Of a stretch of DNA of 64,000 bases, positions 1-64,000 are shown one piece after another. The notes beneath the pieces were generated by a model. It saw nothing but the letters and a program-made list of their open reading frames with translations. It did no database searches and was not told where the DNA came from. Positions within the stretch are counted from its first letter, which is position 1; each line of letters begins with the position of its first letter. Source of the DNA: Olivibacter domesticus (GTDB taxonomy: Bacteria; Bacteroidota; Bacteroidia; Sphingobacteriales; Sphingobacteriaceae); NCBI RefSeq assembly GCF_900109575.1, contig NZ_FOAF01000010.1:124001-188000 (forward strand), written 5' to 3'. The position numbers and the translations under genes were made by a program.

Positions 1-105
1 TATTTCAATATCAAAACTTCTTTCATAAGCGGTGTAATCTTTGGTTCCTTCACCCAGATTTCCCGTCCATTTGGTCGTTAAAAGGTAATGATGCTCTTTC
101 TTCAT
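1..105 (-). CDS. OsmC family protein, N-terminal fragment
   Basis: The minus strand starts with ATG at 105 and stays open to the window edge, giving 35 residues. The fragment contains KWTGNLGEGT followed by a YTAYERSFDI stretch, which resembles the first beta-hairpin of OsmC/Ohr-type proteins (peroxide-detoxifying cysteine peroxidases or related small proteins). The catalytic cysteines lie outside the window, so peroxidase activity cannot be judged. It is probably a single gene, since the next gene on this strand begins 119 bases upstream. Confidence 0.6.
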   Translation of the reverse strand, partial: MKKEHHYLLTTKWTGNLGEGTKDYTAYERSFDIEI

Positions 106-223
106 TATGTTGGTATTGTGCTGATAGATTCATCTATACTGGCCTTTTCGATAGAAAAGACAACATTGCGCTGTTTATTGTTAATACAAATTTTATAACG
201 AAAGAAAGTACTTATGTTGCATT

Positions 224-691
224 TTACTCTTGTATAATTCGTTTTAGATCTGCCGGAGAATAAGTGACCGATTTTAACGTTTTCCGATCGGCTGTTCTAT
301 ATACTAAATAAAGATCACTTTCTTGTTCGTAATAGCACTCAACCCCTTTATTATTATAATGTTTTACAGTTGCTTCCGCTTCTTCTATCGTTTTACACGC
401 TTTACTCATATTGGATCGTTGAACTTCATCAAATAGTTCTTTGAATTTGTCGGCCAGTCCAAATTCAAGTATTGCGCCGGAAAGCACATACTGTATATCA
501 CAAAGTGCGTCAGCTACTTCAACAATGTCTTGATTGTTTATCGCTTCTTCCAGCTCTTTTAATTCTTCCGCAATGAGAGACACTCTTAGTTTGCATCGCT
601 GTTCGCTAGGTATTGTAGGAGCTGTTAATATTGGATGTTTGAAAGTTTTATGGAATTCGGCAACAGATGTTAATGTGATAGGATCTTGCAT
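224..691 (-). CDS. MazG-like nucleoside triphosphate pyrophosphohydrolase family protein
   Basis: This 155-residue protein has an all-alpha MazG/PRA-PH-like core at about residues 30-85. It shows the acidic pattern EELKELEEA followed by EVADALCDIQYV, matching the ExxE...ExxD magnesium-binding arrangement of the superfamily. Known members hydrolyse NTPs or dNTPs to the monophosphate and pyrophosphate, often cleaning non-canonical nucleotides; the substrate here cannot be read from sequence. The C-terminal part (about residues 95-155) is family-specific. A good promoter sits just upstream at 705-735, leaving a very short leader. It is divergent from a short ssb gene and shares with it an intergenic region holding a perfect inverted repeat. 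Confidence 0.8.
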   Translation of the reverse strand: MQDPITLTSVAEFHKTFKHPILTAPTIPSEQRCKLRVSLIAEELKELEEAINNQDIVEVADALCDIQYVLSGAILEFGLADKFKELFDEVQRSNMSKACKTIEEAEATVKHYNNKGVECYYEQESDLYLVYRTADRKTLKSVTYSPADLKRIIQE

Positions 692-704
692 ATTATTTTT
701 TTCT

Positions 705-735
705 CAAACTTAGATAAAATTGACCTTATATGCAA
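705..735 (-). promoter_or_regulatory. Bacteroidota-type promoter for the MazG-like gene
   Basis: On the minus strand TAAGTTTG (705-712) matches the TAnnTTTG -7 element exactly, and a TTG (733-735) lies 20 bases upstream in the -33 position. Transcription would begin a few bases before the ATG at 691. Confidence 0.6.
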
Positions 736-791
736 TTTAGCTAAAAGAAGGGATTGTGAATTTTATTAAAATATGTATTATACCCGATTAA

Positions 792-819
792 AAACGGATA
801 TAAACGGTTATATCCGTTT
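792..819. promoter_or_regulatory. Perfect 12-bp inverted repeat, possible operator
   Basis: AAACGGATATAA at 792-803 is perfectly repeated in inverse orientation at 808-819 around a 4-base centre (ACGG). It lies between the divergent MazG-like gene and ssb, about 57 bases upstream of the MazG promoter and 79 bases upstream of the ssb start. No T-run follows, and both genes point away from it, so a regulator-binding site is more likely than a terminator. The binding protein is unknown. Confidence 0.5.
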
Positions 820-897
820 AACATACGACTATTTTTTAACTAGTGTTGACATTTGTAATATAATTTTTGATTTGTTAAACAATTAATATTTGTAGTT

Positions 898-1254
898 ATG
901 AGCACACTAAAAAACAGCGTAAGGTTAACAGGATTTTTGGGAAATAAACCTGATATCAAAAGGTTTGGGGATAACAAGAGCTTAGCGAGAGTTGCTATTG
1001 CCGTTAATGAACGATATAAAAATCAGGCAGGAGAATGGTTAACTGATACACAATGGCATAATTTAGTATTATGGGGCAAACAAGCAGTTTTCGCCGAAAA
1101 GAGCCTAGAGAAAGGAAGTGAGGTGTCAATAGAAGGAAAACTCATTAATAGGACTTATGTAAATCGAGAAGGAATGACGCGTTACATTACGGAAATTATT
1201 GTGAATGAAGTTTATAAGGTAAATAGACCTGTTAAAGCGGAAACAGTAGAGTAG
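898..1254 (+). CDS. ssb: Single-stranded DNA-binding protein, short form
   Basis: The 118-residue protein is a single OB-fold: NSVRLTGFLGNKPDIKR at the start, the WHNLVLWGKQA strand and the KGSEVSIEGKLINRTY strand, all typical of bacterial SSB, which coats single-stranded DNA during replication, repair and recombination. It ends shortly after the OB-fold with a tail (VKAETVE) that lacks the conserved acidic DDIPF-type tip used to recruit partner proteins. Chromosomal SSBs usually have a longer disordered tail, so this may be an accessory SSB. A TTGACA at 846-851 and AT-rich sequence precede it, but no exact TAnnTTTG was found. A strong hairpin follows the stop. Confidence 0.92.
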   Translation: MSTLKNSVRLTGFLGNKPDIKRFGDNKSLARVAIAVNERYKNQAGEWLTDTQWHNLVLWGKQAVFAEKSLEKGSEVSIEGKLINRTYVNREGMTRYITEIIVNEVYKVNRPVKAETVE

Positions 1255-1262
1255 TATGGTTT

Positions 1263-1290
1263 AGGGTTGCCAATTTATTGGCAACCCTCT
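1263..1290. terminator. Bidirectional hairpin terminator after ssb
   Basis: An 11-bp perfect stem, AGGGTTGCCAA (1263-1273) with its complement at 1278-1288, has a 4-base loop and T-rich sequence on the plus side. It sits between the convergent ssb and the lipoprotein gene and can serve both. Confidence 0.85.
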
Positions 1291-1293
1291 ATT

Positions 1294-1806
1294 TTATAAG
1301 TTTTTTTTGTTGAAACTGTTACGGGTATATGGTCCGGGGACCGCATGATCCCCTTCTTTAAAATTAAAGCGAACCACTTTTATTTTAGGCAGATCTGTAA
1401 ACGCATAAGTCGCTTCGGCTAAATAGGTCATTGCTCCTGTCGTTCCAGCTTGTTGCGTCAAATAGGTTGCATTTGGTATGTTTACCGATAATGTGTCATG
1501 GCTGATTTTATCAACCTTTAGATAAATCTCTGGATACTTAATATTTAGGGCTTCCGCTAATTCCTCTTTATTTAGAGGTACTTTGCTCTTTTGCGGGTTT
1601 TCCTGTATTTCTATTTGAGTAGTTTCGTTGTCAACGACTGCAACAAAAGGTAATGAAAGTGTTTTAGTTTCCTCTAAAACTTGTTTTTCGCTTCCTTCAA
1701 TCTGTTCTGGCTCCGCTTTCTTTTCTTCCTTTGTTTGGTTTTGACAATTCCAAAAAAGAGACAGGGAAGCAATCAATAGAAAAAGGAATTTACGTGTCTT
1801 GTTCAT
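1294..1806 (-). CDS. Lipoprotein with GerMN-like C-terminal domain
   Basis: The 170-residue protein starts with a lipoprotein signal (hydrophobic core FLFLLIASLSLFW followed by lipobox Cys at about residue 21). A charged low-complexity linker (about residues 25-45) follows. The C-terminal half has IYLKVDKISHDTLSVNIPN, then a TGAMTYLAEATYAFTDLP helix and IKVVRFNFKEGDHAVPG. This order (strand, helix, strand ending in a G-rich turn) resembles GerMN domains, whose biochemical role is poorly known. It begins 10 bases after the SDR gene upstream, so the two are probably co-transcribed. The GerMN assignment is by pattern and needs a profile search. Confidence 0.6.
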   Translation of the reverse strand: MNKTRKFLFLLIASLSLFWNCQNQTKEEKKAEPEQIEGSEKQVLEETKTLSLPFVAVVDNETTQIEIQENPQKSKVPLNKEELAEALNIKYPEIYLKVDKISHDTLSVNIPNATYLTQQAGTTGAMTYLAEATYAFTDLPKIKVVRFNFKEGDHAVPGPYTRNSFNKKNL

Positions 1807-1816
1807 GATTTACTTT

Positions 1817-2521
1817 TTAAGGGGTTGTAACTGCTACTGGCAGCACCTTTCCATTGAAAAATTTATGTCCTGTTAGGGCAAAGTCAGCTATATACTTACC
1901 CATTTCGAAGGCCGCAATTGGCGATTCATAATTAGGGAACGCTTTTTCGAGCATTTCTGTTTGCGCAGAACCAAGAGCTAAGCAGTTAACATTAATTTTT
2001 TTATCGGCTAATTCGAGTGCTAAACATTCAGTAAGTGCATGTAGCGCGGCCTTGCTTGCCGAATATGCAGCTAATCCAGGAAACTTAACGCTTCCTTGGA
2101 ATCCTCCCATGCTCCCGATATTCACAATATGGCTGCCATTAGGCATAATAGGAACCAGCTGCTTAATCATTTTAACGTGCCCTAATACGTTCGTCTGTAA
2201 CATTTCAGCAAAATCGATTGTTGTTATTTCCATGAAGGGTTTATTAATCAGAATACCGGCGTTGTTGATTAATATATCCACATGACCTATTTTCTCATTT
2301 ATAAAAGGTAGAAGACCGGTTTCATAATCATCATGCACAATGTCGAATCTTGCCGGATATAGATTACAATCGGGATTAAGTCCTTTAGCTATTTCATAAA
2401 GCCTTTTTAATTTATCATGAGATCTAGCCAAAGCTACCACATGATGATTATTTTGCAATATTAATGTTAATACGGCTTCGAAACCAACGCCACTACTTGC
2501 TCCTGTTATTACGATATTCAT
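1817..2521 (-). CDS. SDR family NAD(P)-dependent oxidoreductase
   Basis: This 234-residue Rossmann-fold enzyme has the cofactor motif TGASSGVG at residues 6-13, NNAG at about residue 87, a Ser in the NIGSMGG strand, and the catalytic YSASK near residue 153. All parts of the classical short-chain dehydrogenase active site are present. SDRs oxidise or reduce alcohols, ketones or sugars with NAD(P)H; the substrate is not evident. It is followed 10 bases later by the GerMN-like lipoprotein and preceded by the flippase-like gene 63 bases upstream, suggesting one minus-strand unit. Confidence 0.88.
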   Translation of the reverse strand: MNIVITGASSGVGFEAVLTLILQNNHHVVALARSHDKLKRLYEIAKGLNPDCNLYPARFDIVHDDYETGLLPFINEKIGHVDILINNAGILINKPFMEITTIDFAEMLQTNVLGHVKMIKQLVPIMPNGSHIVNIGSMGGFQGSVKFPGLAAYSASKAALHALTECLALELADKKINVNCLALGSAQTEMLEKAFPNYESPIAAFEMGKYIADFALTGHKFFNGKVLPVAVTTP

Positions 2522-2584
2522 AATCCTAATATTTATATTCTTTGATTACACATCACTTGCTTAAATGTTTTTATTCTATCTGTA

Positions 2585-3487
2585 TTATTCTTCCAGATCT
2601 ATGTCGCTTGCGCCTGGAAGCTTTTCTTCACCAAGTGCTTTAGGATGAAAAGTGAAATATGATCCCATTAGTGAGATAATAGCAGATATAAAATAAGAAA
2701 TTAGACTGATGAGGACGGCTCTATGCGGGTCCAAATTGAAATAATCAGATCCGTATATAAAGACGACTTCGCGTGCGCCTAAACCGCCAATAGATAAAGG
2801 GATTACAGCTATAATCTGTGAAAGTAGAAATAATAACAAGTAAGGTGAAAATTTTCCTTCAAAATCTAATCCATATAAAATACAGATCGCACAAATAACC
2901 TGTAAAGATTGGACCCCCAAAGCTTTAAAATGTTTAAAAATAAATTGAGAGGCATAATCGGAAAAGAATCGTTTCATAACAAAATAATACGCGATCGAGC
3001 CCACAATCACGCAAAAAATAGGTGCCCAATTTGGAATATTTAATTTCGGTATGAAAATGACTAATGCTGCGGTGATGAGGCATAGTGCCCACATACCGCT
3101 TAAACGATCAAAAAAAATACAGGATAATAATTTACGTCCTTTTATTTGGAATTTTTTTCGTAGAAAATATATCTTGTAGCCATCGCCCCCAATTCCACCG
3201 GGTAATGATATATTATAAAACATACCCAGTAAGTATAGTTTAAAGTTATATGTTTCAGAAAGATATAGGTCTATACCCTTAAAAAAAGTGTTTAGCCGCC
3301 AAGCGGATATTGCTATCGAAATGAAGAAACTTGTAAACCCTAATAAGAGAAACAAGGGATTCGATTGGGTGAAAACTTCTTTTAAATCGCTCAGGCTAAC
3401 TTTAGTAAATACTAGATAGAGTGCGAATGCCGTGACGGCGAGCTTTAAGATCAATTTGGATATACTCCAAAATTTTTGTTTGGTCAT
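2585..3487 (-). CDS. Flippase-like / lysylphosphatidylglycerol synthase TM-region family membrane protein
   Basis: The 300-residue protein is mostly hydrophobic with about eight membrane segments. It carries the two hallmark motifs of the YbhN/AglD/MprF membrane family: a GGIGGDGYK loop around residue 97 and SIGGLGAREVVF near residue 231. Family members move or modify lipid-linked substrates at the inner membrane, but only the transmembrane part of MprF is represented here, without the lysyl-transferase domain. A lipid flippase or transporter role is therefore inferred. The upstream small membrane-protein gene ends only 7 bases before its start. Confidence 0.75.
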   Translation of the reverse strand: MTKQKFWSISKLILKLAVTAFALYLVFTKVSLSDLKEVFTQSNPLFLLLGFTSFFISIAISAWRLNTFFKGIDLYLSETYNFKLYLLGMFYNISLPGGIGGDGYKIYFLRKKFQIKGRKLLSCIFFDRLSGMWALCLITAALVIFIPKLNIPNWAPIFCVIVGSIAYYFVMKRFFSDYASQFIFKHFKALGVQSLQVICAICILYGLDFEGKFSPYLLLFLLSQIIAVIPLSIGGLGAREVVFIYGSDYFNLDPHRAVLISLISYFISAIISLMGSYFTFHPKALGEEKLPGASDIDLEE

Positions 3488-3494
3488 TCGTAAA

Positions 3495-3830
3495 TTACTT
3501 GTATATCACAGGGGCTAAACGAACGAAAAGCATGATGACGTAGATGATAAGAAGAAGTGTATTCAGTGCAAGCATCCAATTTAAGTCGGTCTTCTCATGT
3601 TTAGTTCTGCCCGTTAGGATCAACAGCGTTAAGAAGCTTAAAAACAGTATTAGTGGAAATATGAACACCCATTTGTTTTCAATATATACATAGGTTGCTT
3701 CCATTTTTGCTGCGATTTGCTTATCTGCAAACATGGGAACGATCGCTGCAGCCAATAAAAGTATGAAAAGTCTAACGAGTAATTTAGAAACAAATTTACT
3801 TGTGGTATGATTTTTGGATACTATTTTCAT
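3495..3830 (-). CDS. Small membrane protein of unknown function
   Basis: The 111-residue protein has a basic N-terminus followed by three hydrophobic segments (about residues 18-35, 53-72 and 85-106), separated by a lysine-containing loop and an acidic-basic stretch (TGRTKHEKTD). No catalytic motif or named domain was recognised. It is the first gene of a minus-strand group and stops 7 bases before the flippase-like gene, so translational coupling is likely and it may support that protein in the inner membrane. Confidence 0.6.
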   Translation of the reverse strand: MKIVSKNHTTSKFVSKLLVRLFILLLAAAIVPMFADKQIAAKMEATYVYIENKWVFIFPLILFLSFLTLLILTGRTKHEKTDLNWMLALNTLLLIIYVIMLFVRLAPVIYK

Positions 3831-3895
3831 CCGTGTATGTTTTATTTTCGATAATTATAAGGTTTTTTTCGTCACATTAAATTTCTTCTTGAATA

Positions 3896-3926
3896 TTTTA
3901 AATGATACTTCCTTATATTATATTTG
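3896..3926 (+). promoter_or_regulatory. Candidate Bacteroidota promoter before the lipocalin-like gene
   Basis: TATATTTG at 3919-3926 matches the -7 element exactly, with a TTTT (3 of 4 matching TTTG) 19 bases upstream. The predicted start leaves a leader of about 125 bases before the ATG at 4060, so a closer promoter cannot be excluded. Confidence 0.4.
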
Positions 3927-4059
3927 TTATATCTTTTATTGTTGATGCTTTTTTAGAAGAACAAATGTACAATTTTATTGTATTAACAGTAAACGATGAA
4001 TACACACATCTATTATAATAAAAATCTCATCGATAGAATAAAAAGTAAATAAATTACAA

Positions 4060-4578
4060 ATGAAAACAACTCTTAAACTTTCAACATTGGTTATTGCATT
4101 AATGTTATTCTTTAATGCTTGTTCGTCTTCCAGACAAACAACTTCTTCTCCTACATCTGGGCAATGGAAAGGTGGTGTTAAAGGCCAATGGGTATTAAAT
4201 AGCGTAGAAAAGAAAAATTTTCCTTCAGGTGCGAATGTGAAAAGAATTTTTGACGAGGCACCGATTGATTGTTTTATTGGTAGCACATGGAACTTGATAG
4301 CAAATGGGAAAGGATCTATTACTTTCTCTGCAAATGGAGAATTATGTGCCCCTGGTGCAACGAGAGATATCTTTTGGTCGATTTACAAACCTGAAAATGG
4401 GGGCGAATCTCAATTTCAGTTTAAAAAATTATATCCGGGAGAAAAGGCGAAAAACATTACAGAAGGCTATCGTTTAGATCTTGCTTATGCAGATGAGCAA
4501 ACATTAACTTTGAACATGCCCGTTAATGTGGATGGAGGTAATGATTCATTCCTGGAATTTAAGTTTAGTAAAAGATAA
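4060..4578 (+). CDS. Lipocalin-like lipoprotein
   Basis: The 172-residue protein has a lipoprotein signal (MKTTLKLSTLVIALMLFFNAC, lipobox Cys at residue 21) and a Ser/Thr-rich linker. The body starts with GQWVLNSVEKK and shows alternating beta strands, STWNLIANGKGSITFS, then FWSIYKP, then YRLDLAYADEQTLTLNMP, ending in FLEFKFSK. This is the pattern of the small lipocalin-like domains common in secreted Bacteroidota proteins. Binding partner and role are unknown. It is a single gene with a strong terminator behind it. Confidence 0.7.
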   Translation: MKTTLKLSTLVIALMLFFNACSSSRQTTSSPTSGQWKGGVKGQWVLNSVEKKNFPSGANVKRIFDEAPIDCFIGSTWNLIANGKGSITFSANGELCAPGATRDIFWSIYKPENGGESQFQFKKLYPGEKAKNITEGYRLDLAYADEQTLTLNMPVNVDGGNDSFLEFKFSKR

Positions 4579-4603
4579 GATCACTGTATTTTAAACATTT
4601 TAC

Positions 4604-4640
4604 AATGCCTTGTAACGTATTCAGTTACAAGGCATTTTTC
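4604..4640 (+). terminator. Rho-independent terminator after the lipocalin-like gene
   Basis: A 13-bp perfect stem, AATGCCTTGTAAC (4604-4616) with its complement at 4624-4636, encloses a 7-base loop and is followed by a T-run. Confidence 0.9.
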
Positions 4641-4733
4641 GTTTATAAGAATTGTATGAAAAACGTTTTCTTGTGCCTTGTACATTAAAGTCCTACTTTT
4701 ACGCCCCATAAAATAATTAAAAAAATATACTAA

Positions 4734-5933
4734 ATGCTAAAATTAAACACAAAAGCGCTGGTTGTAGCAGCTGCTTTCCTTGTTGGGGGTGGCAGCTCTG
4801 TTTTTGCACAGGATAATCTGGTTAACTCCTTACAAAATAACCGAAGTGATAGCAGTAAATTTGGTTTTAAGTTTACTGAAATCATAAACTTACAAAATAC
4901 TTCGGTAAAGAATCAAGGTTCATCAGGGACTTGCTGGAGCTATTCGGGGAACTCTTTTCTTGAATCGGAGATGATACGGAACGGAAGGGAAACTGTTGAG
5001 ATTTCGCAACTTTTTACCGCAAGAAATGTCTACGTTGAAAAAGGTAAAAATTACGTTCGCTTGCATGGTGGTTTGAGTTTAGGAGAAGGGGGGCAGTTGC
5101 ATGATGTTATTAATATGTACCAAAAATACGGTGCAATGCCAAGAGAAGCCTATACTGGACTCAATTATGGTACCGAGGGAAATAAATTGGCAGAAATGAG
5201 TGCCATAACAGATGCAATACTCGCAGCGGTTGTGAAAAACCCAAATGGAAAACTAACGCCTAACTGGTTAAACGCTTACACGGGCGCTATTGATACTTAT
5301 TTAGGAAAAGTGCCTGAAACATTCAGCTACAAGGGTAAAAATTATACACCACAATCTTTTGCAAAAGAGGTGGTAGGCTTAAATGCCGATGATTATGTTG
5401 AAATATCCTCTTTCAAGGACCATCCATATTACAGTAAGTTTACCTTACTAATTCCAGACAATTGGTCGTTCGATCAAGTTTATAATGTCGCCATGACAGA
5501 TATCACAGATATTATAGATCATGCCTTAAAAAATGGTTATACGGTTGGATGGGCAACTGATGTTAGTGAGAAAGGTTTTAGCTGGAAAAATGGAGTAGCT
5601 TATGTGCCAGAAAAACCGTTTGAAAGAATGAGCGAAGTGGAAAAAGGAAATATGTTTAATGGACCTAAGCAAGAAATGACAATTACGGAGGACCTCCGTC
5701 AGCAAGCATTTGACGATTATGGCACGACAGATGATCACGGTATGCATATTGTGGGACTTGCTAAAGACCAAAATGATAAAGAATACTATATAGTGAAAAA
5801 TTCCTGGGGGGCATCTAATGACTACGAGGGATATTTATATGTTACTAAAGCCTTTGTTCAATTTAAAACAACCGCTTTCATGTTGCATAAAGGGGGGATA
5901 CCAAAAGAAATTAAGCGCAAGCTAGGTATTTAA
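4734..5933 (+). CDS. Exported C1-family cysteine peptidase (bleomycin hydrolase/PepC-like)
   Basis: The 399-residue protein has a cleavable signal peptide ending at about VFAQ (residue 26), so it acts outside the cytoplasm. The papain-fold active site is complete: Cys67 in GSSGTCWSYS with the preceding NQG oxyanion Gln, His338 in DDHGMHIVGL, and Asn356 in KNSWG. Spacing and the long insert between Cys and His fit the bleomycin hydrolase/aminopeptidase C branch. Those relatives are usually cytosolic hexameric aminopeptidases; a periplasmic or secreted form is typical for Bacteroidota. It stands alone between two hairpin terminators. A TACTTTTA at about 4692 is one mismatch from the -7 consensus. 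Confidence 0.9.
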   Translation: MLKLNTKALVVAAAFLVGGGSSVFAQDNLVNSLQNNRSDSSKFGFKFTEIINLQNTSVKNQGSSGTCWSYSGNSFLESEMIRNGRETVEISQLFTARNVYVEKGKNYVRLHGGLSLGEGGQLHDVINMYQKYGAMPREAYTGLNYGTEGNKLAEMSAITDAILAAVVKNPNGKLTPNWLNAYTGAIDTYLGKVPETFSYKGKNYTPQSFAKEVVGLNADDYVEISSFKDHPYYSKFTLLIPDNWSFDQVYNVAMTDITDIIDHALKNGYTVGWATDVSEKGFSWKNGVAYVPEKPFERMSEVEKGNMFNGPKQEMTITEDLRQQAFDDYGTTDDHGMHIVGLAKDQNDKEYYIVKNSWGASNDYEGYLYVTKAFVQFKTTAFMLHKGGIPKEIKRKLGI

Positions 5934-5951
5934 TTTTATGATATCGCGCAT

Positions 5952-5989
5952 AAAAAAAGAGATTTCACGAAAGTGAAATCTCTTTTTTT
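5952..5989. terminator. Bidirectional terminator between C1 peptidase and DUF2723 gene
   Basis: A long stem (AAAGAGATTTCAC, loop GAAA, GTGAAATCTCTTT) is flanked by A-run and T-run, so it works for both convergent genes. Confidence 0.9.
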
Positions 5990-6009
5990 ATTTCTTGCAT
6001 AACGAATGG

Positions 6010-9000
6010 TTATTTACCTTGTGTCCCTGAAAACATTGTTTCAATTTCATTTAACGATTTTTCCATAGCTTTCGCTTGCTTTTCTTGTTTATATTCCTTT
6101 GCGAGCTCACCAGAACTGTAAATAACTTGGGTGCCCATCTGTATGTTTTGCATCTCTAAATTAGGTTTTGTCTTAGCAATGGCAATGTAATACTTTAGCA
6201 GTCCATCTACGTAGGTTGCATTCCGTTCTAATAACGCATTAGCTTTGTCTGTTAAGCCTGCCTGATATAGTTGCTTACATAAAAAGTACAATACTCTTGA
6301 TTCACCCAAAGAATAAATACGCTGAGGGATGACTTCCAAACACCTAGCTAGGGCTTTTTTTGCTTCTTCTTTCTTCCCTTCTTCATACAAAGATTGGCTT
6401 AAAGTACTAAAATTGTTAACAATGAGTGAAAGCATGCCATAAGATTCATGATCCAGGTAACGAGCATGTGCTAGATCACCCCAAACGAATTTATTCATGG
6501 TGTTATTATAAAGAGCCTCTGTATTTACAGATTCTCCCATACGCATTTCCTCTTCCGTTTTGTTGAATTTAATGGGCATTAACTTCAGTGCAAAACCTTC
6601 ATTGATAAGATAGTTATCTAAGCCCATGTAATTGCTGTTAGGAACTGTTGTAGCAAAATATATCGGCCTTTTCCAGTTATTGTGCACTAAAATATCAAAC
6701 ATAGCAAGTTCTGCCTTAGAAACGTAGTCCTTATTGTAGTTCCAGACCATTGTATCCACGATATTACCATCCCATTTAGCGGGAACTACTTTGTTTTTTA
6801 GCACTTCTTCCCGATTAACGGTAAGTTTAAAGTTTTTAGTGAATAAATAATTAGAACGACTTCCATCCTGGTATTCAACCTGATCATTCGGGTTATCTGA
6901 AAGCAAAACGTCTAATATACTACTTAATTCTATTGGTTCTTTAAATCCCCGATCGAGAAAAGATAATCCGTCACGTGTCCCTTGTTTAAATTGACTATCC
7001 TTCATCGTAATAGGTAGGGGAGCAGATTCATTTACTTTATCCTTCATTTGACGGACATACCAGTCAGCACTTAGAAGGCTTAAATTTACAATTCGCACAT
7101 CTGGGCGGAAATTCTCAACCTCTTGTACATACCATAAAGGGTAGGTATCATTATCGCCGTAAGTAAAAAGTATGGCGTTGGGAGCACAAGATTCCAAGTA
7201 ATTCTTGGCAAGATCGCGCGCTACATATTTAGTAGATCGGTCATGGTCGTCCCAGCCGTCTTTGGCCATTAAAATCGGTGCTGCTAATAATCCAACTACC
7301 GTAGCAATGAGACCAGCAGTTTTCGGATTTGTTTTCTTCTGTAGTATATCTGCAATACCGGCTACTCCCAAGCCTATCCAAATGGCAAAAGCATAAAAAG
7401 AACCTGCATAGGCGTAGTCACGCTCGCGCGGTTGAAGAGGTGTTTGGTTTAGATAAAGTACAATAGCTAAGCCTGTAAAGAAAAACAATAAACCAACAAT
7501 ACCAGCATCCTTTTGGTTCCGCTTAAAGTGCCAAAGCGCACCTATCAGCCCCAATATGAGCGGTAAGCCATAAAATTTATTATTAGAAGGGTCGGTTTTT
7601 ACTGAGTCAGGTAATGCATCCTGTCCTCCAAGACGCGCTTGGTCAATCGGTTTTATACCTGTAATCCAGTTCCCTTCCGTAAAACTTCCGTCTCCTTTTT
7701 GATCATTTTGACGCCCTACAAAATTCCAGAAAAAGTACCGGGCATACATATGACCTATCTGATAAGTAAAGAAAAAATTTAGATTATTGCCAAATGTTGG
7801 TTCTTCACTTTCACCCATATTTAACCAGCTGCGATAAAATTGTGGGTGCCCACGACCAGCATCGCTGCTATAGATGCGAGGGAAAACAGTTTCCCGATCA
7901 TATATATAATTGTATTTTTTTCCTATATTTTCATACTTTTCTTCCCCTTTAATATAGGTGTTTCCACCCTCTTTTCTGTCAGTTACTTTTGACGTAAAAT
8001 AGGGCCCTTTAACTAAAGGTTCTTCACCATATTGTTCGCGATTCAGGTAACTTAAGAAAGAGAAAGCATTGTCTGGATCACTATTGTTTAATGTTGGATC
8101 CGCTTTGGCTCGAACTAAAATCATAGCGAAAGAGCCATATCCAAAAATAATAAAACAGATAGATAATAAGATGATATTTAAATGAGGTTTAACATGTTTT
8201 ATGGAATAGAATATACCATATGTTAAACCACCAACTACCAATATCATAAAGCACAGAACGCCACTTCCAAAGCCCAGACTTAAGCTATTGACAAAGAAAA
8301 GGTCAAAATAAGCTGCAAATTTAATAAGGTATTGGATAATGCCCCATAGAACAAAGGCGACTATTACGATACCGATGAGGAGTGTTTTGAATACTCCTCC
8401 GTTTGTTGGGCTTTTTGTGCGTTTAAAATAAACAACCAGTGCTAAGGCAGGTATCGTCAATAAATTTAGAAGGTGAACTCCTATGGAAAGCCCCATTATA
8501 TAAGCTATAAATAACAACCATTTATCTGAACGGGGTTCATCAACGTGAGCTTCCCATTTTAAGATAGCCCAAAAGACAATGGCGGTGCAGAGCGAAGACA
8601 TGGCGTATACTTCTGATTCAACTGCTGAAAACCAAAAAGTATCAGAGACAGCATAAGCAAGGGCTCCCACAAGTCCAGCACCCATAATTTGTATTAAGCT
8701 ACTCTGTGTTATTTCTGTGTTATTTTTCCAAAGTACTTTACGTGCTAATGCCGTAATCGTCCAAAACAAAAACATAATAGTAAGCCCGCTTGAAACAGCA
8801 GATCCGAAATTCATCCAGTAAGCGAGGGATTCTTTATTGCCAAAGGCTAAATTGCTAAAGATATTTTGTAGCATTAAGAAGAGCGGTGCGCCGGGCTGAT
8901 GAACGATCTGCATTTTATATGCAGCTGCAATAAATTCCCCGCAATCCCAGTAACTAGCTGTTGGTTCAAGTGTTAACACATAAACTAAGGTGGAAACGAA

Positions 9001-9045
9001 AAAAGTAATCCATCCAAGTAAATTGTTTGTTTTGTTATAATTCAT
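6010..9045 (-). CDS. DUF2723 (GT117-like) multi-pass membrane protein
   Basis: This 1011-residue protein begins with the DUF2723 region: a first membrane helix, then YWDCGEFIAAAYKMQIVHQPGAPLF at about residues 33-57, with the acidic Asp-Cys-Gly-Glu motif expected in the first periplasmic loop of GT-C glycosyltransferases. About a dozen hydrophobic segments reach to residue ~600. A large soluble C-terminal half follows, with an FTYGDNDTYPLWYVQ motif at about residue 638 and a tail of TPR-like helices. CAZy places DUF2723 proteins in family GT117, related to protein O-mannosyltransferases; acting on proteins at the periplasmic face is plausible but not shown here. It is a lone gene in a long intergenic setting. 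Confidence 0.82.
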   Translation of the reverse strand: MNYNKTNNLLGWITFFVSTLVYVLTLEPTASYWDCGEFIAAAYKMQIVHQPGAPLFLMLQNIFSNLAFGNKESLAYWMNFGSAVSSGLTIMFLFWTITALARKVLWKNNTEITQSSLIQIMGAGLVGALAYAVSDTFWFSAVESEVYAMSSLCTAIVFWAILKWEAHVDEPRSDKWLLFIAYIMGLSIGVHLLNLLTIPALALVVYFKRTKSPTNGGVFKTLLIGIVIVAFVLWGIIQYLIKFAAYFDLFFVNSLSLGFGSGVLCFMILVVGGLTYGIFYSIKHVKPHLNIILLSICFIIFGYGSFAMILVRAKADPTLNNSDPDNAFSFLSYLNREQYGEEPLVKGPYFTSKVTDRKEGGNTYIKGEEKYENIGKKYNYIYDRETVFPRIYSSDAGRGHPQFYRSWLNMGESEEPTFGNNLNFFFTYQIGHMYARYFFWNFVGRQNDQKGDGSFTEGNWITGIKPIDQARLGGQDALPDSVKTDPSNNKFYGLPLILGLIGALWHFKRNQKDAGIVGLLFFFTGLAIVLYLNQTPLQPRERDYAYAGSFYAFAIWIGLGVAGIADILQKKTNPKTAGLIATVVGLLAAPILMAKDGWDDHDRSTKYVARDLAKNYLESCAPNAILFTYGDNDTYPLWYVQEVENFRPDVRIVNLSLLSADWYVRQMKDKVNESAPLPITMKDSQFKQGTRDGLSFLDRGFKEPIELSSILDVLLSDNPNDQVEYQDGSRSNYLFTKNFKLTVNREEVLKNKVVPAKWDGNIVDTMVWNYNKDYVSKAELAMFDILVHNNWKRPIYFATTVPNSNYMGLDNYLINEGFALKLMPIKFNKTEEEMRMGESVNTEALYNNTMNKFVWGDLAHARYLDHESYGMLSLIVNNFSTLSQSLYEEGKKEEAKKALARCLEVIPQRIYSLGESRVLYFLCKQLYQAGLTDKANALLERNATYVDGLLKYYIAIAKTKPNLEMQNIQMGTQVIYSSGELAKEYKQEKQAKAMEKSLNEIETMFSGTQGK

Positions 9046-9400
9046 TCGTAATAATTATTTAGAGTATTTATTCCCTCCTGCTTCCCCGTCTACAGACGGA
9101 TTGATCATGTCAGGTTCATTAGCTGTATTATATAATTACGTGCCGAAAATAAGTATTAGTATTGATATTATAGAAAGAAGCGATGTTAAAATTTAAATTG
9201 CGGTTGTCAATAGACGTATCAAGACAGAAGTATCAAAATGTAAAAGGCAATTTTTCAATTTAACCGCTGATTTTGAAATGTTAGTTAACGGGCGATCGAA
9301 AGACAAAGACAGCTAAAAAGGCGGCGAAGCATAAATCCCTAAAAAAACTTATTGATATTCAATAAAGTGCTATAAAAACAAAAAAAAATGAAGAAAATAT
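9046..9400. other. Intergenic region upstream of the DUF2723 gene
   Basis: No gene is seen. The stretch holds a palindrome CCGTCTACAGACGG at 9086-9099 and, on the plus strand, TTGATCATGTC followed by AGGTTCAT (9101-9119), almost repeated at 57493-57511. A short run of 7-bp units lies at 9212-9246. A minus-strand TATTTTCG (about 9149-9156) is one mismatch from the -7 consensus and could start the DUF2723 transcript, which would then carry the palindrome in its leader. Confidence 0.4.
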
Positions 9401-9431
9401 TTTGTGTATTTAGAATATCGCTTTATATTTG
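9401..9431 (+). promoter_or_regulatory. Consensus Bacteroidota promoter for tRNA-Gln (and probably prs)
   Basis: TTTG at 9401-9404, exactly 19 bases, then TATATTTG at 9424-9431: a full match to the TTTG-N19-TAnnTTTG consensus. The predicted start lies about 30 bases before the tRNA. Confidence 0.85.
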
Positions 9432-9469
9432 CACTCCGTTTACGGCAGATGGCTGATAAACGAAATGAT

Positions 9470-9540
9470 TGCCCGATAGTATAAAGGTAGTACAACTGAT
9501 TTTGGTTCAGTTTGTCTAGGTTCGAATCCTGGTCGGGCAA
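9470..9540 (+). tRNA. tRNA-Gln (anticodon TTG)
   Basis: The acceptor stem TGCCCGA pairs with TCGGGCA. The anticodon arm ACTGA / TCAGT encloses TTTTGGT with anticodon TTG, and the T arm CTAGG-TTCGAAT-CCTGG is intact. The discriminator base is A and CCA is not encoded. Length is 71 bases. A consensus promoter precedes it and a hairpin terminator follows 15 bases later, just before prs. Confidence 0.95.
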
Positions 9541-9554
9541 CAAAAAAAAGAGAC

Positions 9555-9586
9555 TCGGGTCGTTTAGGAACGGCCCGATTTTTTTA
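9555..9586 (+). terminator. Hairpin with T-run between tRNA-Gln and prs
   Basis: A 10-bp stem with one G-T pair (TCGGGTCGTT at 9555-9564, AACGGCCCGA at 9569-9578) has a 4-base loop and seven Ts. Because prs begins only about 20 bases later with no promoter of its own, prs mRNA probably depends on read-through of this site. Confidence 0.8.
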
Positions 9587-9604
9587 AACACCAAACCCGC
9601 ACTC

Positions 9605-10561
9605 ATGCCTCTGCAATTTAACACCGTTAAATTATTTGCCGGATCTGGTAGCAAGGAACTGGCAAACAAAATCTCAAAATCTTATGGGAAAGCACTGGGT
9701 GAAATGACGTTATCTCGTTTTAGCGATGGCGAATTTCAGCCCTTCTACAATGAATCCATTCGTGGAAGTGATGTGTTTTTAGTCCAATCTACCTTTCAAC
9801 CAACAGATAATTTATTTGAATTACTGTTGATGATTGATGCTGCAAAACGAGCTTCAGCTCATTATATCACAGCTGTAGTACCTTACTTTGGTTTTGCTCG
9901 TCAAGATCGCAAAGATAAACCTCGTGTTGCCATTGGTGCCAAAATGATAGCGAATCTACTGACAGCGGCTGGTGCACATCGCATTATGACGATGGATTTA
10001 CATGCTGCGCAAATTCAGGGTTTTTTTGATATTCCCGTTGACCACTTGGATGGCGCCAGTATTTTTGTTCCGCATATCAAATCGCTTAATCTTCCTAATT
10101 TAACAATTGCATCTCCAGATATGGGTGGCTCTTATCGTGCAAGAACGTTTGCGAAATACTTTAATGCGGAAGTGGTTATATGTGATAAGCAACGCAAACG
10201 TGCAAATGAAATTGAATCGATGTCGATCATTGGAGATGTGGAAGGACAAGATATCGTGCTAATAGACGATATCTGTGATACGGCTGGCACGCTTTCCAAA
10301 GCTGCTTCTCTAATTATGGAAAAGGGGGCTACTAGTGTTCGCGCTGTTTGTACACATCCTGTCCTTTCCGGGAAAGCTTATGAAACAATCGAAAATTCAG
10401 CATTAAGCGAGTTGATTGTAACAGACACTATTCCTTTGAAAGGATATAGTAGTAAAATAAAAGTATTATCTACCGCTGATTTATTTGCACGCGCCATTAC
10501 TAATATAAATGAACACGGATCGATAAGCGATTTATTTAAAATTATCGACCAAAATAGATAG
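9605..10561 (+). CDS. prs: Ribose-phosphate pyrophosphokinase (PRPP synthetase)
   Basis: This enzyme transfers pyrophosphate from ATP to ribose 5-phosphate, making PRPP for purine, pyrimidine, NAD and histidine synthesis. The start at 9605 (MPLQFNTVKLFAG) gives 318 residues, the usual family length; the frame is open further upstream but only into the terminator and tRNA, so that extension is rejected. Visible signatures are FSDGEF, the flexible-loop YFGFARQDRKDKPR with catalytic Lys/Arg, the MDLHAAQIQGFF metal-binding His region, and the PRPP loop VLIDDICDTAGT. Its product feeds HisG, encoded 13 kb downstream. Confidence 0.96.
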   Translation: MPLQFNTVKLFAGSGSKELANKISKSYGKALGEMTLSRFSDGEFQPFYNESIRGSDVFLVQSTFQPTDNLFELLLMIDAAKRASAHYITAVVPYFGFARQDRKDKPRVAIGAKMIANLLTAAGAHRIMTMDLHAAQIQGFFDIPVDHLDGASIFVPHIKSLNLPNLTIASPDMGGSYRARTFAKYFNAEVVICDKQRKRANEIESMSIIGDVEGQDIVLIDDICDTAGTLSKAASLIMEKGATSVRAVCTHPVLSGKAYETIENSALSELIVTDTIPLKGYSSKIKVLSTADLFARAITNINEHGSISDLFKIIDQNR

Positions 10562-10582
10562 TAGTTTGTAAATAGTTTTTTC

Positions 10583-10590
10583 TATCTTTG
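10583..10590 (+). promoter_or_regulatory. -7 element for rplY
   Basis: TATCTTTG matches TAnnTTTG exactly 22 bases before the rplY ATG. A TTTG at 10565-10568 is 14 bases upstream, shorter than the usual 19, so the -33 element is uncertain. Confidence 0.5.
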
Positions 10591-10612
10591 CAAGCTTAAA
10601 ATAAAAATAAAA

Positions 10613-11200
10613 ATGAAATCAATTGCTATTAGCGGTTCTCTAAGAGAGAACGTAGGGAAAAGAGACGCGAAAGAATTACGCTATGCTGGGAAAGTACCAG
10701 CGGTTCTTTACGGTGGTGATCAACAATACCACTTTTCTGTGTCCGCAGCTGATTTGAAATCTTTGGTTTATACGCCAGATGTTCATTTCGTTGACCTTGA
10801 TTTAGGTGGAAAAAAATTCCAAGCGATCGTTCAGGAATCGCAGTTTCATCCTTTAACGGATCAGATTATTCACATCGATTTCTTAGCACTTAATGATAAG
10901 AAAGAGGTGTCTGTGAATATACCTATTGAATTAACAGGTACTTCACCAGGTGTAAAAATGGGTGGTAAATTAATCCAAAAGTTACGTAAACTTCGCGTAA
11001 AGGCCTTACCTAATGATCTACCTCAAACAATTGAAGTGAGCTTAGAGTCACTAGAGGTAGGTAAATCGGTTCGTGTTGATGCGATCAAAATTAAAAATGC
11101 GGCTGTGCTTAACAATGGAGATGATACAATTGTATCCGTTGTGATGTCACGTGCATTGAAACAAGCTGAGCAAGAAGCTGCGAAAGCTGGGAAAAAATAG
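10613..11200 (+). CDS. rplY: 50S ribosomal protein L25/general stress protein Ctc
   Basis: The 195-residue protein is the long CTC form of L25, which binds 5S rRNA in the large subunit. The N-terminal L25 domain (residues 1-90) contains the RENVGKRDAKELR start and KVPAVLYGG. The C-terminal TL5-type beta domain (about residues 95-185) shows VSVNIPIELTGTSPGVKMGG and PQTIEVSLESLEVGKSVRVD. A Lys/Ala-rich tail ends it. The order prs-rplY-pth is common in many bacteria. It has its own -7 element and a terminator after the stop. Confidence 0.95.
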   Translation: MKSIAISGSLRENVGKRDAKELRYAGKVPAVLYGGDQQYHFSVSAADLKSLVYTPDVHFVDLDLGGKKFQAIVQESQFHPLTDQIIHIDFLALNDKKEVSVNIPIELTGTSPGVKMGGKLIQKLRKLRVKALPNDLPQTIEVSLESLEVGKSVRVDAIKIKNAAVLNNGDDTIVSVVMSRALKQAEQEAAKAGKK

Positions 11201-11220
11201 ATCTCAATTTTTTTATAAAG

Positions 11221-11255
11221 AAAGCATCCGACATAAATCATCGGATGCTTTTTTT
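11221..11255 (+). terminator. Rho-independent terminator after rplY
   Basis: An 11-bp perfect stem, AAAGCATCCGA (11221-11231) with its complement at 11241-11251, is followed by a run of Ts. Confidence 0.92.
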
Positions 11256-11328
11256 GTTGTAGGATGCGGATTAAAAACCCATTTTTGTTGAGAATATCTT
11301 TCGGTGTTAAATTTAAATATTCGATTAA

Positions 11329-11889
11329 ATGAAATATCTTATTGTAGGATTGGGTAATATAGGGCAAGAGTATGCCGATACACGCCATAACATAGGTTTT
11401 ATGGTTGCAGATGAACTTGTGAAAGAGTTTGGTGCTAACTATTCTACTTTAAAATATGCCTTTTATTCAGAGTTTAAATATAAAGGAAGAACATTGCATG
11501 TGATTAAACCAACTACCTATATGAATTTAAGCGGCAAGGCAGTGAACTTTTGGATACATGAACTAAAAATACCGCTTCAAAATACGTTGGTAATTGTGGA
11601 CGACCTTGCTATACCTTTTGGAAGTATTCGTATAAAACCTAAAGGGAGTGCAGCAGGGCATAATGGTTTAAAAAGTATTGAAGCACTATGTGGTGGACAG
11701 CAATATCCTCGGTTGAGGTTTGGCATTGGTGATGATTACCCAAAAGGGAGGCAAATTGATTATGTTCTGGGTGCTTTCGATAAGACTGAGCAAATGGAAT
11801 TACCAGGTCTTATTAAGCATTCAACAGAAGCTATAAAAAGTTTTGTATCAACAAGCTTGGAATTAACTATGACGAATTTTAATAAGTAA
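11329..11889 (+). CDS. pth: Peptidyl-tRNA hydrolase
   Basis: The 186-residue enzyme cleaves the ester bond of peptidyl-tRNAs that drop off ribosomes, recycling tRNA. It has the N-terminal VGLGNIGQEYADTRHNIGF signature with catalytic His20, KPTTYMNLSG with the conserved Asn, the DDLAIPFG strand with the catalytic Asp, and the GSAAGHNGLKS helix that contacts tRNA. The length is normal. It lies 128 bases after rplY and 10 bases before the ArsC-like gene, which is probably co-transcribed. Confidence 0.96.
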   Translation: MKYLIVGLGNIGQEYADTRHNIGFMVADELVKEFGANYSTLKYAFYSEFKYKGRTLHVIKPTTYMNLSGKAVNFWIHELKIPLQNTLVIVDDLAIPFGSIRIKPKGSAAGHNGLKSIEALCGGQQYPRLRFGIGDDYPKGRQIDYVLGAFDKTEQMELPGLIKHSTEAIKSFVSTSLELTMTNFNK

Positions 11890-11899
11890 AATATATATT

Positions 11900-12244
11900 A
11901 TGAAGATATATGGAATAAAGAATTGCAACACAGTAAAAAAGGCACTCGATTGGCTAAAAGAAAATCAGATTTCGTATGATTTTCAGGATTTTACGAAAGT
12001 TGGTGTAAATGAAGTGACGCTTAAGAGCTGGGAAAAAGAGGTTAGCTGGGAAGCGTTGGTGAACAAAAAAGGAACGACGTGGCGAAGTTTGTCGGATGAT
12101 GAGAAAGCTGCTATTAAAGATGAGAAAACCGCGAATAGTTTAATGCAAGCGAAAACGAGTGTAATAAAAAGACCGGTTATTGAATCACCAAAAGGTTTAA
12201 TCGTAGGTTTCGATGAAAAAGAATATATTGAAAAGCTAAAATAG
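11900..12244 (+). CDS. ArsC/Spx family thioredoxin-fold protein (YffB-like)
   Basis: This 114-residue protein has the ArsC/Spx core: MKIYGIKNCNTVKKALDWL with a single active-site Cys at residue 9, and later KRPVIESPKGLIVGF with the cis-Pro-type RPV motif. There is no CxxC pair, which argues against Spx-type redox switching. The family includes glutaredoxin-dependent arsenate reductases and YffB proteins of unknown role. No arsenic resistance gene is nearby, so true arsenate reduction is doubtful. It follows pth by 10 bases and ends before a strong terminator. Confidence 0.85.
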   Translation: MKIYGIKNCNTVKKALDWLKENQISYDFQDFTKVGVNEVTLKSWEKEVSWEALVNKKGTTWRSLSDDEKAAIKDEKTANSLMQAKTSVIKRPVIESPKGLIVGFDEKEYIEKLK

Positions 12245-12252
12245 TTGTTACA

Positions 12253-12285
12253 AAGGCCCGAAACATACGTTTCGGGCCTTGTACT
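12253..12285 (+). terminator. Rho-independent terminator after the ArsC-like gene
   Basis: A 12-bp perfect GC-rich stem, AAGGCCCGAAAC (12253-12264) with its complement at 12269-12280, has a 4-base loop and short T stretches after it. Confidence 0.9.
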
Positions 12286-12350
12286 TTTAAAAAGCGCTCA
12301 TAATATGCTATATTAGCTCGATACTAACAATAGCACATAATTCTTTGCAC

Positions 12351-14306
12351 ATGCGGACTAACTATTTCTTGATTTCTTCAATCGTGGCGCTTACAAGCGT
12401 ATCCCAACTTTTTGCCCAAAATACCATTCAAAGTAAATACAGTTATGAAGAGGCATTTACGCCTGTATTTTACCCATATAATGGTAGTGAATATAGATCC
12501 GCTAGTGGAATGCCCGGGCCAAAATATTGGCAAAATAAGGTGGATTATAAAATCAAAGCCCATCTTGATGACGAGAAAAAGAAGGTTTCGGGTGAGGTTA
12601 GGATGAGTTACACCAATAACAGTCCTGATAAGCTTGATTTTATGTGGATTCAGCTGGATCAAAATCTTTTTTCTAAAAAGAGTCGCGGTATGCGCACAAT
12701 CTCTGTTGGAAAAAGCCGGTATGGTTCACATGACGTACCTTTCGAAGGTGGTTATACAATAGAGTCAGTTAAATCTGCTGACGGTAAAGAACTGAAATAT
12801 TTAATAGATGATACCCGGATGCAGGTGTTTTTACCGCAAGGATTAAATCCAGCAGGAGGTAGTACAGAGATACAGATAACGTATAACTATACGATACCCG
12901 GCTATGGTGCTGATAGGACAGGTGTATTGCCGACAAAAAATGGCGATATATTTGCCGTAGCGCAGTGGTATCCGAGAGTAGCCGTTTATGACGATATTTT
13001 AGGTTGGAACGCGCAGCCTTACACGGGGCCTGGTGAGTTTTACCTAGAATACGGTAATTTCGAGATAGCTATTACTGCTCCTGCTAAGCAAGTGGTGGTG
13101 TGTGGTGGTGAGCTGTTAAATCCAGAAGAGGTTTACACCGCTGAACAATTAAAGCGTTGGGAGCAGGCTAGAAGTAGTGATGAAACAGTTGTAATACGTT
13201 CGGACGAAGAAGTTACAAAGGGATCTTCCAGACCTAAAGGCAAAAAAGAGCTGACATGGAAGTTCCGGTTAAATAATAGTAGGGATATTGCTTGGGCTGC
13301 TTCTAGTAGCTTTGTGATCGATGCTGCCAGAATAAATCTCCCTGATGGTAAGAAATCGCTTGCTATTTCTGCTTATCCTGCTGAAAGCATTGGTAATAAT
13401 GGATGGGAACGATCAACTGAATATACAAAATCATCGATCGAATATTATGCTAAAAAATGGTTTTCTTACCCTTACCCAGTGGCTGTAAATGTGGCTACTA
13501 TTGTAGGGGGAATGGAATATCCTGGAATTGTATTTTGTAAAAGTACAGCAAAAGATGCTGGTTTGTGGGGTGTAACGGATCATGAATTTGGCCATATATG
13601 GTTTCCAATGATAGTGGGTAGTAATGAACGTTTGTATGCATGGATGGATGAAGGATTCAATAGCTTTATAAATTCACTCTCTAAGAATGAGTTTAATAAT
13701 GGAGAATACAAGAGCCCGAAATATGATGGACATCGCTTAGCGCAGGATTATTTTCAGGACGACACGGAGCCGATCATGTCATCGCCACAAAATATGAAAG
13801 AGAAGAACATTGGTACACTCGCGTACAGGAAACCACAATTGGGCCTCACGATTTTGCGTGAGCAGGTCTTGGGAGAAGAACGCTTTGATAGAGCCTTCAA
13901 ACAGTATATAGAATATTGGGCATATAAGCATCCTACGCCTTATGATTTCTTTCATACGATGGAGAACGTTGCAGGCGAAAATTTAAGCTGGTTTTGGCGT
14001 TCTTGGTTTCAACAATCATGGAAACTAGACCAAGCCATTACCAATGTGGCATATGTAGACGGGGATCCTAGCAAAGGGGCAATAGTTACGGTGGCTAATC
14101 TAGAAAAAATGCCTATGCCCTTAATTGTGGAAGCGACAACGACGAGTGGGGGCAAAGAAACAATTAAATTGCCCGTCGAAATATGGGAGAGAAATAAGTC
14201 CTTTGTCTTCACCCTTCCAACAACAGAGGCCTTAAGCTCGGTGGTTATTGATCCAGAAAAAATATTCCCTGATATCAATCCATCTAATAATAGTTGGAAT
14301 AATTAA
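12351..14306 (+). CDS. Exported M1-family metallopeptidase
   Basis: From ATG 12351 the protein has 651 residues; a TTG two codons upstream is less likely. A signal peptide runs to about LFAQ (residue 23). The gluzincin zinc site is present: HEFGH with His411, Glu412 and His415, then the third ligand in WMDEGFNSF 19 residues after the second His. The exopeptidase motif appears as VGGMEYPG near residue 387. Family members are zinc aminopeptidases; an exported form probably trims peptides in the periplasm. The N-terminal part (residues 30-230) forms the beta-saddle domain. It lies alone after a terminator. Confidence 0.9.
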
Positions 14307-14379
14307 TGGGTTCTAAATTTATGACAAAATAAAAATTAAGAGCCTTAAAGTTTCTAATGCATTTATAACAGTTTTGACT

Positions 14380-14387
14380 TATGTTTG
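14380..14387 (+). promoter_or_regulatory. -7 element before the exported protein gene
   Basis: TATGTTTG matches TAnnTTTG exactly, 30 bases before the ATG at 14418. It covers an alternative upstream TTG start, which supports the downstream ATG. No clear -33 element is present. Confidence 0.5.
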
Positions 14388-14417
14388 TTAAATAATACTG
14401 ACATCAACGACGATATT

Positions 14418-15137
14418 ATGAAAGGATTTATCTGCTTCTTTTTGGTTATTTTAGCATTTGCATCTCACCCTATTGCTGCCAATGCGCAGGATCGCTTAAA
14501 AGGCCTCGTGCTGGAGTATAAGAGTAACGAAGCGCTTCAACAGGTTTTGGTTAAAAATTTAACCAAGGGGGATAGCGTGATAAGCAATAACAATGGAGCG
14601 TTCGACATTTCTGCAAATAAGGATGACGTTTTGTCTTTTTCCTATCCTGGATATAGAACGGATAGTTTGGTTGTGACTGACTTTGCCGTCAAAAGAGTTT
14701 ATTTAACGTCTATAAACGACCCTCGAATATTAAAAGAGGTAAATATTACTGCACTGACAAACAGTAAGCTAGCAGAAGAGAAGGAACGCATGAGAAAGCA
14801 AGCACAATTTGCAAATACGGTGTCAGGAGGAGGGATTGGTCTTTCTCCTTCTAAAATATTCGGAAGGGAGGCAAGGGAAGCGCGAAGACAATACCGGATG
14901 TTAGACGAAGAAAGTAATAACCGTATCATTGATGCTAAATTTACTGAAGTACTTGTTACCAGCTTAACACCCTTGCAAGGACAGGACCTTTCTTTGTTTA
15001 TGGCAAAATATCGGCCAAAAGTAGCTTTTGTTAAAGAAGCGGATGATGAACGTATGCGTTTATATATAATGGACTCTTATAATGCATTTAAGAAATTGAG
15101 TCAATCAGCAAAAGAGAAAATAAAGATTAGCAAATAG
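14418..15137 (+). CDS. Exported protein with carboxypeptidase-like regulatory domain
   Basis: From ATG 14418 the protein has 239 residues. A signal peptide ends near ANAQ (residue 24). RLKGLVLEYKSNEALQQVLVKN, then NNNGAFDISANKDDVLSFSYPGYRTDSLVV, matches the beta-sandwich of CarboxypepD_reg-like domains that open SusC and other Bacteroidota surface proteins. After EVNITAL, a charged helical region (about residues 115-170) and a C-terminal block of unknown fold follow. No TonB barrel is attached, so it is a free-standing envelope protein of unknown function, convergent with the WD40 gene. Confidence 0.65.
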   Translation: MKGFICFFLVILAFASHPIAANAQDRLKGLVLEYKSNEALQQVLVKNLTKGDSVISNNNGAFDISANKDDVLSFSYPGYRTDSLVVTDFAVKRVYLTSINDPRILKEVNITALTNSKLAEEKERMRKQAQFANTVSGGGIGLSPSKIFGREAREARRQYRMLDEESNNRIIDAKFTEVLVTSLTPLQGQDLSLFMAKYRPKVAFVKEADDERMRLYIMDSYNAFKKLSQSAKEKIKISK

Positions 15138-15197
15138 TTTACTCCTTGAATGTGAGGTGTAAAAAAGGATACACCACCATAGGTAGGGACGATTGGC

Positions 15198-16115
15198 TTA
15201 GGTGATATTGATCTCCCAAACCATCACCGTTTTATCGTCGCTTACGGTAATCAACGTGTTACGACTGCTCCATAAAATATTATTAATTGATAAGCGATGC
15301 ACAGGATAACCCTTCTCAAGGCTTATATTCTTTAGTAGGGAATAATCTTCAGCGCGCCATATTTTAATACTTTTATCTCTGCTGGCAGTGGCAAGAATGG
15401 GCAATTCGGGGTTATAGACAATGCCGTATACGGTAAACATATGCGCGGTAAGGTTTTTTACTAAATGATAATCAATCGGATCAAAAATGTTTAATTGCGC
15501 ATCACGTCCACCAGTTAATAGTTGATGTGTATCAGGCGAAAAACACAAAGCAGTAATCGCTGCACTATGTTCATCAATTTCATGTATTAGTGAATATTCT
15601 TTTGCATCAAAAATTCTTATTTTACTGTCTTTAGAGCCCAATGCAAATACATTTTCTTCTTTATTAAGCGCAATACAGCGTACGGTATCTTTCGATACGC
15701 TAAAATTATACAACCGTTGAAAGGATTGTGTGTTCCATATAGAAACGGTTCCGTCTTCGGAAGATACGATCAACTCAGGCTTTGAGTAAAATGACTGAAT
15801 ACCGAAAACAGGTTTTTCGTGATGTATGAGTTTTGCTACGACCTTATTAGCTTCAAAATCCACTATGGTAACCAAGCCGCTCCGTTCGCCAACGGCCAAT
15901 AAAGAGCTATTTGCTATACGATGCAGGCAATAAACAGAGCTTTTTACAGGCAATAGTACTCGTTTAAATTCACCTTTTATCAAATCCCATTCAACTACCC
16001 CCTTATCGTTACCAGCAGTAAACAAGAGCGTCGAGTCTACATTTCTTTCGAGTGCAAAAATGGGATTTTGATGCCCTGTTAAAGCATGTTTTTTAATAAC
16101 TTCGATATTGCTCAT
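15198..16115 (-). CDS. WD40 repeat protein, last gene of the his operon
   Basis: The 305-residue protein consists almost wholly of about seven WD40 repeats, for example GHQNPIFALERN...GVVEWDL, HSAAITALCFSP...LNIFDP and HMFTVYGIVYNP...IKIWRAE, ending in KTVMVWEI. It should fold as one beta-propeller serving as a protein-binding platform. There is no signal peptide, so it is cytoplasmic. Its start lies 6 bases after the hisIE stop, so it is almost certainly transcribed and possibly translationally coupled with the histidine genes, although no histidine-related role is known. Confidence 0.88.
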   Translation of the reverse strand: MSNIEVIKKHALTGHQNPIFALERNVDSTLLFTAGNDKGVVEWDLIKGEFKRVLLPVKSSVYCLHRIANSSLLAVGERSGLVTIVDFEANKVVAKLIHHEKPVFGIQSFYSKPELIVSSEDGTVSIWNTQSFQRLYNFSVSKDTVRCIALNKEENVFALGSKDSKIRIFDAKEYSLIHEIDEHSAAITALCFSPDTHQLLTGGRDAQLNIFDPIDYHLVKNLTAHMFTVYGIVYNPELPILATASRDKSIKIWRAEDYSLLKNISLEKGYPVHRLSINNILWSSRNTLITVSDDKTVMVWEINIT

Positions 16116-16121
16116 CCGTTT

Positions 16122-16709
16122 TTATTTGTGATGGCGTTCCTCCAGATTTTTGGCTATTCTTTGAAGAGAGATGTTTTTTTCCTTTAATAATACCATCAAA
16201 TGAAATAATAAATCAGAAGACTCATTGACGAAATCTTTTTCTGTTTCTTTTAAGGCTGCAATAACCGTTTCTACAGCTTCTTCACCCACTTTTTGAGCTA
16301 TCTTATTAATTCCTTTTAGCTTCAACTTGTTTACGTAGGAATCTTCTTTAGGATTAATATATCGATCATCAATGATCTGTTCGAGCTCGAAAATGAAGTT
16401 TTGATTATAGTCCGTTTGAAAACAGCTCCTGGAGCCGGTGTGACAGGTGGGGCCTTGTGGTGAAGCCTTTATTAAAACAGTATCATTATCGCAATCGATG
16501 TCAATACTAACCACATTTAAATAGTTGCCACTTTCCTCCCCTTTTGTCCAAAGTCTGTTTTTTGAACGGGAGAAAAAAGTTACTTTTTTTTCAGACTGGG
16601 TTTTTTCCCAAGCTTCTTCGTTCATATACCCAAGCATGAGTACTTCGAGCGTTTGATGATCTTGGATAATTACAGGTACAAGTCCTGCACCTTTATTAAA
16701 GTCTAACAT
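16122..16709 (-). CDS. hisI: Bifunctional phosphoribosyl-AMP cyclohydrolase/phosphoribosyl-ATP pyrophosphatase
   Basis: The 195-residue HisIE fusion performs steps 2 and 3 of histidine synthesis. The N-terminal HisI domain (about 1-105) has the zinc-site residues in DIDCDNDTVLIKASPQGPTCHTG and SCFQ. The C-terminal HisE domain (about 108-195) is a MazG-like helix bundle with KVGEEAVETVIAAL and ESSDLLFHL, carrying the acidic metal ligands. The fused order is typical of Bacteroidota. It follows hisF by 33 bases and precedes the WD40 gene by 6. Confidence 0.97.
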   Translation of the reverse strand: MLDFNKGAGLVPVIIQDHQTLEVLMLGYMNEEAWEKTQSEKKVTFFSRSKNRLWTKGEESGNYLNVVSIDIDCDNDTVLIKASPQGPTCHTGSRSCFQTDYNQNFIFELEQIIDDRYINPKEDSYVNKLKLKGINKIAQKVGEEAVETVIAALKETEKDFVNESSDLLFHLMVLLKEKNISLQRIAKNLEERHHK

Positions 16710-16742
16710 TCTTGTTTAATTATCGTTCTGCTTTATGTTTTA

Positions 16743-17543
16743 TTATCGAATCTTGATGCCACTCGCCCGCAGTGAATCCTTAAGATCAGGAATCAGTATT
16801 TCACCGTAATGAAAAACGGATGCCGCTAGTGCCGCGTCAACATTGGCCTCTAAGAAGACATCTGTAAAATGCTGCTTACTACCAGCACCACCTGATGCAA
16901 TTAAGGGAATGGTCAGTGATTGATTGATTTTTTTTAGTAAGGTGCAATCGAATCCGTTTTTTGTTCCATCGTGATCCATAGAAGTTAACAGGATTTCACC
17001 AGCACCTCTACTTTCAGCCTCTTTTATCCACTCTTCAGTAAGGATATCCGTTTTTATTCTTCCGCCATTTAAGTGTACGTAATTTTTTCCATCTATGTGC
17101 TTCGTGTCGACCGCTACTACTACGAATTGAATACCAAAAGCATTTGCCAACGTGTTGATGAGAGCTGGATTTTTTACCGCAGCAGAGTTGATGGATATTT
17201 TATCGGCCCCTGAATGAAGTAATATTTCAGCATCTGCAACCTCATGAATTCCACCACCAATAGTAAACGGTATGTTCACATTCCTTGCTACTGCTTTTAC
17301 CATCTCAACGGTTGTCTTGCGTTTTTCATGGGTAGCAGTAATATCTAAAAATACTAATTCATCTGCTCCTTGCGCTGAATATTGCCATGCAAGTTCTACA
17401 GGATCACCGGCATCTCTTAGATCTACAAAGTTTATACCTTTTACTGTGCGGCCATCCTTAACATCCAAACATGGAATAATTCGCTTGGCGACACCAGCAT
17501 TTATATCTGCATTTAGAAGTTGATCAGCGAGCGAAGATTCCAT
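16743..17543 (-). CDS. hisF: Imidazole glycerol phosphate synthase, cyclase subunit
   Basis: HisF takes ammonia from HisH and converts PRFAR to imidazole glycerol phosphate and AICAR. The TIM barrel shows [18 protein letters not shown] with the catalytic Asp, [11 protein letters not shown], and near the end LIASGGAGS plus [11 protein letters not shown]. The only suitable in-frame start is ATG 17543, which lies inside the hisA end, so the ORFs overlap by 31 bases and HisF carries an N-terminal extension of about 18 residues relative to typical HisF. The protein has 266 residues against about 250-258 in the family. Confidence 0.96.
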
Positions 17544-18262
17544 TCTTTTATTTCTTCTATACTTATTCTATTCTCATAAATCGCTTTTCCAACAACACAT
17601 GCTTCGATGCGAAGTTCATCCAGCGCTTTGATGTCTTCTAGAGAACTTATACCTCCTGAAGCAATGAGCTTAATGATAGGGGAGTGATCTAGCAGTTTTT
17701 TATACAGATCAATACCAGCTCCTCCAAGTTTACCATCTTTATTTATATCCGTACATAAAAATCGAAAGAACCCTAAATTTAAACAACGATCAATATAATC
17801 AATGAGTTTAACGGGAGAACTTTCCATCCATCCTGAATATTTTATTACTTCATCAAGTACATCAATAGCAACTACAATATGATCCGAACATTTTATGCCA
17901 TTGCAATATAGACGACTTAGCTCATCTAAAAATTCGGGATTAGTAATAGCTTGTGTGCCCACGATGACCCGATGTACTCCTGCATCGATTAATTCTTTTA
18001 CTTTCTCAATACTCCGTACGCCACCACCATACTGTACTTTCATGTCAGTTTTTTGAATGATGTTGAATAGGTATTGTTGATTTGTAAAATCACCCTTAGC
18101 TCCATTCAGGTCGATGATATGCACGAATTCCGTACCATTTGATTGATACTTTTCTATCATTTCCTCTAAATTGATATCATAGGTTGTCACCTCGTCGTAT
18201 TTTCCTTCTCGAAGGCGGACTACCTGTTTATCTAATATATCTATTGCTGGAATAATATACAT
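17513..18262 (-). CDS. hisA: ProFAR isomerase (1-(5-phosphoribosyl)-5-[(phosphoribosylamino)methylideneamino]imidazole-4-carboxamide isomerase)
   Basis: This 249-residue TIM-barrel enzyme carries out the Amadori rearrangement before the HisHF step. The start [22 protein letters not shown] holds the catalytic Asp8, and the opposite half has [16 protein letters not shown] with the second catalytic Asp. Phosphate-binding loops are YGGGVRS and IASGGISS. The HisA/HisF pair shares the duplicated half-barrel pattern. It follows hisH by 15 bases and overlaps hisF by 31 bases. Confidence 0.97.
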
Positions 18263-18277
18263 GATTTTATATTTGAA

Positions 18278-18868
18278 TTAGATTGTACAAAAGTTTTTTA
18301 ATAATTGTTCCCCTGCTTTGCCAGATTTTTCCGGATGAAACTGGACGCCATAAAAATTATTATACTGTATTGCCGAAGAATATTTTATACCATAATCAGT
18401 ATAAGCAAGTGTAAAAGTAGGATTATATTCTATAAAATAAGAATGGACAAAATAAAAGTAGGCATCTTTTTCAATGTTTTGAAAGAGTTTGCTGTTCTGC
18501 ATAGGGGACACTTTATTCCACCCCATGTGTGGGACTTTTAAGTTTACGCGATTAGCAAAATGGAGTGTTTCTATATCCATTACATTCAGTAAATGGGCAT
18601 CACCTTCTTCAGAATGACGCGTTAAGAGTTGCATGCCAACACAAATGCCGAGCACAGGCTTTTCTAGCTTTTTTATGCTGCTTGTGAGGCCCGTGGCTTT
18701 TAATTTTTGCATGGCCGCGCCGGCATGGCCAACACCTGGTATAATAATATGGCTGTAATTCTCCATGTCACCCTCCTCATTAATCATAGCATATTCTATT
18801 CCAATACGATCTAAAGCAGCGGTTAACGAAAAAATATTTCCAGCTCCGTAATTTATAATTCCAATCAT
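18278..18868 (-). CDS. hisH: Imidazole glycerol phosphate synthase, glutamine amidotransferase subunit
   Basis: The 196-residue class I amidotransferase supplies ammonia to HisF. The nucleophile Cys lies in PVLGICVGMQLL (about residue 76), the catalytic His-Glu pair in VQFHPEKSG near the C-terminus, and the N-terminal INYGAGNIFS starts the fold. Length is normal. A 123-base spacer built of 7-bp units separates it from hisB upstream, while hisA follows after 15 bases. Confidence 0.97.
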   Translation of the reverse strand: MIGIINYGAGNIFSLTAALDRIGIEYAMINEEGDMENYSHIIIPGVGHAGAAMQKLKATGLTSSIKKLEKPVLGICVGMQLLTRHSEEGDAHLLNVMDIETLHFANRVNLKVPHMGWNKVSPMQNSKLFQNIEKDAYFYFVHSYFIEYNPTFTLAYTDYGIKYSSAIQYNNFYGVQFHPEKSGKAGEQLLKNFCTI

Positions 18869-18991
18869 AGGATGTTGTACGTTTTAAGTTATAGGTTCTA
18901 CGTTTTAAGTTTTACGTTGTTGTTTCTAAGTTTTACGTTGCAGGTTCTATACTTTACAACCTATTACTTATCACTTACAACTTATCACTTC
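18869..18991. repeat. Degenerate 7-bp-unit array with internal orientation switch (hisB-hisH spacer)
   Basis: The whole spacer can be cut into consecutive 7-base units without a break. On the plus strand, units up to about 18945 follow a pattern near TTTAAGT, TTTACGT, TCTACGT and TATAGGT. From about 18946 to the hisB stop codon they change to CTTATCA, CTTACAA and CCTATTA, the inverse complement type. The array therefore has two oppositely oriented arms. No start codon with a long frame was found, and it is not CRISPR-like because there are no unique spacers. Confidence 0.75.
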
Positions 18992-20137
18992 CTAGAGTAT
19001 CCCCTTAGTGCTTGGCAATTGCATATTATCCGTATCTCGTTTTACCGCCATTTTTATTGATTTAGCAAAGGCTTTAAAGATCGCTTCAATCTTGTGGTGT
19101 TCATTTTGCCCCTCTGCCTTAATGTTTAAATTGCTTTTGGATGCATCCGAGAAAGATTTAAAAAAATGTATGAACATCTCTGTGGGCATTTCGCCTATTT
19201 TTTCTCTTTTAAATTCAGCATCCCAAACTAACCAGTTCCTACCTCCAAAATCTATCGCGACTTGTGCCAAACAATCGTCCATCGGTAGGCAAAATCCATA
19301 TCTTTCTATGCCCCTTTTATCGCCCAATGCTTTTAACAATGTTTCTCCCAATGCTAAGGCTGTATCTTCAATAGTATGGTGCTCGTCGATATGTAAATCT
19401 CCTTTTGTATGGATCGTTAAATCCATGTTTCCATGTCTGGCAAGCTGATCTAGCATATGATCAAAAAAAGGTATTCCCGTCTCAATATCAGCCTTGCCAC
19501 TCCCATCTAAATTTATCTTAACAAAGATGTCGGTTTCATTGGTAGCTCTCCGGTGCTCAGCCGTACGAGTACCCACTTTTAAGAAGTCATATATTTTCTT
19601 AAATTCAGTGGTTGACAATGCAACTACATCTTCATTTATAGAAAGGTTTTCCATTAATCCTAAAGAATCATCATTACGCAACCAGATAGCCTTAGCACCA
19701 AGATTTTGTGCTAGTCGAACGTCATTAACACGGTCGCCGATCACATAAGAATTTGTGAGATCATACTTTTCAGTGTCAAAATATTCACTAAGCATCCCAA
19801 TTCCAGGTTTTCTGGTGTCAGCATTTTCATGGGGAAAAGTACGATCTATGTGTTCTTTTATAAAATGTACTCCCTCGCCAGCAAAGGTGTCTATGACAAA
19901 ATTGTGAACTGGCCAAAAGTTTTCTTCTGGATGACTGTCGGTTCCAAGGCCATCTTGATTGCTTACCAACACTAAATCAAAGTCGAGCTCTTTTGCAATT
20001 TTAGGCATGTATTGTAAGGCTCCGGGATAAAATTTTAATTTTGAAAAGGAGTCAATTTGTTCGTCCGCCGGTTCGAGAATTAAGGTGCCATCACGATCGA
20101 TGAACAATAAACGCTTTTTATAAGTCTTTTTTAACAT
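18992..20137 (-). CDS. hisB: Bifunctional histidinol-phosphatase/imidazoleglycerol-phosphate dehydratase
   Basis: The 381-residue protein joins two pathway steps. The N-terminal HAD-type phosphatase (about residues 1-165) has [11 protein letters not shown] with the nucleophile Asp, [10 protein letters not shown], and [12 protein letters not shown]. The C-terminal IGP dehydratase (about 185-381) has [13 protein letters not shown], the metal-binding [14 protein letters not shown] and [17 protein letters not shown]. This fusion is known from enterobacteria and most Bacteroidota. It follows hisC after 119 bases, a spacer in which no clear signal was recognised. Confidence 0.97.
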
Positions 20138-20256
20138 AAAGCTAAATTCAATTCTAAATAGGATATCAGATTAAAAAAACGATCATTTTGCAAAGTTACG
20201 AGTAATTTGTTAATGTTACTTGCTCGCTGTTTTATCTGGAAAATGATCCTCTTCAC

Positions 20257-21312
20257 TTAAATTTTTTGATAGTTCTGAAGAGCGGCTAACAATTCCTTGT
20301 TCTCTTCTGGTGTTCCAACTGTTATCCGTAAGCAGTTCTCGCATAAGATAACTGAAGAACGATCACGTACAATAATCCCTAATTCAACCAAATAGTTGTA
20401 GATATCCTTGGGGTTGCTTGCTTTCATCAATAAAAAGTTGGCATCTGAAGGGTATACCTGTTGTACGAAGGGAAGCGCTAGCAGCATCTTGTCTAGTAAC
20501 TCACGTTCCTTGACGGTTTCTTTAATCCAATTGTTTACTTTATCAATATTCTCAAGTGCCTCTAACGCTAATATCTGAGATGCTTCATTAATATTGTAAG
20601 GGGGTTTAATTTTGTTGAATATATCGATAATTTCGGGAGAAGCAAATGCCATTCCGATACGCAAACCTGCTAAACCCCATGCTTTGGAAAGGGTTTGTAA
20701 AACAACTAAATTGTTATATTCAAGTAGTTCCTGTATAAATGATCGCTGCTTAGAAAAATTTATATAGGCCTCATCCACAATCACTAAACCATTAAAATTA
20801 CTCAATACCGTCTCTATGTCGTCTCTATTAATGGAATTTCCGGTCGGGTTGTTAGGCGAGCATATGAAGATTATTTTTGTTTTTTCATCTATAGCTTCCG
20901 CGATTCCCTCTAAATTTAACTGAAAAGCTGGTGTTAGATTCACCCTCTTTATCGCTATATCGTTAATATTCGCCGAGACTTCATACATGCCGTATGTTGG
21001 AGGCACAATGATAACATTATCAATACCAGGTTTGCAAAATGCTCTAAATAAGATGTCAATCGCTTCATCGCTACCATTACCCAGAAAGATGCTATTGGTT
21101 GGAACACCTTTTATTTGACTTATTTTACTTTTTAGCTTAAGTTGTAGTGGGTCAGGGTACCGATTATAATTCGAAGCTAAAGGAGATCCAAAAGCGTTTT
21201 CATTTGCATCTAAAAGTATAGCTGCTTCTCCTTTAAACTCGTCTCGTGCGGACGAGTAGGGGACGAGTTTCTTTATATTTTCCCTTAACAGGTTGTTGAT
21301 ATTTATATTCAT
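20257..21312 (-). CDS. hisC: Histidinol-phosphate aminotransferase
   Basis: This 351-residue class I/II PLP aminotransferase converts imidazole acetol phosphate and glutamate to histidinol phosphate. The PLP Schiff-base lysine is Lys210 in LSKAWGLAGLRIG. Other cofactor contacts are LGNGSDEAID, CSPNNPTGN and VIVDEAYINF, and the C-terminal LRITVGTPEEN supplies the carboxylate-binding Arg. Length and motif order are standard. It follows hisD after 64 bases. Confidence 0.97.
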   Translation of the reverse strand: MNININNLLRENIKKLVPYSSARDEFKGEAAILLDANENAFGSPLASNYNRYPDPLQLKLKSKISQIKGVPTNSIFLGNGSDEAIDILFRAFCKPGIDNVIIVPPTYGMYEVSANINDIAIKRVNLTPAFQLNLEGIAEAIDEKTKIIFICSPNNPTGNSINRDDIETVLSNFNGLVIVDEAYINFSKQRSFIQELLEYNNLVVLQTLSKAWGLAGLRIGMAFASPEIIDIFNKIKPPYNINEASQILALEALENIDKVNNWIKETVKERELLDKMLLALPFVQQVYPSDANFLLMKASNPKDIYNYLVELGIIVRDRSSVILCENCLRITVGTPEENKELLAALQNYQKI

Positions 21313-21376
21313 TTTATTAATCAGCTTTTATCGCTTACTAAGTATCGCCCCCAATTATTTGAGAGCCCTCTTAGAC

Positions 21377-22681
21377 TTAGCGATTTTTTTTAGTACCATT
21401 CATTCTCACCGTAACAGCATTTTTATGCGCTTGAAGGCCTTCAAGTGCGGCTAAAGTCTCTACCGTATGACCAATTTGTTGCAGCCCTTCTTCTGTTATA
21501 TGCTGGAAAGTTATTTTTTTTATGAAAGAATCAACAGACACTCCCGAGTACGATCTTGCGAAGGCACTGGTAGGTAAGGTATGATTCGTTCCTGAAGCAT
21601 AATCGCCGACGCTTTCGGGTGTTAAGTGCCCTAAAAATACCGACCCTGCATTTATTATTTTATTGGTCAACTCCTGCCAGTTGTCTGTAGAAATAATCAA
21701 ATGTTCAGGTGCGTATTGATTGCTGAAATACATGGCTTCCGATAAGTCCTCACATAAAACTGCGTAAGAATTATTGATCGCTGCTAGGGCGATTTCTTTT
21801 CGTGGAAGCTCGTTTACTTGTTTAATTAAGGCCTCTTTTACATTGCTAAGCAACTGTTGGCTATCAGTAACTAATATTGCTTGACTATCTACTCCATGTT
21901 CGGCTTGTGCAAGTAAATCAGCAGCGACGAAGTCGGGATTACTTGTGCTGTCGGCAATTATCAACACTTCAGACGGGCCAGCGGGCATGTCAATGGCTGT
22001 TTGGGTGGTAGATTGTATAATAGTTTTTGCTTTAGTGACATACTGATTTCCCGGGCCAAAAATTTTATCCACTTTCGTGACGCTTTCGGTACCATAAGCC
22101 ATTGCTGCAATAGCCTGCGCCCCACCTACAAGAAAAATTCGTTTTATTTTCAATAAATAAGCACAATAGGCAAGGTACCCGTTTATCTGTCCGTTTGCCT
22201 GTGGCGGGGAGCATACCACTATTTCCTTGCAACCCGCAATACGAGCAGGGATACCAAGCATCAGAAAGGTGCTAGGCAAAACGGCCGTTCCGCCAGGTAT
22301 ATATAAACCTACGCGCTCGATCGGCCTTGGTTCTCTCCAGCAAGTAACGCCTGGCATAGTGTCTATTTTCTTCTCTTTTCTTAACTGGTACTGATGAAAT
22401 TTATGAATATTATTGAAAGCGATTTCGAGTGCCCGTTGCTGTTCTCTGCCAATACTCATTGCAAGCGTGTTTATTTCATCTTCTTCTAAAAACAACTTGC
22501 TTAATTTTATACGATCAAACTTCTCCGCATATTCAATGAGGGCCTTATCTCCTTCAGATTTTACTTGCTGAATAATAGACGCTACCGTTTCTTGAATATC
22601 ATTGGCAGGGTCTGTATTGCGCGTTATCAACTTTTCTAAATCCTCGCCAGAAAGTTCTTTATATCTGTAAGTTTTTAACAT
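21377..22681 (-). CDS. hisD: Histidinol dehydrogenase
   Basis: The 434-residue zinc enzyme oxidises histidinol to histidine in two NAD-dependent steps. Signatures include ERVGLYIPGGTAVLPST, the IDMPAGPSEVLIIAD segment, DLLAQAEHGVDSQ with zinc-ligand Gln/His, and NQYAPEHLII with the catalytic Glu-His pair. A C-terminal HKNAVTVR completes the family pattern. It is separated from hisG by a 129-base spacer that contains a second array of 7-bp units. Confidence 0.97.
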   Translation of the reverse strand: MLKTYRYKELSGEDLEKLITRNTDPANDIQETVASIIQQVKSEGDKALIEYAEKFDRIKLSKLFLEEDEINTLAMSIGREQQRALEIAFNNIHKFHQYQLRKEKKIDTMPGVTCWREPRPIERVGLYIPGGTAVLPSTFLMLGIPARIAGCKEIVVCSPPQANGQINGYLAYCAYLLKIKRIFLVGGAQAIAAMAYGTESVTKVDKIFGPGNQYVTKAKTIIQSTTQTAIDMPAGPSEVLIIADSTSNPDFVAADLLAQAEHGVDSQAILVTDSQQLLSNVKEALIKQVNELPRKEIALAAINNSYAVLCEDLSEAMYFSNQYAPEHLIISTDNWQELTNKIINAGSVFLGHLTPESVGDYASGTNHTLPTSAFARSYSGVSVDSFIKKITFQHITEEGLQQIGHTVETLAALEGLQAHKNAVTVRMNGTKKNR

Positions 22682-22700
22682 GTTAATAGTGTATTAAATG

Positions 22701-22808
22701 TCTCGTATCAAGATGTCAGTATCAGGTATCAAGATTTTCGCATTTAAAATGATATTCAATTGTCTTTGTTATATCTGCGTCTTGATTCTTGTATCTTATA
22801 CCTTGCGT
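22701..22808. repeat. Second 7-bp-unit array with opposed arms (hisG-hisD spacer)
   Basis: On the plus strand, 7-base units at 22701-22742 (TCAAGAT, GTCAGTA, TCAGGTA, TCAAGAT) are answered at 22767-22808 by units of the opposite sense (CTTGATT, CTTGTAT, CTTATAC, CTTGCGT). About 24 unstructured AT-rich bases lie between. The unit sequence differs from the hisB-hisH array, but period, length and head-to-head layout are the same. Confidence 0.65.
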
Positions 22809-22810
22809 CT

Positions 22811-23662
22811 TTATATAATAACCTTTTCAACGGGCATTACAACAATTCCTTGCGCGCCAGCAGCTTTTAACTTGTTAATTTTCTCCCAAAAATCGCGCTC
22901 CTGTATAACGGTATGAACGGCAACCCAGTTGTGTTCTGCTAAGGGTACAACGGTGGGACTTTTGACGCCAGGTAACAACGATAAGATAGTGTCTAAATTA
23001 GTACGATCAACATTCAAAACAACATACTTTGTCTCTTTTGCCATCAGCACCGACTGTATGCGTTGCATGAGCTCTTTTATGATTCCGTTATGTTCGATAC
23101 CATTTTTAGAGATCAAAATGGCTTCAGAGGCAAGCACATCAGCAAATGGCTTTAATCCATTACTCTTTAACGTTCCTCCTGTAGATACGATATCGCAGAT
23201 GGCATCACTTAATCCCAAACCCGGTGAGATTTCAACAGAACCAGAGATGGTACGAATGGTTGCATTTACCTGGTTTTCCTGCAAGTATTTTTTCAGAATT
23301 ACAGGATAAGATGTAGCTATTGCTTTGCCTTCAAGGTCCTTAATATTTTTAAGTTCGCTCTCGTTTGGTACCGCAATTTTCAACATACATTTTCCAAAAC
23401 CTAAGCGTTGTAAATAATGTACATCTACTTCGGTTTCATTAATGACATTTTCTCCTACGATTCCGATATCTGCAATGCCGTCCTGAACGTATTCAGGAAT
23501 ATCATCATCCCTAAGAAAAAGAATTTCCAGTGGGAAATTAGAGACAGTGGATATAAGGGAACTTTTGTAATTTTCGAAGGTTAAGCCACAATTTTTTAAA
23601 AGTTCGACAGATTTTTCATTTAATCTGCCCGATTTCTGGATGGCAATTTTTAAAGATGACAT
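22811..23662 (-). CDS. hisG: ATP phosphoribosyltransferase, long form
   Basis: HisG joins ATP and PRPP in the first, committed step of histidine synthesis. The 283-residue length shows the long (HisG-L) form, which works without HisZ. The catalytic periplasmic-binding-protein-like domains span residues 1-205 (start LKIAIQKSGRLNEKSVELL, PRPP loop ISGSVEISPGLGLSDAICDIVSTGGT). A C-terminal ACT-like regulatory domain (about 210-283) ends LKAAGAQGIVVMPVEKVI and normally binds histidine for feedback inhibition. It is the first structural gene of the operon, 106 bases after the leader peptide stop. Confidence 0.97.
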   Translation of the reverse strand: MSSLKIAIQKSGRLNEKSVELLKNCGLTFENYKSSLISTVSNFPLEILFLRDDDIPEYVQDGIADIGIVGENVINETEVDVHYLQRLGFGKCMLKIAVPNESELKNIKDLEGKAIATSYPVILKKYLQENQVNATIRTISGSVEISPGLGLSDAICDIVSTGGTLKSNGLKPFADVLASEAILISKNGIEHNGIIKELMQRIQSVLMAKETKYVVLNVDRTNLDTILSLLPGVKSPTVVPLAEHNWVAVHTVIQERDFWEKINKLKAAGAQGIVVMPVEKVII

Positions 23663-23759
23663 CTTGTTTTTTTATATAAGTTCTAGTTTAGCAAGTATTT
23701 ACTAAAATAATTAATACGATTAATAAGAAAATTTGCTGGAGGATGTGCTTCACGTAGAA

Positions 23760-23806
23760 ACATACTAATTACATATCGCCACATGGGCGATGATGAAAAT
23801 GTATGT
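23760..23806 (-). promoter_or_regulatory. Nested hairpin overlapping the his leader, candidate attenuator
   Basis: In the minus-strand transcript ACATAC (23801-23806, within the His codons) can pair with GTATGT (23760-23765, after the leader stop). Inside it ATCGCC (23786-23791) pairs with GGCGAT (23775-23780) around a 5-base loop. Base-pairing is exact for these arms. Competing pairing of the loop ATGTG with a downstream CACAT is also possible. The role in attenuation is inferred. Confidence 0.55.
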
Positions 23807-23828
23807 GATGTGCGAAGACTTTAATCAT
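23769..23828 (-). CDS. hisL: Histidine operon leader peptide
   Basis: A 19-codon frame starts with ATG at 23828 and ends with TAA at 23769-23771, between a consensus promoter and hisG. The peptide reads MIKVFAHHIHFHHRPCGDM: five His within seven residues, a composition expected of a transcription-attenuation leader rather than chance. A ribosome stalled there when charged tRNA-His is scarce would sit on the left arm of a nested hairpin formed by the following mRNA. No classical GC-rich terminator with a U-run was found before hisG, so the exact mechanism is open. Confidence 0.85.
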   Translation of the reverse strand: MIKVFAHHIHFHHRPCGDM

Positions 23829-23860
23829 TGTTGACACTTGTCTTTTTGAATAAGACGTTA

Positions 23861-23891
23861 CAAATATAGGATATGGTTTTTATTTTGCAAA
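23861..23891 (-). promoter_or_regulatory. Consensus promoter of the his operon
   Basis: On the minus strand TTTG (23888-23891), exactly 19 bases, then TATATTTG (23861-23868): a complete match to the Bacteroidota consensus. The predicted start is about 25 bases before the leader peptide ATG. Confidence 0.88.
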
Positions 23892-24074
23892 CAAAAAGAT
23901 GATTTTATTGAAAAATGTTCATGCTAAACTGGTTTTTGTTGTAGCAACGAAATAAAGGATAAATAGACTTGATGCCATAGATGTTTCAAAGATTGTCATT
24001 TATGGTTAATAGTATTGCTTTCATAATACAAATAATGTACATTGGCATGATAAAAACTTCTAGTTTGAGAATGT
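23892..24074. other. Divergent intergenic region before the GH31 gene
   Basis: AT-rich sequence between the his promoter and the GH31 start. No exact TAnnTTTG was found on the plus strand (TAGTTTG at 24061-24067 is one base short), so the GH31 promoter is unresolved. No gene is seen. Confidence 0.4.
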
Positions 24075-26522
24075 ATGGCGGATATAAATAATAAAATTAC
24101 AGAAGAGGCTATTCAAGAGAATACTTTAGATGCTGGTATACAGCATGTCAATAACCCAGTACTGGATCTTCCCCAGATTGTAAAAAAATATCTTCAGAAA
24201 GTAACGAGCTACATGCAGAAGGAGAATAGTTTCTTGTTCACAGACGGGTCGGCAACGGTAGAAGTAAAAGTTGTGAGCGATGAAATTATTCGGGTAAGGC
24301 TCGCTCCTCATAGTCAATTCCTCGAGGATTTTTCTTATGCTGTACCGAATGCGGATCAGCATGTAGCGGTGTATGCTTTCCAAGAGAATGAAGAGACTTA
24401 TAGTGTGAGTACGAATACGGTTACATGTGTTGTAAATAAAGGAAATTTTCATATTTCTTTCCAAGATAGGGATGGGCAGATCATCAATCGAGATCATTCG
24501 CCGATGCACTGGGAGGAAAACCCCGACTTCGGGGGATACTATGTTTATTGTACAAAAGTTGCGACAGAAAGTGAGTCTTTTTACGGACTTGGAGATAAAC
24601 CTACGCAACTTAATTTACGAGGGAAAAGGGTAACAAATTGGAATTCGGATACCTATTCTTTTTCATTTAATCAAGACCCTTTATATAGAAGTATCCCCTT
24701 TTACATCGGGTTAAATGGAGGAGAGGCCTACGGTATTTTCTTTGACAATACCTTCAAGACGTACTTTGATTTTGCTTCTGAAGTGCATGATCAGACTAGC
24801 TTTTGGTCGGAAGGAGGGGAATTACAATACTATTATATCCATGGGCCGCATATGATGGACGTTGTGAAACGCTACCATAGTATAACAGGTACACACTACC
24901 TACCGCCCCTCTGGGCTTTAGGATTTCATCAGTGTAGGTGGAGCTATTATCCGGAAAGTAAAGTGATTGAAATTGCTGAAGGTTTTCGGAAAAGGAATAT
25001 TCCCTGTGATGCTATTTATTTGGATATCGATTATATGGACGGATATAGATGTTTCACTTGGAATAAACATTATTTTTCCAATCCAAAAAAGATGATCAAA
25101 TCGCTGGCAGATAATGGTTTTAAAACAGTGGTCATTATTGACCCGGGTATTAAGGTGGACGACAATTATTGGGTTTTCAAAGAAGGAAAGGAAAATAAAT
25201 ATTTTTGTCGGAGAGGGGATGATTATTTTATGGAAGGACACGTATGGCCCGGAAGATGTCAATTTCCTGATTTTACCAATCCCGATACAAGAGAATGGTG
25301 GGGAACTTTATTTAAAGGCTTGGTTGATGTAGGCGTTGCCGGCGTTTGGAATGATATGAATGAGCCTGCAGTATTTGGTAGAGGAACATTTCCGAATGAT
25401 GTAAGGCATAATTACGATGGTTATCGGGGATCACATCGAAAGGCGCACAATATTTATGGTATGCAGATGGTTAGAGCTACCTACGATGGTTTAAAGAAAC
25501 TAAACCATGGCAAAAGACCCTTTACGATCACACGATCGGCTTATGCCGGTACACAGCGCTATGCCTCGGTTTGGACAGGCGATAATGTAGCTACCTGGGA
25601 ACACTTACGTTTAGGTGTTTTACAGTTGCAGCGATTATCGGTGTCAGGTATGCCTTTCTGTGGGACAGATATCGGAGGTTTTAGTGGGGAACCTGATGGC
25701 GAACTCTTTACAAGGTGGATTCAGTTTGGTGTATTTTCTCCCTTCATGCGCGCGCATTCTGCGGGTGATACCCGAGAACGGGAGCCATGGAGTTTTGGTG
25801 AAGAATTGGAGGCTATTAACAAAAAATTCATAGAACTCCGTTATAAATTATTGCCTTATATATATGCTGCATTTTGGGAACAAACGAAGTATGGCTTTCC
25901 CATTTTAAGACCTGTTACCATGATTGAACAGGAAGAGCTTGGTAATATCGTTCGAGAGGAAGAGTTCTCTTTTGGTGATAAAATTCTTGTATCGCCCGTT
26001 GTCAACCCGGGGCAACTCACTAAGAGAGTATACCTGCCTAAGGGGCAATGGTATAATTACTGGAGTCACGAACAGTTGAGTGGGGGGCAAGAACACGATA
26101 TTAGCACACCGCTTGATCAAATGCCAATTTTTGTGAGGGCGGGCGCCGTAATACCAGAGTTTCCTGTAATGCAATATGTAGATGTAAAACAGGTGGAAGT
26201 GCTTAAGCTATTAGTTTATTATACTGACACAGAGGTGAATTCTTTTGTTTATGAAGATCACGGGGATACATTCGCATATGAGCAGGAAATTTATTTAGAG
26301 AAGAAATTTGTTGTAAAAGGCAATAAAAATAATCTAATTATAAACCAAAGCGTTGATGGGTTGTTTACTGAACGGTATGAGACTTATAAAATTCATTTAA
26401 TAGGTTTTCCGTTTTCGATAAATAAAGTGATGGCTGACGATCATTCAATAGCGATTACTGTTGAAAATGATATACCAACTGTGGTAGTAAACAAAGATTT
26501 TAGAAATATCCTTGTAAACTAG
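24075..26522 (+). CDS. Glycoside hydrolase family 31 alpha-glucosidase-like enzyme
   Basis: The 815-residue protein has the GH31 layout: an N-terminal beta-sandwich (about 40-270), a TIM barrel (about 275-620) and C-terminal beta domains. The nucleophile is Asp427 in GVWNDMNEP, and the acid/base is Asp503 in VWTGDNVATWEHL. Substrate loops DIDYMDGYRCFTWN and GTDIGGFSGEPDGEL are conserved. No signal peptide is visible, so it is probably cytoplasmic. Family members release glucose from the non-reducing ends of maltose-type or related alpha-glucosides; given the glycogen genes downstream, trimming of glycogen-derived oligosaccharides is likely but inferred. Confidence 0.93.
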   Translation: MADINNKITEEAIQENTLDAGIQHVNNPVLDLPQIVKKYLQKVTSYMQKENSFLFTDGSATVEVKVVSDEIIRVRLAPHSQFLEDFSYAVPNADQHVAVYAFQENEETYSVSTNTVTCVVNKGNFHISFQDRDGQIINRDHSPMHWEENPDFGGYYVYCTKVATESESFYGLGDKPTQLNLRGKRVTNWNSDTYSFSFNQDPLYRSIPFYIGLNGGEAYGIFFDNTFKTYFDFASEVHDQTSFWSEGGELQYYYIHGPHMMDVVKRYHSITGTHYLPPLWALGFHQCRWSYYPESKVIEIAEGFRKRNIPCDAIYLDIDYMDGYRCFTWNKHYFSNPKKMIKSLADNGFKTVVIIDPGIKVDDNYWVFKEGKENKYFCRRGDDYFMEGHVWPGRCQFPDFTNPDTREWWGTLFKGLVDVGVAGVWNDMNEPAVFGRGTFPNDVRHNYDGYRGSHRKAHNIYGMQMVRATYDGLKKLNHGKRPFTITRSAYAGTQRYASVWTGDNVATWEHLRLGVLQLQRLSVSGMPFCGTDIGGFSGEPDGELFTRWIQFGVFSPFMRAHSAGDTREREPWSFGEELEAINKKFIELRYKLLPYIYAAFWEQTKYGFPILRPVTMIEQEELGNIVREEEFSFGDKILVSPVVNPGQLTKRVYLPKGQWYNYWSHEQLSGGQEHDISTPLDQMPIFVRAGAVIPEFPVMQYVDVKQVEVLKLLVYYTDTEVNSFVYEDHGDTFAYEQEIYLEKKFVVKGNKNNLIINQSVDGLFTERYETYKIHLIGFPFSINKVMADDHSIAITVENDIPTVVVNKDFRNILVN

Positions 26523-26570
26523 GGGCGTTCACGGATACAAAATAGATCTTCTTCTTACTCCTTGAAATTA

Positions 26571-26597
26571 GGCAATTAGACTAATCATCTAATTGCT
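26571..26597 (+). terminator. Hairpin between GH31 and glgB
   Basis: A perfect 9-bp stem, GCAATTAGA (26572-26580) and TCTAATTGC (26588-26596), with a 7-base loop. It has no strong T-run and is AT-rich, so it may be a processing or weak termination site. Confidence 0.45.
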
Positions 26598-26629
26598 AAA
26601 CTTAACTTAATTTAAAAAATAACTGAATT

Positions 26630-28549
26630 ATGCATAATCCGGTAGAGGTGTACTCCTTGTTTACAGATTTCGATGTGAATCTTTTTAAAGCAGGTAAACA
26701 TTATAAATTATACGAAAAATTTGGAGCACATTATCTGGAGGATCACAACAGAATCGGAACTTACTTTGCTGTTTGGGCACCTAATGCTTCCACTGTTTCA
26801 GTAATTGGAGATTTTAATGGGTGGAATCCTCACGTGCATAAATTAAATATTCGTTGGGATGGTTCGGGTATTTGGGAGGGATTTATACCCGGTATATCAT
26901 TGGGACAGCATTATAAATACAGTATCGTATCAACCAATGGAGAACATTTAGAAAAAGGCGATCCATTTGCTTTGCTATGGGAGGTCCCACCTCAAACTGC
27001 ATCAAAAGTAGGTACTACTTGGTACGAATGGAAAGACACCGAGTGGATGGAAAAAAGATATTTGCATAATGGCCTCGACCGTCCGATTTCCGTTTATGAA
27101 CTGCATTTAGGTTCATGGATTCGTGATCCAGATAAACCAAATGAAATCTTAAGTTACGGACAAATTGCGGATAAATTAATTCCCTATATTAAGGAAACCG
27201 GGTTTACGCATGTAGAATTTATGCCCTTAATGGAACATCCTTATTATCCATCTTGGGGTTATCAAATAACAGGTTATTTTGCAGCTTCTTCACGATACGG
27301 CCCACCTCAAGAGTTTATGTATCTGATAGAGCAATTACATTTAAATGAAATAGGCGTAATATTGGATTGGGTACCTTCACATTTCCCCAGTGATGCCCAT
27401 GGTTTGTATCGTTTCGACGGATCTCACCTATATGAGCATGCCGATCCTAGACAGGGTTATCACCCTGATTGGAGCTCTTACATCTTCAATTACGGGCGTA
27501 ATGAAGTGCGGGCATTTTTAATAAGTAACGCGGTGTTTTGGTTAGATCGGTACCATGCCGATGGCCTTCGTGTAGATGCTGTGGCATCCATGTTATACCT
27601 TGATTATTCTCGTAAAGAGGGGGAATGGGTTCCAAATAAATATGGTGGACGGGAAAATCTTGAAGCTGTAAGCTTTATTAAAGAGTTTAACGAAGTGGTT
27701 TATAAAAACTTTCCTGACGTACAAACCATTGCCGAAGAATCTACAGCGTGGCCTGGAGTAAGCCGGCCAACATTTTTGGGAGGATTGGGTTTTGGTATGA
27801 AATGGATGATGGGGTGGATGCATGATACATTGAATTATTTCAAAGAAGATCCAATTCACCGAAAATATAGCCATCAACAGATTACGTTCAGTACAGTTTA
27901 TGCGTTCCATGAGAACTTTATGCTGCCGCTTTCGCATGATGAGGTAGTGCACGGAAAAGGGTCGTTGATAAATAGAATGCCAGGAGATGAGTGGCAAAAG
28001 TTTGCTAATTTAAGAGTACTCTATCTTTATATGTTTACACATTCTGGCACGAAGCTGCTTTTTATGGGAGGAGAGTTTGGGCAAACGTCAGAATGGGATA
28101 GCAATCGGTCATTAGATTGGCATCTATTGAACTATGCACCTCATAAAGGTTTATTCAAATTTATTGCTGCAATAAATACGCTTTATAAAAATGAACCGGC
28201 TTTATATGAAAAAAGTTTCTCTTCAGAAGGTTTTGAATGGGTTGAATTAGGAGATCATGAAAACTCCGTATTAGTATATTACCGAAAAGGCAATCATAAG
28301 GAAAATGATATAATTGTTATTCTAAATCTCACTCCTGTGATTCGCTATTACTACAGAGTAGGATTACCCTACAAAGGTGAATACGAAGTACTGCTTAATA
28401 CGGATGATACGCTTTATTATGGCAGCGGTGTGCATGTAGATAATATTGTTTCGGAGGTTTTTCATTGGATGAATAAGGACTTTTCGGCAAAGTTGACCTT
28501 ACCTCCTCTTGGGGGAGTAGTGTTAAAATTGCAAAATACTAACATTTAA
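26630..28549 (+). CDS. glgB: 1,4-alpha-glucan branching enzyme
   Basis: GlgB cuts alpha-1,4 chains and re-attaches them as alpha-1,6 branches in glycogen. The 639-residue protein has a CBM48 domain (about residues 35-125, FAVWAPNASTVSVIGDFNGWNP) and a GH13 barrel. The nucleophile is Asp316 in GLRVDAVASM, the acid/base Glu369 in IAEESTAWPGVSRP, and the transition-state residues lie in LPLSHDEVVHGKGSL. It lacks the long extra N-terminal domain of enterobacterial GlgB, as in other GH13_9 short forms. It is followed by glgA after 16 bases. Confidence 0.96.
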   Translation: MHNPVEVYSLFTDFDVNLFKAGKHYKLYEKFGAHYLEDHNRIGTYFAVWAPNASTVSVIGDFNGWNPHVHKLNIRWDGSGIWEGFIPGISLGQHYKYSIVSTNGEHLEKGDPFALLWEVPPQTASKVGTTWYEWKDTEWMEKRYLHNGLDRPISVYELHLGSWIRDPDKPNEILSYGQIADKLIPYIKETGFTHVEFMPLMEHPYYPSWGYQITGYFAASSRYGPPQEFMYLIEQLHLNEIGVILDWVPSHFPSDAHGLYRFDGSHLYEHADPRQGYHPDWSSYIFNYGRNEVRAFLISNAVFWLDRYHADGLRVDAVASMLYLDYSRKEGEWVPNKYGGRENLEAVSFIKEFNEVVYKNFPDVQTIAEESTAWPGVSRPTFLGGLGFGMKWMMGWMHDTLNYFKEDPIHRKYSHQQITFSTVYAFHENFMLPLSHDEVVHGKGSLINRMPGDEWQKFANLRVLYLYMFTHSGTKLLFMGGEFGQTSEWDSNRSLDWHLLNYAPHKGLFKFIAAINTLYKNEPALYEKSFSSEGFEWVELGDHENSVLVYYRKGNHKENDIIVILNLTPVIRYYYRVGLPYKGEYEVLLNTDDTLYYGSGVHVDNIVSEVFHWMNKDFSAKLTLPPLGGVVLKLQNTNI

Positions 28550-28565
28550 TTCTAACCAATCATGT

Positions 28566-30017
28566 ATGGGGATGAGAAAACAAAAAAAATTAATGCATAT
28601 TTTTCATTTTGCAGCAGAATGCTATCCGGTAGCTAAAGTTGGAGGGTTGGCCGATGTTGTTGGAGCATTGCCTAAATATCAGCAGAAAGCGGGATTAAAA
28701 GCTTCCGTGATTATTCCATATTACGAGAAGCCTTTTATTAAGGCGCATACATTTATAGATGTATATCAAGGATACATTCAACAAGGAGCCGAATCACGCC
28801 CTTACAGTATACTTAGGGAGCTAAATGATAGCTTAGGATTCGAGCTGTTTCTAGTAAAAATACCGGGACTTCTAGATAGGCCAGAAATATATTCCTATCC
28901 TGATGAATATGAGCAATTTTTAGCTTATCAGCATGCTGCCTTAGATTGGTTATGCGCCGCTGGTATTCGGCCCGACATCATACATTGCCACGATCATCAT
29001 GCGGGACTCATTCCCTTTTATATCGAAAATGCACAGCAGTTTGATTTTTTAAAAGGAATACCGACAGTAGCTACCGTGCATAACGGTCAATACCAGGGGT
29101 GGTTAGATTGGGACAATGCCTTCTTGTTACCCTCTTTTGATACATGGAAATGGGGATTAGTTGATTGGAATGGCCTGATTAATCCGTTAGCTGCCTTAAT
29201 AAAATGTTGCTGGGCATACACCACTGTATCTGAAGGGTATTTGCAAGAATTGTATCAAGAAGCAAATGGCCTGGAAAGTTTGTTTTTGGCAGAGAAAGAA
29301 AAATCGTATGGCATTATTAATGGCATTGATACGGATGTTTGGAACACGAAGACAGATGATATGTTAACTGCAAATTTTAGCTTAACCAATATCACGAAAG
29401 GAAAAGATCTCAACAAGAAAACTTTATGTTTAACCTATCATTTGGATGAAAATCTGCCGTTAATTGCGTTTATCGGGAGGTTTGCATTCGAAAAAGGCGC
29501 CGATATATTACCTGGTACTCTTTTGAGAGTGTTGGAAGAATTTAAAGGTCGGTTTAACTTCTTGATATTAGGCTCAGGAGATAAAAAGCTTGAGCAAACT
29601 TTAGAGCAGATTTCCAAAGATTATTCCGAACATTTTGCCCTCTACATTGGTTATAATGAGGAGCTTGCTCATCAGGTGTATGCTTCGGCTGATTATCTGT
29701 TTATGCCATCTCGGGTGGAACCTTGTGGATTGAACCAACTATATGCCATGCGTTATGGCACTGTTCCTATTGTTCGGTCAACTGGGGGCTTGAGAGATAC
29801 TGTAAAGGATCTTGATACAGCGGATGGCTATGGTATTTTATTTGAAAATGCGACTGTTGAAGATGCGATTGAGGCCATTAAGAGAGCACTTGATTTTTGG
29901 CATAAGACAAACAGCAATACCTTTTCTTTTTTGCAAAAAAAATTGATGAAACTAGATTTTTCATGGGAAAGATCTTCGGCTAAATACACTGAATTATATA
30001 ACAAATTAATTGATTGA
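28566..30017 (+). CDS. glgA: Glycogen synthase (ADP-glucose type)
   Basis: GlgA transfers glucose from ADP-glucose to the non-reducing end of glycogen. The 483-residue GT5 enzyme shows the AKVGGLADVVGALPK ADP-glucose-binding motif near residue 25, HDHHAGLIP, TVHNGQYQG, INGIDTDVWN, and in the C-terminal Rossmann domain FIGRFAFEKGAD and PSRVEPCGLNQLYAMRYGT. An alternative start nine codons in (MHIFHFAAECYP) matches the family start better, so the first nine residues are uncertain. It is co-transcribed with glgB and glgC, the latter beginning 5 bases downstream. Confidence 0.95.
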   Translation: MGMRKQKKLMHIFHFAAECYPVAKVGGLADVVGALPKYQQKAGLKASVIIPYYEKPFIKAHTFIDVYQGYIQQGAESRPYSILRELNDSLGFELFLVKIPGLLDRPEIYSYPDEYEQFLAYQHAALDWLCAAGIRPDIIHCHDHHAGLIPFYIENAQQFDFLKGIPTVATVHNGQYQGWLDWDNAFLLPSFDTWKWGLVDWNGLINPLAALIKCCWAYTTVSEGYLQELYQEANGLESLFLAEKEKSYGIINGIDTDVWNTKTDDMLTANFSLTNITKGKDLNKKTLCLTYHLDENLPLIAFIGRFAFEKGADILPGTLLRVLEEFKGRFNFLILGSGDKKLEQTLEQISKDYSEHFALYIGYNEELAHQVYASADYLFMPSRVEPCGLNQLYAMRYGTVPIVRSTGGLRDTVKDLDTADGYGILFENATVEDAIEAIKRALDFWHKTNSNTFSFLQKKLMKLDFSWERSSAKYTELYNKLID

Positions 30018-30022
30018 TAGAT

Positions 30023-31297
30023 ATGACTCCTAAGGTAATTTCCATTGTGCTAGGAGGCGGCAGGGGAACGCGATTAGCACCTTTAACAGATAAACGCTCT
30101 AAGCCTGCTGTACCGATAGCAGGAAAATATCGTTTAGTTGATATACCTATTTCGAATTGTCTAAATTCGGGCTACAATAGGATATTTGTTTTAACGCAGT
30201 ATAATTCTGCGTCTTTAAATACACATATAAAAAACACGTATAATTTTAGTGTTTTCAGTAAGGGATTCGTTGATATCATTGCGGCAGAACAAACGATGGA
30301 GGGTGATAAATGGTTTCAGGGAACAGCAGATGCGGTTAGGCATTCACTGAGATATATGGCAAATCATGAATATGATTTTATTTTAATTCTTTCCGGCGAC
30401 CAGCTTTATCAAATTGATTTTCAAGAAATGATTGAATATCATATTGGTAAAAAGGCAGAGATCACAATAGCAACTATTCCTGTAAATGCAAAGGACGCTA
30501 CTTCTTTTGGAATTCTTAAATCGGATGAAGAAGGGAATATTCTTTCTTTCACAGAAAAGCCTAAGACCGAATTATTAGTTGACTGGAACTCGGAAGTGAG
30601 TGATGAAATGAAGGCCGCTGGTAGAGAGTATTTAGCATCAATGGGTATCTATGTGTTTAGCAAAGGTGTTCTTAATGATCTGTTAACCATGAATCCGGGC
30701 TTGGATTTTGGAAAAGAATTAATACCTGATGCAATAAAAGATGGGCAAAAGGTTGTCAGCTACCAGTATGATGGATATTGGACTGATATCGGTAATATAG
30801 ATTCCTTCTTTGAAGCTAATATTGGCTTAACAGATGAGATACCTGCTTTTAATCTTTTTGATAATCAGAGTATTTTTACCCGGCCGAGAATGCTACCGCC
30901 CTCAAAAATGGCTTCTACAACTTTAAATAATGCGATAGTAGCAGATGGTTGTATCATTGCAGCTGCACAAATTGAGCGCTCAGTAATTGGTGTACGTTCT
31001 CGGATTGGAAAGGGTACAGTGATCAAAAATACCTATATGATGGGGAGTGATTTTTATCAGAATCTAGAGGAATTGGAAGATGCAAAACGCAATAACAAAC
31101 CAATTGTGGGGGTAGGAGAAAACTGTTATATCGATACTGCTATTTTGGATAAGAGTTGTTCGATTGGTAATAATGTACAGATAAGAGGAGGAAGACACTT
31201 GCCTGATGGAGAGTTTGATACCTATATGGTAAAGGATGGAATCATCGTCATAAAAAAGCGTGCAAATCTTCCCGATGGAACCATTATAGGCGAATAA
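30023..31297 (+). CDS. glgC: Glucose-1-phosphate adenylyltransferase
   Basis: GlgC makes ADP-glucose from ATP and glucose 1-phosphate, the regulated entry into glycogen synthesis. From ATG 30023 it has 424 residues; a TTG three codons earlier overlaps the glgA stop and is less likely. The nucleotide-binding GGGRGTRLAPLTDKRSKPAVP is at residues 11-31, followed by WFQGTADAVR, LSGDQLYQIDF and FTEKPK. The C-terminal left-handed beta-helix (about 300-424) holds repeats such as GVGENCYIDTAILDKS. Allosteric control by sugar phosphates is typical of the family. Confidence 0.96.
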   Translation: MTPKVISIVLGGGRGTRLAPLTDKRSKPAVPIAGKYRLVDIPISNCLNSGYNRIFVLTQYNSASLNTHIKNTYNFSVFSKGFVDIIAAEQTMEGDKWFQGTADAVRHSLRYMANHEYDFILILSGDQLYQIDFQEMIEYHIGKKAEITIATIPVNAKDATSFGILKSDEEGNILSFTEKPKTELLVDWNSEVSDEMKAAGREYLASMGIYVFSKGVLNDLLTMNPGLDFGKELIPDAIKDGQKVVSYQYDGYWTDIGNIDSFFEANIGLTDEIPAFNLFDNQSIFTRPRMLPPSKMASTTLNNAIVADGCIIAAAQIERSVIGVRSRIGKGTVIKNTYMMGSDFYQNLEELEDAKRNNKPIVGVGENCYIDTAILDKSCSIGNNVQIRGGRHLPDGEFDTYMVKDGIIVIKKRANLPDGTIIGE

Positions 31298-31361
31298 GGA
31301 ACCTTATGGCGTTTATGCTGGATATTGTGTTGGCTACATGTAGATAGTTTTCTTAGACTTT

Positions 31362-31412
31362 AAGTACAAAATATTCGTTAGCATTAATGAGTATTTTGTA
31401 CTTTTGTTTTTT
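31362..31412 (+). terminator. Long hairpin terminator after glgC
   Basis: A 15-bp stem with one wobble pair (left arm 31362-31376, right arm 31389-31403) has a 12-base loop and is followed by a T-rich stretch. The remaining sequence up to 31570 shows no gene that can be supported. Confidence 0.8.
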
Positions 31413-31570
31413 AATGGAAGTTCATTATACCGTACTTCATTCTTTTAAACATTACATAACCCAAACGGTTATCTTTAGACAATTTTTTCTATTTTTTGTT
31501 TTTGCTACCAGTTTTTGGAAGAGAAACTGCCTTGTATGCTATTTAAATAATCAAAACCACTTCTTTTTAC

Positions 31571-32836
31571 ATGAATAATATATTGATAAAGTCAGCAACA
31601 TTAATATTTCCTGATCATGATAAGCATGGGCAGATTGTTGATGTATGGATTGATAATGGTATTATTAAGGATATATCCTTACATGGGGAGAAAACTTATG
31701 AACAAGTAACTGTTATTGATGGTAAGAACCAATATTTAGCTCCTGGTTTTTTTGATATGAATGCTAATTTTGGTGAACCTGGTTTGGAATCTAAAGAAAC
31801 GCTGTCAAGCGGCTGTGCTGCAGCGGTAGCAGGAGGGTTTACGGGAGTTGCTGTCCAGCCTAATACAAATCCGGCACTGCATAGTAAGGGTGAAATAGCC
31901 TTGGTGGTTAATTTATCAAAAGATAATTTAGTTTCTGTATACCCTGTTGGAGCTATAAGTAAAGATCGGGCAGGAAATGATTTGGCGGAGCTATATGATA
32001 TGAAATTGGCAGGTGCTGTCGCTTTTTCGAACGGAAACAAAAGTGTGCAGCAAGCAGGACTAATGAGTAGAGCGTTACTATATAGTAAAGGATTTGGCGG
32101 TTTAGTTTTATCGTACGCGGAAGATTCATCTATTGCTAATAATGCCAAGATGAATGAAGGGATTATGAGTACTTATTTAGGAATGAAGGGGAACCCCAAT
32201 TTAGCCGAAGAACTTATGGTAACGCGCGATCTATATCTTGCCGACTATAATGACGCTCCTATACATTTTAGTACCATTAGTACGAGAGGAAGTGTCGAGC
32301 TGATTAGACGGGCAAAAAGAAAAGGACTGAAGGTTACTTGCGACGTTGCTGCTCATCATCTTGTACTTACAGATGAACTGGTTGCTGAATTTGATAGTAA
32401 TTATAAAGTAAATCCTCCATTACGAACCCTTGACGATATCGAGGCATTGAAAGAAGGTTTACAAGACGGTACCATAGATGCAATTGTATCTCAGCATACA
32501 CCACATGAAATAGAATTTAAAAAAGTGGAATTTGAGATAGCAAAAAATGGTATTATTTCGTTACAAACAGTGTTTCCTCTATTGTTAAAGGCTGGATTAT
32601 CGCTTGAATTGATTGTTCAAAAGTTGGCCATTAATCCCCGCAAAATATTGCGACTTGCTTTACCTACGCTACAAATTGGTGATAATGCAAACTTAGTTTT
32701 GTTTAATCCAACTGAAAGTTGGACATTTGATTTAAATACAAATAATTCGCTTTCAGTAAATAGCCCATTTTACAATACTACATTAACAGGGAAGGTTAAT
32801 CTTGTAGTTAATAATAAAAAGATTTACGTAGTGTAA
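31571..32836 (+). CDS. Dihydroorotase-like amidohydrolase, probably metal-site deficient
   Basis: The 421-residue protein aligns by motif with dihydroorotases: LAPGFFDMNANFGEPG at about residues 56-71, HFSTIST near 233, HTPHE near 306. In active enzymes the first motif reads DxHxH; here both His are Asn (DMNAN), the usual His of the lysine-to-His strand is Ser (LSYAEDSS), and the catalytic Asp before HAPH is Gln (SQHTPH). Most metal ligands are therefore gone. Pseudo-dihydroorotases of this kind are known elsewhere as structural partners of aspartate transcarbamoylase; that role is inferred. It is followed 11 bases later by an acidic protein gene. Confidence 0.85.
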   Translation: MNNILIKSATLIFPDHDKHGQIVDVWIDNGIIKDISLHGEKTYEQVTVIDGKNQYLAPGFFDMNANFGEPGLESKETLSSGCAAAVAGGFTGVAVQPNTNPALHSKGEIALVVNLSKDNLVSVYPVGAISKDRAGNDLAELYDMKLAGAVAFSNGNKSVQQAGLMSRALLYSKGFGGLVLSYAEDSSIANNAKMNEGIMSTYLGMKGNPNLAEELMVTRDLYLADYNDAPIHFSTISTRGSVELIRRAKRKGLKVTCDVAAHHLVLTDELVAEFDSNYKVNPPLRTLDDIEALKEGLQDGTIDAIVSQHTPHEIEFKKVEFEIAKNGIISLQTVFPLLLKAGLSLELIVQKLAINPRKILRLALPTLQIGDNANLVLFNPTESWTFDLNTNNSLSVNSPFYNTTLTGKVNLVVNNKKIYVV

Positions 32837-32847
32837 AACAGCACAAT

Positions 32848-33519
32848 ATGGATAAACGCGTAGAGGATGCCTTAAAAGCTTCCGTTCAGGCTTTCGAAAA
32901 AATAATCGAAAAATCTAATTCAAATTTTTTGTTAGATCTTATTGCAGCCTTTGAAAGTGATGAAAATTATATGCAAAAGGTCGATTTATTAGATCAATGC
33001 TTTGATGACTATCCGCAATATGAAGATCTCAGAGAAGTGGTGTTCGACTTACTGCTTATGAATTTTTTTGCTGCTGATGTTGAAAAATTAGAGGAAGATT
33101 ATCTCGAATCGGAAGAGTGGGAGGAAATTGAAGAACAGACGATTGATCGTGGAACAGAACTCTTAAACCTTTTACTATACTTAAGAGAATGTACCGACGA
33201 TGAAGTTGAACCCGAGTTGGATGATTTTTTGAAAGAATTTCTTCTAGTTGACGAAGATGAGTTTCAAGATGAGTATCGCATTTATGAGCCCATGATAGCA
33301 AACCAGATTCTAATTGATAGTGATTACCAAGAGATTCAGAAAGTCGCAAATAAATTAGATGAAGAACAAGAATTAGCAGAATTATTCTATCCTATAATGA
33401 GCTTTTTTGCCGAAAAAGACCCGTCATCCCAACAATTCGACCAATTTATAAAAAATAGCAGTAATCCAGGTTTTGATGCCGCGGTTTATACCTTAGCTAT
33501 CGCTTATAACCAAAATTGA
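32848..33519 (+). CDS. Acidic protein of unknown function
   Basis: The 223-residue protein has no signal peptide or membrane segment and is strikingly acidic, with runs such as EEDYLESEEWEEIEEQ (about 78-93) and DEDEFQDEY (about 138-146). It is predicted mainly helical, possibly TPR- or HEAT-like, but no family was recognised. It starts 11 bases after the dihydroorotase-like gene and its stop lies 5 bases before the DUF4199 start, so all three are likely one transcript with the glycosyltransferases downstream. Confidence 0.6.
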   Translation: MDKRVEDALKASVQAFEKIIEKSNSNFLLDLIAAFESDENYMQKVDLLDQCFDDYPQYEDLREVVFDLLLMNFFAADVEKLEEDYLESEEWEEIEEQTIDRGTELLNLLLYLRECTDDEVEPELDDFLKEFLLVDEDEFQDEYRIYEPMIANQILIDSDYQEIQKVANKLDEEQELAELFYPIMSFFAEKDPSSQQFDQFIKNSSNPGFDAAVYTLAIAYNQN

Positions 33520-33524
33520 AAGCA

Positions 33525-34100
33525 ATGGAAAAATTAAGAAAAGAAGGTGCAGTACTAGGGATATATTTAGGCTTACTTGTAGTCGTGTTAACGATACTAC
33601 CTATGTATTATTATGTTAGTAGCAAATCATTTTGGACGATAACAGCGGGCTCGGTTATCACCAGTTTTCTATTACCACTTATAGTGGCTATTTGGTTTGC
33701 TTTCATATTGAGGAGAAAAGTTGGCGGATACTGGAGCTTTAGGCAAGCGGTAACAGGAATTTTTATGATGCTGCTTGTTGCATCTGTAATTTCAACCGCT
33801 AGCGGGTTCATTTTCGAGAAATTTATTGAACCGGATATGCGGGAACAATACATGCGGAATATGCAAAATAATACGATTGAGTTTATGGAAAATGCCGGAG
33901 TTGGAGCCGAGCAGATTGACGAGCAAATGGCTAAACTCGATGAACAAATAGAAGCTGCTGCAAATTCAACACCGCTAGACACACTTAAAGGATTTGCTGT
34001 ATATATTATTGTAGCATTTGTGTTGGCTATGATTTTTGCTTTAATATCTAAAAGAGAACGACCTATATTTAATAGAATTGAAAATAACGAAATTGGTTAA
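33525..34100 (+). CDS. DUF4199 family membrane protein
   Basis: From ATG 33525 the protein has 191 residues; a TTG three codons upstream overlaps the previous stop and is not preferred. Four hydrophobic segments are seen (about 10-30, 40-60, 70-92 and 148-170). Between the last two lies a long amphipathic loop rich in Met, Glu and Gln (about residues 100-145). This is the DUF4199 arrangement, widespread in Bacteroidota and often next to family 2 glycosyltransferases, as here. Function is unknown. Confidence 0.78.
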   Translation: MEKLRKEGAVLGIYLGLLVVVLTILPMYYYVSSKSFWTITAGSVITSFLLPLIVAIWFAFILRRKVGGYWSFRQAVTGIFMMLLVASVISTASGFIFEKFIEPDMREQYMRNMQNNTIEFMENAGVGAEQIDEQMAKLDEQIEAAANSTPLDTLKGFAVYIIVAFVLAMIFALISKRERPIFNRIENNEIG

Positions 34101-34134
34101 TTAACGATCTATAAATTTACGTATACTGTTTTAT

Positions 34135-35085
34135 ATGGATATATCCGTTGTAGTGCCATTATATAATGAGGTTGAATCTTTGCCTGAATTGCTGGCGTGG
34201 ATTCGTCGAGTAGCAAATGAACACCACTTTACTTATGAAGTGATAATGGTTGATGATGGTAGTACAGATGGTTCTTGGCAACTTATAGAAGTGCTTAAAG
34301 AAACCTACCCTGAGATATATGCAATAAAGTTTAGGAGGAATTATGGTAAATCTGCAGCCCTTAATGTTGGGTTTGCTGCGGCTTCCGGAGAAGTTGTCAT
34401 TACAATGGACGCTGATTTACAAGATAGCCCTGATGAAATACCGGTGTTACATAATCGGATTAAGGAGGAAAAACTCGATTTAATCTCCGGTTATAAACAA
34501 AAACGACATGACCCGTTAACGAAGACATTGCCTACTAAGCTATTTAATGCGGCAACACGTAAAATGTCTGGTATCAAAAACCTGCATGATTTTAATTGCG
34601 GACTGAAGGCTTACCGAAAAGATGTCATCAAAAATATAGAAGTATATGGTGAAATGCATCGCTATATTCCCGTATTAGCTAAATGGGCGGGGTTTACACG
34701 CATCGATGAACAAGTAGTAAAACATTATCCACGTAAATACGGAACTACAAAATTTGGTTTCAGTCGATTTGTAAACGGTTTTCTGGATTTACTTTCCATC
34801 TTTTTTGTTGGTAAATTTAGTAAGAGACCCATGCATTTTTTTGGAAGTATGGGCGTGCTTAGCTTTTTTGGCGGGTTTATTATCATAGTTTGGCTTATTT
34901 TGGATAAATTAATAAGTATCGCACATGGTTCAGCTTATCGTAATGTGACTGATCAACCCCTGTTTTATATTGCACTGGTAGCGATTATTGTAGGTTCTCA
35001 GCTATTTCTAACAGGATTTATTTCAGAGCTTGTATCTCGCAATGCAAGTGACAAAAATAACTATCAAATTGAGAAAGTTATTTAA
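34135..35085 (+). CDS. Family 2 glycosyltransferase, DPM1/GtrB-like, with two C-terminal membrane segments
   Basis: The 316-residue protein has the GT-A fold with SVVVPLYNEVESLPELL at the start, VDDGSTDGSW, the metal-binding DADLQDSPDEIP, and a GLKAYRKDV motif. Two transmembrane helices near residues 233-260 and 270-295 follow. This layout matches polyprenyl-phosphate glycosyltransferases (GtrB/ArnC/DPM1), which load a sugar onto undecaprenyl phosphate at the cytoplasmic face. Donor and acceptor cannot be told from sequence. It lies 34 bases after the DUF4199 gene and 31 bases before a second glycosyltransferase. Confidence 0.88.
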   Translation: MDISVVVPLYNEVESLPELLAWIRRVANEHHFTYEVIMVDDGSTDGSWQLIEVLKETYPEIYAIKFRRNYGKSAALNVGFAAASGEVVITMDADLQDSPDEIPVLHNRIKEEKLDLISGYKQKRHDPLTKTLPTKLFNAATRKMSGIKNLHDFNCGLKAYRKDVIKNIEVYGEMHRYIPVLAKWAGFTRIDEQVVKHYPRKYGTTKFGFSRFVNGFLDLLSIFFVGKFSKRPMHFFGSMGVLSFFGGFIIIVWLILDKLISIAHGSAYRNVTDQPLFYIALVAIIVGSQLFLTGFISELVSRNASDKNNYQIEKVI

Positions 35086-35116
35086 GCCATTGAGCATCTA
35101 TACCGTATTATAAACT

Positions 35117-36100
35117 ATGCTTTTTTTCTCTATTATCGTCCCCCTTTATAACAGACCACAGGAAATTGACGAGTTACTCTTTACGTTGGTTCAACAAGAT
35201 TATAAGCATTTCGAAGTGCTGATAATAGAAGATGGCTCAACATTAGATGCAAAGAATATTGTTGAAAATTATAAGGATAGACTTAATTTATACTATTATG
35301 TAAAAGATAATGAAGGACAGGGCTTTGCTCGGAATTTTGGTTTTGAGCGTGCCAAAGGTGACTATTTTGTTGTTTTTGACTCAGATTGCTTAATTCCGTT
35401 TGATTATCTCACAAAGGTAGATCAATACTTAACAGCACATTCATTAGATGCATATGGAGGTCCTGACGCTGCACATGAGTCTTTCACACCCGTTCAGAAG
35501 GCTATAAGCTATTCTATGACTTCGCCCTTAACGACAGGAGGCATACGGGGCAATACACAACACATTGGACAGTTTCATCCGCGTAGTTTTAATATGGGAG
35601 TTTCACGGGAAGTGTGGCAAAGTGTAGGGGGGTATAAGCTTACGCGATTGGGTGAAGATATAGAGTACAGCATACGGATTCATAAAGCGGGGTTTAAAAT
35701 TGGCCTAATCCCAAATGCAATTGTATATCATAAGCGAAGAACCGATTTTATCCAATTCTACCGGCAATTGCATTTCTTTGGAAGAGCTCGAATTAATATC
35801 TATAAACATTTTCCTACAGAACTGAAATTAGTGCATTTTTTTCCAGCTTTTTTTACAATATTTCTTGCTATAACTATTGCTCTAAATCTATTGGAATCAT
35901 TTTTTTTAGTACGGTTTCCGGTAGTTACTCAGTGGTGCAATTTCGTTTTAGGACTTTATATTTTCCTTTTATTTTTTCATGGATGGTATAAAACAAAGAC
36001 AATAAAAGTTGCTTTTTTAGGTGTCATAGCTGCATTTATTCAATTAACAGCTTATGGTGTTGGGTTTATGCAAGATTTTTGGAGAAAAGTTATCAACTAA
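35117..36100 (+). CDS. Family 2 glycosyltransferase with C-terminal membrane region
   Basis: This 327-residue enzyme has SIIVPLYNRPQEIDELLFTL, IIEDGST, the metal-binding DSD (VVFDSDCLIP) and the GEDIEYSIRIHKAG acceptor-side motif typical of GT2. Two or three hydrophobic segments at about residues 235-262, 270-287 and 295-315 anchor it to the inner membrane. It probably adds a sugar to a lipid-linked or cell-surface glycan together with the preceding gene. It is convergent with the receiver gene downstream, with only 7 bases between stops. Confidence 0.87.
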   Translation: MLFFSIIVPLYNRPQEIDELLFTLVQQDYKHFEVLIIEDGSTLDAKNIVENYKDRLNLYYYVKDNEGQGFARNFGFERAKGDYFVVFDSDCLIPFDYLTKVDQYLTAHSLDAYGGPDAAHESFTPVQKAISYSMTSPLTTGGIRGNTQHIGQFHPRSFNMGVSREVWQSVGGYKLTRLGEDIEYSIRIHKAGFKIGLIPNAIVYHKRRTDFIQFYRQLHFFGRARINIYKHFPTELKLVHFFPAFFTIFLAITIALNLLESFFLVRFPVVTQWCNFVLGLYIFLLFFHGWYKTKTIKVAFLGVIAAFIQLTAYGVGFMQDFWRKVIN

Positions 36101-36107
36101 TAGGAGC

Positions 36108-36464
36108 TTATTCAAGTGCTCTTATTTTATTGGTTAAGTCTTCAATATTAAATGGTTTAGCTATATAGTCGTCCGCACCAACTTCTGAAGCTATGCGTTT
36201 ACTCTCCCTGCTAGCCGAAAACATGATAACAGGAATTCCTGCGGTTTCTTCGTCTTTTTTTAAAATTCGGACGATTTCGTCTCCCATTAAAATGGGCATC
36301 CAAATATCTATAATTAATAGATCAGGTTTTTCTGATCGTATTCTTGGTATGAGTAAAGAGCTATCTGGCTCGAGCGTGACCTGATAGCCGTAACTTTCCA
36401 ATAATAATCCAGTAATATCCAAAATCCCTTCATCATCATCACAAATCAGTATTTTCTTTATCAT
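36108..36464 (-). CDS. Single-domain response regulator paired with the LOV kinase
   Basis: The 118-residue CheY-like receiver has the acidic pocket DDD (residues 9-11), phospho-acceptor Asp53 in LLIIDIWMP, the Thr/Ser switch in MFSAS and Lys103 in IAKPFN. There is no output domain. Its start overlaps the end of the LOV-histidine kinase gene by 26 bases, so it is translationally coupled and is the expected partner of that kinase. Signal output must go through protein contacts or a phosphorelay. Confidence 0.92.
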   Translation of the reverse strand: MIKKILICDDDEGILDITGLLLESYGYQVTLEPDSSLLIPRIRSEKPDLLIIDIWMPILMGDEIVRILKKDEETAGIPVIMFSASRESKRIASEVGADDYIAKPFNIEDLTNKIRALE

Positions 36465-37986
36465 CGTTTTTGAATTTTAAAGGTAGTGTAAAACTAAAAG
36501 TGGCACCTTCTCCAGCAGCACTTTCAACCCATAATGTTCCCCCATGATTTTTAACGATCTGATCACTTATATACAAACCTATACCAATTCCAGGGTATTG
36601 TTTTTGTACTTCGTCGACGCGGAAAAAATTCTCAAATATTTTTTTTTGATGTTGATAATCCACCCCTAAACCATAGTCTGTAATGGAAACTTTTATAAAA
36701 TCGCTTAATCGAGATAAGTGTATATTAATATTTCCACCACTGGGAGTATACTTGATCGAATTTTTCAATAGATGTAAAACTACTTGTTCTAGGCGCTGCT
36801 TGTCGCCGACGTAGTAGTTACTGGCATAACCACTTATATTTATTGTATAATTGCTATGTGCCTTACGTAATTGGTCTGCAACATGAAAAACCATAGCATC
36901 TAAATTAAATGCTCCCTTAGAAAGTTCGATCTTGCCGGTTTTAATTTTGGAGACATCTAACAAATCACTAATTAAATGTTCGAGTTTATCTATATGCTCC
37001 TTCGCTTTAGTTAATGTGTCTTTTAACTTGTCGTCCGCTTCTTTAGGAATCATTCTTTGGGTTAATTGTATACATGCCATAATGGTTGTTAATGGTGTTT
37101 TTAACTCGTGGCTTGCTACATTCAAAAAATCATCCTTTCGCCGATCAATTTCTTTTAACTCCGTGATATCTTCAATCGCCAGTATGATATTTAATTCCTT
37201 TTCAAGAAAGATCTGGCTTATTTTTACCTTTAGCATCTTCTTGCCAACCCTTGTTACTACATCTTCTAATATTGAGTCGTTTACATGGTGTTGATCTAAA
37301 AGGCTTCTTAAATTCATTAAATCCCATCTACAATGGTCGATTTCAAATAAATACTGGTTTAATACTTCATCTTCAGCAATATGAAATGTTTTTAAGAAAG
37401 AGGTGTTTACTTTTAATATTTTTAAATCTCGACTTAAAATTAAAATACTTTCATTTACTGTTTCTAAAAAGGTGTTTAAGAGGTTGTTATTTTCAATAAA
37501 GTTATAGGTATGTCCTAAGACTTGTTTTTCAACCTTCAATCGTTCTATACGAAGTTGTTGATCAGCAAGTTTCTGTCGTGTAATATCATTCTGTACGCCA
37601 ACATAATATAATAATTTCCCCAAATCATCTTTTATTGGTTTTAAATGGAGCTCGTTCCAGAATAAAGATCCGTTCTTTTTATAGTTTCTTATTTCAATTG
37701 TACATTCTTCCCCAGCATGTAAGGTGTTTTTTATAACTTCTCGTTCTTGTCGGTTATCGTCGTTCCCCTGTAAAAATCTACAGTTGTGACCAATTATTTC
37801 TTCTCTGCTATAGCCGGTTAAATTTTCAAAAGCCTTATTACAATACACTATCGGATCGTCAGGTTGTGAGCAATCTGTAATCGTTAATCCGGCTTTAGAA
37901 ATATTTAATGCTGTTAGCAAAAAAATTAGTTCTTCACCAAGTACTTGATCGGAAAACGAAAATTTATTTTTGTCGACCTGTTTCAT
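36439..37986 (-). CDS. LOV-PAS sensor histidine kinase, predicted blue-light receptor
   Basis: The 515-residue cytoplasmic kinase has no membrane segment. Residues about 24-136 form a LOV domain: GHNCRFLQG with the adduct-forming Cys69, NYKKNGSLFWN with flavin-contacting Asn101 and Asn111, and GVQNDIT with the signalling Gln132. A coiled linker (137-165) and a second PAS domain (about 166-275) follow. The HisKA domain has His293 in ASHELKTPLT, and the HATPase domain has the N-box HLLKNSIKYTP, the D box DYGLGV and the G box GIGIGLYI. In known LOV proteins blue light forms an FMN-cysteine bond and alters kinase activity. All key residues are present here. Confidence 0.9.
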   Translation of the reverse strand: MKQVDKNKFSFSDQVLGEELIFLLTALNISKAGLTITDCSQPDDPIVYCNKAFENLTGYSREEIIGHNCRFLQGNDDNRQEREVIKNTLHAGEECTIEIRNYKKNGSLFWNELHLKPIKDDLGKLLYYVGVQNDITRQKLADQQLRIERLKVEKQVLGHTYNFIENNNLLNTFLETVNESILILSRDLKILKVNTSFLKTFHIAEDEVLNQYLFEIDHCRWDLMNLRSLLDQHHVNDSILEDVVTRVGKKMLKVKISQIFLEKELNIILAIEDITELKEIDRRKDDFLNVASHELKTPLTTIMACIQLTQRMIPKEADDKLKDTLTKAKEHIDKLEHLISDLLDVSKIKTGKIELSKGAFNLDAMVFHVADQLRKAHSNYTINISGYASNYYVGDKQRLEQVVLHLLKNSIKYTPSGGNINIHLSRLSDFIKVSITDYGLGVDYQHQKKIFENFFRVDEVQKQYPGIGIGLYISDQIVKNHGGTLWVESAAGEGATFSFTLPLKFKNDDKENTDL

Positions 37987-38514
37987 CCGGTACTAAATTT
38001 GTTTTTAGTGCTTTTTGCTGACACAGCTATCTCTTAAATTGCATTATAACACCGACTTGTGCATTTACCACATAGCTTTATAGTTGAAAAATCCAGACCA
38101 ACTTGTATTAAAAATTGGTCAGTCCCTTGTCTAGCTGTTTAAGTGCAAACTTCAATCCAAAACAGCGTTTATTTGAAGTAACTAGCGAGGAATTGTATAA
38201 GAATTCTCAAGAGATAAAGATTAAATGATATTTAAAAAGACGTAAATAATTGGTTAACTGCCAAACTATGGCAGTTTAGATTGTCAGATATTCTAATTAC
38301 ACAAAAAATTAACAAAAAAATGATAAATCGATTTTTGATTAAAAATCAAAGGGTTGAGTGTAGACTTTTGATTACAAATTCGTTTTTGCTTTACTTTGGT
38401 AATATATTTGATTTATACTGTATACTTATCAACATGATATTTCCGTTAGTAAGAGGATAGCTTCTATAAAACAGTGTGTTTTGTTGATGAAAATGAGATT
38501 TAATAAAAATATTA
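37987..38514. other. Intergenic region between the LOV kinase and the divergent receiver gene
   Basis: No gene is seen in these 528 bases. A perfect 8-bp hairpin AACTGCCA (38256-38263) / TGGCAGTT (38269-38276) with a 5-base loop is visible, and an exact -7 element TATATTTG lies at 38403-38410, about 105 bases before the receiver start. No matching minus-strand promoter for the kinase was found. Confidence 0.45.
38403..38410 (+). promoter_or_regulatory. -7 element upstream of the divergent receiver gene
   Basis: TATATTTG is an exact TAnnTTTG match. A TTTG 14 bases upstream (38385-38388) is too close for the usual -33 spacing, so only the -7 part is well supported. Confidence 0.5.
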
Positions 38515-38886
38515 ATGAAGAAGATTCTTTGTGTTGACGATGATGCGGATTTTGCGGCCATGGTAGTTGATGTGCTGAAGCCAGGAGGTTATAATGTTGA
38601 AATTGATACGGGTAGAAATATGCACAGTATGTTAAGAAGGGGTAAATACGGTCTTGTTTTATTAGACGAACGTCTATTGTGGATGTGGGGAAGTGATTTA
38701 TGTATGGAATTAAAGCAAAACCCAAATACCAGCCATATTCCTGTGGCAATGGTATCAGCGGCTGATGATATAGCTAAAATTAAAGAAAGGTGTGGTGCGG
38801 ATGCATATTTAAAGAAACCATTTGACCTTACCTGTTTTCTTGATATGGTTGATCAACTGTATCTTTACAAAGACGAAGTAGCCTGA
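38515..38886 (+). CDS. Divergent single-domain receiver protein
   Basis: The 123-residue protein has a receiver fold with DDD at residues 8-10, candidate acceptor Asp51 in LVLLDERLLWMWGSDLC, a Ser switch in AMVSAADD and Lys101 in YLKKPFD. The segment after Asp51 departs from the normal DxxMPxxDG: the proline is replaced and two Trp flank a Met, which would change the beta3-alpha3 loop. It is transcribed away from the LOV kinase operon and followed 35 bases later by ywbE, so it may be part of the same signalling set. Confidence 0.85.
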   Translation: MKKILCVDDDADFAAMVVDVLKPGGYNVEIDTGRNMHSMLRRGKYGLVLLDERLLWMWGSDLCMELKQNPNTSHIPVAMVSAADDIAKIKERCGADAYLKKPFDLTCFLDMVDQLYLYKDEVA

Positions 38887-38921
38887 GAAACATTACCGGT
38901 TAATATTTAACAATACATTTA

Positions 38922-39122
38922 ATGGAAGGACAATATAGAAAAGATATCTTTGCCGGACTGACGGTAGGTATTATTTTAAAGAAAGATCAAAGAAGCGGTC
39001 ATATAACCTATGGAGAGGTAAAAGATATTTTAACCTCGTCTTCCTATCATTCCAGAGGAATAAAAGTAAGATTGACTGATGGACAGATAGGAAGGGTTGT
39101 GGAAGTGGAAGAGGGTGAATAG
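38922..39122 (+). CDS. YwbE family protein
   Basis: The 66-residue protein has the pattern RKDIFAGLTVGIILKKDQRSGHITYGEVKDILTSSSYHSRGIKVRLTDGQ, matching the small YwbE/DUF2196 family, which is found alone in many Bacillota and Bacteroidota. It is likely a small beta-rich, possibly KOW-like, nucleic-acid or protein-binding module, but the function is not established. It follows the receiver gene closely and ends before a long hairpin terminator. Confidence 0.85.
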   Translation: MEGQYRKDIFAGLTVGIILKKDQRSGHITYGEVKDILTSSSYHSRGIKVRLTDGQIGRVVEVEEGE

Positions 39123-39139
39123 CCTTGTGTTAAATTACG

Positions 39140-39192
39140 ACTGATAAAAAAAGTCTGGCTGATTTACATTCAGCCAGACTTTTTTTATCAGT
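39140..39192. terminator. Very long perfect hairpin terminator
   Basis: The arms 39140-39162 and 39170-39192 are 23-bp perfect complements around a 7-base loop, with seven A and seven T embedded in the stem. It lies after ywbE, before the exonuclease gene. Confidence 0.92.
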
Positions 39193-39244
39193 TAAAAGGT
39201 CGATTGCATTTGTGCATTTTATAAAAAAAAAGTAATTTTCTACA

Positions 39245-39952
39245 ATGCAAGACTATCTGCTTTTTATAGACACGGAAGCCACAGGTTTACCAATAAGATG
39301 GACGAAACCATACACAGATAGTAACAATTGGCCTACTGCAATACAAGTGGCATGGATTATTTTTAATAAAGCAGGTAAAGAATTAAAACGGGAGAACTTT
39401 TATATCAATAATAATGATGTTCCAATTACACAACAAGCACAGCAGGTACATCAATTAAATGAAGATTACTTAAGAGAGAATGGGGTGCCAAGGGAGCTCG
39501 TAATGCAAAAATTAGCTGATGATTTACAAAAGTATGTGCCTTTAATTGTTGGACATTTTGTGATGTTAGACGTTCACATATTGAGTGCAGATTTTGCTAG
39601 AAGTGGTGTAAACAGTTCCTTTAAACAGTTTCCTTTGTTTTGTACAATGCTTGCTAGTGAGAAGTATTCAAAAAAACCATGGGTTAGGTATCTTAGATTG
39701 AATGAGTTCTTTATCGAACTATTTCACCAGGAAATGAGAAATGCCCACAATGCAATTGTGGATGCTGAGGCAACTTCATTATGTTTTTTTGAATTGCAAA
39801 AAAGAAAGGAAATTACAGAAGAAATGATAGCATCACAACAAAATAAGTTTACTCGACAGCTAGCTTTAGAAAATGATTCTTCAATCTATCTATGGGTGAA
39901 ATTACTTCTTATTTTTGGTTTGTTATTCTTTCTAATGATGATCATTACTTAA
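39245..39952 (+). CDS. DnaQ-like 3'-5' exonuclease with C-terminal membrane anchor
   Basis: The 235-residue protein has a DEDDh exonuclease domain (about 1-185): FIDTEATG with Asp9 and Glu11, the VGHFVMLDVHIL motif with the second Asp, and HNAIVDAEAT with the catalytic His and last Asp. A hydrophobic helix (VKLLLIFGLLFFLMMIIT) at residues 218-235 is a likely C-terminal membrane anchor. Such a tail is unusual for the DNA polymerase III epsilon family. The next gene follows after 16 bases, a pairing with CBS-DUF294 proteins seen in other bacteria. Confidence 0.88.
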   Translation: MQDYLLFIDTEATGLPIRWTKPYTDSNNWPTAIQVAWIIFNKAGKELKRENFYINNNDVPITQQAQQVHQLNEDYLRENGVPRELVMQKLADDLQKYVPLIVGHFVMLDVHILSADFARSGVNSSFKQFPLFCTMLASEKYSKKPWVRYLRLNEFFIELFHQEMRNAHNAIVDAEATSLCFFELQKRKEITEEMIASQQNKFTRQLALENDSSIYLWVKLLLIFGLLFFLMMIIT

Positions 39953-39968
39953 GGTCCTATTAAATTAT

Positions 39969-41456
39969 ATGAATCATCAAGGTACAAATTCAATACTTAT
40001 GAGCGAGAACTATCTCATGCCAGAGCAAATGTATTCTAAAAAAGTTGGTGAGTTAGCTTTTAGAGAACTTATTACTTGTAAAGGTACTGTTCCGGTATTT
40101 GAAACGGCAAAAATGATGGCAGCAAATAAAGTGAGCTGCATTTTTATAACAAGTGAGAGCGGTAATATAGATGGCTTTGTTACTGATATAACGCTTCGTG
40201 ACCACGTTATTGCCAGACAAGCAGATGTAAGTAAATCCATCCATTTTTTTATGGATCGTGAAATACGCTCAATCAATACAGATACCTATGTATATGAAGC
40301 TTTATTGATGATGTATCAAACCAAGTCACGTTATCTCCTGGTTGAAGAAGACGGGGATTATGTAGGCTTTGTTAGTCGTAATAAGCTGATGAGTGAGCTA
40401 GCGCAATCGCCCCTAGTATTCATTCAATCTGTTAAGCTTGCTCGAACAACTAGTGAATTAAAGGAAAAGTGGTCGGCGGTTCCCTATATTGTAAACCAAT
40501 TAGTAAATAAAGGAATACAGGCTGAAATTATTAATCAATTAATTACAGTTATAGCTGATACCATTACACAGAACGTATTAGAAGAAGTATTAAAGGAGAA
40601 GGGTGAGGCCCCCTCAAAATTCGTTTTCATGATCTTAGGTAGCGAAGGGCGTAAAGAACAGACCTTAAAGACAGATCAAGACAATGCTATCATTTATGAG
40701 GACAAAGCAAATGAGCATAGGGAAGAGATTAGAAAATGGTTTTTAGAATTTGCCGCTGAGATTTCTGATAAATTGAATGAGATAGGATTTGCGTATTGTA
40801 CAGGAGGTTTTATGGCAAGCAATCCTCAATGGACCCATTCTTTATCACATTGGAAGAACAACTATAAAAAATGGATGGAAGAGGCATTACCCGAAACTGC
40901 TATCAAGTTTTCAACTTTTTTCGATTGTCGCTTTATCTATGGAGAAAAGAGTATCATGGATGAATTGCGCGAATTTTTGGATAAAGAACTACAGCAGCCA
41001 TTGGAGAAATTTTTCGTTTATCTAGCGAAGAACGCGTTACAGTATGTTCCCCCGCTTACATTTTTTAAACCAATAAAGACGATTACAGTAGCTGGGAGAG
41101 AGGTTTTTGATATCAAAAAAACCATGACTCCAGTGGTTGATCTCGTGCGGGTTTATGCCTTAAGAAACAGGGTGTTTTTGGAGAATACAGGCGAACGTAT
41201 GAAGGCACTTTACGACATGGGAGTTTTTTCTGAAAAACAGTATCAAGAATTGAATCTTTCATATTACTACCTCATGAGTATGCGCTTAAAAAACCAAGCC
41301 ATTCAGATACTTGTTGATCATACAGCACCTAATAACTATATAGACATAGAAAATATTACGAGGATTGAGCGTGTAACGCTGAAGGAAATTTTTAAGACGA
41401 TAGAAGATTTCCAAGCAGGTATACGTATTAAATTTACTAATAATCTATTGGGATAA
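39969..41456 (+). CDS. CBS domain and DUF294 nucleotidyltransferase-like protein
   Basis: The 495-residue cytoplasmic protein has two CBS motifs (about residues 25-140), which usually bind adenine nucleotides. A DUF294 putative nucleotidyltransferase domain (about 190-330) contains GSEGRKEQTLKTDQDN with the GS and DxD-type metal ligands. A helical DUF294 C-terminal domain (about 345-490) follows. The combination resembles GlnD-type uridylyltransferase cores fused to an energy sensor. No target is evident. A second start ten codons in is possible. It is paired with the exonuclease gene 16 bases upstream. Confidence 0.87.
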   Translation: MNHQGTNSILMSENYLMPEQMYSKKVGELAFRELITCKGTVPVFETAKMMAANKVSCIFITSESGNIDGFVTDITLRDHVIARQADVSKSIHFFMDREIRSINTDTYVYEALLMMYQTKSRYLLVEEDGDYVGFVSRNKLMSELAQSPLVFIQSVKLARTTSELKEKWSAVPYIVNQLVNKGIQAEIINQLITVIADTITQNVLEEVLKEKGEAPSKFVFMILGSEGRKEQTLKTDQDNAIIYEDKANEHREEIRKWFLEFAAEISDKLNEIGFAYCTGGFMASNPQWTHSLSHWKNNYKKWMEEALPETAIKFSTFFDCRFIYGEKSIMDELREFLDKELQQPLEKFFVYLAKNALQYVPPLTFFKPIKTITVAGREVFDIKKTMTPVVDLVRVYALRNRVFLENTGERMKALYDMGVFSEKQYQELNLSYYYLMSMRLKNQAIQILVDHTAPNNYIDIENITRIERVTLKEIFKTIEDFQAGIRIKFTNNLLG

Positions 41457-41462
41457 CAATAT

Positions 41463-42776
41463 TTATATAAATAAATTAAGGATTAATACACCTATTAGGC
41501 CTACAACCGCTACTAACGATTCCATTACTGACCAAGTCAACACCGTGTTTTTTACACTTAAGTTGAAGTATTCCTTAAACATCCAGAAACCGGAATCATT
41601 TACATGTGAGAAAGCGAGACTTCCTGCTCCTACGGCCAGTACCATCAAATTTGGGTCAGTTCCGGTAGATGCTATCAGTGGTAAAATCATGCTGCCCGTT
41701 GTTAGACCTGCTACCGTTGCTGAACCCACGGCGGCTCTAATAATTGCAGCTATAAACCAACCCAATGCTAGTGGTGGGATGGGCAATGTTTGAAGTGAGG
41801 TTGCTATATCTTCACTTACACCGGTATCTGTAAAGATTTGTTTAAGAGCCCCTGAGCCTGCGATAATCAAAATAATGGACGCTACATCTTTAACAGCTTG
41901 CGAACAATTAATCATTAATTCTTCCATGCTGATCTTTTGTAAGATGCCTAAAGAAAATAAAGCATAAAAGAAAACAATCATGAGCACGATAGAAGGAGAT
42001 CCCAAAAATACCATGCTTTGATGTAGGGGAGAAGTTACAGGTATCCGCCAATTAAGGAATGTTGTTAATACGAGTAAGATAACTGGCAAAAGGGCAGTAA
42101 AGAAACTGTTAAACTTCCCGGGCAATTTTTCTTCAGGCAAATCTTCAGATACAAAAGTTTCTAAGGGCTGTGAAGGGATTTTTTTTAAGAATTGAGCAAA
42201 TACAGGTCCGGCAACAATAATAGCGGGGACTGCTATAGCAAACCCATAGAGAAGAGTTAAGCCCATATTTGCATTAAATTGAATAACCAAGGCAGAGGGG
42301 GAGGGGTGTGGTGGTAAAAAACCATGTGTGACAGATAGTGCTGCCAACATAGGAAGTCCTATGAAGACGGCAGGTAATTTATATTTGTACACTACTGAGA
42401 AAATAAGAGGTACCATTAACACAAACCCTACACCATAAAACAAAGGTATACCTACAATAAATCCAACAATCATCATGGCCCACTGAATTCTTTTTTGGCC
42501 TACCAGTTGCATCATTGTTGTTGCAATTTGTTGAGCTGCACCACTTATGGCGATGATCTTACCAAACATAGCACCAAAAGTTATCAGTATCAGCAAAGAA
42601 GAAAGAATATCTCCTATCCCTTTTTCCAATGAAGGGGCAATTTTAGATACGGGCAATCCTAATAAGATAGCAGCTAATACCGAAACGAGCAAAAAAGCAG
42701 GGAAAGGATGAACTTTAAAGGTATTAATGAGAAGTATAAGTGCAACAATGGATAAAGTTATAAGAATTAGGGTCAT
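41463..42776 (-). CDS. GntP family gluconate/organic acid:H+ symporter
   Basis: The 437-residue membrane protein has about 12-14 hydrophobic segments and the GntP-family patterns: FGAMFGKIIAISGAAQQIA, GFIVGIPLFYGVGFVLMVPL, HGFLPPHPSP near residue 150, and AAVGSATVAGLTTGSMI with SHVNDSGFWMFKEYF near the end. Family members import gluconate or related sugar acids with protons. It reads in the same direction as the SusCD genes but is separated from them by a strong terminator. It is convergent with the DUF294 gene, with only 6 bases between stops. Confidence 0.93.
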   Translation of the reverse strand: MTLILITLSIVALILLINTFKVHPFPAFLLVSVLAAILLGLPVSKIAPSLEKGIGDILSSLLILITFGAMFGKIIAISGAAQQIATTMMQLVGQKRIQWAMMIVGFIVGIPLFYGVGFVLMVPLIFSVVYKYKLPAVFIGLPMLAALSVTHGFLPPHPSPSALVIQFNANMGLTLLYGFAIAVPAIIVAGPVFAQFLKKIPSQPLETFVSEDLPEEKLPGKFNSFFTALLPVILLVLTTFLNWRIPVTSPLHQSMVFLGSPSIVLMIVFFYALFSLGILQKISMEELMINCSQAVKDVASIILIIAGSGALKQIFTDTGVSEDIATSLQTLPIPPLALGWFIAAIIRAAVGSATVAGLTTGSMILPLIASTGTDPNLMVLAVGAGSLAFSHVNDSGFWMFKEYFNLSVKNTVLTWSVMESLVAVVGLIGVLILNLFI

Positions 42777-42841
42777 CTGGTTCTATTTAATCGAGTTATT
42801 TAACGTTCAACTGCACAAGTTACAATAAAAAAACTGAAGAG

Positions 42842-42876
42842 AAAAGCGGGTGGATCTTCAAGATCCACCCGCTTTT
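42842..42876 (-). terminator. Terminator after the first SusC/SusD pair
   Basis: A 17-bp perfect stem, arms 42842-42858 and 42860-42876, is GC-rich in the middle with A- and T-runs at the ends. It separates the susD-like gene from the GntP gene. Confidence 0.92.
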
Positions 42877-42886
42877 ACTTAATTGT

Positions 42887-44515
42887 TTAATATCCTGGAT
42901 TTTGTTTTAGATTAGGGTTAATAGCCATTTGGGTATTTGGAATTGCAAAAAGTTCCTTGTTAGGATCGTTTGATGCTTGATGATCCCACCAGGAGGTAGT
43001 AGTGAATTTTCCAAATCGAATTAAATCCGTTCTTCTTTTTCCTTCAAAAATGAACTCTCTACCCCGTTCTGCTAATAATTCATCTAAGGTAAGCGTTGCG
43101 GTATTATATTGGGCAGCAGGCCAGTCCTCAGCCGAAAAAGATCGTTTCCTACTTTCGTTAATTAGATTTACCACCTCCTGATTAGCAACTCCGCCACTCT
43201 TTCTCATAATAGCTTCTGCTTTATCAAAGTAAATTTCTGTTAAGCGGTAAATAATAAAATGATTCTCAAGATAGTTTTCGTCATCCAGGGTTCCCGTTTT
43301 ATATTTATTGAAACGAGCTCCGCTATTTTCTTCACCCTGTGCCATTCCACCTTCACTCGTTTTGTCGCCTTCACTTTCCCTTCTGATGCTATTTACGATT
43401 ACATAAGGTTTTCCATTATACTCTTCGGTGCCCAAGACGGGAGTATTTGTTCCATATTTATATTGTGGACCAAATAAGAACCATGTTTTTTTACGAAGGT
43501 CATTTTCTGCGTAGGCATTAAAAGCAGTGGGAATTACTACCGTGGCGTTCCAACCACCATACCCTACCTTTAACACCTCCTTCATATAATCATACCCCAT
43601 GTGCATGTCTAAAGCCATGGAAAACCCTCCTTTTCTGCTGTAGGCAAACTGGAAGAGATTTTCCGTAGCTTGCTGGTTTCTATTACTAAATGTTTCCAAG
43701 AGATCAGAAGCAAGCTTAGGCCCCCCATTTAAACCACCCGCTTCACCGTTTATGATTTTATCGCAAGCCCCAATACATTCGTCCCACATAGGTGTTCCGG
43801 TCCATTTTTCCGCATTTAAATATAATTCGGCCAGCATGGCATAACCAGCAGTTTTTGATACTCTTCCTATTAATTCACTGGAGAGAGGAAATAATTGAGG
43901 CACATAAGTTTCCAATTCAGTTTTTACAAATTCGAAAACCTCTGCTCTAGATTTAGTCTCAGGATTAGTTATATCCGCTTCAATTTCTGTCCATACAGGT
44001 ACATTTCCCCATAAATCCATAATTTTCATATAATGGTAAGCGCGCAGAACTTTTAGCTCGGCAATGATTGCCGTGAGCTCCTCCTGTTCCATCCCAATTT
44101 CTGTAGCATTTACCGTTTCTATATTCTTGATAGCATTATTCACATAACCCACGCCCGTCCACATAAGTATCCAGCACTGTCGCATTCTACTTTCATTATC
44201 TGTCCAAGTATGGTAATGTTGTCTGAAATGGTCTCCTGCGTCATAACCATGCCGCCCTTTTTGTGGCCAAGCTAATTGATCAGCGGAGAGCTCGTTGTGA
44301 TAATAATAGCCATCTGATGAGTTCAGACCGAGCCATGCTTGCATATGTGTGAAGGGGCGCAGCGCTTCTTGCAACACCTCTCTTCGATTATTCAAAAACT
44401 GATCTTCCCTTATTTCACTATAAGGGTTTTCATCAAGCTTTGTACACGATTGAATGCCAATTAAGCAAGTACTTAAAAAGCTTATATATAGTGATTTTTT
44501 AATGAGCCTTTTCAT
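42887..44515 (-). CDS. SusD/RagB family outer-membrane nutrient-binding lipoprotein (pair 1)
   Basis: The 542-residue lipoprotein has lipobox Cys at residue 24 (LIGIQSC) followed by TKLDENPYSE. TPR-like helices carry the family features ELKVLRAYHYMKIMDLWGNVP near residue 154 and the C-terminal RGREFIFEGKRRTDLIRFGKF, with the closing IPNTQMAINPNLKQNPGY. SusD-like proteins cap the SusC channel and bind the ligand on the cell surface. It follows its SusC partner by 15 bases and is followed by a terminator. The substrate is unknown. Confidence 0.95.
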   Translation of the reverse strand: MKRLIKKSLYISFLSTCLIGIQSCTKLDENPYSEIREDQFLNNRREVLQEALRPFTHMQAWLGLNSSDGYYYHNELSADQLAWPQKGRHGYDAGDHFRQHYHTWTDNESRMRQCWILMWTGVGYVNNAIKNIETVNATEIGMEQEELTAIIAELKVLRAYHYMKIMDLWGNVPVWTEIEADITNPETKSRAEVFEFVKTELETYVPQLFPLSSELIGRVSKTAGYAMLAELYLNAEKWTGTPMWDECIGACDKIINGEAGGLNGGPKLASDLLETFSNRNQQATENLFQFAYSRKGGFSMALDMHMGYDYMKEVLKVGYGGWNATVVIPTAFNAYAENDLRKKTWFLFGPQYKYGTNTPVLGTEEYNGKPYVIVNSIRRESEGDKTSEGGMAQGEENSGARFNKYKTGTLDDENYLENHFIIYRLTEIYFDKAEAIMRKSGGVANQEVVNLINESRKRSFSAEDWPAAQYNTATLTLDELLAERGREFIFEGKRRTDLIRFGKFTTTSWWDHQASNDPNKELFAIPNTQMAINPNLKQNPGY

Positions 44516-44530
44516 CTGTTTATTTTTTGT

Positions 44531-47500
44531 TTAGAATCCAATATTCAAACCAAGTGTCCAAGAACGTGTACGTGGATAAAAACCTCTGCCATCAATACCT
44601 GTTGTAAAACCAGTATCTTGTAGTTCAGGGTCAATGCCGTCATAACCTGTAAAAGTTGCAATGTTACGACCGGTAGCATAAACACGAAGGTTCCGTATAT
44701 ATTTGGTGTTGAGTTTAAAATTGTACCCCAATGTAATGTTATCAATCTTAACGAAATCACCTTTTTCTATATAATAATCGGAGTATTGAGGGTCATCGTC
44801 TAGCTGATTGTGGGTTGTTATAGCACTTTTGAAGATGTTATTCGGCAACCATTTTTTATTACCGAAATACATCTCCTTTGTATTTAGGATATCAAACCCA
44901 AATTTACCTCTCAGGAATATCGTCAAATCGAAATTTTTATAGGTGAATCTATTGCTTAAGGCGAGGTTGTATTTGGGTACACCGTTACCAATGATGGTGA
45001 GATCATTTGCATTTATTTCACTTGCAGTACCTGTAGAGCCATCTGCTTTATAAAACAACCATTTACCGTCATCTGTAAATCCAGCGAATCGCTTTCCGTA
45101 AAAGTTTCCTACTTTTCCACCTTCTTCAAGTCGGATCGCATTTCCCAAGTTGCCAGGAGAGGGCAATCCACCAAATTCCAAGAAATTAGCTTGAAAGACA
45201 TCACTGGATAATTTGTCTAATCTATTATTTTGGATGCTACCTGTAAGATCGATGGTCCAGTTAAATTGTTCGGTTTTGATGGGAGAACCGCTTAATAGAA
45301 TTTCTACCCCCTTGTTACTGATAGAGCCAACATTTGTTAATATTTTGTCTCTAATAAAACCAGGCTGCTGCGCATTGTAGTCGTACAGAAGATCTTTAGT
45401 AAGACGATTATAAACATCAATTGATCCAGAAATTCTACTTTCTAGGAGAGCAAAGTCTAAACCGAAATTCCATTCCGTCTTTTTTTCCCATCGAAGATCG
45501 GGGTTTGCGTTTCTAGAAGGTCCGAATGTTTGGTAATAAACGGAGTTTTGAGGATAAACGCCTCCCGTACCCAACGTTAGCAACGATTGATAGTTAGCAA
45601 TATCTTGATTTCCGGTAACACCGTAGCCGGCACGCAATTTTAAATTATTAATAACAGGAATATTTTTAATAAATTCTTCCTCACTTAATGTCCATCCCAG
45701 CGAGGCGGCAGGGAAGTTACCCCATTTATGATTTGCACCAAAGCGAGAAGACCCTTCATGACGAAGGATAACCTGGGCAGAATATTTTCCAAGATAAGAA
45801 TAGTTAACACGGCCAAAAAATGCAACCAAAGTATTGTCATCTTTAAAACTCCCCATTCCAGGACGTGGAAGTAGGGTATTATTTATGGCACTGCCACCAC
45901 CAAGATCCCAATCTAAAGTGGCATCTGTGGTGAACCCATTGTTATTGACATTGAATTTTTCTATGGTTGAATATTGATAACTGTACCCTGCAGTAGCATT
46001 GATAGAATGATCATCGGCAATAACTTTCGTATAATCAATAGTGGATTCAAAGGTTCGCGTCCAACTTAGAAAATTATATTTGGCGGCATACCCCATTCCT
46101 TGGTACTCTGAATCTTGCCGCTGATCCCAGTCGTTTACTGAGCGGTATCTTCGGTCGTTATATTGATTGCGAACATAAGAACCGAAGGCAGAAGCTTTCA
46201 ATCCTTCTATGATATCGAGTGTGAAAGTAGCATCTCCGCTAAAAGTTGATTGGTCTCTTTCAAATATGCGGTTTTCCAACCGGGCTACTGGATTATAGTT
46301 GTTGTAGCCCTGTGTTTCTAAGAAAGTGCCGTCGGGATTCCTTAGCGGAGCGGTAGGATTGCGTTGTATTGCTTGTTCAAAGTCGGATCCGGTGGTGGTC
46401 CCATATTCAGCCGCATTCACATCATCGTTCACGCCACCGCCAAGGAGGTCGGCTTTGTTCATATTTGCAGCTAGATTTAACTGAAGACTTAATCTGTCTT
46501 GTAAACCTTTTTGATTTACATTTATTCGTCCACCAAACTGTTCACGATCATTCCGTTTGGCTATACCTTGCGCATCATTATAATATAAAGAGGCCCGATA
46601 GTTTGTTTTTTCACTACCTCCAGATGCAGCGAAATTATGGTATTGACTTAGATTGTCTTTATTTATCAATTCATCATATAAGTCGGTCGATCCACCTAGG
46701 TCCTGGTCTTGATTGATAACTCCTTGGTTAATCAAATCCCTAAAGTCGGTGGCAGATAAATAGTCAGGTTTACGATCTACTGCTTCGTGTTGCAGATAGG
46801 TAGAATAATCATATCTTGGATCACCGGCCTTACCTTTTTTCGTGGTGATCAAAATAACACCTGCGTTTCCTCTGGTTCCATAAATAGCAGCAGCGGAGCC
46901 ATCTTTTAATACCGAAAATGTTTCAATGTCATCCTGCTGGATAAGGTCTAAATTACCCCCGGGTATCCCATCAATTACCACTAAGGGCATTGTACCCCCT
47001 TTTAAGGAATTTATTCCTCTTAGCTGAATGGAAGCACTTGAATTTGGATTGTTCCCTTGCGTACGGGTAATATTTAAGCCTGCAACTTTTCCTTGAATTA
47101 AGTCCATTGGAGAACGCGAACCTCCTGCGTTAAAATCTTCTGCTTTAACATTTGACACAGCAGAATTGATTTCGTTTCGTTTTTGTGTGCCATAACCAAC
47201 TACCACTACTTCTTCGAGGTTGTTGCTTTCCTCTCGCAGTGAAATATTGATTACCGTTCGATCTCCAACAGGTTGTTCAGCAGAGAGATGGCCGATATAA
47301 CTGAATACCAAAACATCATTAGGAGATGCTTCTATATTAAAACGGCCATTACCATCTGTGGTGACGCCCTTTGTACTTCCTTTAATAAGGACGGAAACGC
47401 CGGGTAAAGGCCCCTGATCCTTTGCGCTGGTTACTACGCCAGCTATTCTTTTCTGCCTTTCCGTTTTGACACGTGTTTGAGAAGTTTCAAAATAGGCGGA

Positions 47501-47605
47501 AGCAAAGGCCGCATCTTCGAAAAAAGGTCCTCCGATAGTTAAAGCTAGAGCTAAACCACTTGTGAAAACCATGTTTTTAATTGGTTGTTTTCTTAAATTG
47601 GTCAT
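44531..47605 (-). CDS. SusC/RagA family TonB-linked outer-membrane transporter (pair 1)
   Basis: The 1024-residue receptor has an N-terminal signal ending near AAFA (residue 36), a CarboxypepD_reg-like domain (about 52-130, GPLPGVSVLIKGSTKGVTTDGNGRF), the plug with EEVVVVGYGTQKRNEI, and a 22-stranded barrel ending in TLGLNIGF. It imports a bulky nutrient under TonB-ExbBD energy, with SusD as surface lid. The first 130 residues are very close to those of the second SusC here, while the barrels differ, so the pairs probably arose by duplication and diverged. A LacI-type operator lies 105 bases upstream. Confidence 0.96.
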   Translation of the reverse strand: MTNLRKQPIKNMVFTSGLALALTIGGPFFEDAAFASAYFETSQTRVKTERQKRIAGVVTSAKDQGPLPGVSVLIKGSTKGVTTDGNGRFNIEASPNDVLVFSYIGHLSAEQPVGDRTVINISLREESNNLEEVVVVGYGTQKRNEINSAVSNVKAEDFNAGGSRSPMDLIQGKVAGLNITRTQGNNPNSSASIQLRGINSLKGGTMPLVVIDGIPGGNLDLIQQDDIETFSVLKDGSAAAIYGTRGNAGVILITTKKGKAGDPRYDYSTYLQHEAVDRKPDYLSATDFRDLINQGVINQDQDLGGSTDLYDELINKDNLSQYHNFAASGGSEKTNYRASLYYNDAQGIAKRNDREQFGGRINVNQKGLQDRLSLQLNLAANMNKADLLGGGVNDDVNAAEYGTTTGSDFEQAIQRNPTAPLRNPDGTFLETQGYNNYNPVARLENRIFERDQSTFSGDATFTLDIIEGLKASAFGSYVRNQYNDRRYRSVNDWDQRQDSEYQGMGYAAKYNFLSWTRTFESTIDYTKVIADDHSINATAGYSYQYSTIEKFNVNNNGFTTDATLDWDLGGGSAINNTLLPRPGMGSFKDDNTLVAFFGRVNYSYLGKYSAQVILRHEGSSRFGANHKWGNFPAASLGWTLSEEEFIKNIPVINNLKLRAGYGVTGNQDIANYQSLLTLGTGGVYPQNSVYYQTFGPSRNANPDLRWEKKTEWNFGLDFALLESRISGSIDVYNRLTKDLLYDYNAQQPGFIRDKILTNVGSISNKGVEILLSGSPIKTEQFNWTIDLTGSIQNNRLDKLSSDVFQANFLEFGGLPSPGNLGNAIRLEEGGKVGNFYGKRFAGFTDDGKWLFYKADGSTGTASEINANDLTIIGNGVPKYNLALSNRFTYKNFDLTIFLRGKFGFDILNTKEMYFGNKKWLPNNIFKSAITTHNQLDDDPQYSDYYIEKGDFVKIDNITLGYNFKLNTKYIRNLRVYATGRNIATFTGYDGIDPELQDTGFTTGIDGRGFYPRTRSWTLGLNIGF

Positions 47606-47709
47606 AATGTTTATTCATATTGTTAGAAATATACAGCGGGCAATCTGATTATAATTGGTTATTGGATTGCAGATGAAGTTGTTTTGTAGACGCCGTATTA
47701 TGAATTTAG

Positions 47710-47723
47710 CTAAAGCGGTTTAG
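47710..47723. promoter_or_regulatory. LacI-type operator upstream of SusC pair 1
   Basis: CTAAAGCGGTTTAG is a 14-bp near-palindrome centred on CG, symmetric except for one base pair. The inverse complement of the same sequence occurs upstream of the second susC-like gene. A LacI-family regulator is encoded at 53327. Confidence 0.75.
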
Positions 47724-47933
47724 TTTAAGGTGGATTTTTTTGCAGTAATTTAATTTTGTACATCATAGATTTGAGTTATTTGTAATTGGGGACAATCGTT
47801 TATTAATTGTCTTGTCTGTTATAAGTAGTAATAGATTACTTATATGTTATTAATAACTGTTTAAAAACTGGAAAAGTATAAAGATGTTTTATTGTAACGA
47901 ATATGCTACAAAAGAAAAGAGAGGTATAAAAGC

Positions 47934-47963
47934 AAAAAAGCATCCCGTACGGGATGCTTTTTT
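47934..47963 (-). terminator. Perfect 30-bp palindromic terminator after SusC/SusD pair 2
   Basis: The 15-bp arms 47934-47948 and 47949-47963 meet without a spacer (centre CCCGTACGGG) and end in six As and six Ts. It follows the susD-like stop at 47971 directly. Confidence 0.93.
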
Positions 47964-47970
47964 AAGGGTT

Positions 47971-49488
47971 TTACCAACCCGGGTTATTAGGCGCCAAGTT
48001 AGGATTCGCCTGCAACTCACGCTGCGGTATAGGCATTAATAGATACTTTTCTGTCCAAGTAGTATTGCTTTCATTTTTAAAGCCTATTAAATCAACGAAG
48101 CTATTTGCAGTTAAGTTATAGGCTTTGCGTGTCCTTTGCATATCGAAATAAGCTTTATTTTCATAACAAAGCTCGTGATACCTTTCTTTCCATACAGCTT
48201 CTCTGAACTGAGCTTGACTTAATCCACTTAGCGCTGGAAGGTCAGCACGCTCACGCACCTTGTTTAAAGAAGCATAAGCCTCTTGAGTAGGGCCGCCATT
48301 AGCCTCGTTTGCTGCTTCTGCCTGAATTAAATATACTTCTGGCATACGAATTAAGGTAAAGTTTAAATCGGAGTTTAAGTCGCCATTAGCACCAGAAGCT
48401 GCTTCTAGCCAGTATTTGTATAGAGCGGGTGCAAAAGTTACTGTGCCACCTGAAGCTGATTTAACGTTGGGCGAGCTAGTAAAGAAGAAACCTCTCTCCG
48501 CTTTACGTTTATCGCCAGCCTCGTAGCTGTTGTAAAATGCTCGTAAAGGCACAAGAGCTCCATATTCATCACCATATTTAGAGATAGATGAGTTATAAGG
48601 GATGATCATTTGGGTGGTACTATTATTTGATATACCTGCCAAAAATTGCACTTGGAAAATAAATTCGCCCAAGTTTTTGTTTGGCCGATCATGTAGAAAT
48701 TCTAAATTATCAAATAGCGGATACCATCCATCGCCTTGGCTGGTTACTTCCGCAGCTTTAGTTGCGGCTAATTGATAATACTCAGCACCTTTATTTAATG
48801 GATAACCTGCCATTGTGAGGTATACATTTGCCAAGAGTGACTTTACGGCACCTAAAGAAGCTCTTCCTGTACGATCTACATTTGGTAAGCCTGCACTTTC
48901 TGCAGTGGTTAAATCGCTCACTATTAATTCATAGATTGCTTCTTGACTGCTTCTGGTTGGTCTTAATTCATCATTATTTGTTGGATCAACTGGTTTGGTA
49001 AGCAAAGGAATATCACCAAAAAGGCGGGTAAGGAAGAAATAATAGTAGGCACGGAGAAAATGCGCTTGGCCCAAAAGATTGGCTTTTTGCGCTTCGGCCA
49101 TGTCTATAGTAGGAATGCGTTCTATTGCTACGTTCGCATTACCAATTCCTTCATAATACTTTTCCCAAAAACTGTATAAGCCCGGATTTTCAGTTCCGGT
49201 AGTATGATTGATAACACCCAAGTTAAAATTACTTTGTGAATTCGTAGATGCATGTCCAACCAGCAGTTCTAAGGTTACCCAAGGTCTCTCTCCATAACCG
49301 TTGCTTTCGTCAACCGCCCGTAAATTGGAATATATACCATTTACAAAGGTTTCTGCTTGGGTAGCGTTTTGGAAATAGGAGTCTTGTGTAGGATTACTTT
49401 TATTGTTTTCATCCAAGAAATTTTTGCTACACGAACTTGTCGTAAGTAACGTAGCAGCAGTCAATACGGATATAATATATGTCTTCAT
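47971..49488 (-). CDS. SusD/RagB family outer-membrane nutrient-binding lipoprotein (pair 2)
   Basis: The 505-residue lipoprotein has lipobox Cys20 (TTSSCSKNF). Features are the AHFLRAYYYFFLTRLFGDIPL helix near residue 142, the RMPEVYLIQAEAANE TPR-like segment and the C-terminal WKERYHELCYENKAYFDMQR and IPQRELQANPNLAPNNPGW. It pairs with the SusC gene 19 bases upstream as surface lid of the transporter. It differs clearly in sequence from the SusD of pair 1, so the ligands may differ. A terminator follows immediately. Confidence 0.95.
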   Translation of the reverse strand: MKTYIISVLTAATLLTTSSCSKNFLDENNKSNPTQDSYFQNATQAETFVNGIYSNLRAVDESNGYGERPWVTLELLVGHASTNSQSNFNLGVINHTTGTENPGLYSFWEKYYEGIGNANVAIERIPTIDMAEAQKANLLGQAHFLRAYYYFFLTRLFGDIPLLTKPVDPTNNDELRPTRSSQEAIYELIVSDLTTAESAGLPNVDRTGRASLGAVKSLLANVYLTMAGYPLNKGAEYYQLAATKAAEVTSQGDGWYPLFDNLEFLHDRPNKNLGEFIFQVQFLAGISNNSTTQMIIPYNSSISKYGDEYGALVPLRAFYNSYEAGDKRKAERGFFFTSSPNVKSASGGTVTFAPALYKYWLEAASGANGDLNSDLNFTLIRMPEVYLIQAEAANEANGGPTQEAYASLNKVRERADLPALSGLSQAQFREAVWKERYHELCYENKAYFDMQRTRKAYNLTANSFVDLIGFKNESNTTWTEKYLLMPIPQRELQANPNLAPNNPGW

Positions 49489-49507
49489 GATGTTCTGATC
49501 GTTTTAA

Positions 49508-52500
49508 TTAAAATGTTGCATTTAAACCGAAGGTAAAAGTGCGCGGTTTCGGATAATCGTGAAACTCTATTCCTTGAGCGAAAGTATCATCATAAGTGGT
49601 AACTTCCGGATCATAACCGCTGTAATCAGTAATTAAGAAGAAATTCTGTACCGAAGCATAGAATCTTAGTTTGCTTAATTTGATTTTGCTCAAGAATTCT
49701 GTTGGAAGGTTATAACCTAACATTAAGTTTTTACCACGAATGAATGAACCATCTTCCACTTTATGTGAATCAAGTAAAGAATCATAACGTACGCCGGCGC
49801 CTCTAATTTGTGCGATAGGTGTATTTTGATTTTCTTCCGTCCAAGCATTCAGTACAGAAGCGTAACTATTAGCAATACCAGTACGGTCTTCAGAAGAGTG
49901 CTGACTCATACGGAAAACATCGTTTCCATAAGAATATTGTAATTCAACTGTTAAGTCGAAATTCTTGTAACGGAAGGTGTTAAAGAATCCACCGTAGAAA
50001 TCAGGTATACCTTTACCAATAAGCGTGCGATCTGCATCATTAATTTGACCGTCATCATTCACATCGCGATACTTGATGTCTCCTGGGAGTCGATTGTACC
50101 TTGCTGCTTGCTCTGCTTCGCTGGTACTCCATGTTCCCTCTCTTACTAAACCATAAAATGTTCCTACTGGTTGGCCGACACGTAAGATATTACTATTACT
50201 TCCAATAAATGAAGGGTTCATGAAAACATCCTCGTTATTGGTACCTAAAGCGGTTACCTTATTTTTAAGATACGAGAAGTTAAACGATGTGGACCATGAG
50301 AAATCATCTTTATCAATATTCAAGGAACTAATATTAAACTCAATACCCTTGTTTTCCATATCCCCAATGTTTGTCATAAGTGTTGTATAACCACTTGATG
50401 CAGGAACAGGTGCCGCTAGTAATAAATCAGATGTCTTTTTCAAGTAAGCATCCAATTCAATATTAATCCTATTGTTAAGTAAGCCTACGTCAATACCAGC
50501 ATTGTATTGCGTTGTTTTCTCCCACTTTAAGTTCTGGTTAGGTAAGGTACTGTTAACCGTACCGGAAGCTAGTCTACCGCCAAAAGCGTAGTTACCAACT
50601 TTTAGGTTAGCATTCGATAAATAGCTATCGATCTCCGAGTTACCCGTTTGACCATAGCTTAAACGTAATTTCAAGTTACTGATCGTGTTGTTTTCTTTTA
50701 AGAAATCTTCTTCAGAAAGACGCCATGCACCGGCAACCGATGGGAAGAACGCAAACTTATTGTTTTCGCCGAAACGCGATGAGCCATCAAAACGACCTGT
50801 TACTGTTAATAAATAGCGGTCCTTATAACCATAATTAGCACGGGCAAAATAAGATGCCATTTGATAATTTACCACGCTAGAAGTTGGTGGCATAGGAGTA
50901 GAACCGGTTTCCAGGTTGTTCCATTGATAGTAATCATCTGAAATATCATTGGCAGAAGCTCGCCAGTTTAGGATTTCATATTTTTGCGCTTCCGTACCTA
51001 AAGTAGCGCTAATGCTGTGATCTCCAAATGTTTTGTTATAGTTAATGTGGTTTGACCACTGCCAGAAGAAAGAACTCATGGCATCTATGCGTGCGAAAGC
51101 TCTTCCTAAGCCACCATCAAAGTTTGATAAGGTACTAACGAAGTACGGTTGATTTTCATCTTTTAAGTTAACACCGATGGTTGAAGTGAAATCCAAACCT
51201 TCCATCAAGGTGATTTTAGCATACGTGTTACCTGTAAATACATTTCTTCTGTACAAACGTGTTATTTCGTCTGCCTGTGCGCGCGGATTATCACCTGTTT
51301 CTAAACCATTGTAGTCTTCTCTGCGGCCATAGCTTCCGTCTGGATATCTGTAAGGAATAAAAGGTACCATCTCGATCATCATACGAGGAGGAATATTACC
51401 ACCTACACCATCATCTTGTCTTCTTTCTGTATTATTTGAGAAACCTAAGGTACCACCAACTTTTAACCAGTCGCGCACATTGTGATCTATTACTGCACGG
51501 GCACTATATCTTTTTTGGAAACTATTTACAATAATACCTTGATCATCGTAATATCCAAGGTATAAACCATAATTGGATTTCTCGCTACCTCCTGTGAAAG
51601 ATAAATTGTGTGATTGACTGATCGCTGTCCGTGTTAGTAGATCCTGCCAGTCTACATCGTAAAGTGGTTGACCATCAGCAGTAAATAGTTCTTTATTTCC
51701 CAATGTATTACCGACAGCATATTTTTGGCGTTTTTCGATTGGGTTTTCATATTTGCCAGAAGCGAATCCAGTTGGATCATATTTCTCGGCATTTTTATAA
51801 CCTAGCTCTTCTATATCCATCCATTGGCGCGAATTTAATACGTCTTGTTTTCTTGCCATTGTATTAATGGCCATAAAAGCATCGTAATTAATTTGGCTTT
51901 GGCCTTTTTTTCCACGTTTAGTGGTAATCATAATTACGCCGTTTGCTCCCCTTGTTCCATATATGGCCGTAGAAGAAGCATCCTTTAAAACGTCTACAGA
52001 TTCGATGTCGCTCGGGTTAATTGTTGAAATATCTTCTGTAAAGATAATCCCATCAACTATGTACAAAGGTTCATTAGTAGCATTAATAGAACTAAATCCT
52101 CTAATTCTAACTTTTGTTCTTCCGCCTGGTCTACCAGAGTTAGTTGCGGCATTGACACCCGCTATTCGTCCACTCAGTGCCTGGTTTACATTTTGTGCAG
52201 GGCGTTCGGTAAGTTCTGTTGCTTTTACACTTGCTACAGAACCTGTAATATCTACTTTACGTTGCGTTCCATAGCCTACGACAACTACTTCATCCAAGCT
52301 TTGGCTATCTTCTTGTAAAGACACATTAATATTAGCCACTGTTCCTACGGTCTTTTCTGTACTTATGAATCCGATATAACTGAATACTAATACTTCATTA
52401 GGAGCAGCTTCTATTAGAAAACGACCGTTTTCATCGGTAGTCACGCCTCTAGCGCTTCCTTTAACTAATACGGAAACGCCTGGTAAAGGACTTTGATCGG

Positions 52501-52681
52501 TAGCGCTTGTTATCGTACCTGTTATTTGCTTTTGTTGTTTAAGAGCTGCATCTACGCTTGTGTTGGAAGCGGAATTAGCGGCATGAGCCCATTCACCGTA
52601 TAACGGACTGCCTAACGTCATTAACATAGCTAAACTACTTGTTAGTGCTATGTTTTTAATTGGTTTGTTTAGATAGGTCAT
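49508..52681 (-). CDS. SusC/RagA family TonB-linked outer-membrane transporter (pair 2)
   Basis: The 1057-residue receptor has a signal to about AHA (residue 34), a CarboxypepD_reg-like domain (about 53-130, SPLPGVSVLVKGSARGVTTDENGRF), a plug with DEVVVVGYGTQRKVDITGSVASV and PGGRTKVRIRGFSS, and a barrel ending in FTFGLNATF. The N-terminal 130 residues closely match the pair 1 SusC. The usual start site follows an operator 68 bases upstream. Its ligand cannot be read from sequence, and no glycanase, lyase or peptidase gene lies in the cluster. Confidence 0.96.
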   Translation of the reverse strand: MTYLNKPIKNIALTSSLAMLMTLGSPLYGEWAHAANSASNTSVDAALKQQKQITGTITSATDQSPLPGVSVLVKGSARGVTTDENGRFLIEAAPNEVLVFSYIGFISTEKTVGTVANINVSLQEDSQSLDEVVVVGYGTQRKVDITGSVASVKATELTERPAQNVNQALSGRIAGVNAATNSGRPGGRTKVRIRGFSSINATNEPLYIVDGIIFTEDISTINPSDIESVDVLKDASSTAIYGTRGANGVIMITTKRGKKGQSQINYDAFMAINTMARKQDVLNSRQWMDIEELGYKNAEKYDPTGFASGKYENPIEKRQKYAVGNTLGNKELFTADGQPLYDVDWQDLLTRTAISQSHNLSFTGGSEKSNYGLYLGYYDDQGIIVNSFQKRYSARAVIDHNVRDWLKVGGTLGFSNNTERRQDDGVGGNIPPRMMIEMVPFIPYRYPDGSYGRREDYNGLETGDNPRAQADEITRLYRRNVFTGNTYAKITLMEGLDFTSTIGVNLKDENQPYFVSTLSNFDGGLGRAFARIDAMSSFFWQWSNHINYNKTFGDHSISATLGTEAQKYEILNWRASANDISDDYYQWNNLETGSTPMPPTSSVVNYQMASYFARANYGYKDRYLLTVTGRFDGSSRFGENNKFAFFPSVAGAWRLSEEDFLKENNTISNLKLRLSYGQTGNSEIDSYLSNANLKVGNYAFGGRLASGTVNSTLPNQNLKWEKTTQYNAGIDVGLLNNRINIELDAYLKKTSDLLLAAPVPASSGYTTLMTNIGDMENKGIEFNISSLNIDKDDFSWSTSFNFSYLKNKVTALGTNNEDVFMNPSFIGSNSNILRVGQPVGTFYGLVREGTWSTSEAEQAARYNRLPGDIKYRDVNDDGQINDADRTLIGKGIPDFYGGFFNTFRYKNFDLTVELQYSYGNDVFRMSQHSSEDRTGIANSYASVLNAWTEENQNTPIAQIRGAGVRYDSLLDSHKVEDGSFIRGKNLMLGYNLPTEFLSKIKLSKLRFYASVQNFFLITDYSGYDPEVTTYDDTFAQGIEFHDYPKPRTFTFGLNATF

Positions 52682-52748
52682 AAAATGTTAATTTTTACCC
52701 TTAGTAAAGTTGGTTTGTTTTTTTCTTGAATAATTGATGTTACTAATG

Positions 52749-52762
52749 CTAAACCGCTTTAG
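52749..52762. promoter_or_regulatory. LacI-type operator upstream of SusC pair 2
   Basis: CTAAACCGCTTTAG is the exact inverse complement of the site at 47710-47723, both embedded in GCTAAA...TTTAGT context. It lies 68-81 bases before the susC-like start, close to where a promoter should be, fitting repression by the neighbouring LacI protein. Confidence 0.78.
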
Positions 52763-53326
52763 TTTCCGACTAAAAAAATAGCCACACAATTAGTCATGGT
52801 TTTTGAGTTTTAAATAGTTTCAGCATATGGTCAGCTTTAAATTTATTATATGTAATAAGGGTACGAACTTCTTAATAAAAAATTGAAATTCAAAACGCTA
52901 TTGGCAAATTGTTACAATTTTGTCTTAAAAGATTTGTTAATACTATATCAACTAAAAGAACTTATATAAAGAATTTACTAAGTGGTTAAGCCAACGGATG
53001 GGGTACTTCGTTGTCCAATCGAATAGATTACCTAAGATTCCGACTACTGCTTATTGTAGTACTTAGATAAAAGAAATCTAAGTAATCTAACTATAAAGGC
53101 ATTGCATGGTAATCGTTTAACTAATTACCATAATTGTCGCAGTTAAAAGAATAATTATTCACAATATTATACAACTTATCGTGTTTAATCTTATCTTTAC
53201 TGCAACCTTTCATAAACATATCTGTTATCGATACCTTAGAAAATGAAACCTAATCAAGAAACCTCTAAAGTCGATATGAAAATGTTTACAGGTTGTAAAA
53301 GACCTTAAGAAACAATTTACTTACGA
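52763..53326. other. Long AT-rich intergenic region before the LacI gene
   Basis: No convincing gene in 564 bases. Three inverted repeats are visible: TACTTAGAT (53060-53068) with its complement at 53076-53084, ATGGTAAT (53106-53113) with ATTACCAT (53124-53131), and an imperfect longer pairing of 53026-53038 with 53076-53087. A 21-codon frame at 53243-53308 ends 18 bases before lacI but has no supporting feature. No exact TAnnTTTG was found. Confidence 0.45.
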
Positions 53327-54346
53327 ATGAAAAGAAATCGAGTTTCCATTAAAGATATTTCAAAAGCCTTAGGGCTATCCAATACAACCATATCTTTTAT
53401 ATTAAACGGTAAAGCTGAAGAGATGCGTATAAGCGCACAGGTAACTGAACGAGTATTGGCTTATGTAAAAGAGGTTGGATATACTCCTAATTATTTAGCA
53501 CGAGGATTAGTAACAGGTAAAACCAATACAATTGGCTTTATTGTTGAAAATATTGGAAACCCTTTTTTCTCACAAATTGCCTCTTTGATTGAAGAACAGG
53601 CTTATAAAGGTGGTTATAAAATCATTTATAGCAGTACGAATGGACAATCGGATAAAGCACTTGAGCTTATTCGTATGTTTCGTGATAGGGGAGTGGATGG
53701 TTATATTATTTGTCCAACTGAAAAACTCGAAGAAGAAATTAGTCAATTAAAAGAAGAAAATAGACCCGTCGTATTATTTGATAGATTTCTCCCCGCTATA
53801 GATTCTCATTATATCGGTATTGATAATGAGCAGGCTATGTACGAGGCTTGTAAGCATTTGGTAGAAAGAAATAGAAAAAATATTGCCCTTATTACGACTG
53901 ATTCAAGGCAAACGCAGATGATAAGTAGATTAGAAGGGTACAAGAGGTTGATAAAAGAAAGAAAATTAAATGAATACATATTGTCGATTCCTTATGAAAA
54001 CAGAAAGGAACGACTTCAGTCGGATTTCGAGGATTTTATAAAAAAATATCCCAAATTGGATGGCATTTGCTTTGCTACTAACTACTTGGCTGTTGGAGGT
54101 TTAGAAGTTATGCGGAATCTTGGACTAAAAATTCCTTCAAAGATTGCTGTTGTGGCATTTGATGATAATGAAGTTTTAAGACTTTTTCAGCCGGGCATAA
54201 CAGCAGTAGAACAACCACTTGAAGAAATGGCTAAATTAATCATCGATAGACTATTAGTCGATTTAAAGCTAGGGAAGAGTGCTGAAAAAACTATTCATAA
54301 GGAAATTCCAACGCGTTTAATTGTGAGGGAATCAACTGGAAATTAA
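53327..54346 (+). CDS. LacI family transcriptional regulator
   Basis: The 339-residue regulator has an N-terminal helix-turn-helix (RVSIKDISKALGLSNTTISFILNGKAEEMRIS, about 4-35), the hinge helix PNYLARGLVTGKT, and a periplasmic-binding-protein-like effector domain (about 62-335) starting NTIGFIVENIGNPFFSQIASLIEEQA. It probably binds a sugar or sugar acid. It is divergent from the SusCD genes, and two copies of a 14-bp LacI-like operator lie before the susC-like genes, so control of both pairs is likely. Regulation of this kind is less common in Bacteroidota than hybrid two-component or anti-sigma systems. Confidence 0.94.
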   Translation: MKRNRVSIKDISKALGLSNTTISFILNGKAEEMRISAQVTERVLAYVKEVGYTPNYLARGLVTGKTNTIGFIVENIGNPFFSQIASLIEEQAYKGGYKIIYSSTNGQSDKALELIRMFRDRGVDGYIICPTEKLEEEISQLKEENRPVVLFDRFLPAIDSHYIGIDNEQAMYEACKHLVERNRKNIALITTDSRQTQMISRLEGYKRLIKERKLNEYILSIPYENRKERLQSDFEDFIKKYPKLDGICFATNYLAVGGLEVMRNLGLKIPSKIAVVAFDDNEVLRLFQPGITAVEQPLEEMAKLIIDRLLVDLKLGKSAEKTIHKEIPTRLIVRESTGN

Positions 54347-54380
54347 ATTAATTGATAGGGTTTTTCGATTGGTTGACAGG

Positions 54381-54941
54381 TTATCGCTCCCATCGTGGTA
54401 TCTCAATATCAAAACCAAATAAATCCAATGCCCTTGCTACAGTATGTTTAACCATCTCATCTATTGATTGCGGTTGCATATAAAAGGCGGGTACAGGAGG
54501 CATGACTATTCCTCCCATTTCGGTTATTTGAAGCATCGTTTTTATATGTCCGGCATGTAATGGTGTCTCGCGAAAAAGTAGTACTAATTTTCTTCGTTCT
54601 TTTAAAGTGACGTCGGCTGCTCTGGACATTAAGGAACTGGTTACACCAGTTGCTATTTCTGACATAGTTTTTACCGAACAGGGAGCTATTAACATACCCA
54701 TTGTTTTAAAAGAACCGCTCGAAATAGCTGCTCCCACATCAGCCAAAGCATAAGCCTTGTCTGCTAATGAAACAATGGTGTCATGTTTATACTGTGTTTC
54801 GTAACTTCTTACTAGTTCTGCCGCTTTACTTATAATGACATGCGTCTCTACATCAAGTTCACGAAGTAGTTCTAATGCTTTGATACCATATTGAATCCCG
54901 GTCGCCCCGCTTATGCCTATAATAATTCTCTTTTTAATCAT
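54381..54941 (-). CDS. ubiX: UbiX-like flavin prenyltransferase
   Basis: The 186-residue flavoprotein makes prenylated FMN, the cofactor of UbiD-type decarboxylases. It has IIIGISGATGIQYGIKALELL at the start with the FMN-phosphate loop, ISSGSFKTMGMLIAPCSVKTMSEIATG, the KLVLLFRETPLHAGHIKTM segment and the C-terminal PPVPAFYMQPQS. Length is normal. No ubiD gene is in the window. The gamma-glutamyltransferase-like gene ends 26 bases upstream, so it is probably co-transcribed with it. Confidence 0.93.
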   Translation of the reverse strand: MIKKRIIIGISGATGIQYGIKALELLRELDVETHVIISKAAELVRSYETQYKHDTIVSLADKAYALADVGAAISSGSFKTMGMLIAPCSVKTMSEIATGVTSSLMSRAADVTLKERRKLVLLFRETPLHAGHIKTMLQITEMGGIVMPPVPAFYMQPQSIDEMVKHTVARALDLFGFDIEIPRWER

Positions 54942-54967
54942 AAAATGTATAATACAAGATCAACATG

Positions 54968-56884
54968 TTACCAACCTATACCGTAATCTTCTCCATGATT
55001 GCTACTACCTCCCCAGAAGGTGCCATGTTCCTGATCTACAAAAATAGCATTTATAGGGCCGCTGGTGCGCTCTCCAAAACTCATATCATATCCCATTTGT
55101 TTTAAAGCAGCTCTCACATGTTCTGGAGTTTTATTATTTAATAGAATGCTACCAGGCTTTGGAATGCGGTCTTGAATGCTAGTTCCGCCCAGAGAAAGCC
55201 AAAGCTGATTGCTATTGATGTTTGCGGCTTCAGCAGCTTGCTGAACGGTCATGCCAAACTCTTCCATATTTAAGAAAAACTGTAAAAGATTTTGATCTTG
55301 CGTATCACCCCCTTGCACGGCGAAGGCCAAATGGGGTAAGCCATTTTTTAATGCTAAAGACGGTGTAAGTGTAACCCGCGGTCTTTTTCCTGGTGCCAAC
55401 ACGTTAAATGGACTTATAGTTGAATCGAGGACAAAGCTTTGCAAACGCTGACTCATGCCAATTCCGGTATTACCGGCAATACAAGCAGGAACCCAACCGC
55501 CACTAGGAGTTATGGCGATGAGCCAACCCTCTTTATCCGCGGCCACTACACTGGTTGTCCCCCTCCACAATCGGTCATGATATAAACTGTCATCATTTCC
55601 CATATTAACAATAGCCGCAGATTTATTCGTAGCATCGTGTTTGGGTACGAACTCTCTGTTATCTTTATTTTGCGTAGTATCTGTCAATAAAGATCTGTTT
55701 TTTAGAAGGCTTATAAAAGGATTCTTTTTTCCTTCAAAAGAATAGGGGTCACCAGGTTGAGCTAAGCCTACATTTCTATTCGGAGAAATAAGCGAAGCAC
55801 GTTCTTTTGCATATTGTTTACTAAGCAGGCCCGTGATTGGTGAACGTGGAGAAAAATAGGGATCACCATAATAGAAATCTCGATCTGCAAAAGCCAAACT
55901 CATTGTTTGATATAGGGTATGAATATAGGGGGCTGAATTATATTCCATCTTTTTTAGATCAAAGTTTTCAAGTATATTTAAACTTTGTAAGAGGGCGGGG
56001 CCTTGTGTCCATTCTTGTAATTTATAAACTTCTATTCCTCTATAATTAACATGTAGGGGTTCTTCCTCAATAGGTTTCCAATTGGCAAGGTCCTCTAAAG
56101 TAATTAATCCGCCCTGTTCTTTAACCCCGCGTACAAATTCTTCCGCTATATCTCCCTTGTAAAAACGATCAAAAGCCGCGTGAATAGCATTTTCTCTATT
56201 TTTACCTTCTTTTAGCGCTTCTTGTTCAGCGTCAACTAGTTTCGTTAAGGTAGCTAACAACGCGGGTTGTTTGAAAATTTCTCCAGCAACGGGTGCTTCT
56301 CGTTCTTCACCTAAATGAGTTAGAAAAACTGCTTTACTATAAGGCCAAGCTTTTATCTTTTCTTTATTACGTTCAATACTATTTGCTGTTTGGCCATCAA
56401 TTGGATAACCTGCCGCCATTTCCATAGCGGGCGCAAGAACTTCTTTTAAACTTAATTTTCCATATTTGGCAAGCATATAGCAAAGCCCACCGGTTGTGCC
56501 GGGTGTTACGGCTGCGAGTGGGCCATATTCAGGCGGAAACTCATAACCCTTATCTTTGAAAAAGTTTACTGTAGCGCCTGAAGGAGCTACACCTAATGCA
56601 TTAATAGCAATAACTTTTTTAAGTTTAGGGTTGTAAATAAGTGCTTGTGTTTCTCCTCCCCAACTTAATACGTCCCACATGGTGCAAGTTGCTGCAAGCA
56701 TAGCACAAGCCGCATCAATTGCGTTTCCTCCTTTCTGAAAAATCATCGAACCTGCAGTTGCTGCTAATGGCTTTCCAGTAATGGCCATCCAATTTTTGCC
56801 ATGTAAGGGAGGTTTTTGAGTTTGCTGAGCGTTAACACTCAAAATTGCAAAAAAAACAAAGAGAAAGAGGAATAGGTGCTTCAT
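54968..56884 (-). CDS. Gamma-glutamyltransferase family protein, exported
   Basis: The 638-residue N-terminal nucleophile hydrolase has a signal peptide ending near VNAQQ (residue 20). The large-subunit start KNWMAITGKPLAATAGSMIFQKGGNAIDAACA is typical, and the autoprocessing site is RGTTSVVAADKEG with candidate nucleophile Thr443. Later GSRV-type substrate residues appear as GKRPRVTLTPSLALKNG and AVQGGDTQDQNL. Between a DATNKSAAIVN sequence and the Thr lies a stretch of about 25 residues not seen in short forms. Typical activity is hydrolysis or transfer of gamma-glutamyl groups, for example from glutathione, in the periplasm; the true substrate is unknown. Confidence 0.88.
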   Translation of the reverse strand: MKHLFLFLFVFFAILSVNAQQTQKPPLHGKNWMAITGKPLAATAGSMIFQKGGNAIDAACAMLAATCTMWDVLSWGGETQALIYNPKLKKVIAINALGVAPSGATVNFFKDKGYEFPPEYGPLAAVTPGTTGGLCYMLAKYGKLSLKEVLAPAMEMAAGYPIDGQTANSIERNKEKIKAWPYSKAVFLTHLGEEREAPVAGEIFKQPALLATLTKLVDAEQEALKEGKNRENAIHAAFDRFYKGDIAEEFVRGVKEQGGLITLEDLANWKPIEEEPLHVNYRGIEVYKLQEWTQGPALLQSLNILENFDLKKMEYNSAPYIHTLYQTMSLAFADRDFYYGDPYFSPRSPITGLLSKQYAKERASLISPNRNVGLAQPGDPYSFEGKKNPFISLLKNRSLLTDTTQNKDNREFVPKHDATNKSAAIVNMGNDDSLYHDRLWRGTTSVVAADKEGWLIAITPSGGWVPACIAGNTGIGMSQRLQSFVLDSTISPFNVLAPGKRPRVTLTPSLALKNGLPHLAFAVQGGDTQDQNLLQFFLNMEEFGMTVQQAAEAANINSNQLWLSLGGTSIQDRIPKPGSILLNNKTPEHVRAALKQMGYDMSFGERTSGPINAIFVDQEHGTFWGGSSNHGEDYGIGW

Positions 56885-56910
56885 AGTACAAAAAAATATA
56901 CTTTATAGTT

Positions 56911-56918
56911 CAAAGTTA
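56911..56918 (-). promoter_or_regulatory. -7 element before the gamma-glutamyltransferase-like gene
   Basis: On the minus strand TAACTTTG matches TAnnTTTG exactly, 27 bases before the ATG. No -33 TTTG stands at the expected distance. Confidence 0.5.
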
Positions 56919-57050
56919 TAAAAATGCCCTATAAAATAGCCGTTTCGCTGTCTATTTTTCCTTGTTTCTTATAAATAGTTAATAAAAAACCTATGTAACG
57001 TGCTAAATTTTGTAAAATGGTGGATGTTATTGCCGTTTAAGACTAGCCAG

Positions 57051-57416
57051 TTAGGAAGCAGCTAACAACTCCATGACCTTCTCTTTCATGAAATATAGAT
57101 CAAATGGTTTTTGAATAAATCCTTTAATGAATTTTGAATCACTTATATCCTGCGTATTCATATGAGCAGACATTAGTAAGATTGGGATATTTTTCGTTGA
57201 ATCTTTTGCAGCTATGCAGTCGGCCAAATCCAGGCCACTACCATCAGGTAAGTTAATATCTAGTATATATAAATCAGGGATAGATATTTCCATTACCTCT
57301 TTAAAACCTTTAATATCTTCAAAGGTCTTTACCTCTAAATCAAAATCCGAGAAAAAAATTGATAATATATCTCTTATATCCTCATCATCTTCCAACACAT
57401 ATATTAGTTTTTTCAT
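57051..57416 (-). CDS. Single-domain response regulator
   Basis: The 121-residue CheY-like receiver has acidic residues EDDED (9-13), phospho-acceptor Asp53 in LYILDINLPDGSG, a Ser switch in LLMSAH and Lys102-like residue in FIQKPFD. It has no output domain and no kinase partner beside it. A 15-bp inverted repeat lies 36-83 bases upstream of its start. It may receive phosphate from an unlinked kinase. Confidence 0.9.
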   Translation of the reverse strand: MKKLIYVLEDDEDIRDILSIFFSDFDLEVKTFEDIKGFKEVMEISIPDLYILDINLPDGSGLDLADCIAAKDSTKNIPILLMSAHMNTQDISDSKFIKGFIQKPFDLYFMKEKVMELLAAS

Positions 57417-57792
57417 CTGTTTATTTTTTAATTTTTCAGATGGAGCCTTTGATGATCAAAATAATTATTTCTCTGTGTGTTAACAATTATTTTGATCATG
57501 TCGGGTTCATGATATTATTTGAAGTATTTATGCCTCCTTGTTCAATGTATATAAGCAAATTGTAGGCCATAATTGTGTCAATTGTGAAAACTGTTCACAT
57601 GGGTTGATTAGTTGTGTATATTTGTTGCTTTTTTTAGTATTAACATGTATGCTGGATGGAGAGCAATTTACGGATCCACATTTAAGGACAGTATGAGAGT
57701 GCTGAAAGCGGTGTCTTAATGTTGGATAAAGTGCTGAAGTCAAACACCTATCAAAGCAAGCTTCTAGCTAGTACTACTTGGCTTTGTTGATT
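57417..57792. other. Intergenic region upstream of the receiver gene
   Basis: No gene is supported. The arms 57452-57466 and 57485-57499 form a perfect 15-bp inverted repeat with an 18-base centre. Right beside it is TTGATCATGTC followed by GGGTTCAT (57493-57511), nearly identical to 9101-9119, and a GTATTTAT...CCTCCT block (57522-57539) similar to 9064-9079. The rest is AT-rich without visible signal. Confidence 0.45.
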
Positions 57793-58140
57793 TTAATAAG
57801 ACCTTTTGTTTAAAGTAGCATTATATCTTGTGCTGAAGGTTCTTGGAAAGTAAGGTTGTTTTATGGAGTGTTTTCTTTTTGGTATAGAGGTAGTTAACTC
57901 CCTTGTCCTGTCTCTTGTTAATTGTGGGTTGTTAAGGGGCATTAGTCCATCGGGGATTTCTCCACCGGATCTCTTTTCTATTTTGATATTCAAATTTGGG
58001 GAGAAGAGATCATTTGCAGACGATAGTTTCTTCTCATAGCCAACTTCATTATTTTTTCTCGTTACACTGGTATTTACATTACAAGCGGCGAATGTAAGAA
58101 GTACCATGATAATCAAGCCTTGTTTGGAAATGTTTGTCAT
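57793..58140 (-). CDS. Small lipoprotein of unknown function
   Basis: The 115-residue protein starts with a lipoprotein signal (GLIIMVLLTFAAC, lipobox Cys at residue 20). The mature part is hydrophilic, basic toward the C-terminus and without recognisable domain. A good promoter at 58222-58254 supports it as a real gene. It is isolated between the receiver gene and the divergent TPR regulator. Confidence 0.6.
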   Translation of the reverse strand: MTNISKQGLIIMVLLTFAACNVNTSVTRKNNEVGYEKKLSSANDLFSPNLNIKIEKRSGGEIPDGLMPLNNPQLTRDRTRELTTSIPKRKHSIKQPYFPRTFSTRYNATLNKRSY

Positions 58141-58221
58141 TTGTAATGTGATCGAAAAATTGCTAACGGATTCAATTAACTATCATTTATGAAGTCGAAT
58201 TAGAGATTAAATAATCTATAA

Positions 58222-58254
58222 CAAAGGTAATGCTACGAATCCCCCTTTATCAAG
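58222..58254 (-). promoter_or_regulatory. Promoter of the small lipoprotein gene
   Basis: On the minus strand TACCTTTG (58222-58229) is an exact -7 match, with CTTG 21 bases upstream (58251-58254), within the usual -33 range. It predicts a leader of about 75 bases. Confidence 0.6.
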
Positions 58255-58382
58255 GTCAGAGTATCTACAGACGGGCTACCTTTTTATTTTGCGAGTCTAC
58301 AAAGCGTCTACTGGAAATGTCTAATTTGTTTCATTTCAGTTTGTTAAATAAATTAGACATTTTAAGAAGCACATCTTTTTAC

Positions 58383-58390
58383 TACTTTTG
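58383..58390 (+). promoter_or_regulatory. -7 element touching the start of the TPR regulator gene
   Basis: TACTTTTG matches TAnnTTTG exactly and ends 5 bases before the ATG at 58396, which would make the transcript nearly leaderless. No -33 element stands at the right distance, so chance is possible. Confidence 0.35.
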
Positions 58391-58395
58391 ATGTT

Positions 58396-60324
58396 ATGCA
58401 GTTTTATTTTAAGTTGTTGTTATCACTAAGTCTTTTCATCTTTTTTCAGTTTGAAAAAGCTGAAGGACAGAAAATTTATATTGATTCTCTTGAAAAGGTA
58501 TTAATGCAAACCGATCTATCACCAGAAGACCGCGTTGTTGCATTATGTAAACTAGCACGAGCCAATTTTGAAAAGGATTTGAAGGAATCTTTTAAACAAG
58601 CGAATGAGGCCTTGCGAATCAGTGGTAGTTTAAAGGACGGTAAAAGCAAAGCCATTACTTTTGCAACATTTACGCACCTTTATGTGCAACAAAATGACTT
58701 AAAGCGTGCTCAAGAAAGCTTAGACAGCGCGCATTACTATGCTTCTCGAACGAAGGATCGAGTAGCAAAAGGCTTTGTGTGGTTTAGAAGTGGCTGGCTT
58801 GATTTGGTAAATGGGGAGAATGACAAATCCATTGCTGGTCTATTAAAAGCGTTAAATTTTCTTAATGGTGAAAAGGCTTATAGCTATGAAAGTTATATTT
58901 ATCATTATATGGCTAGTATTTATGGATATGGAAATGATCCCATTAAGCAAAAAGAATATGCAAAACTTTGTTATGAAACTGCTATTAAAAGCAGAGAGGT
59001 TGATAATCTGAATACCGCCTATTTTACGCTTGGGCATAGCTACCTAGATCGGTTTAAGGTTGATACTACCAATAGGGCATTGCTCGATTCGGCATTGATT
59101 TTTAACAAGCGATCACTTGACCTTTCTGCAATGCAGGAAGGACGGTTACTTGTCAAGAGTAACACAGCTGCTGCCGCCCTCAATACGGCAAATATTTATT
59201 TTCAGTTTTTTCCGTATTCTGCTAAAGATAGTGCCACTAAATATATCGATATCGCTATTGGAATAGCAAAGAAGACAAATCTCAATGAGGTTATATTAAA
59301 TTGCTACGGTATTCTTAGTGAATACGCCATGCAAGAGGGAAAGTATGATGATGCAGAAAAAATATTATTAGAAGGCCTAAGCCAAATAGATGGAGATGTA
59401 ATGAAAATGGCTGTTACAAAAGCACGCCTTTACTTGGCACTATCACGCATAGCAGAAAAAAAGGGGGATCAAATAGGCGCACTCAATTATTTGAAGGAAT
59501 ATATACAGTATAATAAAGAAGCTTTTGATCAAGAAAAGATGGCTACAATTCAAAAGATAGATGCGCAATATCAATCAGAAAAAAAAGAACAGGAGATTAT
59601 AAATTTACAACAGCAAGCATCTTTCAATAGAAAGATGAATATTTTTTACCTGGCAATGGGTGGAACCGGAATACTCGTACTTTTACTATTGCTTAGCTCT
59701 TATAATTATAAATTAAAAGCCTCTCTTCGTAAACAGGAATTGGTAGATAAAGAAAAGCAGGAAGCCGAATTGCAATCAAAATTAAAAGAGGCTGAATCGC
59801 GTCAACTGGCCTTTGAAAAACAAGAAGCAATTCTCCAAGCAAATTTGCAGGCAGAGGAGGCCGCTCGTTTACAAACTGAACAAATGTTATTAAAAGAACG
59901 ACAAGAGCGACTGCAAAAAGAATTACTTGCTGGTACATTACAAATTGAAGAGAAGAACGAATTGCTTGAATTATTGTCTGATAAAGTTACGAAACACAGT
60001 CATTTGTCTGTAGACGAGCAAATTAAACGCATTGTTAGTCAGCACAAAAGAATGGATAAGAATTTTGAAGAGCATAAGACTGACTTTTTTGAAATCAATC
60101 CTGCTTTTTTTGAACGATTACAACAAAAGGCCCATAACACACTTACTCGACTAGATCTTAAGTATTGTTCTTATATACTGATGGGGCTTTCAAATAAAGA
60201 GGTTTCTACGCGATTGGGTATAGAACCGAAAAGTATTCGAATGGCCCGATATCGCATTAAACAGAAACTGGGACTATTAAAAGATGATAGTCTCGATAAC
60301 TTTTTAAGATCACAAGAATATTAA
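58396..60324 (+). CDS. TPR-containing membrane-tethered regulator with C-terminal helix-turn-helix
   Basis: The 642-residue protein has a signal sequence (about 1-24), a periplasmic region of about eight TPR-like helix pairs (about 30-400), one transmembrane helix (YLAMGGTGILVLLLLLSSY, about 417-436), a long coiled coil (about 440-540) and a C-terminal LuxR-like helix-turn-helix (about 580-630, CSYILMGLSNKEVSTRLGIEPKSIRMARYRIKQKLG). This is a common Bacteroidota design in which the envelope sensor and DNA-binding part are one polypeptide. There is no kinase or receiver domain. Target genes and ligand are unknown. Confidence 0.85.
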   Translation: MQFYFKLLLSLSLFIFFQFEKAEGQKIYIDSLEKVLMQTDLSPEDRVVALCKLARANFEKDLKESFKQANEALRISGSLKDGKSKAITFATFTHLYVQQNDLKRAQESLDSAHYYASRTKDRVAKGFVWFRSGWLDLVNGENDKSIAGLLKALNFLNGEKAYSYESYIYHYMASIYGYGNDPIKQKEYAKLCYETAIKSREVDNLNTAYFTLGHSYLDRFKVDTTNRALLDSALIFNKRSLDLSAMQEGRLLVKSNTAAAALNTANIYFQFFPYSAKDSATKYIDIAIGIAKKTNLNEVILNCYGILSEYAMQEGKYDDAEKILLEGLSQIDGDVMKMAVTKARLYLALSRIAEKKGDQIGALNYLKEYIQYNKEAFDQEKMATIQKIDAQYQSEKKEQEIINLQQQASFNRKMNIFYLAMGGTGILVLLLLLSSYNYKLKASLRKQELVDKEKQEAELQSKLKEAESRQLAFEKQEAILQANLQAEEAARLQTEQMLLKERQERLQKELLAGTLQIEEKNELLELLSDKVTKHSHLSVDEQIKRIVSQHKRMDKNFEEHKTDFFEINPAFFERLQQKAHNTLTRLDLKYCSYILMGLSNKEVSTRLGIEPKSIRMARYRIKQKLGLLKDDSLDNFLRSQEY

Positions 60325-60406
60325 AGAATAATCGAATTCAGGTTTTAAAGCTTGACCAAATAATATAGGTAAGACATTAATGTTAAAATTGATGTTTTTT
60401 GAATAA

Positions 60407-60832
60407 TTACCTGGGATTGTAGTTTAATACCCAGTGATTACCATATTTGTCTGTTAGATTTCCAAATAATATGCCATAATGGTTACGAATTAAAGGCTGC
60501 TTCTTTTTACCGCCAACAGAAAGTTTATCGAAAAAGTTTCTAATATTTTCTTCACTGGAACAGTAAAGCATTAACGAAAGAGAATTTCCTTTTATCAATC
60601 CCTCCTCTTCAACTAAATCTGTACCGATAAGGACAAAGTTTTCATTTGTTAAAGTCGCTTGCAAGACGACATTTTTCATCTTTTCTGGGAGGTGGTCGGA
60701 AAGAGGAGATTCTTTGATGGTTTGCAAAGCTAGTGTACCCCCTAAACAGTGTTTGTAAAAGGTCATAGCCTCTCTACAATTACCATTAAAAGTTAAATAT
60801 GCGTAAATGTTTTGTGTATCCTTTTCTTTCAT
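60407..60832 (-). CDS. VOC family (PhnB-like) protein
   Basis: From ATG 60832 the protein has 141 residues; an upstream in-frame ATG at 60907 would add 25 residues unlike the family start. The beta-alpha-beta-beta-beta fold is read from IYAYLTFNGNCREAMTFYKHCLGG, VLQATLTNENFVLIGTDLV and the closing LFGNLTDKYGNHWVLNYNPR, as in PhnB-type proteins. The VOC superfamily includes glyoxalases and resistance proteins, but PhnB-like members mostly lack known substrates. Confidence 0.88.
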   Translation of the reverse strand: MKEKDTQNIYAYLTFNGNCREAMTFYKHCLGGTLALQTIKESPLSDHLPEKMKNVVLQATLTNENFVLIGTDLVEEEGLIKGNSLSLMLYCSSEENIRNFFDKLSVGGKKKQPLIRNHYGILFGNLTDKYGNHWVLNYNPR

Positions 60833-61246
60833 ATAATATTTGTTAATTGGAATATTTGGACAAGGCCTTATTCTAACGATGTTATATTTATTCTTCGCAT
60901 AAATCATTTTAGGAGCATATATACTTAGTAGTCTCTATCGTCCATACAAACATAGATAAGATTGTAAATTTACATGCTGTATAAAACCGACAAACTTTAA
61001 GGTGCTTTACGACATTTCAAAAATTCTTTTTCATTAAACTATTGCAGTCGGATGATCCTTCTATTCCCTCAAATAATCAAAATAATTTTAAAGCTGAAAA
61101 TTTGTGTGTAAAGAATCCATACACAAGAGTATTGTCTAATTTTAGCTCGTTTTTTTTTAAAAAGGACATGTTTTTGAAAAAAAATAAAACATTAAGGCCA
61201 TTATTTGCTTTATATATTAAATTGTGATTAATTAAGATAGTGTTTT
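60833..61246. other. Intergenic region between the VOC gene and a small lipoprotein gene
   Basis: No gene is supported in 414 bases. A minus-strand TATGTTTG at 60947-60954 is an exact -7 match that could serve the VOC gene with a leader of about 110 bases. A short plus-strand frame at 61042-61227 has no signal, family or composition that supports coding. Confidence 0.4.
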
Positions 61247-61426
61247 ATGAAAAAATTAGCGATTACAGCTGCCATCGCAGCCATCTTTTTAGCAAGTTGT
61301 GGCAACAGCCAGCAAGGAACCGAATCTTCCGAAGGCATGGGAGATAGTTTAGAACAGGAGATGACACCGGCTGACACCAGCACGATGCCAATGGACACAA
61401 CAGCCGACACAACCACAATGCCTTAA
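61247..61426 (+). CDS. Very small Thr/Asp/Met-rich lipoprotein
   Basis: A 59-residue frame starts at ATG 61247 with a clear lipoprotein signal MKKLAITAAIAAIFLASCGN (lipobox Cys18). The mature part is only 42 residues, acidic and rich in Thr, Asp, Met and Pro, ending in two similar units of the type ADTSTMP and ADTTTMP. A hairpin follows the stop. Predicted frames on the opposite strand are shadows. Function is unknown; such short acidic lipoproteins are frequent in Bacteroidota envelopes. Confidence 0.75.
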   Translation: MKKLAITAAIAAIFLASCGNSQQGTESSEGMGDSLEQEMTPADTSTMPMDTTADTTTMP

Positions 61427-61448
61427 CATTACAGATGTTAATTGGCAA

Positions 61449-61474
61449 AGGAGAAGGTTTAGAAGTCTTCTCCT
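61449..61474 (+). terminator. Hairpin after the small lipoprotein gene
   Basis: An 8-bp perfect stem, AGGAGAAG (61449-61456) and CTTCTCCT (61467-61474), is followed by a modest T stretch. Confidence 0.6.
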
Positions 61475-61767
61475 ATTTTAAATTAAATAGTCAAATTGCT
61501 TAAAATAGGCAAGCTCTTAACTTGTATCCTCTTTATTGGTGATTATTTAAAAACCCCAGATCTTTTCCTTGTATTTCTTCTAAATCCTTCTAGGACTTCT
61601 AGATAGCGCGAGAATTTTTGTTTTATAATTTATAGTTAGGAGCTAACATAAGAATTATGGTGGTGATAAGTGTGTTTAATTAGTCACATTTATTTAACAT
61701 ATCTTAACGTTTTGGTATTAAACTTTACCTAAAAATTAAACTCTATAGTCTTATAAATAAAACATGT
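61475..61767. other. Intergenic region without recognised signal
   Basis: AT-rich sequence before the next exported protein gene. CTTCTA occurs three times at about 9-10-base spacing near 61577-61605. No exact TAnnTTTG or gene was seen. Confidence 0.35.
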
Positions 61768-62178
61768 ATGAAAAAAATGATGATAGCCGCTATATTAGTT
61801 ATAAGCATGACTACTATGGCATTTGCTCAACAAAGCGACAGCAAGAGAATGCATAAAACACCTGAAGAAAGAGCGAAAAAGACAACCGATATCTTAGCAA
61901 CGAAGTTGTCTCTTTCTGAGGAGCAAAAATCTAAAATGTATGCTGTAAATCTAGAAAGTATAAAAGAAATAGAAGCCCATCGTCAACAACGTAGAGAAAA
62001 GGAAAGAAAAGTGAGGAAGGAGGCAATGCAAAAAAAAGAGGAACAAATAACAAGTATATTAGATGACACACAGAGGTCAACTTATCAGGATTTGAAAAAG
62101 GAAAGAATGCGAAATGGGAAATCTCATAAGCGAATGAATCGCGACGTACGTGCTAAAAAAGATCAACAAGAGGGTTAA
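61768..62178 (+). CDS. Exported helical protein, DUF4890/Spy-like
   Basis: The 136-residue protein has a signal peptide ending at AFAQQ (about residue 22). The mature part is almost wholly helical and strongly basic: TPEERAKKTTDILATKLSLSEEQKSKMYAVNLESIKEIEAHRQQRREKERKVRKEAMQKKEEQITSILDDTQRSTYQDLKK. The LSLSEEQKSKM and LDDTQRSTYQ elements resemble the LTxxQ-type motifs of periplasmic Spy/CpxP-like proteins and of DUF4890. A periplasmic chaperone-like role is possible but not shown. A hairpin terminator follows. Confidence 0.65.
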   Translation: MKKMMIAAILVISMTTMAFAQQSDSKRMHKTPEERAKKTTDILATKLSLSEEQKSKMYAVNLESIKEIEAHRQQRREKERKVRKEAMQKKEEQITSILDDTQRSTYQDLKKERMRNGKSHKRMNRDVRAKKDQQEG

Positions 62179-62202
62179 GAAAAATAGATTTATTTAATTA
62201 AA

Positions 62203-62237
62203 AGCAAGCTCAACATACCTAAAATGTTGCGCTTGCT
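62203..62237 (+). terminator. Hairpin after the Spy-like gene
   Basis: A 14-bp stem with one mismatch (left arm 62203-62216, right arm 62224-62237) has a 7-base loop. The T-run is weak. Confidence 0.65.
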
Positions 62238-62333
62238 CATTTTGGAAGATTATACTTGCCTCATGGTATTTATGTTTTTTAGATTTCTCCTAATAACATA
62301 TACCTTCGTAATCGATAATAGTTAAATTTAAAG

Positions 62334-63476
62334 ATGAAGGTCATTATTATTGGAGCAGGAATAGGTGGTTTATGTGCCGCTATTGCGTTACAGCAGCAAG
62401 GAATTGAAGTAAAGGTATATGAGATGACGCAGATATTAAGACCTGTTGGGGCGGGTATTGGGTTAGCCGCTAACGCGATGAAAGGTTTAGAGAAAATAGG
62501 GGTAGCAAAAGATGTTCTAAATGCAGGAATGCACCTTAGCGCTTTACAGATGCAGGATGAGAAAGGGAAAATTATAAGTAACCAAGACACATCTACGCTC
62601 GGTACTCAATATGGTGAAAATAATGTAGTCATACATAGGGCCGAATTGCATGAAATATTAGTGCAACGATTAAAAGAAGGAACACTTTGTTTAGGAAAGA
62701 GGTGTGATAATATTGAACAGCAAAGGGTGAAGGTTTATGCCTCTTTTTCAGATGGAGAAAAAGACGAAGCTGACCTTCTTATTGCTGCGGACGGTATTCA
62801 TTCGGTGGTTCGCTCGCAGTTAATCTCTTACAGTAAACCTCGGTATGCGGGCTATACCTGTTGGCGGGCGGTCATCGAGAATCCAGGTGTTATGCTCAAT
62901 ACATCTGTGTCTTCAGAAACATGGGCCCCTCAAGGCCGAATAGGAATGACCGCTTTACCGAATAACCGTATATACTGGTACTGTTGTATTAAAGCCAACA
63001 GAAAGGAAGAGGCAATGCGTCTAATGACGCCAAAACAGCTGGCAAATTATTTTCGAGGAGTGCATGAACCTGTCGAAGTTGTGTTAAAGGCAACAAAATT
63101 TGAACAGCTAATATGGAACGATATTGCTGACATAAAACCACTTTCGAGGTTCGTATTTGATCGCGTAGTATTATTAGGTGATGCGGCGCATGCTACAACT
63201 CCCAATATGGGACAGGGGGCTTGCCAGGCTATAGAAGATGCTGTGGTACTGGTCGATTGTTTGAGTTATCAATCCAATCTTGACATTGCACTTGCCTTAT
63301 ATGAAAAAAGGAGAGTGAAGCGGACTGCAAAAGTAATCAGGCTCTCTAGGTTACTTGGAAATATATCACAGTGGAAACACCCTATAAGTCGTTCTTTGCG
63401 TAATTTTATTTTTCGGTATATGCCTAAAGCTATTACCAGGAAACAGATGAAGTGGCTGTTTGACGTAGATTTTTAG
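62334..63476 (+). CDS. FAD-dependent monooxygenase (group A flavoprotein hydroxylase-like)
   Basis: The 380-residue enzyme has the FAD-binding GxGxxG motif IIGAGIGGLCAAIALQQQGIEVKVYE at residues 4-29, the DG motif LLIAADGIHSVVR near residue 150, and GDAAHATTPNMGQGACQAIEDA near residue 283. This set defines the NAD(P)H-dependent aromatic hydroxylase/zeaxanthin epoxidase group. The RPVGAGIGLAANA segment fits the salicylate hydroxylase-like branch. The substrate cannot be told from sequence, and no aromatic catabolic genes are nearby. Confidence 0.92.
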   Translation: MKVIIIGAGIGGLCAAIALQQQGIEVKVYEMTQILRPVGAGIGLAANAMKGLEKIGVAKDVLNAGMHLSALQMQDEKGKIISNQDTSTLGTQYGENNVVIHRAELHEILVQRLKEGTLCLGKRCDNIEQQRVKVYASFSDGEKDEADLLIAADGIHSVVRSQLISYSKPRYAGYTCWRAVIENPGVMLNTSVSSETWAPQGRIGMTALPNNRIYWYCCIKANRKEEAMRLMTPKQLANYFRGVHEPVEVVLKATKFEQLIWNDIADIKPLSRFVFDRVVLLGDAAHATTPNMGQGACQAIEDAVVLVDCLSYQSNLDIALALYEKRRVKRTAKVIRLSRLLGNISQWKHPISRSLRNFIFRYMPKAITRKQMKWLFDVDF

Positions 63477-63529
63477 ATGCCTGTTTATCCGGTTTATTTG
63501 GTTGCGTTGAAAAAAAGTACAATAAACAA

Positions 63530-63567
63530 AAAAGAGAAGCTATTCTAGAATGAAAAGCTTCTCTTTT
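63530..63567. terminator. Bidirectional terminator
   Basis: A 12-bp perfect stem, AAAAGAGAAGCT (63530-63541) and AGCTTCTCTTTT (63556-63567), sits between the convergent monooxygenase and SDR genes. Confidence 0.85.
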
Positions 63568-63612
63568 AATTGAGAAACAGATTTTCAATCGCTTATCAGT
63601 ATTATCTAAAAA

Positions 63613-64000
63613 TTAAGCATTTAATCCGCCGTCAATAGTAATGGCAGTGCCGGTTATATACTTACCCTCATCACTCGCTAAAAAGGCTACCAATCCGGCA
63701 ATGTCATCACCAGATCCGTAATCGGTCAAAGCCATTCTGCTTCGTAAAAAATCGGCTAATTCGGTGTTAGCTGGATTCATATCTGTGTCAATTGGACCTG
63801 GTTGTACAACATTTACTGTTATTCCTTTAGCCCCGAGATCACGCGCTAAACCTCTGGTAAAACCACTAAGCGCAGACTTACTCATTGTGTATAATGTAGT
63901 TTGGGGTCCCATGGCATTATCGGCCATATTGCTACCAATATTAATGATACGTCCGCCCATCGGTAGGTACTTGACCGCTTCAAGCGCGGCAACATAAAGT
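63613..64000 (-). CDS. SDR family oxidoreductase, C-terminal part
   Basis: The frame stays open to the window edge, so the gene begins outside; the visible part is 128 residues. Upstream of an internal Met it reads YVAALEAVKYLP, then GGRIINIGSNMAD with the catalytic Ser, YTMSKSALSGFTRGLARDLG with the catalytic Tyr-x-x-x-Lys, VNVVQPGPIDTDMNP and the closing ITGTAITIDGGLNA. This is typical of classical SDRs related to 3-oxoacyl-ACP reductases. The N-terminal cofactor motif lies outside the window, and the substrate is unknown. Confidence 0.9.
   Translation of the reverse strand, partial: LYVAALEAVKYLPMGGRIINIGSNMADNAMGPQTTLYTMSKSALSGFTRGLARDLGAKGITVNVVQPGPIDTDMNPANTELADFLRSRMALTDYGSGDDIAGLVAFLASDEGKYITGTAITIDGGLNA

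Follow-up and report, generated by a model that had tools for sequence, protein, structure and literature searches.

A histidine-rich leader peptide and competing RNA pairings upstream of the his operon in Olivibacter domesticus and other Sphingobacteriaceae

The his leader locus and its conservation

The his operon of Olivibacter domesticus lies on the reverse strand (-) of the window, by which we mean the whole 64,000-nucleotide stretch of DNA that was analysed, and all features described below are on that strand. The first gene is hisG (22811..23662, ATG start at 23662), and hisD, hisC, hisB, hisH, hisA, hisF and hisIE make up the remainder of the operon (16122..22681), all gene names having been assigned by reading. 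Two long spacers inside the operon, 22682-22810 and 18869-18991, resemble short degenerate repeats (AAGATACAAGAATCAAGACG, AAACGTAGAACCTATAAC) by eye. Upstream of hisG, the -33 element TTTG (23891-23888) is followed 19 bases downstream by the -7 element TATATTTG (23868-23861), and we take TTTG-N19-TATATTTG to be a promoter of the Bacteroidota type. The same -7 element, or a close form of it, was seen by eye before many Sphingobacteriaceae his leaders, uncounted. A leader peptide frame of 19 codons then runs from ATG to TAA (23828-23769; MIKVFAHHIHFHHRPCGDM), contains five His in seven codons and ends 106 bases before hisG. Both the promoter and this His-rich frame upstream of hisG had been proposed in a sequence-only reading of the same DNA, and their letters and coordinates proved to be correct. 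When the 412-base intergenic region was shuffled 3000 times with dinucleotides preserved, and any frame of 6-60 amino acids on both strands was considered, five His in seven codons was never obtained (0/3000); the maximum, four His in seven codons, was reached in 21/3000.

The frame was followed through the family Sphingobacteriaceae, where hisG was located in 84 of 101 genomes. The sequence-only reading had named a short frame, or His codons, that fail to persist in relatives as evidence against itself, and the opposite was found: a His-rich frame, taken as at least four His in eight codons, was present upstream of hisG in 82/84 genomes, the two misses being G008 and G067. Of the 80 loci in a second set of named records, which overlaps with the first, 79 were long enough to be used and 75 of these contained the leader, and two of the four misses (L096, L097) have a leader beyond the 330 bases scanned; G028 and G068 in the 84-genome set are comparable to these long-spacer cases. 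At the conserved His positions CAT and CAC were exchanged, as at His12 with 42 CAT and 16 CAC among 64 aligned leaders, which fits selection on the amino acid. The comparison between genomes shows, at the level of sequence, that the His leader is under selection. According to the distance from leader stop to hisG, genomes were called compact (29-88 bases, mostly 58-88) or extended (100-319 bases). In genus g5 (L069, L074, L079, L081) the leaders have 10-11 His codons and the H3 hairpin (see below) was not recognised, which is possibly a different solution within the family.

Competing pairings and a predicted ribosome-position switch

Four elements were delineated in the leader RNA. The hairpin H1 (ATCGCC-CATGT-GGCGAT, 23791-23775) has one pair that is A-U for G-C in six sequences. 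It is enclosed by P2, whose 5' strand ACATAC (23806-23801) lies inside the His codons, with 71% of cells paired, and whose 3' strand GTATGT (23765-23760), past the leader stop, is supported by covariation and a swap test. These two helices are the nested arms of the sequence-only reading (ACATAC 23806-23801 with GTATGT 23765-23760, ATCGCC 23791-23786 with GGCGAT 23780-23775); their pairing was verified, as was the location of the outer left arm within the His codons. Two elements, H3 and P0, were missing from that reading. H3 (GTTTC-TACGT-GAAGC, 23761-23747) is a strongly conserved hairpin just past the leader stop. P0 pairs CTTCGC (23817-23812), which covers leader codons 4-6 directly before the His run and shows covariation, with GTGAAG (23753-23748), a strand common to the loop and 3' arm of H3, so that P0 excludes H3. 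A C run follows H3 in the window (23716-23746) and in relatives, and no pairing that explains it was found.

Covariation was assessed on alignments A1 (61 sequences from the 67 of 82 regions that are shorter than 200 bases) and A2 (64 of 66 references, after removal of duplicates and of eight genomes whose leader start or loop was unusual); its cells count sequences, not events. On the 64 aligned sequences, 99% of H3 cells were paired and two-sided changes occurred in four of five pairs, one of which turned from C-G to G-C in 12 sequences. H1 and H3 together had 93.5% of cells paired, compared with 35-56% when the partner was slid by 1-3 columns, and their number of pairs with two-sided changes was matched by 1/500 shuffles. 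For the rod, i.e., P0, P2 and H1 combined, 79% of cells were paired versus 30-46% when slid. The rod's nine pairs with two-sided changes are not unusual, since 77/500 shuffles reach that number, and the rod slid by -3 beats the true register in this respect (10 pairs versus 9, 56 cells versus 45). Within P0, two-sided changes were found in four of six pairs; one of these, on an H3 loop letter, is A-U for C-G in six sequences, all from one genus, and H3 does not explain this letter. RNAalifold on the whole plain alignment recovered H3 alone. The window's own leader folded only moderately better than its shuffles (z -1.85, 11/200 shuffles as good), and the case rests on the comparison between genomes.

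A swap of 3' strands between genera, which is less dependent on alignment, was applied to P0, P2 and the long-range helix P1 described below. This and the folding simulations used 74 of the 82 leaders, with short segments leaving 74 for P1, 71 for P0 and 73 for P2, and H3 was identified with a regular expression, which was widened once variants had come to light. Swapped strands paired as well as the own ones in 0/2000 permutations for P0, 0/2000 for P1 and 9/2000 for P2; the reversed-strand controls gave 948/2000, 118/2000 and 358/2000, respectively. Own pairing exceeded the mean of other genera in 13/16 genera for P0, 17/17 for P1 and 11/16 for P2. P0 pairing was weak in several genomes of genus g15, where, by eye, the leader codons may instead pair with the 5' arm of H3. 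Taken across genomes, the sequence comparison shows that the strand GTGAAR has two pairings which exclude each other, H3 on the one hand and P0, which is nested over P2 and H1, on the other. The sequence-only reading had looked to relatives for conserved His codons and covarying stems; the His codons are kept, and the P0, P2, H1 and H3 stems covary.

No Rfam family reached its cut-off at the his leader with gathering or relaxed thresholds; elsewhere in the window Rfam returned one tRNA and six snoRNA-type matches on the other strand, far below cut-offs. The H3 letters, searched in the window's own genome with at most one mismatch, gave one exact match, the his leader itself, and two one-mismatch sites. 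In the same genome the his leader alone was significant with a covariance model of the family (next E 0.217), and one of the one-mismatch sites (C4) recurred as a non-significant model match.

The effect of ribosome position was simulated by keeping the bases under the ribosome unpaired, with an assumed footprint from 13 bases upstream to 15 bases downstream of the P site. Across 63 compact genomes, the expected number of H3 pairs was 0.55 in free RNA, 4.12 when the A site held the first His codon and 0.35 when it held the stop codon, and the corresponding values for P0 were 8.38, 0.59 and 6.73. Codon by codon, genus averages favoured H3 over P0 from the leader start to four codons past the first His, were equal five codons past it, and favoured P0 from six codons on, so that the switch, as simulated, records whether the His run has been passed. 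H3 in these simulations does not depend on His codons in particular, as a ribosome anywhere upstream of them also favours it. In the window, H3 had 1.3-3.2 pairs with the ribosome on codons 7-10 and 12-13 and just 0.24 on codon 11; P0 prevailed on codons 16-18, H3 returned (4.10 pairs) on codon 19, and P0 prevailed again at the stop. Folding thus predicts the broad logic of an attenuator, in which waiting at the first His codons gives H3 and a finished leader gives P0. When halted at the first His codons, a ribosome is predicted to cover the 5' strands of P0 and P2 and to let H3 form, and a ribosome at the stop codon would cover the 5' arm of H3, allowing P0 and the rod to form. The H3 state would presumably be "on" and the rod state "off".

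Terminators, hisG start codons and the P1 helix

A terminator scan of positions 23600-24074 of the window, made with our own script rather than a published tool, found none. The sequence-only reading had noted that no GC-rich hairpin with a U run precedes hisG; this is true of the window, and among the 84 Sphingobacteriaceae genomes a hairpin with a T tract lies between leader stop and hisG in one only, where it is the H3 of G075. When the last 230 nucleotides before hisG were scanned for a GC-rich hairpin plus T tract, 13/84 Sphingobacteriaceae genomes gave a hit, compared with 46/59 other Bacteroidia genomes; given the single hit after the leader stop, the other 12 of the 13 begin before the leader end. 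The class set comprised 59 of 68 Bacteroidia genomes with hisG, five of the own family, two of family f4 and two with split hisG matches having been excluded, and in the hisG upstream regions of these other families a small frame had at least three His in eight codons in 52/59 and at least four in 43/59. A terminator-less architecture shared by all Bacteroidia his leaders was considered and rejected, because 46/59 of the other-family genomes have a terminator.

The start codon of hisG also differs. Among the 84 Sphingobacteriaceae it is TTG in 55, GTG in 11 and ATG in 16, with two ambiguous, whereas ATG is used in 54/59 genomes of other Bacteroidia families. The ATG starts within the family belong to extended genomes (five g1 genomes, six of the nine in g4 and four in g5) and to one compact genome of g13. 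The family covariance model matched 33 of 395 genomes of the phylum, namely 11 Sphingobacteriaceae and 22 weak matches elsewhere. Of the 19 outside loci that were read, 16 have hisG downstream, all in one genus of family f4, and in these 16 a His leader is followed by a strong terminator, as judged by eye. The window's own genome keeps terminators in its trp and pheA leaders (by eye) and in a thrA-like leader (by scan). These terminator-bearing trp, phe and thr leaders serve as internal controls.

In 61 compact genomes from 16 genera, the covarying helix P1 joins the stretch before the leader ATG with the stretch before hisG. A first scan over whole flanks gave mixed duplexes (mean own pairing -13.4, foreign -9.7 kcal/mol), and genus-level swaps and windows were therefore used instead. 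For the 3' strand, own minus foreign pairing peaked in the interval -28..-9 relative to the hisG start (-4.4 kcal/mol, 16/16 genera), with values close to zero downstream of it and beyond -40. For the 5' strand the peak lay at -20..-5 of the leader ATG (-3.6 kcal/mol, 16/16 genera), with a slow decay, so that windows inside the leader still gave -0.4 to -2 kcal/mol. P1 was not seen in a coarser scan of 39 Bacteroidia genomes from 23 other families (-0.6 to +0.65); these were the 39 of the 59 class genomes that had a leader with at least three His in eight codons and an ATG start, a terminator not being required.

P1 is compatible with H3, and at equilibrium a ribosome placed at the first His leaves it nearly unaltered (10.46 pairs without and 9.32 with the ribosome). 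In the opening-energy simulation, freeing the hisG start became cheaper by more than 0.5 kcal/mol in just 12 of 63 compact genomes and costlier in six; the simplest model, sequestration of the hisG start, received no support from it. Initiation in Bacteroidota proceeds without a Shine-Dalgarno sequence and is tuned by mRNA structure (PMC6847099). Together with such structure-dependent initiation, the position of P1 over the initiation stretch suggests gated translation of both hisG and the leader.

The window belongs to a lineage in which this arrangement differs. In Olivibacter (genus g1) and in the majority of g4 genomes, hisG begins with an ATG further downstream. A candidate P1 5' strand CAAGTGT (23840-23834) can form a duplex with ATACTTG (23698-23692), which covers a TTG, perhaps the start codon that hisG once had, and this duplex is unsupported in the window genome, where 4/10 swapped partners pair equally well. 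P1 was likewise unsupported as a group in the 11 extended genomes that carry H3, among them those of the window's genus (best window 7/10), and in two of these 11, G052 and G028, the own P1 beats all ten swapped partners. For the window, the sensor is well supported and a P1-type output is a candidate, Rho being a fair alternative there. The sensor of this lineage appears intact, with hisG starting further downstream. Six extended g4 loci (L005, L006, L007, L009, L014, L034) show by eye a compact-like TTGAA, behind which come additional sequence and a new ATG start; their spacers look as if the hisG start had been displaced, and the TTG opens a short frame in some.

Read-out of the leader and relation to known systems

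Considering these results, we think it rather probable that the locus is a his operon leader-peptide attenuator which lost its terminator and which is read out by translation in the compact form. In that form, taken as ancestral in the family, the rod would close together with P1 across the ribosome-binding stretch of hisG, and the read-out would be hisG translation, with polarity later, in place of an intrinsic terminator. The lost support of P0 and the bulk of a stalled ribosome may slow the closure of P1 while 30S subunits bind hisG. More tentatively, and with somewhat more doubt than belief, we suggest that the ancestor of the Sphingobacteriaceae changed the output of its his attenuator from termination to translation, with the terminator lost, a weak TTG or GTG start at hisG, and a long-range helix joining both initiation regions so that one switch gates both frames; Olivibacter and Parapedobacter would later have moved the hisG start away and must use another output. 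The sequence-only reading had supposed a His-sensing device whose readout may be non-classical, for example by way of Rho or translation, and leader conservation, stem covariation and the absence of a terminator all speak for it.

The same sensor could also be read by Rho, the rod state leaving a C-rich, G-poor spacer free of ribosomes so that Rho terminates before or early in hisG. The spacer after H3 has a mean C of 0.162 and G of 0.097, a run of at least three C occurs within 30 bases after H3 in 33/74 genomes where shuffles lead one to expect 7.3, and Rho would fit extended genomes such as that of the window, where P1 is away from the hisG start; we nevertheless regard it as unlikely. Compact genomes offer a mere 29-88 bases, mostly 58-88, between the leader stop and hisG, which is short for a Rho site, and the position of P1 and the TTG/GTG starts would be left unexplained. 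Alternatively, the rod (P0, P2 and H1), with a T-rich tract behind it, might itself act as a weak intrinsic terminator. For this, genera g14 and g21, with an average of 5.8 T in the eight bases past H3, and the 14/74 genomes with at least six T there could be cited. With averages of 1.2 T in g1, the genus of the window, and 0.6 T in g15, and no terminator-like site in the window at 23600-24074, we hold this to be improbable.

It is very improbable, in our judgement, that the leader is a conserved RNA bound by a protein or tRNA in which the small frame merely boosts expression. The H3 loop UAC is kept in most aligned sequences, by eye, and no pairing explains it, and a reinitiation role for leader genes has been put forward (PMC4833913). 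The His codons, however, are kept with synonymous exchange, and the leader lies 106 bases from hisG, far from the peak of 11-14 bp given for the distance between leader and gene in Bacteroidetes (PMC4833913). A functionless chance frame has practically no likelihood, given 0/3000 shuffles and a leader in 82/84 relatives, and no point was found in its favour.

In the enterobacterial his attenuator (the His leader of Rfam), a His-run leader and competing pairings set by the ribosome are followed by a terminator before hisG. The present leader is similar in having a His run before hisG and competing pairings set, in simulation, by ribosome position, but that of the window has no terminator, its hairpins are different and it has no Rfam match. 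Leader-peptide attenuation in Bacteroidota is already known. For Flavobacterium psychrophilum, PMC9723704 describes strong clues for attenuation upstream of amino-acid operons and, ahead of hisG, a structured 5' element that matches nothing in Rfam; long 5' UTRs of Bacteroides contain short frames reminiscent of leader peptides, according to PMC7366714, and Bacteroid-trp appears in Rfam (PMC2864571). Other Bacteroidia his leaders share the His-rich frame before hisG and differ from the leaders studied here in their terminator (46/59), ATG start (54/59) and P1 (none of 39). Bacteroid-trp (RF01692) is likewise a leader-peptide RNA of Bacteroidota, and the window's genome has one elsewhere at 53.1 bits, above the gathering score; unlike the his leader, it has Trp codons, a terminator follows in the copy of this genome (by eye), and its covariance model found no match at the his leader.

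Translational attenuation by leader peptides is also known from erm-type systems, which sense a drug. A leader frame, alternative structures and the absence of a terminator are common to these, to the Actinobacteria leaders and to the present case, terminator-less amino-acid leaders having been discussed for Actinobacteria (PMC1262725). In contrast to the erm type, the his leader would sense histidine supply rather than a drug, and a long helix between both start regions is seen, in compact relatives alone. Among the literature matches listed, which leave subscription journals mostly uncovered and are weak evidence, no title or abstract named a terminator-less his leader in Sphingobacteriaceae.

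If the preferred reading of a translational output is correct, the his leaders would be a natural case of the same amino-acid sensor with two outputs in one phylum, in bacteria that initiate without Shine-Dalgarno sequences. Terminator, start codon and P1 differ together between Sphingobacteriaceae and the rest of the class, and the change of read-out could therefore be placed on the tree and tested with small reporters.

Other amino-acid leaders were met in passing. In the window's genome, a Bacteroid-trp leader precedes a trpD-like gene (G000:C12:126254-126379) and a Phe-rich leader (MKYTAAYWFFGYFYFSSKGRD) precedes pheA (G000:C10 near 9445), each with a strong terminator by eye. In family f11, non-his matches of model R1 lie before a ThrA-like gene, named by reading (L198 1501-1600 in G324, and L272 in G332); the leader frame has Thr and Met codons and a hairpin of similar letters (TCTACGCGA, TTCTACGTGA), and the terminator scan found none in the thrA-like leader of G324 and a weak candidate in that of G332. 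Among ThrA-like upstream regions L271-L293, 21 of 23 of which were read, a terminator was seen in 3/3 Sphingobacteriaceae and just 2/18 others, so that the thrA leaders seem to show the reverse of the his-leader pattern. In six of the 18 thrA leaders from other families, the leader ends, by eye, in a hairpin of the form ACCC(C)...GGGGT.
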